36,059 bases of DNA. It comes from Clostridia bacterium (GTDB taxonomy: Bacteria > Bacillota > Clostridia > TANB77 > CAG-508). Shown piece by piece: positions 1 through 36,059 of this stretch. Where the stretch lies: NCBI GenBank assembly GCA_022798895.1, contig JAAWNJ010000012.1:1-36059 (forward strand). The letters run 5' to 3'. Numbering within the stretch: position 1 is the stretch's first letter; every line of letters begins with the position of its first letter. The notes under the pieces are model-generated. The model was not told the DNA's origin. It ran no database searches and worked only from the letters and a program-made list of their open reading frames with translations. The translations under genes were made by a program, and so were the position numbers.

Positions 1-2
1 GA

Positions 3-1550
3 TATGGATACTTTCAACGAAAAGAAATATCAGATTATGAAAAATATAAACCATGGGTTGGAGAAGAATTTTCTGGGAAGGTAAAATATGAATTAGATGA
101 TGGGACAAGTTACGAAATTTATAGAGACTTTACTAAGAAAAATGCGAAGCTATTTGATGTAAATTTTGAGGAGATTTCTAGTCAATATAAAATTGACAAA
201 AAGGATGGTAATCAATTTTTCAGTGTTCAAACTAAGGTGGACGAAAAGATGTATCTTTCTACCATTATGACCACCCAACAAGAGGTGGTGCTAGATAATT
301 CTACTCAGAATACACTAGTCCAAAAGATTGCAAACCTTGCGGGAACAGGAGAAGACAATGTGTCATTTCAAAGGGCTATGGACAAACTAAATAAGAGACT
401 AGTAGAAGAGGTTGGAACTAACCGAACACAAGATAGACCTCTTAATCTCATACAAAAACGTATGAAAGAGATAGAGACTGTCTTAAAGACAGAAACAGAC
501 TATATGGGGAATAAGCAAAATTTAGTAAGTAGTAAGAACGAAGTTTTGGAGAAACTAGAGGAAGAACAAAACAAAAATAATGAATTAAAGAAACTAAATA
601 TGTTAACACAAAAAAGTCAAATTGAAGAAGAAAAAAATGAATTAAAAAAACAATTACAAGATGAAAAAGCAGAAAAAGTCAAAAAAAATTATTTTAATTT
701 TGGAATTATGTTGGTTTTATTAATCATAATAAACATATTAAATTTTCAATTTATTGATAATAAAATAATAAATTATATATTATTAGCACTTATTCCAATT
801 GAATTAATTTTATTTGGAATAAATTATATTAAAAATAATAAATTTAAAAAAGAATTGCAAAAACAAAAAAGTAAAATGCAAAAACAAAAAGAAATTTCTG
901 ATAAAAATTTAAATATGAGAATAGAAGAAATACAAAAACAAATAGAAAATTCAGAAAAACAGATAATGAATTATCGTTTGCAATTAAATAGTTTAGAATA
1001 TGAAGATAAAAATGTTTCCGAAAAATTGGAGGAAATTGTTTCACTAAAAGAAGAGTATGAAAATTTAAAGGAGCAATTGCAAATAGTAGAGGAAAAAAAT
1101 AAATGTATTCAAGTGACAAAAGAATTATTAGAAAAAGCATATGAACAAATGAAAAAAAGCGTTACTCCAAAATTTACACAGAATTTATCAGATTTAATAC
1201 AGAAAATAACAAATGGTAAATACCAAAAAGTAAGTATTCATGAAAAAGATGGTTTAATTGTAGAATTACAAAATGGAGAATATAGACCAGCCAATTTATT
1301 AAGTGTAGGAACTATTGACCAATTATATTTATCACTAAGACTAGCAATGCTTGACGAAATTTCAAAAGAAAAAATGCCAATTATTTTAGATGAAGCATTT
1401 GCCTATTTCGATGATGAACGACTAAGAAATAGTTTACTATTTTTAATACAGCAAGCAAAAGAGCATCAAATTATGCTATTTACTTGCACAAAAAGGGAAA
1501 AGCAAATTTTAGACGAATTGAATTTAGACTATCATTGGATAGAGTTATGA
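3..1550 (+). CDS. SbcC/YhaN-like AAA ATPase, 5'-truncated by window edge
   Basis: The frame of ORF 237..1550 is open back to base 3 (YGYFQRKEISDYEKYKPWVGEEF...), so the listed ATG is probably internal. Long coiled coil with a central TM-like hydrophobic stretch, then C-terminal ABC-type LSVGTIDQLYLSLRLAM signature and PIILDEAFAYFDD Walker B. Confidence 0.8.
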   Translation, partial: YGYFQRKEISDYEKYKPWVGEEFSGKVKYELDDGTSYEIYRDFTKKNAKLFDVNFEEISSQYKIDKKDGNQFFSVQTKVDEKMYLSTIMTTQQEVVLDNSTQNTLVQKIANLAGTGEDNVSFQRAMDKLNKRLVEEVGTNRTQDRPLNLIQKRMKEIETVLKTETDYMGNKQNLVSSKNEVLEKLEEEQNKNNELKKLNMLTQKSQIEEEKNELKKQLQDEKAEKVKKNYFNFGIMLVLLIIINILNFQFIDNKIINYILLALIPIELILFGINYIKNNKFKKELQKQKSKMQKQKEISDKNLNMRIEEIQKQIENSEKQIMNYRLQLNSLEYEDKNVSEKLEEIVSLKEEYENLKEQLQIVEEKNKCIQVTKELLEKAYEQMKKSVTPKFTQNLSDLIQKITNGKYQKVSIHEKDGLIVELQNGEYRPANLLSVGTIDQLYLSLRLAMLDEISKEKMPIILDEAFAYFDDERLRNSLLFLIQQAKEHQIMLFTCTKREKQILDELNLDYHWIEL

Positions 1551-1579
1551 AATTTTTAAAGGTCTTTCATACTCCTAAC

Positions 1580-1639
1580 TTGAATTTTAGCAATAAATAG
1601 GGTATAATAAACAAGTCAAAAATATTTGACTTGTTTATT
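1580..1639 (+). promoter_or_regulatory. Predicted sigmaA-type promoter (TTGAAT-17-TATAAT) with a perfect 15-bp inverted repeat overlapping the -10/+1, upstream of prfA
   Basis: TTGAAT 1580-1585, TATAAT 1603-1608; AATAAACAAGTCAAA (1606-1620) / TTTGACTTGTTTATT (1625-1639). Confidence 0.5.
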
Positions 1640-1707
1640 ACATATTAGTATATAAAATATAGAAAGGAGTGTATCATGTATTAAAGTAGTAAGATATATG
1701 ATACAAA

Positions 1708-2778
1708 ATGGATATGTTTCAAAAATTAGAAGAAGTAGAAAAACGCTATGAAGAAGTAACTAAAAAGATTAGTGACCCAGAAGTGATTAGCAAACAAGAA
1801 GAATGGAAAGCCTTAATGAAGGAACATGCAGAAATAGAACCAGTTGTATTAAAATATAGAGAATATAAAAAAGCAAATCAAGCAATAGAAGATGCCAAAG
1901 CGATGCTAAATGATCCAGAAATGAAAGAGTTAGCAGAATTAGACTTAGAGGAAAATAAAGCAAAATTACCAAAATTAGAAGAAGAAATTAAAATTCTATT
2001 AATTCCAAAAGACCCAAATGATGACAAGAACGTTATTTGTGAAATACGTGGAGGGGCTGGTGGAGAAGAAGCAGCTTTATTTGCAGGAACTCTATTTAGA
2101 ATGTACTCTATGTATGCAGAAAAAAAACGTTGGAAATTAGATGTATTAAATGAAAATGAGACAGGACTTGGTGGATACAAAGAAATTTCTTTTATGATTA
2201 CAGGAAAAGGTGCATATAGTAGACTAAAATTTGAGAGTGGTGTTCATCGTGTACAAAGAGTACCAGATACAGAAGCTAGTGGCAGAATTCATACATCAAC
2301 AGCAACTGTAGTAGTTTTACCAGAAGTAGAAGATGTAGAAATTGAAATTAACCCAGCAGATATTAAAATGGAAGTATTTAGAGCATCAGGAGCAGGCGGT
2401 CAACATGTCAACAAAACTTCTTCAGCAGTACGTTTAATCCACATTCCAACAGGAATGGTAGCAGAATGTCAAACAGAAAGATCACAATTCCAAAATAGAG
2501 ATTATGCCATGAAGATGTTACGTTCTAGATTATATGACCAAGAAAAAGAAAAACAAGATAGTGAAGTAGCAAATGCTAGAAAAAGCCAAGTAGGAAGTGG
2601 AGATAGAAGCGAAAAAATTAGAACCTATAATTACCCACAAGGACGTATCACAGACCATAGAATTGGCTTATCTATTTATCAAATGGAAAATTTCTTAAAT
2701 GGTGATATAGATGAAATGGTAGATAGTCTAATTACAGCAGATACAGCGGAAAAACTAAAAGGAAATGAAGAAGAATAA
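1708..2778 (+). CDS. prfA: Peptide chain release factor 1
   Basis: GGQ motif in [26 protein letters not shown]; full-length RF1 architecture, 356 aa. Confidence 0.97.
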
Positions 2779-2784
2779 AATAGG

Positions 2785-2820
2785 AAAAAGATTTTACGAA
2801 AAAAAGTAAAATCTTTTTTT
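2785..2820 (+). terminator. Rho-independent terminator after prfA
   Basis: AAAAAGATTTTAC-loop-GTAAAATCTTTTTTT. Confidence 0.8.
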
Positions 2821-2894
2821 GGTGGAATGAAAAAGGAAAGTTCTGTAACAAATGAAAAGGTGGTTCGTCATATTAGTAGAGGAGGTAAAAAGTT

Positions 2895-3374
2895 ATGCAG
2901 GATATGGAGCAAGTATATAAACAATATTTTGAAACAGTGAATAAATATTTATTCTGTTTAACTCATGATAGTGATATCTCTGAAGAACTAACACAAGAAA
3001 CCTTTTATAAAGCCATTAAAAAAATTGGTACTTATCGAGGGGAGTGTAAGATGGCAGTATGGTTGTGTCAAATTGCAAAAAAATTATGGTATGACTACTG
3101 TAGAAAAAACAAAAGAATAGTAAATGAGGATCAAATGCCAGAAATGATATTAATAAATACAACAGAAGAACAAGTAATATTAGCAGAAGAAAAGATATGG
3201 CTGTATCAGAAAATGCAAAAGTTAGATAAAGAAACAAGAGAAGTAATCTATTTACGCATCACTGGAGAGTTAAGTTTTAAAGAGATAGCTACTATTTTAA
3301 ACAAAACGGCGAACTGGGCCAGAGTAACATTTTATCGAGGAAAAAATAAATTAAAGGAGGATGACTTAAAATGA
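2895..3374 (+). CDS. RNA polymerase sigma factor, ECF subfamily
   Basis: Region 2 (ELTQETFYKAIKKIGTYRGECKMAVWLCQIAKKLWYDYCRK) and region 4 (REVIYLRITGELSFKEIATILNKTANWARVTFYRGKNKLK); stop overlaps start of next gene. Confidence 0.92.
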   Translation: MQDMEQVYKQYFETVNKYLFCLTHDSDISEELTQETFYKAIKKIGTYRGECKMAVWLCQIAKKLWYDYCRKNKRIVNEDQMPEMILINTTEEQVILAEEKIWLYQKMQKLDKETREVIYLRITGELSFKEIATILNKTANWARVTFYRGKNKLKEDDLK

Positions 3375-4273
3375 ATGAGAAGAAAGAATGTAAAATTGTT
3401 CAAGATCTATTACCAAATTATATAGAAAATCTAACTAGTATTCAAACGAATGAATATATTGAAGAACACATAGCAAATTGTGAAGAGTGTAAAAAAAATT
3501 TAGAAAATATGCAAAAAGAGATACCAACAGATACAAAAGTAAAGAGTAAAAAAGAAGTAAAATATATGAAAAAGTATAGAAATAAAATGAGAATTTTAAG
3601 TTTTATAATATTAGCTATTTTTTTTGTATTTATAGGAACAACAATAAGAAAAGCTGTTATTTTAGCAGATTTAGAACAAAAAGCAGAAGAAACTGTGAAA
3701 AGCACGAATTACCATATGACAATTTATAGTTATGATAGAGGAAGAGCATGGGTGCATGAAGAATTTATTTTAAAAGGTAAAAGAAAAGTAAAATTAGTGC
3801 AATATCAAGAACATGGAACTAGTATAGTACAATCTTTTATATATCAAACAGAAGGTGGAGAAACGAAGGAAAATATTTATATGGACAGTCAAGGTGAAAA
3901 AAAGGCGATATTAGGTAGAACTATAGATACTCAAAATGAGTATGTAGGTGCAGAAATGAGACCATTGCGTACAGAAAATATAATTCATCTATTATGCAAT
4001 GCTGTCATAACTTCCGTTCAGTCGAAATTATTAAATGGAACAGAATGTTATTTAGTTACTAATTTTAAAGGACTTCATACTGGAAATTATGGCGAAGGAG
4101 TGTATATCAATAAAGAAAATGGATTAGTTATGGGGAGTGCAGAATACGAAGTAGATTATGGAGATGGTATCAAAAGAAAGATAATAGGTCAAGAAATAGA
4201 GTATGAATTTGGAACAGTTACAGAAGAAGATTTTGTAGAGCCAGATATTAGTAAATATCAAATTCAAAAATAA
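3371..4273 (+). CDS. Anti-sigma factor with zf-HC2-type zinc finger and single TM
   Basis: CKIVQDLLPNYIENL...HIANCEECKKNL motif, TM around MRILSFIILAIFFVFIGTTI, overlaps sigma gene by 4 nt. Confidence 0.88.
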   Translation: MNEKKECKIVQDLLPNYIENLTSIQTNEYIEEHIANCEECKKNLENMQKEIPTDTKVKSKKEVKYMKKYRNKMRILSFIILAIFFVFIGTTIRKAVILADLEQKAEETVKSTNYHMTIYSYDRGRAWVHEEFILKGKRKVKLVQYQEHGTSIVQSFIYQTEGGETKENIYMDSQGEKKAILGRTIDTQNEYVGAEMRPLRTENIIHLLCNAVITSVQSKLLNGTECYLVTNFKGLHTGNYGEGVYINKENGLVMGSAEYEVDYGDGIKRKIIGQEIEYEFGTVTEEDFVEPDISKYQIQK

Positions 4274-4285
4274 AAAATGAATAAG

Positions 4286-4342
4286 AAAACTCTCTATTAA
4301 ATAAAATAGAAGAAAGCCATTCTATTTTAGAAAGGGAGTTTT
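4286..4342 (+). promoter_or_regulatory. Long stem-loop (terminator or translational control) containing the SD of the ZIP gene
   Basis: AAAACTCTC (4286-4294)/GGGAGTTTT (4334-4342) and TAAAATAGAA (4302-4311)/TTCTATTTTA (4320-4329); SD AAAGGGAG lies in the 3' arm. Confidence 0.6.
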
Positions 4343-4346
4343 TATT

Positions 4347-5090
4347 TTGAGTGAAATTTTAAAAACAACATTAATAGGACTTTTTTTTGGTACTTTCGGA
4401 ACTACTATTGGAGGAATTATAGGAATAAAATTTAAAAATACTTCTAATAAATTTTTGAGTTTTATTTTAGCATTTGCATCAGGACTTATGATAGCAATAG
4501 TATGTTTTGATTTATTACCAGAAGCTTTTGAATTAGCTAATTTACCAATAGCTTTTTTAGGAATTTTGCTAGGGATTGTTTTGATGTTTTTTTGTGATAT
4601 AGTAGTGGACAAAAAATTTAATAATCATACTAGATTTAGAGGGAATAAAAATACTTTATTGAAAACAGGTATTATTGTTAGTATTGGATTAGCTCTGCAC
4701 AACTTTCCAGAAGGTTTGGCAATTGGTTCAGGGTTTGGAGCATCGCTGAAATTAGGGTTATCACTAGCAATTGCAATCTGTTTACATGATATTCCAGAAG
4801 GTATTTCAATGGCAGTACCTATGAAAAATGGAGGAATGGAAACTAGTAAAGTAATCTTTTATGTTGTATTGTCAGGAATTACGACAGGAATTGGAGCTTT
4901 TTTTGGAGCACTTATTGGAGGCATTTCACAAACTATTATTGCTATGTGTTTAGCTTTTGCAGGTGGTGCTATGATTTACATTGTTTCAGGGGAGTTAATT
5001 CCAGAAGCAAATCAATTGTATCATGGAAGAATGACTGCAATAGGAAATATGATAGGATTATTAATTGGGATTTTTGCAATGTCAATATAG
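4347..5090 (+). CDS. ZIP family divalent metal transporter
   Basis: HNFPEGLAIGSG and HDIPEGISMAVPM motifs; TTG start downstream of AAAGGGAG. Confidence 0.93.
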   Translation: MSEILKTTLIGLFFGTFGTTIGGIIGIKFKNTSNKFLSFILAFASGLMIAIVCFDLLPEAFELANLPIAFLGILLGIVLMFFCDIVVDKKFNNHTRFRGNKNTLLKTGIIVSIGLALHNFPEGLAIGSGFGASLKLGLSLAIAICLHDIPEGISMAVPMKNGGMETSKVIFYVVLSGITTGIGAFFGALIGGISQTIIAMCLAFAGGAMIYIVSGELIPEANQLYHGRMTAIGNMIGLLIGIFAMSI

Positions 5091-5160
5091 CGAAAACATA
5101 TGTTTTAAGCTATTGACTTATTTATCATACTTCATATATAATATTTTAGAACTTAAAAAA

Positions 5161-5186
5161 CTGCGGTAAGAATTTCTTACCGCAGT
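5161..5186. terminator. Stem-loop CTGCGGTAAGAAATTCTTACCGCAG-type, probable (bidirectional) terminator
   Basis: CTGCGGTAAGAA/TTTCTTACCGCAG inverted repeat between ZIP gene and a convergent small minus-strand ORF; A-run on the left serves as U-tract for the minus strand. Confidence 0.65.
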
Positions 5187-5195
5187 GTGCTGAGT

Positions 5196-5339
5196 TTAGG
5201 TAGGCTGGGAAGCCTCCATGATAACCCGCTGGATTTTGTCGATGGTTTCTTTGGAAACGTCGCAAAGGTCAGCGGAAAAAATACTATCAAGAGTCATGGA
5301 GTCAGTAATCTCGATGTACAAATCATACGTTTTATCCAT
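5196..5339 (-). CDS. Small 47-aa protein of unknown function
   Basis: MDKTYDLYIEITDSMTLDSIFSADLCDVSKETIDKIQRVIMEASQPT; AAAGGA SD 8 nt upstream of ATG; hairpin terminator directly downstream. Below the 60-aa cutoff of the ORF track. Confidence 0.6.
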   Translation of the reverse strand: MDKTYDLYIEITDSMTLDSIFSADLCDVSKETIDKIQRVIMEASQPT

Positions 5340-5491
5340 AATAAATATCCTTTCTCAGCAAGGGCATAATAGCCCAAATTCTACAATGGCGGAATTGCCA
5401 TCTATCAATAGTATAGCACAATTAATATAAAATAGCAAATTGCCATTCAAAATAGTAGGAATTGAAAATAGCAAAAGAAAGAGGAAAACAA

Positions 5492-7813
5492 ATGCAAGAT
5501 TTAATCGAAGGTCTAAACGACAAACAAAAAGAAGCAGTATTAGCAACAGAAGGTCCATGCTTAGTAATAGCAGGAGCAGGAAGTGGAAAAACCAAAGTAT
5601 TAACACATAAAATAGCATATCTAATATCAGAAAAAAATGTAAAACCATACAACATTCTAGCCATTACTTTCACTAACAAAGCGGCAAGTGAAATGAAGCA
5701 AAGAGTAGAAGGAATTATAGGAGATGCTGCTGGGGAAATGTGGATGGGAACATTCCATTCTATTTGTGTACGTATTTTAAGAAGATTCATTGATAGAATA
5801 GGCTTTGATACTTCCTTCTTAATCTTTGACACTTCAGATCAAAGAACAGTAGTAAAAGAATGTTTAAAAACATTAAAAATAGATGACAAAATGTTTACGG
5901 ATAGAAGTGTTCTAGCTGAAATTAGCAATGCAAAAAACGAAATGTTAACACCAAAAGCATATCAAACCAAATATGCAGGAGATTTTCGTAGAGAAAAAAT
6001 TGGACAAGTTTATGAGTTATATCAAAAAAGGCTAAAAGAAAATAATGCTCTTGACTTCGACGACATCATCAATGACACAATCGAAATTTTATCAAATGAT
6101 GCAGAAGCCTTACAATATTACACAGAAAAGTTCCATTATGTATTAGTAGACGAGTATCAAGACACCAATAAAGCACAATTTACGTTAGTTACCATTTTAG
6201 CTTCACGCTATGGAAATATTACAGTAGTAGGAGATAATGACCAAGGAATTTATAGCTTTAGAGGTGCTGATATCAGTAACATCCTAAACTTTGAAAAAGA
6301 CTTCCCAGGAACCAAGATTATTAAGTTAGAGCAAAATTATCGTTGTACTGGAAATATTTTAAAAGCAGCAAATGCAGTTATCAAACACAACGAAAATAAA
6401 TATGAAAAGAAACTATGGACAGAAAATGAAGAAGGAAGTATCCCTGCTTTATATCAAGCAGAAGATGAATACGATGAAGCAACCTATATTGTACAACAAA
6501 TAGGGCATTTAAAAACAGAGGAATATCTAAAGCCAAAAGATTTCGTCGTACTTTACCGTATGAATGCACAATCAAGAGCAGTGGAAGACATTTTAAGAAG
6601 AGAAGACATCCCATACAAAGTAGTAGGTGGCGTAAAATTCTATGAAAGAAAAGAAATTAAAGATGCCATTGCTTACTTAAGACTGATTCATAATCCATCA
6701 GATAATATCTCTTTAAAAAGAATTATCAATGAGCCAAAAAGGGGAATTGGAAAAACGAGTTTAGACAATGTGCAACAAATTGCAGACCAGACAGGAAGTT
6801 CTATGTATGAAATTATCAAACACGCAGAAGAACATGGGCTAAACAGAATCAAAGCAAATGCAGACAGTTTTATCCAAGTAATAGAAGAATTAAGATTAAA
6901 AAGACAAGAACTTAGTATATCAGAATTATTAAAAGAAACGTTAAATAAATCGGGTTATACAAAAGCATTAGAAACAGAAAATACAGTAGAAGCAGAAAGC
7001 AGAATTCAAAACTTAGAGGAATTTTTAACTGTAGCTATTGAATTTGAAGAAGAATCAGCAGACAATAGCTTAGCGGAATTCCTAGAAAGTATTACGCTAT
7101 CTAGTGATGTAGATAACTTAGAAGATGCAGACAATAGTGTTACACTTATGACATTACATAGTGCTAAAGGACTAGAATTTCCAGTAGTATTCCTAATAGG
7201 CATGGAAGAAGGAATTTTCCCAGGATATAAATCAGTAGGAGAACCAAAAGAATTAGAAGAAGAAAGACGCCTATTTTATGTGGGAATCACTAGAGCAAAA
7301 CAATTCTTACATTTAACCTGCGCAAAACACAGAACCATTTTTGGCTCCACTAGCTATAATGCGGTTTCTAGATTTATTAAAGAAATTCCAGACGACCTAT
7401 TAGACGGAAATATTGAAACAACAGAAGAAAAATTTGAAGATTCAGGATATGGATGGGAATATGGAAAAACTGCTATGGGAAGAACAATAGGAGGAAATAG
7501 TAACTATACAAGTGGAGGAAAAGTAACAACCTATAAATTAGATGCAGACGAAACACCAAAGGTAGCTGCTTCCTCATATGGGTATAGAACAGCAGAAAGC
7601 TTCTTAGATTCGTTAAAACAAAAACAAGCAAGCAATGCAGTAGACATTTCTCAATATCAAGAAGGACAAAGAATTTATCATAAGAAATTTGGAGAGGGAA
7701 TTATTCAAGAAATCGAGGAAGAAGGAGACGATTACAAGCTAGATATTGAGTTTGATAAATCAGGACATAAACGATTAATGGCAAAATTTGCAGGACTACA
7801 AATCATAGAATAA
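5492..7813 (+). CDS. pcrA: UvrD/PcrA-type superfamily 1 DNA helicase (ORF open from 5462)
   Basis: Q-motif LNDKQKEAVLATEGP, Walker A AGAGSGKTKVLT, VDEYQDTN, TLHSAKGLEFPVVFLIGMEEG, LFYVGITRAKQ; better start at 5492 preceded by GAGG. Confidence 0.95.
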   Translation: MQDLIEGLNDKQKEAVLATEGPCLVIAGAGSGKTKVLTHKIAYLISEKNVKPYNILAITFTNKAASEMKQRVEGIIGDAAGEMWMGTFHSICVRILRRFIDRIGFDTSFLIFDTSDQRTVVKECLKTLKIDDKMFTDRSVLAEISNAKNEMLTPKAYQTKYAGDFRREKIGQVYELYQKRLKENNALDFDDIINDTIEILSNDAEALQYYTEKFHYVLVDEYQDTNKAQFTLVTILASRYGNITVVGDNDQGIYSFRGADISNILNFEKDFPGTKIIKLEQNYRCTGNILKAANAVIKHNENKYEKKLWTENEEGSIPALYQAEDEYDEATYIVQQIGHLKTEEYLKPKDFVVLYRMNAQSRAVEDILRREDIPYKVVGGVKFYERKEIKDAIAYLRLIHNPSDNISLKRIINEPKRGIGKTSLDNVQQIADQTGSSMYEIIKHAEEHGLNRIKANADSFIQVIEELRLKRQELSISELLKETLNKSGYTKALETENTVEAESRIQNLEEFLTVAIEFEEESADNSLAEFLESITLSSDVDNLEDADNSVTLMTLHSAKGLEFPVVFLIGMEEGIFPGYKSVGEPKELEEERRLFYVGITRAKQFLHLTCAKHRTIFGSTSYNAVSRFIKEIPDDLLDGNIETTEEKFEDSGYGWEYGKTAMGRTIGGNSNYTSGGKVTTYKLDADETPKVAASSYGYRTAESFLDSLKQKQASNAVDISQYQEGQRIYHKKFGEGIIQEIEEEGDDYKLDIEFDKSGHKRLMAKFAGLQIIE

Positions 7814-7814
7814 A

Positions 7815-7924
7815 GTGTTAGTTAGGGGACGTATGTTTTCCTGACAAAAGCAAAGCTTTTGTTGGGGAAACGTATGTCCCTTAACTGACGCTGTTGGTTA
7901 GATGTACGCCCCTTAACTGGCGCT
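7815..7924. repeat. Intergenic palindromic REP-like element, copy A
   Basis: GTGTTAGTTAGGGGACGTATGTTTTCC...CAAAAGC AAA GCTTTTG...GGGAAACGTATGTCCCTTAACTGACGC plus an adjacent half copy GTACGCCCCTTAACTGGCGC. Confidence 0.6.
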
Positions 7925-8002
7925 TGAAACAATTTATTGTATAAAATTTGTAAAATTGACCATAATAACACTAAATATTTTAAAGAAAGGATGTAAGAAA
8001 TT

Positions 8003-8191
8003 ATGCCAGATTTAAATCAAGTAGAATTACAAAATCTAAGACATTTAATAGGAGCACACGAAACTGCTTACCAAAAATTAAACACATTTTCATCACAAGC
8101 CGTAGACCCACAAATTAAGCAAATGTTTGCAAAATCAGCACAAGATGCACTTAACACAAAACAAAAACTATTATCATTTTTAAATAATTAA
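8003..8191 (+). CDS. Small spore-coat-like protein (CotF-associated type)
   Basis: 62 aa, helical, GGATG SD region; tandem with a CotF-like gene. Confidence 0.55.
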   Translation: MPDLNQVELQNLRHLIGAHETAYQKLNTFSSQAVDPQIKQMFAKSAQDALNTKQKLLSFLNN

Positions 8192-8209
8192 AATTAAGGA
8201 GGAAATTTT

Positions 8210-8455
8210 ATGGACGAAAAAACAATGGTTAATGATATTTTAGGCAGTGTAAAAGCTGATTTAACAGCTTATCAAACTGCTATATCAGAAGCAGAAAATA
8301 TGCAATTAAGACAAACTTTACAACAAATCAGAAATGGAGATGAAAGTTTCCAATATGAGTTATTTAAAGTAGCACAAACAAAAGGATATTATCAACCAGC
8401 ACAAAAGGCAACTGTTACGGAAATACAAACTGTAAAGACAGAATTAGAACAATAA
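8210..8455 (+). CDS. CotF-like spore coat family protein
   Basis: MVNDILGSVKADLTAYQTAISEAENMQLRQTLQQIRNGDESFQYELFKVAQTKGYYQPA is the pattern of the CotF family; SD AAGGAGG. Confidence 0.75.
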   Translation: MDEKTMVNDILGSVKADLTAYQTAISEAENMQLRQTLQQIRNGDESFQYELFKVAQTKGYYQPAQKATVTEIQTVKTELEQ

Positions 8456-8526
8456 ATTTTTGATAAGCACTTGCCAAATTTTTAAATTTGCGATAGAATA
8501 AGAACGTAAATTTAAAAAGTGAGGAG

Positions 8527-9543
8527 TTGTTTATCATTAACGCTTTCAAAAAGTGCTTAACGTACTTTAGAACCACAATTAAATATACTTTTCTAGTAAT
8601 TATTTCTATATTTCTCATTATTACAGCAGTAGCAGTATTCTATAAGCCTACTTATGCAGTTTCCGTAAATGGAGAATTAGTAGGATATACAGAAAACAAA
8701 AGTCAATTGCAAGCAAGAATCAATGATTATATGGAAGGAAATACAGAAGAAGATGTTGCATTTGCACAAATTGATTCAGTTCCTGAATATACATTATGCT
8801 TGCTAAAAAAGGATATTACTGCTAATGATGAGGAAATTTATAACAAAGTAACTGAAAATGGTACAAAATATTATAAATATTATGCTATAACAGATGACAA
8901 AAAAGAAAAAGTTTATGTAGAAACTTTTGAAGAAGCAGAAAAAGTCATAGCAGAGTTAAAAAAGAAAAAAAGTAAAAACCAAAAAGAAGTAGGAATTGTA
9001 GAGAAATATGATACTGAACTAAAAAAATTCACTTCAGTAGAAAAATGTGTATCAAAACTATATGAAGCACCACCAAAGAAGACTACAACTACTACTTATA
9101 TGGCTTCTAACACTAATTATACACAATCTGTTTCGGGTGGAAATGTAACAGGTTCCTCTAGTAGCAAAGTAAATCTTGGGGTAGCACTAATTAGACCAAT
9201 ATCAGGAATCATAACAACACGTTTTGGAAGTAGAGGATATGGTCATAGAGGGCTAGATGTAGCTGCACCTTCAGGAACACCAATTAAAGCAGCAGCAGGT
9301 GGAACAGTTACAACAGCTGGTTGGAACAATTCTTATGGATATATGCTAATTGTATCACATGGCAATGGCGTACAAACAGTATATGCACATTGTAGCCAAT
9401 TAATAGCTAAAAGTGGGCAATCAGTTGCACAAGGGCAAGTAATTGGAAAAGTAGGTTCAACAGGATATTCAACAGGACCACACTTACATTTCGAAATAAG
9501 AGTAAATGGAGTATTACAAGACCCACAAAATTATATCTATTAA
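8527..9543 (+). CDS. M23 family metallopeptidase, membrane-anchored
   Basis: N-terminal TM; TRFGSRGYGHRGLDVAAPSGTPIKAAAGG...VYAHCSQL...GPHLHFEIRVNG LytM/M23 motifs. Confidence 0.92.
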   Translation: MFIINAFKKCLTYFRTTIKYTFLVIISIFLIITAVAVFYKPTYAVSVNGELVGYTENKSQLQARINDYMEGNTEEDVAFAQIDSVPEYTLCLLKKDITANDEEIYNKVTENGTKYYKYYAITDDKKEKVYVETFEEAEKVIAELKKKKSKNQKEVGIVEKYDTELKKFTSVEKCVSKLYEAPPKKTTTTTYMASNTNYTQSVSGGNVTGSSSSKVNLGVALIRPISGIITTRFGSRGYGHRGLDVAAPSGTPIKAAAGGTVTTAGWNNSYGYMLIVSHGNGVQTVYAHCSQLIAKSGQSVAQGQVIGKVGSTGYSTGPHLHFEIRVNGVLQDPQNYIY

Positions 9544-9550
9544 AATAAAA

Positions 9551-9588
9551 TGTCAGTTTAGGGATGTACCTTAAACTGGCATCTTTTT
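9551..9588. repeat. REP-like palindrome copy B, also terminator-like
   Basis: TGTCAGTTTAGGGATGTACCTTAAACTGGCATCTTTTTT. Confidence 0.6.
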
Positions 9589-9824
9589 TATAAATGTATA
9601 TTATTTAAATCTAAATCCAAAATGTCTTTTATTGCAATCAGTTCATAATCACGAATAAGTCTATTTCCAGCTTCAATCTTAGAAATATCATTTTTTCCAA
9701 TATTAACTCCCAATATTTGCATTTTCGAAGCCAATTTATTCTGAGACATCTTTTTAACTTTCCTATTTTGAGCAATTAAATTCCCTAAGAGATTAGATTT
9801 TTCTTTGTATTTATTAGATTTCAT
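9588..9824 (-). CDS. XRE-family HTH transcriptional regulator
   Basis: LIAQNRKVKKMSQNKLASKMQILGVNIGKNDISKIEAGNRLIRDYELIAIKDIL; SD AGGTGG. Confidence 0.88.
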   Translation of the reverse strand: MKSNKYKEKSNLLGNLIAQNRKVKKMSQNKLASKMQILGVNIGKNDISKIEAGNRLIRDYELIAIKDILDLDLNNIHL

Positions 9825-9845
9825 TTATAATACCACCTTTTTTGT

Positions 9846-9951
9846 TGACATCTCATTAGAATTAATAATAATACTTTTATTAATTATATTGACACTTCAT
9901 TAGAAGAATGCTAATATTATATTAAATGAAATGACACTTCATTAATGTCAT
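9846..9951 (+). promoter_or_regulatory. Predicted promoter and repeated operator-like motifs in the XRE / prepilin-like protein divergent region
   Basis: TTGACA (9889-9894)-17-TAATAT (9912-9917); TGACAYYTCATTA motif three times (9846, 9890-ish, 9932); the last forms dyad ATGACACTTCATTAATGTCAT (9931-9951). Confidence 0.6.
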
Positions 9952-9978
9952 AATGAAAATAGAAAGAAGGAGATACAA

Positions 9979-11808
9979 ATGGAGAAAACGAGAGGTGTTA
10001 CATTAGTTGCTTTAGTAGTAACAATTATTGTACTTTTGATTTTAGCAGGCATAACACTAGTGCATGTATGGGGGGATAACAGTATATTCAAACAAGCATC
10101 AGATGCGAAATTAGAAACAGAATTAACAAAGATAGAAGAAAGAGCAGGATTAATCTATTCAGATAAATGGTTAGAAAAGGTATCAAATAATTCAAACAAT
10201 AAACCAACCATGAAAGAGATAGTCGAAGAGTTAAGAAAAGATGATTATACTATTAAACAAGTGGCAATAAGTGGAAACGAGATAACAGGAATTTCTTTAG
10301 ATAGAGAAAGTATGAGCTTAGGAAAAGAAAAAACAGTTACAATAAAGGTAACATTAGAGAGTTTTGGGGAGTTATATACTTACTATGTTTTAGTAGAAGG
10401 AAAATATTATAAAATGAACTTTAATAGTAGAGCAGTAACCATAGATAGAGCAGAAAGTGATATCTCAGGAAATGTGGAAGAAAAAATCATATTAACAGCA
10501 ACAAGTGAAAATGAAGGAATAGCGACAGTTGTAACAAATAATGATAACAACACAATAGATGTAACAGCAAAAAGTATAGCAGGAACAGTAGACATTACAG
10601 TAACATATGGAAATTTTGAACCTAAAACATGTACAGTAAAAGTATGCGAAGTAACAACAGAGTTAGAAATAGCTTCAGTAAGAGCAAGAATAGCACAAGG
10701 AACAAACAGGTGGTTAGGTGCAGCAGCCAAACCAATAGATACAGCAAGTCAAGAATTCGAATGGAGTAGTAGTGATACAGAAATAGCAACAGTAGATAAT
10801 AAAGGAGTAGTAACAGCGAAAAAAGCAGGAACAACCATTATTACAGTAAAAACAACAGATGGAAGTAATTTAAGTAAAACATGTGAAGTAACAATAGTAG
10901 AAAATGTGCCAGATGTAGCAACCTTAACAGAATTCCAAACCGCGAATACAGTAGCAAAAGATAGTAATGGAAATTTAATTACAGTACCAGGAGATTTCAA
11001 AGTATTAACAGTAGAAGGAACCAAAGTAACAGATGGAATAGTGATTCAAGATAGAGAAGGAAATGAATTTGTATGGGTACCAATAGACTCTGTATCAACA
11101 GGAACCAGTAAAACAGCAGATGATATACGACTAGGAAGATATGAAGATTTTACAACAAAAAATGCAACAGGAAATTATGTACCAAAACAAGATGCAAATA
11201 ATTACACTCAAGAAGTGTCAATAGGTTCTCATATTAAGTATACTTTTATAGAAAGAAGGTACAATTTTGGAAATACAGCATCAAAAAATTTGGAGAATTT
11301 TGTAATGAGAACACAAAAAGATGGAGGATATTATTTGGGAAGATATGAAGTTAGCCAAGGGAATGATAATAAAGCAAAATCACAATATGATAAAGTGGTA
11401 TGGTCAGGTATTACTCAACCTGATGCAGCAAAAAATTGTAAAAATATGTATAATGGAAGTAACTATGTAGAAAGCGATTTAGTAAATTCATATGCATGGG
11501 ATACAACGATTATATTTATTCAAAACTATTCAAAAGGAAATAGTAATTATGCAAATAAGATATCTGTAAACCAAACTAAATTAAACACAGGAAGGGCTGG
11601 AGATAAGGTATGTAATATCAATGATATGGCTTCAAATTTCTTTGAATGGAGCACAGAGAACTGTACGCATCCTGACTTTTGTTGTGTCTTTAGAGGTGGC
11701 AGATATGGTACCCATGGTCCTACTCAAGGGCGTTGCTGGGATTATCCTAAGAGCCCAACTGAAATGCCCGCCTTTAGATCTTTAATCTATACTCTCGAGG
11801 TAAAATAA
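9979..11808 (+). CDS. Prepilin-like N-terminus, Ig-like (BIG2-type) domains and FGE/C-type-lectin-like C-terminal domain; putative surface-displayed ligand-binding protein
   Basis: RGVTLVALVVTIIVLLILAGITL N-terminus; FEWSSSDTEIATVDNKGVVTAKKAGTTIITVKTTD Ig-like; YYLGRYEVS...NDMASNFFEWSTE...VFRGGRYG...AFRSLIY FGE/CLec-type pattern. Confidence 0.8.
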   Translation: MEKTRGVTLVALVVTIIVLLILAGITLVHVWGDNSIFKQASDAKLETELTKIEERAGLIYSDKWLEKVSNNSNNKPTMKEIVEELRKDDYTIKQVAISGNEITGISLDRESMSLGKEKTVTIKVTLESFGELYTYYVLVEGKYYKMNFNSRAVTIDRAESDISGNVEEKIILTATSENEGIATVVTNNDNNTIDVTAKSIAGTVDITVTYGNFEPKTCTVKVCEVTTELEIASVRARIAQGTNRWLGAAAKPIDTASQEFEWSSSDTEIATVDNKGVVTAKKAGTTIITVKTTDGSNLSKTCEVTIVENVPDVATLTEFQTANTVAKDSNGNLITVPGDFKVLTVEGTKVTDGIVIQDREGNEFVWVPIDSVSTGTSKTADDIRLGRYEDFTTKNATGNYVPKQDANNYTQEVSIGSHIKYTFIERRYNFGNTASKNLENFVMRTQKDGGYYLGRYEVSQGNDNKAKSQYDKVVWSGITQPDAAKNCKNMYNGSNYVESDLVNSYAWDTTIIFIQNYSKGNSNYANKISVNQTKLNTGRAGDKVCNINDMASNFFEWSTENCTHPDFCCVFRGGRYGTHGPTQGRCWDYPKSPTEMPAFRSLIYTLEVK

Positions 11809-11814
11809 AAAAAG

Positions 11815-11858
11815 AAAACTACATCACAAGTAACTAAAAGTAAAAGTGATGTAGTTTT
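11815..11858. terminator. Bidirectional terminator between convergent genes
   Basis: AAAACTACATCAC ... GTGATGTAGTTTTTT. Confidence 0.85.
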
Positions 11859-11873
11859 TTAGTTTATAATATT

Positions 11874-12503
11874 TTATTTTACAAAATGAGTTAATCCAAT
11901 TTCTAGAGCATTGTGTTTCATAATCAAATTTCCACATTCTAAAAGCTTGCTGCTATATACTTTTGAGTTTGTTACATACTTTGCAAACTCTGTAATTGCT
12001 GTGTAAAATCTTAATTTATTTACTACTTCACTATGTATACCATTCATCAATAAGTAATATTTCTCTTTATATTCATATAACATAATGGAATCTGCTATAT
12101 GTGTAATATCTTCTAATAAATTAGTTTCCTGCAAAAATTGAAGAAAAGAGCAGTAATCCTCAAAGTTAGAAAAAGCATAAACTGCCTGTGTAGAAGAAGG
12201 ATTTAAACTCTTTCTTTTAATCGTAAACTTCTTTTTAGGAAGTTTTGTTTTTTCTTCAGGAACTTCTTTGGTAATTGTAAAAACAAAGCTTGTATCAGCC
12301 ATTGCTAAGGCCTCTATTTTCAGATTATAGTTTCCTGGATCAAAGCCTGTTTCTTTTTTTGCTTCTTCTAACATATCCAGTAAAATATCCTGTGATTCAA
12401 TGGAATTAGACATAAATACATGAAAATCAATTTCTTTCTCAGCCAAATCCTGAATACTTAAAGTAATGCGTATTTTATTTTCACTTAGTTTTTCAAACTT
12501 CAT
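11874..12503 (-). CDS. mecA: MecA-like adaptor protein
   Basis: MKFEKLSENKIRITLSIQDLAEKEIDFHVFMSNSIESQDILLDMLEEAKKETGF start and YAFSNFEDYCSFLQFL C-terminal pattern typical of MecA family. Confidence 0.85.
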   Translation of the reverse strand: MKFEKLSENKIRITLSIQDLAEKEIDFHVFMSNSIESQDILLDMLEEAKKETGFDPGNYNLKIEALAMADTSFVFTITKEVPEEKTKLPKKKFTIKRKSLNPSSTQAVYAFSNFEDYCSFLQFLQETNLLEDITHIADSIMLYEYKEKYYLLMNGIHSEVVNKLRFYTAITEFAKYVTNSKVYSSKLLECGNLIMKHNALEIGLTHFVK

Positions 12504-12864
12504 TAGGTCGCCTCCAAATATATTTAATATTATATATATTATACTATGTTTCCTTTCAAAATGAAACCAACAATTTATGGAAATTTTCTAAGCCCTAGGA
12601 ACTTATTTACGAAGTAAAGCAAGTGGCATAGATATGTTAACTACATGAGCGTAAGCCAGTTATGGCTAAGTTACGCAAATTAATAAATTCATTAATTTAC
12701 ATTATTAAGTATAGTAATCATAACATAATCAAAATAAAAAGAAAATAGTTTTTTACAAAAATATTATAAAATAATAGATGAATATCTTGAAAAAAAAGCC
12801 ATTTGCATATATAATACACATGCAAAAGAAAACTGAAAAAGAGGGAACACTAAGGAGGAAATAT

Positions 12865-13122
12865 ATGGCAATGAAAGAAAAAAACATATGGATTTTAATA
12901 TTATTTCTATTATGTGGAATAGTAGTAGGAGGATTATTAGGAGAATTAGCTTCTAAGGTTCCTTACTTATCATGGCTAGCTTATGGAGAAGAATTTGGAT
13001 TAGCCACACCAATAGAATTAAACTTAAATGTAATTAAATTAACATTTGGATTAATGCTCAAAATCAATATATCAAGTATTATAGGAATTGTTTTAGCAAT
13101 TTTTATTTATAAAAAAGTATAG
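12865..13122 (+). CDS. Small membrane protein, DUF4321-like
   Basis: MAMKEKNIWILILFLLCGIVVGGLLGELASKVPYLSWLAYGEEFGL...; GGAGG SD precedes ATG 12865; ORF open from 12778. Confidence 0.75.
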   Translation: MAMKEKNIWILILFLLCGIVVGGLLGELASKVPYLSWLAYGEEFGLATPIELNLNVIKLTFGLMLKINISSIIGIVLAIFIYKKV

Positions 13123-13196
13123 TTACAAAATCTAAAAATTTTATTTCAAAAAATGATTAATAGGGGGCAACTAAATAAAGAAAGGAAGGACGAAAG

Positions 13197-13916
13197 ATGC
13201 CTATCAAAATGAAAGAACTCCCTATTTCAGAAAGACCTTATGAAAAATTAGAAATGTATGGAGCACATACATTATCCAATGCAGAGTTACTAGCGATTAT
13301 AATAAAAAATGGAACAAAGGAAGAAAGCTCAGTTACCCTAGCACAGAAAATACTTTCACTAGGAAAAAATGAAAATTGTACACAAGACAATTTAACATTT
13401 TTACAAGAACTATCCATAGAAGAATTTATGAAAATAAAAGGAATCGGCAAAGTAAAAGCAATTCAGCTAAAAGCCACTTGTGAACTCGCTAAACGTATTT
13501 CAAAACCAATAGAAAACATCAAAACTAAGATAAAAACACCACAAGATATTGTAAATTTACTTATGGACGAATTAAAAAATGAAAAAAGAGAAGTAGTGAA
13601 AGTAATTATTCTAAATTCTCACAATATTATCCTAAAAATACAAACGATTTCACAAGGCGGAACTAACTCCGTACAAGTAGATACCAAAGATATATTAATG
13701 GAGGCAGTAAGATCTGGCGCTCCTAAAATTATTATGGTCCATAATCATCCAAGTGGAGAAACCAATCCAAGTAAAGCAGATATAGAATTTACACAAAAAC
13801 TACAAAAAGCAACTAAAGTATTTGGAATAGAGCTGTTAGACCATATTATAATTGGGTATAATGAGTATACAAGTATCAAATCTTATTTATTAGAACAAGA
13901 ATTGAAAAAGAGATAG
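13197..13916 (+). CDS. radC: RadC family protein (JAB1/MPN metalloprotease-like)
   Basis: LPISERPYEKLEMYGAHTLSNAELLAIII; MVHNHPSGETNPSKADIEFTQKL JAMM motif. Confidence 0.95.
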   Translation: MPIKMKELPISERPYEKLEMYGAHTLSNAELLAIIIKNGTKEESSVTLAQKILSLGKNENCTQDNLTFLQELSIEEFMKIKGIGKVKAIQLKATCELAKRISKPIENIKTKIKTPQDIVNLLMDELKNEKREVVKVIILNSHNIILKIQTISQGGTNSVQVDTKDILMEAVRSGAPKIIMVHNHPSGETNPSKADIEFTQKLQKATKVFGIELLDHIIIGYNEYTSIKSYLLEQELKKR

Positions 13917-13971
13917 AATAAGTAACCTACTAAAATGTAGGAACATTCTAAAAAAGGAAAGGAAGAAAGCT

Positions 13972-15003
13972 ATGAAATTGGCAGGTTTTAGTTCAAAAGA
14001 TATTGGAGTAGATTTAGGGACAGCCAATATTATTGTTACCATAAAAGGAAAGGGAATTGTTTTAAACGAACCTTCTGTTGTCGCACTTGAAAAAGGAAAT
14101 AACAATATCTTAGCAACAGGCAGTGAAGCAAAAGAAATGGTAGGTAGAACGCCAAAGGAAATTGATGCAATTAGACCATTACAAGACGGAGTTATCGCAG
14201 ATTTTACAGGAACACAATTGATGCTAAAAAGTATGTTACAAAGAGTATGTCAAAGACATAATGTTCATAAACCAAGAGTAGTAGTAGGTGTACCTTCGGG
14301 CATTACGGAAGTAGAAGAAAGAGCAGTAGAAGAATCTGTTATACAAGCAGGTGCAAGAGAAGTCTATTTAATAGAAGAGCCAATGGCAGCAGCAATTGGA
14401 GCAAACTTAGAAGTATCAGAACCAAGTGGAAATATTATCGTGGACATTGGTGGAGGTACAACAGAAGTTGCAGTTATTTCTTTAGGAGGAATTGTAGTAA
14501 GTAATTCCTTAAGAGTAGCAGGAGATGAAATTGATGAAGATATCATCAATTATGCAAAACATAGATTAAATATAGCGATAGGAGCAACCACTGCTGAAGA
14601 AATCAAAAAGCAAATAGGATGTGCTATACCACTGATGACAGAAGCAAACATGCAAGTAAGAGGGAGAGATTTAATTACAGGACTTCCTCAAACATTAACA
14701 GTGACATCTTCTCAAATTTATGAAGCAATGCATGACTCTGTTCAAAAAATTGTAGATATAGTAAAACAAACTTTAGAAAGAACACCACCAGAACTTGCTT
14801 CAGACATTATGGAAAGAGGAATTATTATAGCAGGTGGAGGAGCACTCATTAAAGGACTTGACACACTGATTGCTAAAGAAACAGAAATGCCAGTATATAT
14901 AGCAGAAAATCCACTAGAGTGTGTAGCAAGAGGTGCTGAGAAAACTTTAGAAGATTTAGAAAAACTAAGAGATGTTTTAATGAACTCCAGAAGAAAAAGA
15001 TAA
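13972..15003 (+). CDS. mreB: Rod shape-determining protein MreB
   Basis: DIGVDLGTANIIVTIKGKGIVLNEPSVVA; IVDIGGGTTEVAVISLGGIV. Confidence 0.97.
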   Translation: MKLAGFSSKDIGVDLGTANIIVTIKGKGIVLNEPSVVALEKGNNNILATGSEAKEMVGRTPKEIDAIRPLQDGVIADFTGTQLMLKSMLQRVCQRHNVHKPRVVVGVPSGITEVEERAVEESVIQAGAREVYLIEEPMAAAIGANLEVSEPSGNIIVDIGGGTTEVAVISLGGIVVSNSLRVAGDEIDEDIINYAKHRLNIAIGATTAEEIKKQIGCAIPLMTEANMQVRGRDLITGLPQTLTVTSSQIYEAMHDSVQKIVDIVKQTLERTPPELASDIMERGIIIAGGGALIKGLDTLIAKETEMPVYIAENPLECVARGAEKTLEDLEKLRDVLMNSRRKR

Positions 15004-15021
15004 TACAAAAGGAGTGTATCC

Positions 15022-15849
15022 ATGTATCGAAATAGAAAAACAGGAATGATAGGAATTATTATCACTACTCTCATTCTCATTTTAACTGTTATTTTATCTA
15101 ACATAGATGTACAAAAAATGTCTTATTTAGAAAATGCATTCAATAGTTTTGTTATGCCAATCCAAAATGGACTCACATATTTAAAAAACAAAATGGAAGG
15201 AAATAGCAGCTTTTTTACAGACATTAGCAAATTGCAAGATGAGAATGAAGAATTAAAAAGAAAAAACAGTGAATTAGAGCAGTCATTAAGAGAATTTGAA
15301 ATAGTCAAAGCAGAAAACGAAACTCTAAAAGAATATGTAGGTTTAAAGGACCAATATCAAGACTATCAAACAATACCAGCTTATATTATTAATAAGGATA
15401 TTACGAACTACAACCAAATGATTGTCATCAATGTAGGAGAAAAAGATGGTATAAAGCCAAACATGACAGTCATTGCTGACCAAGGATTAGTAGGATATGT
15501 TGTTTCTACCACACAAACAACAGCAAAAGTGCAAACTATTATTGATACAGCAAGCTCGGTTAGTTGTAATATTAGTACTTCTAGAGAGCCTATTATTGTA
15601 ACAGGTACACTAGAAAAGGTATCTACTCTAAAAGCTAGCTATATTCCAACAGATGCAGTCATATTAGAAAATGATAAAATAGAAACTTCAGGAATAGGTG
15701 GAATCTATCCAAAAGGAATTTCCATTGGAACAATTAAAGAAATTGTTAATACCAAAAATATTACAGATCGTTATGCTTATGTAGAAACAGCAGTAGACTT
15801 TAAAAAGCTAGAAACAGTTTTAGTGATTACAAACAATAAAGCAAAATAA
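15022..15849 (+). CDS. mreC: Rod shape-determining protein MreC
   Basis: TM, coiled coil, then NVGEKDGIKPNMTVIADQGLVGYVV beta domain; position after mreB. Confidence 0.95.
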   Translation: MYRNRKTGMIGIIITTLILILTVILSNIDVQKMSYLENAFNSFVMPIQNGLTYLKNKMEGNSSFFTDISKLQDENEELKRKNSELEQSLREFEIVKAENETLKEYVGLKDQYQDYQTIPAYIINKDITNYNQMIVINVGEKDGIKPNMTVIADQGLVGYVVSTTQTTAKVQTIIDTASSVSCNISTSREPIIVTGTLEKVSTLKASYIPTDAVILENDKIETSGIGGIYPKGISIGTIKEIVNTKNITDRYAYVETAVDFKKLETVLVITNNKAK

Positions 15850-15868
15850 AAGAAAGAAGGAGTAAGAC

Positions 15869-16402
15869 TTGAAAAAATTTCTTTCCATTTTAGGATTAAT
15901 TTTAACTTTTTTAATGATTTACTTTTTACAAGCTAACTTCTTTACTTGGTTCAATATAGCAGGAGTAAAGCCTAATTTATTTATTGTATTTATCTTATTT
16001 ATAGGGTTATTCATAGGGAATAAATTAGGCTTTGCCTTTGGGCTTATTTTAGGAATCTTATTAGATTTATTTATTGGAAAAAGCATAGGAATATCGGGAT
16101 TAATGTTAGGAATAGTAGGTTTAATAGGAGAATATTTAGATAACAACTTTTCAAAAGACAGTAGAGTAACACTTATTTTAATGGTAATGGGAAGTACAGC
16201 AGTTTGTGAGTTAGGAGTATATCTTTTCCAAACTTTAAGATGGAATACTGCAATAGAAATATTACCTTTCATTAGAACAGTATTCATAGAAGTTATTTTC
16301 AATGTGGTATTAGTTATTATATTATATCCACTTATGCAGAAAGCAGGAAATAGCTTAGAAAGGTTATTTAAAAACAAGTCAGTATTAACAAGATATTTTT
16401 AA
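15869..16402 (+). CDS. mreD: Rod shape-determining protein MreD
   Basis: Polytopic membrane protein (FIGLFIGNKLGFAFGLILGILLDLF) in mreBCD order; TTG start with AAGGAG. Confidence 0.9.
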   Translation: MKKFLSILGLILTFLMIYFLQANFFTWFNIAGVKPNLFIVFILFIGLFIGNKLGFAFGLILGILLDLFIGKSIGISGLMLGIVGLIGEYLDNNFSKDSRVTLILMVMGSTAVCELGVYLFQTLRWNTAIEILPFIRTVFIEVIFNVVLVIILYPLMQKAGNSLERLFKNKSVLTRYF

Positions 16403-16485
16403 ATTTTAACTAGATAAGTTTCAATTGTTATCCGTATACTGAAAGTAAATAAGTTAAAAACAAAGATAAGAAGGTAGGTGATAAT

Positions 16486-18591
16486 TTGAAGCCAAAAGAA
16501 AATCGCAATGAAAGAATTCGATACAATGTGCTAACAGTTTTTATTCTGTTAGTAGGTATTATACTACTTGCTCAATTATTTAATCTTCAAATTATTCATG
16601 GAAAAGAATACAGAGAAACTTCTAATACAAGATTAACAAGAGAATCTACAGTAAAAGCAGCAAGAGGGAACATCACAGACTGTACAGGAAATAAACTAGT
16701 TACTACTAAAATGGGGTTTAGTTTAGAACTATACAAAACAAAAATAGATACACAAATCCTCAACAATACAATCTTAAACTTAGTAAAATTACTAGAAAAA
16801 AACAAAGACACATATGTGGATAACTTGCCAATTACAGTAAAACCATATAAATTTAAACAAAAAACGCAAGAAGAACAAAAAAAGTGGAAAAAAGAAATGG
16901 CAATAGACGAAAATGCTACAGCAGAAGAAGTATTTAAAAAGCTAAAAGAAAAGTACGATATACAAGAAAAAAATGTAGAAAATGCACGTAAGATTATGGC
17001 TATACGTTATGAAACAACCATAGAAGGATTTAGCAACATTAAGCCAATTACCATATCCAGAGATATTAGTAGAAAAAGTGCTAACCAAGTCAAAGAACAA
17101 AGTAGCAAATTTCCAGGTACTTCAGTAGTAACAGAGCCAGTGATAGAATATCCATATAAAAATTTGGCATCTCACTTATTAGGATATGTTGGAAAAATCA
17201 ATCAAGAAGAGTACAAAGCAAAAAAAGATACCTATCAAATGAATGATTTAATTGGTAGAGAAGGAATTCAATATACATTAGAAGAATATCTAAAAGGAAA
17301 AGATGGTATTAGGCAAATTGATATGGCAGTAGATGGAACTATCACAGAAGAATACATTTCTAAAGAAGCAACCGCAGGAAATAATGTAGCACTAACAATT
17401 GATGCCAATTTGCAAAAAAAAGTTGAAGATGCTTTAGAAAAAAATATCAAAAAGATTGCAAACGGAGAAATAGATGGCAAAAAGCATGAGGCTAAAGAAG
17501 GCGCAGCAGTAGTTATGAATATAAAGACAGGAGATGTTTTAGCAATTGCAAGTTACCCAAGCTATGAACCAGAATTATTTGCAAAAGGAATTAGTAGTGC
17601 CAAATTAAAGGAATATGAAAAAAACAGTAATACTTACAATAGAGCTATTTCAAGTGCCTATGCACCAGGTTCTACCTTTAAAATGGCAGTTGCCACAGCA
17701 GCACTAGAAACAGGAGAATTTACGACAAATACCTTAGTAACAGACAATGGACCATATCCAAGAGGACATAACCCAGTATGTTGGATTTATACAGACCGTC
17801 ATTATGGACATGGAGCATTAAATATTAGTAATGCCATTAAACATTCTTGCAATATTTTCTTTTATGAGATAGGATACAAAATAGGAATCGATAAAATGGC
17901 AGAATATGCTTCTCAATATGGACTAGGTAAAAAAACAGGAATAGAATTAGCAGGAGAATCAGCAGGAATAGTAGCATCTACCAAATATAAAAAAGAAACT
18001 TATCATGAAGAATGGCAACTAGGGGAAACCTTATCAGCGGCAATTGGGCAAAGCTATAATAGCTTCACACCAATTCAAATGGCAAGATATATCTGTATGA
18101 TAGCAAATGGAGGAAAAGCAGTTGATGTATCTGTTATTAAAGCCGTCACGGACCCAGAGGGAAATACAATATCCAAAGACGAAATCAATAAAAAGGTAAA
18201 CGAAAAATTAGGAATCAAAGAAGAAGAATCAAAAGTAAAGGATTTAAAACTAAAATCAGAAACACTAGAAGCTATCAAAAAGGGAATGAAAGGTGTTACT
18301 AGTGAAGTAGGAGGAACTGCCTATTATGTATTTTCAGATTTAGATATGGTCATTGCAGGCAAAACAGGGTCAGCAGAAACTGCAGACAAAGATAAAGTAA
18401 ATGGATGGTATACAGGATTTGCACCATATAATAATCCAGAAATAGCAGTAGTAGTATTTATTGAAAATGCAGGTTCAGGAGGAAATGTAGCAGAAACAGC
18501 AAAAGAAATTATGAGAGAATATTTCGGAATGAATGCAAAAAAGGTAATAGAGGATGTAACAGCTATTCCTAGTGTGTCAATCTATAATTAA
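16486..18591 (+). CDS. mrdA: Penicillin-binding protein 2 (class B transpeptidase)
   Basis: AYAPGSTFKMAVA (SxxK), IKHSCNIFFYEIG (SxN), AGKTGSAET (KTG). Confidence 0.93.
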   Translation: MKPKENRNERIRYNVLTVFILLVGIILLAQLFNLQIIHGKEYRETSNTRLTRESTVKAARGNITDCTGNKLVTTKMGFSLELYKTKIDTQILNNTILNLVKLLEKNKDTYVDNLPITVKPYKFKQKTQEEQKKWKKEMAIDENATAEEVFKKLKEKYDIQEKNVENARKIMAIRYETTIEGFSNIKPITISRDISRKSANQVKEQSSKFPGTSVVTEPVIEYPYKNLASHLLGYVGKINQEEYKAKKDTYQMNDLIGREGIQYTLEEYLKGKDGIRQIDMAVDGTITEEYISKEATAGNNVALTIDANLQKKVEDALEKNIKKIANGEIDGKKHEAKEGAAVVMNIKTGDVLAIASYPSYEPELFAKGISSAKLKEYEKNSNTYNRAISSAYAPGSTFKMAVATAALETGEFTTNTLVTDNGPYPRGHNPVCWIYTDRHYGHGALNISNAIKHSCNIFFYEIGYKIGIDKMAEYASQYGLGKKTGIELAGESAGIVASTKYKKETYHEEWQLGETLSAAIGQSYNSFTPIQMARYICMIANGGKAVDVSVIKAVTDPEGNTISKDEINKKVNEKLGIKEEESKVKDLKLKSETLEAIKKGMKGVTSEVGGTAYYVFSDLDMVIAGKTGSAETADKDKVNGWYTGFAPYNNPEIAVVVFIENAGSGGNVAETAKEIMREYFGMNAKKVIEDVTAIPSVSIYN

Positions 18592-18600
18592 TTTATATGA

Positions 18601-18717
18601 TTACCTTGTAATATATGATTTTTACATTACACGTCGGACGCTATGCTATTGGGAACCCTTGCTCTTCGAGCATTCCCAATACCTCGTTCCATTTCAAAAT
18701 GATATATTACAAGGTAA
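18601..18717. repeat. Intergenic 117-bp inverted-repeat element (MITE-like or structured RNA)
   Basis: Perfect terminal inverted repeat TTACCTTGTAATATAT (18601-18616) / ATATATTACAAGGTAA (18702-18717); inner stem TATTGGGAA (18647-18655)/TTCCCAATA (18673-18681). Confidence 0.65.
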
Positions 18718-18748
18718 AGAATAATAAAGTAAAGAGAGGAAAAATAGA

Positions 18749-19360
18749 ATGAGCAATGTAATTAGTATTCAAACAAAAAGAGGAAAAGTAATTTTGAAAA
18801 TAGAAGAAGAAGCTACTCAAAGAGAAATTATAACAGAATTAGAAAAGAAAATGCCAGAACTAAAAAGCTTATACAAAGAGGACTCAACACCGATTTTAGT
18901 AATAGGTAGAATGTTTAAAAATAGAGAAATAGAAGAAATAAAAAATGTTATTCAAGATATCTTAGAAGTAGAAGTACAATTTGACAGTCCAAAATTAGGA
19001 TTACATGAAATAAAAAAATCATTTAGTAGAGATATTGCAACATCAGAAACTAGGTTTCATAGAGGTTCTTTACGCTCTGGCCAAAAGATAGAATTTGAAG
19101 GAAGTCTGGTAATTTTAGGAGATGTCAATGCAGGGGCAGAAGTATTAGCAGGAGAAAATATTGTAGTACTTGGTATTTTAAGAGGTATGGCACATGCAGG
19201 AGCACAAGGAAATAAAGAAGCAATTATTGCAGCAGCTTCTATTGAATCACCTCAAATTCGTATTGCTAATATTGTAAAAGAAATTGAAAAAAGTGAATTT
19301 GAAGAGCAAATTAAAATTTGTGCTTATGTAGATGAAAACGGGGAAGTTGTATTAGAATAA
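18749..19360 (+). CDS. minC: Septum site-determining protein MinC
   Basis: RSGQKIEFEGSLVILGDVNAGAEVLAGENIVVLGILRGMAHAGAQG. Confidence 0.95.
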   Translation: MSNVISIQTKRGKVILKIEEEATQREIITELEKKMPELKSLYKEDSTPILVIGRMFKNREIEEIKNVIQDILEVEVQFDSPKLGLHEIKKSFSRDIATSETRFHRGSLRSGQKIEFEGSLVILGDVNAGAEVLAGENIVVLGILRGMAHAGAQGNKEAIIAAASIESPQIRIANIVKEIEKSEFEEQIKICAYVDENGEVVLE

Positions 19361-19393
19361 GTGTCAGTTAAACATACGTCCCTAAACTGACAC
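19361..19393. repeat. REP-like palindrome copy C
   Basis: GTGTCAGTT-AAACATACGTCCCTA-AACTGACAC, perfect 9-bp stem directly after minC stop. Confidence 0.65.
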
Positions 19394-19828
19394 TTAACTC
19401 AATAACAATAAAATTAAAGCAAAAAAGAGATACTGGTCTTTCACATCCTCTTGATATAAAAAGAAGATAAGACCGATTAATAAAATATCATCATGATAAA
19501 GCTTTATTCCAAAAAGGTTAAAAAGTTCTTCTTCACCTTCTCTATCCTCTTGATGTAAAAAGTTATTTAAAAAACTAAAACCAGTAGGAGCTTTCTTAGT
19601 AGAGCTCTTTTCTTTTGGTCTATCTTTAGAAGAGTTGCAATTTAATTCTCTACGTAAATCAGATGAATTTGTATTTGTAGGTTTAGCATAAGAAGTAGAA
19701 GGACGATACATTTCACTTCTAATAGGTTGTTTTACAATAGATGCTCGTCTAGAATAATAGTGTGGATATTTTCCAAAATTGGGAAAACTAAAAAAAGGAT
19801 AACTATACATCATTTTTCTTTTCACCAC
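19394..19828 (-). CDS. Hypothetical protein with C-terminal hydrophobic segment
   Basis: 144 aa; overlaps the upstream gene's 3' end; C-terminal LYHDDILLIGLIFFLYQEDVKDQYLFFALILLLLS. Confidence 0.6.
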   Translation of the reverse strand: MVKRKMMYSYPFFSFPNFGKYPHYYSRRASIVKQPIRSEMYRPSTSYAKPTNTNSSDLRRELNCNSSKDRPKEKSSTKKAPTGFSFLNNFLHQEDREGEEELFNLFGIKLYHDDILLIGLIFFLYQEDVKDQYLFFALILLLLS

Positions 19829-20213
19829 CTAAAGGATTTAACACTTCAAACACTTTTCCCATGCTAAATAATTTGATATATTGATCTACCTTTTCCTTTC
19901 TACTAGGTTTCAAATATGGCTTCAAAGACCTAAGTAAATTGGCTCTTGGATCATTTTGTTGTCTATTCATAGAATCAACAATTGATTTCATTTTTAACAT
20001 TGTATTTAAATCAATATTAGGCATTTCAAAAGAATTATCAGAATTTCTTTGCTCCTGGCTATCCGTAGTGTTAGATGAGTTTTCTTGTGAAGCAGAAGAG
20101 TTATTTTGTTCAGATGCAAAGTTGTTCATCATAGTTTTTATATTATCAGGTATCTCATTATTCTTTAACATTTCACTCACTTTTTGAATCATTTCTGACA
20201 TATCATCACCCAT
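19803..20213 (-). CDS. Hypothetical low-complexity (Asn/Ser/Gln-rich linker) protein
   Basis: 136 aa, MSEMIQKVSEMLKNNEIPDNIKTMM...MLKMKSIVDSMNRQQNDPRANLLRSLKPYLKPSRKEKVDQYIKL; SD AAGGAG. Confidence 0.7.
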   Translation of the reverse strand: MGDDMSEMIQKVSEMLKNNEIPDNIKTMMNNFASEQNNSSASQENSSNTTDSQEQRNSDNSFEMPNIDLNTMLKMKSIVDSMNRQQNDPRANLLRSLKPYLKPSRKEKVDQYIKLFSMGKVFEVLNPLGGEKKNDV

Positions 20214-20246
20214 AACAACTCTCCTTTCTTCTCAAACTAAAATAAA

Positions 20247-20402
20247 TTACTTGTTTTTATTTAACTCATTCATGATTTTTGCTTTATCTTCATTACTAAG
20301 TACTTGACTAACTTTAGCTAACCCTTGCTCTAACTGCTTTTTGTCCATTTTAGAAAGCATTTCCATTAATTTACCCATATCCATATTATTCATTTGCCCC
20401 AT
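20247..20402 (-). CDS. Small 51-aa hypothetical protein
   Basis: MGQMNNMDMGKLMEMLSKMDKKQLEQGLAKVSQVLSNEDKAKIMNELNKNK; SD AAGGAGG upstream; below ORF-track length cutoff; same strand as following two genes. Confidence 0.7.
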   Translation of the reverse strand: MGQMNNMDMGKLMEMLSKMDKKQLEQGLAKVSQVLSNEDKAKIMNELNKNK

Positions 20403-20687
20403 ATAAAGACCTCCTTGTTTTTTACTTCATTACAGTATATTCAATTTCAAAAAAGATGTGACAGTTTTTTGTAATAAAAACTTAATATTTAGTTCCAAAA
20501 AGGAAAATCCGTAAAGGAATTTCCAATTTTCGACATTTTTGGTAGATTCCTTCCATTGAAAAAAAGAAAGAATGTGCTAAAATAATATAGTATAATCAGT
20601 ATTATAAGATGAAAAAATGGATGTACCAAATGAGAGAAAAAATAATATACATAAAAGGTTGAAATTTGAAAAAAATCCATAAAACCA

Positions 20688-20716
20688 TTGAAAAATGGGC
20701 GAAAAAGTCGTATAAT
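20688..20716 (+). promoter_or_regulatory. Predicted sigmaA-type promoter for the surface-protein pair
   Basis: TTGAAA (20688-20693)-17-TATAAT (20711-20716). Confidence 0.6.
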
Positions 20717-20799
20717 ATATTATAGAGTGCATTATAATTATAAAATAATGCGAGAAAAATAAAAAAATGCTTTAAAAAGGCAAATTTTAGGAGGTTACT

Positions 20800-23700
20800 A
20801 TGAAACTAAAACAAAAATTGATGGCAGCAATTTTAACAGTTATGATGCTAACGAGCTATGTAGCAATATTAACAGATGCAGTTATTGCAGCAGGAATTAA
20901 TTTAGCACAACAGAATAGTAAAACAAATCACACAAATGTTGAATTCAATAGCTACTTCGAAGAAGAAGCACATAGCAAAACTTTTGAAATGGAAGAGGCA
21001 AAACTATATTTAAAATTCAAAGTAAGTAATACAGGCTATCTAAAAAATGGAGTAGTCCAATTTTTAAATGCCAATTTTGAAGTAAATAGTAACAGCTTAA
21101 AACATGATAAAGTACAAAGTAGTAGCAAAGATACTATTTACTTTAAACAAATTAATAATGGTGAGGAAGTAATAGTTGAAGTACCAATTACTATGCTAAA
21201 GGAAGAAAAAGTAGACAACGACTTTTTTAACAAAATGGTGACAACCCGCTTTACAGCAACTTATATGGATGAAAATGGAAAAGAAAAGAATATCGAAAAA
21301 GAAATTTCTAATGAATTAAGTTGGACAGGAAACGCTGAAGTAGAGTTAGCAGGGGAAGTAACCAAGTATTTACCATACCAAGTAGAGAATGAAAAAGGTG
21401 TTATGGTACAAGCAAAAGTAAGAAGTGGATTAAAAGAAAATAACTTACCAGTAAATCAAACAAAATTAGAGGTAAGCTTACCAGAAATAACAATAGCAGA
21501 AGACAAAAATATTAAACCAGAAAGAATTACTGTTATTGCTAATTCAACAGCAGGAACTAATGGAAAAGGTAGTTATGAATTTAATGAAGGAAACTATCAA
21601 TATAATGAAGAAACAGGCAAAATAGAAATTACAGTAGAAAACAAAGAAGAAGATGGAAAAATAGCATGGAATAAAAAGGCAGTAGATGAATACATAGTGA
21701 ATTTCATATTTACAGGTGAAGAAGTATATAATTATGTTTACAATCAATTAGAAAATGCACAAGCAATTACAGGACAAATAGAGGTAAAAGCAGAAATAGA
21801 ACCATACCATAATGAAAAGACAGTTTTAACACAAAGTGGAAAAATTGTTTACAATATTGAAAAGGCAAAAGGTGAATTGATAGATAGTACAATTAGCACA
21901 ATAAGCAAAATGAGCAAAGGCTATATTTATGCAAATTATGCAAAGACAGAAAAAGAAGAAAAGAAAGATACAAGCTATACTGTAAATTACACAGCGCAAG
22001 TTCAAGATAAAACTTTAACAAATGGAATAGAATTTCAAATTGCCACTGAAAAGTATATCGACCAAAACGAAAATGAATATAGTAGTAGATTAAACCAGAA
22101 AGATGGAGTTTATAGTAAAACCATAATTATTTCAGAAGCAATGTTTACAAAAATGTTAGGTGAAGAAGGAAAAATAGAAATCCTTAACAAAGCAGGAGAA
22201 CAATTAGCAGAAGTAACAAAAGCAATAGAAAAAGATAGCAATGGAAATTATGTAATTGACATAACAGAAGCTAAAACAAATGAAATTATCATTAAAACAA
22301 GCAAACCAGTCACAGAGGGAAACATTGAGATAGCAGTAGAAAAGGCAATTGTAGCAAATCAAGAATATAGTAAAGAAGAAATGCAAGCATTCCAAAAAAT
22401 GATACTAGGGCTAACAACTAAATCAGATAATACAGTAATAGAAAAACAAACTCAAATGAATTTAATTGAACCAGTTAGCAAAGCAGAAATTAGTATTGGA
22501 ACACAAAGACTATCTACGATTGTAGAGAATAAAGATGTTGAATTTAGAGTGGTATTAGACACTTCTAGTAATGAAAATGCTTTATATAAAAATCCAACTT
22601 TCCAAATAATATTACCAGAAAACATTGAAACATTAAACATTAAAAGCAGCGACATTTTACTAGATGATGAACTAAAAATAAAAGAAACAAAGGTAGTAGA
22701 ACAAAATGGAAGAAAAGTAATTTTAATTACTTTAACAGGAACACAAACTAAATATATGGATAATGATACTTCAAACAAAGAAGAACAAAGCAATGTGATT
22801 AGTAAAGGGGCTAACATTGTCATCAAAGCAGATATTACATTTAAAAAGTTAACACCAAGTGCAAACTCTAATATTTATTTATATTATACAAATGAAAATA
22901 CAACACTATTTGAGAAGTATTATCAAAAATCAAAAACTAGAAGTATGACAACAGATGTAATGCCAACAGGAATGGCAACAACAGAAGTTGAAATTGTATC
23001 TCCAAATGGAGTAATTGCAGAAAATCATATGTCAGGATTTAAAGCAAATGGAAATATTAGTAATTCATCAGGAGAAAGACAAACTCAAAATATTGATGCA
23101 CATGGAGAAGCAAAAGAAGTAACAATCGGTGGAACAATTGTAAATAACTACGAGAATAGTATTGAAAATGTAGTAATATTAGGAAGAATTCCATTCAGTG
23201 GAAATAAAGCAATAGATGCTACTCAAGAACTTGGAAGTAACTTTACAATGGCAATAAAAGATAAATTAACAACTAGTGGAATTGATAATAGCAAAGTAAG
23301 AGTATATTATAGCACAAATGGAGAAGCAAATAAAAACTTAATGGATACCAATAACAATTGGGTAGAAGAACCAACTAATTTAGCAGAAATTAAAAGTTAT
23401 TTGATTATGATTAGTGGAGAATTAGCAAGAGGAACACAATTTAGCTTTGATTACAAAGTACAATTACCAGCAAATTTAAAATATAATCAAGAAGCATACT
23501 CAAACTATAAAGTATATTATGACAATAAAATGGCAGATGCAACCTTAGGAGAAACAAAGGTTGCAGGTATCATTGGATTAACAACAGGACAAGGACCAGA
23601 ATTACAAGTTAATGTAACTTCTAATAGCAATACAGTAAGAGAAGGACAAATTATTAGAATGACAGCAACTGTAAAAAATATTGGTGGTTTAACAGCGAAA

Positions 23701-25935
23701 AATGCTAGATTAGTAGTTACAGCACCAGAAGGAACTATACACACAGAGATAAAAGAAGGAAGCATTAATTATGAAGAAAGTGAAGATGCTGAGAAAATAA
23801 TTGTATTGGGGGATATTTCTCAAGGGGAAACAACTACAGTAAATTATGAACTAAAAATTAAAAAAGGAAAGAAAATCGTAGAGTCAACTGATGCAGATGG
23901 TAATGTACATAGATTTGAACTTTCAGAATATCCAGGAGATAAAGATATTTCAATAACAGCAAAAATAGTAGCAGATAATTTATCTAATGGAATAACATCT
24001 AATAATTGCACAGTAAGAGTATTAGAAGGTGATTTATCCATTATTACTACTCCAAGATCTGTTGATACTAGAGTAATTAAAATGGGAGATACCGTTAAAT
24101 ACAAGATAGCGGTAGAGAATAATTCTAATAATAAGAATTTAGATAATGTTAAAGTAAATATTAAATTTCCTAAAGGATTTACAATTACAGACTGTTATTA
24201 TGATAAAACGGCTCTATTTTTAGAAAAGAAGAGGGATAACATTACGAAAAATGCTAATAATGCAACTGTTTCCTTAGCGTACTTACACAATGCAAATAAT
24301 TTAGAAGAGGAACATAATGACATACAGGAAAGAATGTATATATTAGTGGAAGCAAAAATGGAAGAACTTTCAGAAGAACATGACATAATTGTAAATGGAG
24401 TAGCAGATGGAATTGAAACGCACTATTCTAATATTAGAACAATAACAACAGGAGCTATTAATCTAAAATTCGAACAAAAAGAATTAAATAATCAATACAT
24501 AAAAGAAGGTAGTAATTATACTTATCAATTTGTACTTGAAAATATAGGAGAAATAGTATCACGTTCAAATAAAATGGAAATGCCAATTCCAGAAGGATTA
24601 AGCTTACAAAAAGCAGAATACATTGAAAAAGGAAAAACAAAAACGAAAAGTGTTACTAAAGATGGAAAGGTAATCATTGATATATTGGAATTAAATCCAG
24701 AAGAAAAGGTAGAAATATTTATCACAGTAAAGGCTAATTTACTTCCAGATAAAAATGATAAAGAAATTATCACAATGGCGACACTGACAGCAGAAGGAAT
24801 TAACCCAATAGAATCGAACAAAGTAAAAGCTATTATTGAATATGATGAAGAAGCACATAAAGAAGAACAAGGTGGAACAAATGAACCATCAAATCCAACA
24901 GGAAGATACAAAATTACAGGAACTGCATGGATAGATGCAAATAGAGATGGTAAAAGAGATGATACAGAAGAAGTATTATCGAATGTACAAGTCGTTCTAT
25001 TATATAAATCTAACAGCCAAATTGTAAAAGACGAAATAACAGGAGCAGAAAAGATTACAACAACAAATAGTAGTGGAAAATATGAATTTTCTAACTTAAA
25101 ACCAGATGAATATTTAGTATTATTCTTATATGATGCAGGAAAATATAGTATTACAGATTACAAAAAAGAGGGAGTAGCAGAAAGCGTTAATTCAGATGCA
25201 ACTAGTATGAAAATTGTATTAAATGGAGAACAAAGACAAGCTGGTGTAAGTAATACCATTAAAATTACAAATAATAATGTTAGAGATATTGATATTGGAC
25301 TATTTGTAGCAGAAAAATTTGATTTAAGATTAGACAAATATATTAGTAAAGTAACTACAACAACACCAAGCAATGGAACTAAAACATATAATTATAATAA
25401 TTCAAAAATAACAAAACGTGAAATTGCAGGTAAAGATGTAGGAAATAGTAGTTTAGTAGTAGAATACAAAATTGTTGCAACAAATGAAGGACAAGTAGAA
25501 GGATATGTTAAGAAAATTATTGATTACTTACCAGATGGTGCAAAATTTAGCAGTGAATTAAATAAAGATTGGTATATAGCAGATAATAATGGAGCAGTGT
25601 ATAATACCGCTTTAGAGAATGAAAAACTTGCCCCAGGAGAAAGTAAAGAAGTAAGACTAGTATTAAGCTTTACAATTAATAACAAAAGTATTGGAAAAAT
25701 GATTAATAACAATGCAGAGATCTATGAAAGCTATAATGAGTTAGGTTTAGAAGACATTGATTCAATTGCAGCCAATAGACTAGAATCAGAAGATGATATG
25801 TCAAGTGCAGATATTATAGTTTCAGTAGCAACTGGTAGAATTATTATTTATACAACTTTTGCATTAGCAGTAATAGCATTACTAGGTTTCGGAGTTTTCG
25901 AAATAAAAAAGCATGTTCTAAATAGAAAAGATTAA
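20800..25935 (+). CDS. Giant secreted surface protein with repeated DUF11/CARDB-like and SdrD_B-like domains, C-terminal TM anchor
   Basis: Signal peptide; VREGQIIRMTATVKNIGGLTAKNARLVVTAPEG, GTAWIDANRDGKRDDTEEVLSNVQVVLLYKSN...SGKYEFSNLKPDEYLVLF; C-terminal IIIYTTFALAVIALLGFGVFEIKKHVLNRKD. Confidence 0.85.
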   Translation: MKLKQKLMAAILTVMMLTSYVAILTDAVIAAGINLAQQNSKTNHTNVEFNSYFEEEAHSKTFEMEEAKLYLKFKVSNTGYLKNGVVQFLNANFEVNSNSLKHDKVQSSSKDTIYFKQINNGEEVIVEVPITMLKEEKVDNDFFNKMVTTRFTATYMDENGKEKNIEKEISNELSWTGNAEVELAGEVTKYLPYQVENEKGVMVQAKVRSGLKENNLPVNQTKLEVSLPEITIAEDKNIKPERITVIANSTAGTNGKGSYEFNEGNYQYNEETGKIEITVENKEEDGKIAWNKKAVDEYIVNFIFTGEEVYNYVYNQLENAQAITGQIEVKAEIEPYHNEKTVLTQSGKIVYNIEKAKGELIDSTISTISKMSKGYIYANYAKTEKEEKKDTSYTVNYTAQVQDKTLTNGIEFQIATEKYIDQNENEYSSRLNQKDGVYSKTIIISEAMFTKMLGEEGKIEILNKAGEQLAEVTKAIEKDSNGNYVIDITEAKTNEIIIKTSKPVTEGNIEIAVEKAIVANQEYSKEEMQAFQKMILGLTTKSDNTVIEKQTQMNLIEPVSKAEISIGTQRLSTIVENKDVEFRVVLDTSSNENALYKNPTFQIILPENIETLNIKSSDILLDDELKIKETKVVEQNGRKVILITLTGTQTKYMDNDTSNKEEQSNVISKGANIVIKADITFKKLTPSANSNIYLYYTNENTTLFEKYYQKSKTRSMTTDVMPTGMATTEVEIVSPNGVIAENHMSGFKANGNISNSSGERQTQNIDAHGEAKEVTIGGTIVNNYENSIENVVILGRIPFSGNKAIDATQELGSNFTMAIKDKLTTSGIDNSKVRVYYSTNGEANKNLMDTNNNWVEEPTNLAEIKSYLIMISGELARGTQFSFDYKVQLPANLKYNQEAYSNYKVYYDNKMADATLGETKVAGIIGLTTGQGPELQVNVTSNSNTVREGQIIRMTATVKNIGGLTAKNARLVVTAPEGTIHTEIKEGSINYEESEDAEKIIVLGDISQGETTTVNYELKIKKGKKIVESTDADGNVHRFELSEYPGDKDISITAKIVADNLSNGITSNNCTVRVLEGDLSIITTPRSVDTRVIKMGDTVKYKIAVENNSNNKNLDNVKVNIKFPKGFTITDCYYDKTALFLEKKRDNITKNANNATVSLAYLHNANNLEEEHNDIQERMYILVEAKMEELSEEHDIIVNGVADGIETHYSNIRTITTGAINLKFEQKELNNQYIKEGSNYTYQFVLENIGEIVSRSNKMEMPIPEGLSLQKAEYIEKGKTKTKSVTKDGKVIIDILELNPEEKVEIFITVKANLLPDKNDKEIITMATLTAEGINPIESNKVKAIIEYDEEAHKEEQGGTNEPSNPTGRYKITGTAWIDANRDGKRDDTEEVLSNVQVVLLYKSNSQIVKDEITGAEKITTTNSSGKYEFSNLKPDEYLVLFLYDAGKYSITDYKKEGVAESVNSDATSMKIVLNGEQRQAGVSNTIKITNNNVRDIDIGLFVAEKFDLRLDKYISKVTTTTPSNGTKTYNYNNSKITKREIAGKDVGNSSLVVEYKIVATNEGQVEGYVKKIIDYLPDGAKFSSELNKDWYIADNNGAVYNTALENEKLAPGESKEVRLVLSFTINNKSIGKMINNNAEIYESYNELGLEDIDSIAANRLESEDDMSSADIIVSVATGRIIIYTTFALAVIALLGFGVFEIKKHVLNRKD

Positions 25936-25953
25936 AGGAAGGGAGGAAAGGAT

Positions 25954-28900
25954 ATGATAAAGGAAAAACGAAAAAGTTATTTATTAGGAATTATCATTTT
26001 GGCTATATTAGCAGTAATAGCCATAGTACCGAATATGATTCTTTCTCTCACTAATGAAATGACGAAGGTTTCAGCAAAAAAGTTAGCAGCAGATAGAAAA
26101 TATGAAATAGAAGAGATTGCAAATAATACTTATACAGAAGCAGATGGGACTCCTTATCTAGAAATTAAGCAGTTTGCTTTTGAACATGGGGAATATGGTA
26201 TAGCACATTATCCAGGAAAGGTATTATATTGTATTCAACACGGTGTTGAATTTAAAGGTAGAGATAAAAAGATAACGCTTGAACAAGTAGCTCCCTATGG
26301 AGATATATATAATCCAGGTAGCTGGATACAACAAAGAATACATATATGTACAAGAGGTCCTCATGGTCCTTTGACTTATAATGGTAAAAGGACATATCCA
26401 GTGTTATGGTGTGTTAACCATCATTATAATGTAGTAACAAGTGACAATTATATACCAGATGCAGGATATATTATCACTTATCCTAGTACAAGTGATGTTA
26501 CACAAGAAAAGCAATATGCCTTATATAATACAGATATAAATACAGGCAAAGAGGAAGCCCCAAATGCAATATATTATGAGGCTGTAGCCTATAGAGAATT
26601 TCATGATCAAACAACAGATTATGGAACAAATGTAGATGAGTCAGATATTAAAATAGAAGATAAAACAGAGTTAAATGAAATAGTAATTAAGGCAGATAAC
26701 AATGAGAAGAGCTTAATAGTAGGACCATTTTCAATTGATTATATTTATGGCTATTATGAAGATAAAAACATTGCCTTTGGAGGAATTTCAGATATGTACC
26801 TTGTTGGATATAACTCACAAGGTGGCATTGTAAAACCAAAGATAGAAATAAAAAAATATATTGATCCAAAAGGAAAAGGATATGAATTAGAATATTTTGA
26901 GCCAAATGAAGAGGATGGATCTTATGTAGATAGAACAAAACAAGTTTATCCAAAAGGAAGATCAGCAGGTGAGGACTTTTTCGAAGTAAAAATAGATAAC
27001 CCAAATGCTGGTTTACCATCAGATGCAGATGAAAGTTCATATGTAGCATATTGTAAGTTGAAAATTGAATTTCAATGGATGACAGTAACTTCAGCAGCTC
27101 TTTGCGAAAAAGAAGCAATCGTATATAGAGTTGAGTGGAAAGTAGAGCCAGTTGATACACATGAACACTGTTATGAAACTTCAGATGGAGAAGAAGTTTG
27201 CTGGACATGTAGTCACTGTAAAGAGTCTTCTACAGTCTTTGAAGACGAGGTTCAAGATCACATAGAGGTGTTAGAAGGTCAAAGAAAATTATTCAAAGCA
27301 ACACTAACAATACCAGATGATGATATTCCAATAGAAGACATAGAAGATATACTAATACCACTTACAATGGACTTAGGTGGAAAAGTTTGGGAAGACATGC
27401 CAGATGGAAAAGAAAGTTTAACAGATGGAAAATATACACAAAATGACAGAGTAATGCCAAATGTAAAAGTTACATTATATGCAGAAGATGGAAAAATAGC
27501 AACACTATTATCTAATTCAAAAAAACCAGGCATTTCAGACCAAGACGTAATGAGTAGAGTAAATCCAACTTATACAGATGAAAAAGGAGATTATTTATTC
27601 AAAGGATTAGACCCATTAAAGAAGTACTATGTACAATTTGAATATAATGGACAAGTATACTTGCCAACAGACTACGAGAAAAATGATGGAGCATATAATC
27701 GAGTTGATTGGTTCTGGACTTCAAAGGGAACAGAAAAAGACAGTGATAGAGATAATTATGACAAAACTTACTCAGAAATAGGATCAAGTCCAGCAAACTA
27801 TCTAGTGCCAAGCGGATCGATGAAGATTGCACCATTAACCAATGGTTATAACGAATCCTTCTCACAATATGATTTAATGGGCTTCAAGATGACAGAAGAC
27901 GGAGACTATGCTCAAGAAACCAGATTAATAGATAGCTTCTACAAAATTGAAGGAGGCAACATTGTAGAGACAAATGAAAATCAAGAAGGAGAAATCTCAA
28001 AAGCAATTAAAGACTTCATAAAGCAGTATAAAAGATCACCAAAAGAAGGCGATATGTTAAATATTTATAAAAAAATCGCTGGTGGTGATGAGGAACTACT
28101 AAGAAAGATGCAGTTTATTGAGGACATCAAAATAAAGTCTTATACAAAGGCAATGAATACTACAAAATATGATTTATATCCAATCTATGATCCTGGTACA
28201 TTTATTATCAACAAAACAAGGAATATGAAATATACAAATGCTGAAGAAGCTAGAAGTTTAAGTTATGATCTGAAAGTAAAAGTAATAGATGGTGTTACTT
28301 ATAAACCAATTTACCCAGGACAATTCTATATTAACCAAGGTTTATGGAGAAGACAAGAAGTAGATTTAGCTTTAAGAAAAGATGTGCTTTATGCAGCAAC
28401 TAGAATTAACGGAAAAACAGAAGTATATGAATACAATAAGAGAGATTTACTTACACCTGAACAAAAAGAAGAATTAAGACAGCTAAGATTAAAATATGAG
28501 CAAAATGGAAGAAGACCAGACGATTATCAGAAATACTTAGACAAAAAAGCAGAATTTGAAAAGGCAAACTTAGAGGGGCAACATGGTGGATATTGGCAAA
28601 TTCAACTAAGAATGAGAGACTACAATAATTACTATACAGGTATTCATACAAGAGAACTTTATGAAGCAGATTATAATTATAGGCAAAATAGTACTAATAA
28701 ATCAGGAAAAGATTTAGAGCTATATGTAACTTATAAAATTACAGTAAGAAATGTTTCACAAAGTATACTAGGTGAAATAACAGAAATTGTAGATTACTAT
28801 GATAGAGACTATATTTACAGAGACGATTTATCTTGGGTAATGTATAAAAATCGTAGTGATAGTAATGATTTAAATGAAATCAACTTTACAGAAGCAGAAT

Positions 28901-31299
28901 ATTATGACACTATTCATGAAGGAGCATTACGAGGAAGCATTAGCAATAATAACAAAGGAACAGATAGTGCTACAAACGGAAGATATGAAAAGGATAGAAG
29001 TTCAAAATGTAGAAGTGATATGACATCAGACTACGATGCTATTTATATTAAAGGACTAGAAAATAAAAAGCTAGCTAGTGGAGAAGAAGCATACATTTAC
29101 TTAACATTCCAAGTAAAATCAGATGATAAGGGACCAGTTATTGTAGATGATGATAAGAGCCTAAAAGAAAACTATGTAGAAATCAATGGTTACAAAACTT
29201 ACTACAAAGATGGAACAAGCTTACCAAATGGTGTAACCAAAGGAAGCGGAGATGTAGCAGGATTAATCGATATCAACTCAACACCAGGTAACTTATGTAA
29301 GAAGGACTTAGAAGGAGATAAATACGAGAAGAACTTTGAAAATGATACAGATCGTGCAAAAAGTGTTAAAGTAATTGTAGAGGAAGATTTCATCAGAAGC
29401 ATTAATGGTACCGTATGGGAAGACGAAAGAACAGAAAATGTATCTAACTCTATGATAGGAGACGGTATCAGAAAAGATGGAGAGTTAGGAGTTAATGGAG
29501 TAACAGTAGAACTAGTAGAAAAACTAGAAAATGGTAAAGAATTCTTGTGGCAAACTACTCAATCTGGTTCAGGTAAAGGCAGAAGAGTAAACTTGAAAAC
29601 AGGACAGCCAGAAGACTATACTTATAAAGTTAAAAATAGAGGCTATTATGAATTTTCAGAATCCATTACAGGTAACTATATCATTAGATTCCATTATGGA
29701 GACAAAACATTAACAGTACAAACTGACAGCAATGGAGGAAGTAACGCTACATCCTATAACGGTCAAGACTTTAAATCAACTCTATATCAAACAGATATCA
29801 AACAAGATGGAAAGACAGACAGATTAGGAAATTACTTTGGTTATACTGATACAGAAAAACAAAACGAAACTGGAACAGGACCTTATGGAACCATTGGAGC
29901 TTATGGATACGACATTCATGCAGCAGACAGCCTCGGTAAAAATGTATCAGATGCAAAAGATATTTGGTCATATAGACAAAAAACTATTGAATATAGTAAC
30001 AACAAAGTAACAAACCATATAGCAGAAGTACTAGCAGCACCATATACAGAGAATGCGAAAAAAGCAGATATGATACAAGAATTAATCGACAGGACGCAAA
30101 TGGTAGCAGAAACAGGTGTCATTGTATTAGAAGGTGAGTATAACAGAACTGGTACAGATGGATATTATAAAGAAAATGGAAATGGTAATACAGTTAGTAA
30201 CGGAAGCTCAGGATATTTACATGGTAATGACGTAAATGGAAATTACACATTAAATAATGTAGACTTTGGATTAGCTGAAAGACCAAAAGCACAATTAGAA
30301 TTGGGCAAAAAGATAACCAATGTCCAAATCAAATTAGCTAATGGAAACATTCTATTTGATGCGAATAAAGGAATGACAGACTTAATGTGGACACCAGGAA
30401 CACCATATGAACTAAACGACGTAGGTATTATAGATAGTAATAAGGACAATAAATACCAACAATTCTATAGCTTAAATAACCATCGTTATACTTACAGAAC
30501 ACAACAAGGTACTAAAGCATACAGTGTTAATGGACTAGTTGCAAGTAAATATAAAAACAATGGAAACAATGGATCAATTGTAGCAACGATGGACGAAGAG
30601 TTAATGCAAGGTGCGAATATCACAATTAGTTACCTATTAACAGTTACTAACGTAGGTGAAACAGATTATGAAGGAGAAGAGTTCTACTACTTAGGAGAAG
30701 GAGCAAACACAGTGGTTACAACGAGAGCTGATGTAGTAACCGATTATGTAGCAAACAACCTAAACTTTAATGAAAATACTAAAAACAATAATGAAGATAG
30801 TACTACAAATAAAGAAAATGGTTGGAAGATAACAAATAATGTATTAACTACATTAGGGCTTAACAACAATTTAGCAACTAAAGTATCACAATATAATAAT
30901 GTTATTAACACCGAAAATCTACATGATGAACTAATACCAGTAGACTCAAAGAGCAAGCAGCATGCAAATAGCTCAACCGTAGGATTAGTATTAACACAAT
31001 TAATCAATCCAGAGAACAGCACAGATGATAAAACATATGACAATGTTGCAGAAATCACTACTATTTCAAATACAGTAGGTAGAAGAATGGCATACTCAAT
31101 TCAAGGTAACCAAGACCCAACTGCAGATGCAAGTGAAGAAGGAAAATTTGAAGTAGACGCAGTGAAATCAGAAAGAGTAACCATTTTACCACCATTTGGT
31201 ATTGGAAATACAGTAGTATATATCGCAATAGCAGTAAGTGTTTTAGTTATCTTAGCAGGAGGAATTATTCTCATCAAGAGAAAGGTACTAAATAAATAG
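25954..31299 (+). CDS. Giant secreted surface protein with SdrD_B-like domains, C-terminal TM anchor
   Basis: N-terminal TM; GGKVWEDMPDGKESLTDGKYTQNDRVMPNVKVTLY...GDYLFKGLDPLKKYYVQFEY; GTVWEDERTENVSNSMIGDGIRKDGELGVNGVTVEL; C-terminal TM and KRKVLNK. Confidence 0.85.
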   Translation: MIKEKRKSYLLGIIILAILAVIAIVPNMILSLTNEMTKVSAKKLAADRKYEIEEIANNTYTEADGTPYLEIKQFAFEHGEYGIAHYPGKVLYCIQHGVEFKGRDKKITLEQVAPYGDIYNPGSWIQQRIHICTRGPHGPLTYNGKRTYPVLWCVNHHYNVVTSDNYIPDAGYIITYPSTSDVTQEKQYALYNTDINTGKEEAPNAIYYEAVAYREFHDQTTDYGTNVDESDIKIEDKTELNEIVIKADNNEKSLIVGPFSIDYIYGYYEDKNIAFGGISDMYLVGYNSQGGIVKPKIEIKKYIDPKGKGYELEYFEPNEEDGSYVDRTKQVYPKGRSAGEDFFEVKIDNPNAGLPSDADESSYVAYCKLKIEFQWMTVTSAALCEKEAIVYRVEWKVEPVDTHEHCYETSDGEEVCWTCSHCKESSTVFEDEVQDHIEVLEGQRKLFKATLTIPDDDIPIEDIEDILIPLTMDLGGKVWEDMPDGKESLTDGKYTQNDRVMPNVKVTLYAEDGKIATLLSNSKKPGISDQDVMSRVNPTYTDEKGDYLFKGLDPLKKYYVQFEYNGQVYLPTDYEKNDGAYNRVDWFWTSKGTEKDSDRDNYDKTYSEIGSSPANYLVPSGSMKIAPLTNGYNESFSQYDLMGFKMTEDGDYAQETRLIDSFYKIEGGNIVETNENQEGEISKAIKDFIKQYKRSPKEGDMLNIYKKIAGGDEELLRKMQFIEDIKIKSYTKAMNTTKYDLYPIYDPGTFIINKTRNMKYTNAEEARSLSYDLKVKVIDGVTYKPIYPGQFYINQGLWRRQEVDLALRKDVLYAATRINGKTEVYEYNKRDLLTPEQKEELRQLRLKYEQNGRRPDDYQKYLDKKAEFEKANLEGQHGGYWQIQLRMRDYNNYYTGIHTRELYEADYNYRQNSTNKSGKDLELYVTYKITVRNVSQSILGEITEIVDYYDRDYIYRDDLSWVMYKNRSDSNDLNEINFTEAEYYDTIHEGALRGSISNNNKGTDSATNGRYEKDRSSKCRSDMTSDYDAIYIKGLENKKLASGEEAYIYLTFQVKSDDKGPVIVDDDKSLKENYVEINGYKTYYKDGTSLPNGVTKGSGDVAGLIDINSTPGNLCKKDLEGDKYEKNFENDTDRAKSVKVIVEEDFIRSINGTVWEDERTENVSNSMIGDGIRKDGELGVNGVTVELVEKLENGKEFLWQTTQSGSGKGRRVNLKTGQPEDYTYKVKNRGYYEFSESITGNYIIRFHYGDKTLTVQTDSNGGSNATSYNGQDFKSTLYQTDIKQDGKTDRLGNYFGYTDTEKQNETGTGPYGTIGAYGYDIHAADSLGKNVSDAKDIWSYRQKTIEYSNNKVTNHIAEVLAAPYTENAKKADMIQELIDRTQMVAETGVIVLEGEYNRTGTDGYYKENGNGNTVSNGSSGYLHGNDVNGNYTLNNVDFGLAERPKAQLELGKKITNVQIKLANGNILFDANKGMTDLMWTPGTPYELNDVGIIDSNKDNKYQQFYSLNNHRYTYRTQQGTKAYSVNGLVASKYKNNGNNGSIVATMDEELMQGANITISYLLTVTNVGETDYEGEEFYYLGEGANTVVTTRADVVTDYVANNLNFNENTKNNNEDSTTNKENGWKITNNVLTTLGLNNNLATKVSQYNNVINTENLHDELIPVDSKSKQHANSSTVGLVLTQLINPENSTDDKTYDNVAEITTISNTVGRRMAYSIQGNQDPTADASEEGKFEVDAVKSERVTILPPFGIGNTVVYIAIAVSVLVILAGGIILIKRKVLNK

Positions 31300-31342
31300 T
31301 CAATAGAAGATTGACAAAATTCTCATTCCGAAAATATAAATA

Positions 31343-31383
31343 AAAAACTCGAGTAAGGCATTAAGCCAAGCTCGAGTTTTTCT
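31343..31383 (+). terminator. Rho-independent terminator
   Basis: AAAAACTCGAG-loop-CTCGAGTTTTTCTTT. Confidence 0.85.
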
Positions 31384-31550
31384 TTACTAATTATGTAGTA
31401 AAGAACATAAATGTCGAATAATGTCGCACGAATTTTCTTGCAATATGGTGAAAAAACACTTAAAAATTTCCCCATAAAAATAAACAGAAAATGATTTTTT
31501 GTAATGACTTTTGCCTATCAATATAAAATTTTATATTATTTGGAGGAATT

Positions 31551-32525
31551 ATGGGAAAAGAGAATTATGAAGAAAAGGCAATATTACAGCCAAAAAATGA
31601 TGTGGTATTTCAAACACTGTTTGGAAGAGGAAAAGAAAATATTACAAAGGCAATGTTAGAGGACATTTTAAAAATTAAGATACACAAATTGGATTTAGAT
31701 AAAGGTAAGGATTTAGTAAATGACAACAAAAATGACAAAAATGGAAGAGTAGATTTAAGAGCTATTATTAATGACAATATAGAATGTGATATAGAAATAC
31801 AATTATCTACTCACGAAAAAATGGTAGAACGTTTTTTATACTACTGGGCAAAAATGTATACTGCTAATTTACTAATTGGAAGCAAGTATAATAAACTGAG
31901 GAAAACAATTAGTATTATTATAATAGATGATGAAATAAAACAATTTAAAGGAATACACAAAGCACATACAAGATGGCAACTTCGAGATGAAGAATACAAA
32001 AATATAATCTTGACAAATTTTTGCGAAATAAGTATAATTGAACTACCAAAGGCAATAAAAGAATATCAAAAGAATAAACAAAATGAAATGCTACAATGGA
32101 TGATGTTTTTGGATAACCCAGAAAATAAGGAGGTAGCTGAAATTATGGAAGAAAATGAAGATATTAAAGAAGCAAAAAAGGAACTAGATAAAATCAGTCA
32201 GGATGATTTACTAAGGAGAATGGCATTAAAGGCAGATTTAGCACAAAGAGATCATGAACAGTGTATGTATGAAGCAGAAAGAGATGGGAGAGAATTAGGT
32301 TTAAAACTGGGAATGCAAGAAGGATTAGAACAAGGAATAAAAGAAGGAATGCAAGAAGGAATGCAAGAAGGAATAAGAGAAGGGATGAAAGAGGGAATAA
32401 AAGAAGGAGAGAAAAAGGCTAAAATAGAAACCGCAAAGAAGATGTTAAAAAAAGGAATAGATATAGATATAATTATAGAAATTACTGAAATGAATAAAGA
32501 GGAAATTATGAAATTAAATTCATAA
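31551..32525 (+). CDS. Rpn family PD-(D/E)XK nuclease / putative transposase-like protein
   Basis: PKNDVVFQTLFGRGKENITKAMLEDIL; GRVDLRAIINDNIECDIEIQLSTHEKMVERFLYYWAKMY; C-terminal GMQEG/GIKEG tandem repeats; SD GGAGGAATT. Confidence 0.9.
   Translation: MGKENYEEKAILQPKNDVVFQTLFGRGKENITKAMLEDILKIKIHKLDLDKGKDLVNDNKNDKNGRVDLRAIINDNIECDIEIQLSTHEKMVERFLYYWAKMYTANLLIGSKYNKLRKTISIIIIDDEIKQFKGIHKAHTRWQLRDEEYKNIILTNFCEISIIELPKAIKEYQKNKQNEMLQWMMFLDNPENKEVAEIMEENEDIKEAKKELDKISQDDLLRRMALKADLAQRDHEQCMYEAERDGRELGLKLGMQEGLEQGIKEGMQEGMQEGIREGMKEGIKEGEKKAKIETAKKMLKKGIDIDIIIEITEMNKEEIMKLNS
32145..32525 (+). CDS. Possible internal in-frame short product (126 aa) of the Rpn gene
   Basis: AAGGAGG (32127-32133) 11 nt upstream of in-frame ATG 32145 (MEENEDIKEAKKELDK...). 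Confidence 0.4.
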   Translation: MEENEDIKEAKKELDKISQDDLLRRMALKADLAQRDHEQCMYEAERDGRELGLKLGMQEGLEQGIKEGMQEGMQEGIREGMKEGIKEGEKKAKIETAKKMLKKGIDIDIIIEITEMNKEEIMKLNS

Positions 32526-32533
32526 TATAAAAG

Positions 32534-32573
32534 ATACATTACAAGTAGTGAAAACGAAAGTAATGTATTTTTT
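32534..32573 (+). terminator. Terminator after Rpn gene
   Basis: ATACATTAC-loop-GTAATGTATTTTTT. Confidence 0.8.
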
Positions 32574-32724
32574 GCTAAAACCTTGTAATTTTCGTGTGTT
32601 TACGATAAAATAGATGACATAAAAATAATAGAAAAGAAAAAAGAACACAAAAGATAGCAAAAAAGAGAGAAAACTTTTTTTAATTTGGTACGAAAAGCGA
32701 CAAACATTTTAAATAGCTTGTATT

Positions 32725-35322
32725 ATGATAAATGGGCAATTTATAGAATGCAAGGATTATTTAACAAAAGCCAAATTAAAAAGTAGGGGTGGTCAAAACG
32801 TGTTTCAAAATATAGCAAAAGACTTATCTGATGAAAATCAGTCAATAGGTCAAGAACAAAAAATCAATCAAAAATCAATCAAAGAGATTTTCAAAAATCT
32901 CTTTAGCATACAAAACGTAATTTTATATACAATCAGTTTCCTAATCTCAATGGTAGGATTTAGTAGTGAAAATTTAATGTTAAGTTTAAGTCCCTTTGCC
33001 ATAAGCTTCTTAGCAGCAATGCTAAGTAATTATTCACCAATTGGAATTGTGTATTTGCTAACCTTAATTGGTACATGGATGAAATTTGGGACAAGTAGTG
33101 TACTTACATATTTCTTAACAACCTTAGTATTCTTTGTATTTACATTATTAAAAAGACCAAAAATAGAGGAATTAGTAAATGAACAAAAAAGATTAGGCTT
33201 CCGCTTATTCTTATCTGTATTCATTGTACAAGTCGTGCCAATGTTTTTTGTAAACTTTTATGTATATGATTTATTAACTAGCATTATGCTAGCCATTAGT
33301 TGTTTTGTATTTTACAAAATATTTGCCAATAGTATTCCAATTATCAAAGAGCTAGGCAGAAAAACAGTATTCTCTGTAGAAGAAGTAATGGGGACAAGCC
33401 TATTATTAGCTATCGCAGTTTGTGTGTTTGAAGGACTAACCATTTTCGGATTTAGTATCAAAAATATTCTAAGTATTCTAATTGTACTTGTGCTAGGTTG
33501 GAAAAATGGCATGCTAATTGGTGCAACTTCAGGAGTAATGATAGGCGTAACCTTAGGTATTATTAGTGGCTCAGAACCAATTTTAGTTGCTTCTTATGCT
33601 ATTTCAGGAATGATAGCAGGATTATTTAACAAACTAGGCAAAATTGGAGTAGTTATTGGCTTTATTTTAGGCAATATTGGGCTAACTTATGTAGCCAATG
33701 GAAATACAGTACCAGTCATATTAATTCAAGAAATTTTAATTGCCTTTTTAGGACTATTAGCAGTACCTAAAAGAGTAAAAATCGATATAGCAGACTTTAT
33801 GGGAAGAGAAAAGCTATTACCTGAAACGACAATAGCTAGTAGAACATTAACAGAAAACGAAGATACCATTTTCAAACTAAATAACATGTCAGAAGCCATT
33901 CAAGATATGGCCAAAAGCTATCAAGAAGCAACAAGCACGTTAGTGAGTGAAGAAGATTTAAAAAAGCAAGAACAGTCTAATGAACAAATCTTTATAGAAG
34001 AGCTAAGAATGAACTTGCAAGAATTAGAAGACAATATGCTTTGCGAAGAAATAGAAGAAAACCAAGATGGAGTTGTAGATGATATTTTTCAGTATCTGTT
34101 AAAAGAAGAAGTCATTACGGAAAAAAGACTTGTAGCTATTTTAGAACAACATAATAACTACTTAGTAGGCTTTTATGAAAAAAATGAACAAGTAATAGAA
34201 GATGTATCTAAAATGATAAAAGCTATTAACTCTGCCTATCGTATGAGTAAACTAAACTTCATTTGGAAAAAGAAAATGCAAGAAGACAAGAAAATAGTAG
34301 CAACAGGTTTAGAAGGTGTATCACAAGCTATTTCCCAATTAGCTGATGAAATGCAAGAAGAGCAAAAAGAAGAGGAACCCTTTGAAGACAAAAAGCAAGA
34401 AATAAATGCCGTATTAAAAGAAAAAGAGATTGAAATAGAAGCAATGAAAATCAAACAATTTCCTTCAGGAAGATATCAAATAGAAATCTATCATAAGCTT
34501 TGTGATGAAATTGAAGGAACAAAATGTAATATCAAGAAAATAGGCAAAATTTTAAATAAAGTGTTAGAAGATAAATTCTTCATACAGGCACAAGAATGTG
34601 GCTTAAGAGAAAACAAAACAGGATGCAAATTTACTTATTTATCAGATGATAAGTATTCTGTACAAATTGGTGTAGCCACTAGTACAAAAGCAGACTCACC
34701 AGTTTCAGGAGACAGCCACACAGAAACAAAATTAGAAGATGGAAAGTACTTAGTAGCTATTAGTGATGGTATGGGTTCAGGACCAGAAGCTATGAAAAGT
34801 AGCAAAATAGCAATCAAAATGTTAGAAAGATTATTCAAAGCAGGGTTTGATAAAGAAACTTCCTTAAGCTTAATCAATTCTACATTAGCAGCGACTAGTC
34901 AAGAAGATATGTATGCAACCTTAGATATTCAAATATTAGACCTATATGGTGGCAATATGGAATTTATCAAAAGTGGAGCATGTCCGACTTTTGTCAAAAG
35001 AAATAAAGAAGTACAGATATTAAAAGCAATTACTTTGCCAGCAGGCATTTTAGACAAAAGTGACTTAGTAGTATATGACTATGATTTGCAAGAAGGTGAT
35101 ATTATCGTTATGTGTAGTGATGGTATTATTGATGCAAATTCAGAATATTTAAATAAAGAACTATGGGTAAAATATTTATTAGAGGATATTCAAACAGATG
35201 ACGCACAAAAAATAGCGAGCTTAATACTAGAAGAAGCTATTGATAATGATTTTGGAAGACAAAAAGATGATATGACAGTAACAGTTACTAAAATTAGTAA
35301 AAGCAAAAAGTTAGAGAAATAA
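32725..35322 (+). CDS. spoIIE: Stage II sporulation protein E (PP2C phosphatase)
   Basis: N-terminal multi-TM domain then PP2C: LVAISDGMGSGPEAMKSSKIAIKMLERLF...IKSGACPTFVKR...DIIVMCSDGIIDAN. Confidence 0.95.
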   Translation: MINGQFIECKDYLTKAKLKSRGGQNVFQNIAKDLSDENQSIGQEQKINQKSIKEIFKNLFSIQNVILYTISFLISMVGFSSENLMLSLSPFAISFLAAMLSNYSPIGIVYLLTLIGTWMKFGTSSVLTYFLTTLVFFVFTLLKRPKIEELVNEQKRLGFRLFLSVFIVQVVPMFFVNFYVYDLLTSIMLAISCFVFYKIFANSIPIIKELGRKTVFSVEEVMGTSLLLAIAVCVFEGLTIFGFSIKNILSILIVLVLGWKNGMLIGATSGVMIGVTLGIISGSEPILVASYAISGMIAGLFNKLGKIGVVIGFILGNIGLTYVANGNTVPVILIQEILIAFLGLLAVPKRVKIDIADFMGREKLLPETTIASRTLTENEDTIFKLNNMSEAIQDMAKSYQEATSTLVSEEDLKKQEQSNEQIFIEELRMNLQELEDNMLCEEIEENQDGVVDDIFQYLLKEEVITEKRLVAILEQHNNYLVGFYEKNEQVIEDVSKMIKAINSAYRMSKLNFIWKKKMQEDKKIVATGLEGVSQAISQLADEMQEEQKEEEPFEDKKQEINAVLKEKEIEIEAMKIKQFPSGRYQIEIYHKLCDEIEGTKCNIKKIGKILNKVLEDKFFIQAQECGLRENKTGCKFTYLSDDKYSVQIGVATSTKADSPVSGDSHTETKLEDGKYLVAISDGMGSGPEAMKSSKIAIKMLERLFKAGFDKETSLSLINSTLAATSQEDMYATLDIQILDLYGGNMEFIKSGACPTFVKRNKEVQILKAITLPAGILDKSDLVVYDYDLQEGDIIVMCSDGIIDANSEYLNKELWVKYLLEDIQTDDAQKIASLILEEAIDNDFGRQKDDMTVTVTKISKSKKLEK

Positions 35323-35336
35323 TTAAGAAAAAACAC

Positions 35337-35382
35337 AAAAAGCCTAGCAAGAAACCAAGTAACATTTCTTGCTAGACTTTTT
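35337..35382. terminator. Bidirectional terminator between spoIIE and convergent XRE gene
   Basis: AAAAAGCCTAGCAAGAAA ... TTTCTTGCTAGACTTTTTG. Confidence 0.8.
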
Positions 35383-35387
35383 GTTAT

Positions 35388-35597
35388 CTAAGAGATTTTC
35401 TTATATAACACTGTTTTTACATAGATTCCAATTTCTTCATTACTCAAATGAAAGATAGAAATTAATTTATCCAAAATATCTCTTCGAGGAAAACACATTT
35501 CCTTATCAATTCTAACATACTGTCTTAAGCTAATGTCTAACATGCCAGCCACTTCCTCTTGTGTATAACCAAATTGATTTCTTTTTTCTCTAATCAT
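35388..35597 (-). CDS. XRE-family HTH transcriptional regulator (ORF open to 35651)
   Basis: MIREKRNQFGYTQEEVAGMLDISLRQYVRIDKEMCFPRRDILDKLISIFHL; GGGTGG SD before the internal ATG. Confidence 0.85.
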   Translation of the reverse strand: MIREKRNQFGYTQEEVAGMLDISLRQYVRIDKEMCFPRRDILDKLISIFHLSNEEIGIYVKTVLYKKIS

Positions 35598-35926
35598 ATG
35601 ACCACCCTTTGACAAATTATGACATAAAATTACGCTAAAACATATTGACATTTAATGACATGGACTACTAGAAACTCTAAACCTAAAGCAAATTGGTATG
35701 AAGAAAAATGTCGAAGTTTATTAAAAATTAAATTTGTGTCGAGCCATGGATGGAATTTAGCCTCGAATTCAAGCAGACAAAAAAATGGCATATATTGACA
35801 CACTCTAAAATGTTATGTTATAACTAAAGTGAAAATTAGAACAGTGCTATAGTGCATTATGATAAAAGAATGTGTATAGAAATAGTAGAAGCATGAATAC
35901 TAAAGAAAAGGGAGGTAGTAGAAAAA

Positions 35927-36059
<133 letters not shown>

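Follow-up and report, generated by a model that had tools for sequence, protein, structure and literature searches.

The gene at positions 9979..11808 of the window (the whole stretch of DNA analysed, 36,059 nucleotides, contig C33 of its assembly) is likely, judging from its sequence, to be a member of a family of genes targeted by diversity-generating retroelements (DGRs). We think it probable that this gene is a remote DGR target, with a C-terminal FGE/C-lectin-like tip whose variable region (VR) of ~125 nt would have been written in trans by an earlier template, of the type found on contig C48, that is now lost, replaced or unassembled, the tail being a frozen orphan VR. The host is a gut bacterium of a genus within Clostridia, and its genome (G000; 1.93 Mb in 135 contigs, 97.7% complete) was compared with relatives sampled as one genome per species.

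The target gene and the boundary of its tail

9979..11808, + strand: putative DGR-type variable surface protein, 609-aa ORF, presence confirmed
9979..10080, + strand: hydrophobic prepilin-like N-terminal segment (sequence; motif also in paralogues)
10672..10890, + strand: Big_2 Ig-like domain (Pfam PF02368, E 3.9e-13)
11227..11656, + strand: putative FGE-like C-terminal domain, constant part common to paralogues (alignment; DNA identity 59-81%)
11657..11784, + strand: candidate VR, orphan (composition, paralogue divergence; template searches negative)

The first-pass annotation had proposed a protein that combines a membrane or pilin-like anchor, an Ig-like stalk and a hypervariable tip. The reading frame is real and the translation of its tail agrees with the one given there, the Ig-like stalk is supported by the Big_2 match (residues 232-304), and the N-terminus, GVTLVALVVTIIVLLILAGI, is hydrophobic and prepilin-like, but it has no Pfam pilin match, and the NCBIfam ComGF model reaches 13 bits, far under its cut-off of 80. 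The description of the C-terminus as FGE/C-type-lectin-like is less secure for this protein: PF03781 (FGE-like) matches 3 of the 16 aligned paralogues, the window protein not being among them, and a profile of the C-terminal domain weakly picks up GldK/PorK lipoproteins (E 0.002-0.003), whereas no Pfam model matches this domain in the window protein itself. An AlphaFold prediction from the 16 sequences gave a pLDDT of 37, too low for use.

The abrupt rise in GC content that had been noticed at the end of the gene was borne out by measurement. The stretch 11650-11799 has a GC content of 46.7%, compared with 27-35% in the preceding 500 bases and 23-27% after it, and the rise is accompanied by a depletion of adenine (the AT skew changes sign, from about +0.2 to -0.10) and by an increase in NNY codons, from 36% earlier in the ORF to 67% over its last 52 codons. 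The switch starts at ~11657. With NNY 0.73, GC 0.48 and A 0.22, the composition of the tail is nearly that of the VRs that have been matched to a template (NNY 0.79-0.89, GC 0.45-0.55, A 0.19-0.25). Two paralogues, C59 (L026:4242) and C1 (L034:4464), have AT-rich tails (GC 0.37-0.38, A 0.32-0.36) and look non-diversified.

Identity among paralogues falls at the same codon as the composition break, and this is the codon where template-matched VRs begin. DNA homology to ~14 paralogues is shared over 11600-11657, extends to 11657-11666 and mostly ends there; identity in the constant part (last ~258 bases) is 59-81%, mostly 70-81%, compared with 41-60% in the tail. In the alignment of 16 C-terminal domains, a conserved core is followed by a tail in which RGG and a few positions, aromatic or F-R, are all that is conserved. 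The similarity of the window tail to other VRs is 51, a value that codon-shuffled copies of the tail do not attain (at most 43); no VR closely related to it occurs in its own genome. A first search of the genome contigs with the window protein itself as query gave no match; the family profile yields 22 matches in this genome (about 20 copies), and it finds the family in 27 of 30 genomes of the genus, with a maximum of 31 matches in one of them. The window gene is homologous to template-matched targets that carry their VR at the same place.

DGR machinery and the search for a template

An RVT_1 search located reverse transcriptases (RTs) on contigs C122, C90, C48 and C17, and only those of C48 and C17 are of the DGR type. 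Each of these two has 352 aa and is preceded by an Avd-like protein (bAvd matches with E 8.5e-12 and 7e-22, respectively); relatives such as G003 have up to five DGR-type RTs. The order on C48 is target gene, Avd-like protein, RT and template, with an RT-14 RNA after the template, and a MutS domain I precedes the Avd-like protein as part of the same fusion (PF01624, E 4e-10). MutS-like accessory genes of DGRs have reportedly been covered by a survey.

L003:2345-2839, - strand: MutS_I-Avd fusion beside the C48 DGR RT (Pfam)

The C48 template differs from the VR of its own contig at 25 of 53 adenines and 2 of 83 other positions (p 1e-10), from that of C129 at 22 of 53 and 1 of 83 (p 6e-10), and from that of C78 at 28 of 53 and 14 of 83 (p 1e-5). 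Over the VRs on C48, C129, C9 (two), C91 and C78, most of the differences fall on adenines (p 2e-4 to 1e-10). The C48 system is a multi-target DGR, and the comparison shows that a DGR of this type diversifies the family of the window gene in this genome. The second DGR, on C17 (L017), comprises a target with the tail GW.GA..W...GF.RG.GG.FSF..CGRGVAVVGTGL, Avd, RT and, after these, a further prepilin-like gene, and it has no clean template next to the RT.

The first-pass annotation had suggested looking for a DGR-type RT and a template, and both, together with Avd, are located on C48; the repeat that it predicted, matching about 11650-11800 except at adenines, was not found in scans of the own genome. 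No template for the window VR was obtained with adenine-tolerant patterns over this whole genome (up to 3 mismatches), with gapped adenine-tolerant scans of its own DGR loci, of 20 DGR regions of the genus and of 80 DGR loci from Clostridia MAGs, with a pattern search of 292 genomes of the family (low-complexity matches occurred at the control rate) or with BLAST against 390 family genomes, and none of the templates flanked by RT-14 fits; a template more divergent than these searches tolerate could escape pattern, gapped and BLAST scans. The adenine-tolerant matches to the window VR in loci of this genome and the genus, ungapped and gapped, are A-rich chance matches, and a match of 17 bases close to the RT of C48 was dropped (other strand, E 2.3). 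A short hairpin considered as a feature after the VR was also rejected: it follows the C48 VR and is missing after the window VR and most others. Because no template was found, adenine-directed differences are not demonstrated for the window VR; the claim that the gene is a DGR target draws instead on the RTs, Avd and templates of the genome, on paralogues with A-directed differences, and on the position and composition of the tail.

This genome has further orphan VRs, judging from those of its loci that were read. The C22 VR fits a template of G003 (mismatches at 25 of 46 adenines and 6 of 81 other positions, p 6.5e-9), and none of the templates read in its own genome fits nearly as well; the C65/C11 VRs have template matches in G011/G007 and among the MAG loci. 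Orphan VRs are therefore nothing unusual in the genus, through template loss, replacement or assembly gaps.

Stand-alone cassettes and the history of the locus

The RNA that lies after the templates belongs to the Rfam family RT-14 (RF02921; 64-71 bits, gathering threshold 48.1). Its model finds 6 copies in the own genome, 7 in G015 and 20 in G003, and next to most of them no RT was found. The stand-alone cassettes, made up of a template, RT-14 RNA and a hairpin terminator, number five in the own genome besides C48; only one RT-14 template there is of the FGE type.

L027 (C84 ~15855-16110), L303, L304, L305, L306; L179; L307-L317 of G003: stand-alone cassettes (RT-14 RNA and terminator)

The template parts of the cassettes encode in-frame ends of a second target type, and some of them are asparagine-rich and template-like. 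When C29, C39 and C64c of G003 are set against asparagine-rich cassettes, mismatches are enriched at adenines, with p down to 2e-5 in a test that covers many pairs and is inflated by the A-richness of the reference. In these data of one genome per species, the pattern suggests that mutated cDNA may enter cassettes as well as genes. As a tentative proposal, to which we give clearly less than even weight, the genus would disperse its templates over the chromosome in the form of stand-alone cassettes, each with template, RT-14 RNA and terminator, mutated cDNA would home there too, templates would diversify and archive variants, and cassettes and targets would swap places, as at the window locus. 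No published report of dispersed RT-14 template cassettes was found in the open-licence literature.

9588..9824, - strand: divergent short helix-turn-helix (HTH) protein, 78 aa (Pfam HTH_19, E 6e-4, below cut-off; missing in six relatives)
9845..9950, no strand: TGACAYYTCATTA, repeated three times between the HTH gene and the target gene; possible operators (sequence; predicted function)
11797..11860, + strand: stand-alone DGR template cassette, tail and hairpin terminator (alignment to cassette tails; orthologous to the G015 cassette)

In six relatives the flanking M23 peptidase and mecA genes are present but 9590-11799 is not: the target gene is a lineage-specific insert, and the HTH gene lies within it. 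In the same interval the closest relative, G015, has a stand-alone C17-type template, RT-14 RNA and hairpin terminator, all intact. Window positions 11797-11860 align with this terminator and with those of other stand-alone cassettes, so that the gene end (last codons, stop and terminator) is built on a cassette remnant. The target gene would have entered the M23-peptidase/mecA interval in its own lineage, at a site that held such a cassette, and would read into the cassette tail for its stop and terminator. Upstream, the HTH gene and the TGACAYYTCATTA repeats (9588-9950) suggest that the target gene may have its own regulation. A divergent HTH regulator shared by all targets was rejected: among the upstream regions checked, an HTH-like gene occurs only at the window gene and at G003:C10. 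A hairpin-like repeat, GTCAGTTTAGGGATGTACCTTAAACTGGCATC, lies at 9551-9582, with about a dozen related copies scattered over the genome.

Origin of the tail and related systems

In the explanation that we favour, an earlier template of the C48 kind would have written the window tail by mutagenic retrohoming and would later have been lost, replaced or left unassembled; with its template gone, the tail would at present be frozen. It is rather unlikely that the VR remains active, with its template merely missing from a fragmented assembly. Contigs C48, C17, C84, C91, C92 and C129 each have an end that falls within or close to a target gene, which indicates that repeats broke the assembly, and both the multiple RTs of G003-type relatives (up to five) and the VR-like composition that the window VR retains agree with activity; against it stand the two DGR-type RTs and single FGE-type RT-14 template of the assembly, the failure to find a matching template in the relatives searched, and the lack of a close sibling of the window VR in the genome.

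Another possibility, to which we give little credence, is that no DGR ever wrote the tail, which would be just the ordinary, rapidly diverging end of an FGE-like domain and would owe its composition to horizontal origin or drift. No template was found and some paralogues (C59, C1) look non-diversified, but the AT-rich tails of these are unlike that of the window, whose composition break coincides with the VR boundary of template-matched targets, in DNA that is 59-81% identical just upstream. It is highly improbable that the C48 template wrote this VR long ago and that drift has since made the match unrecognisable. The identity between the two is 60% at non-A and 37% at A positions (p 0.013, in a poor alignment), which counts in favour; against it, the alignment requires gaps, the RGG codons differ, and the constant flank still shares 73-81% identity with genes of the C48 lineage, a level of conservation at which drift by itself would not have wiped out the tail.

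DGRs with more than one VR, and targets at a distance from the RT, have already been described (PMC6642488, PMC7517822, PMC10907252). The remote variable proteins of cyanobacteria, which were called by template homology (PMC7517822), and of Thiohalocapsa PB-PSB1 (PMC10907252) are like the present ones in that targets lie away from the RT, the VR is 3' in a C-lectin/FGE-like domain, a putative one in the present case, and diversification in trans is proposed; the present targets differ in being prepilin-like surface proteins of Clostridia, and in that the window VR has no template. With the BPP-1 Mtd DGR the present system shares RT, Avd, template, C-terminal VR and adenine-directed change, whereas here the template is found 3' of the RT with the RT-14 RNA behind it, Avd forms a fusion with a MutS domain I and there are many targets. 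The RNA is the same as Rfam RT-14, but here it is tied to templates, also in stand-alone cassettes away from any RT found. If these readings are true, a genus of gut Clostridia maintains up to ~20 or more dispersed, surface-displayed targets in each genome, served by one or a few DGRs; some of these targets have outlived their templates, which makes the persistence of a diversified tip after template loss testable. It would likewise be testable whether a template can be a free-standing RNA gene that acts, and is mutated, in trans.

Elsewhere in the window, 20800-31299 holds two adjacent, very large surface proteins: one of 1711 aa with DUF11 and SdrD_B domains, and a neighbour of 1781 aa with a weak SdrD_B match.
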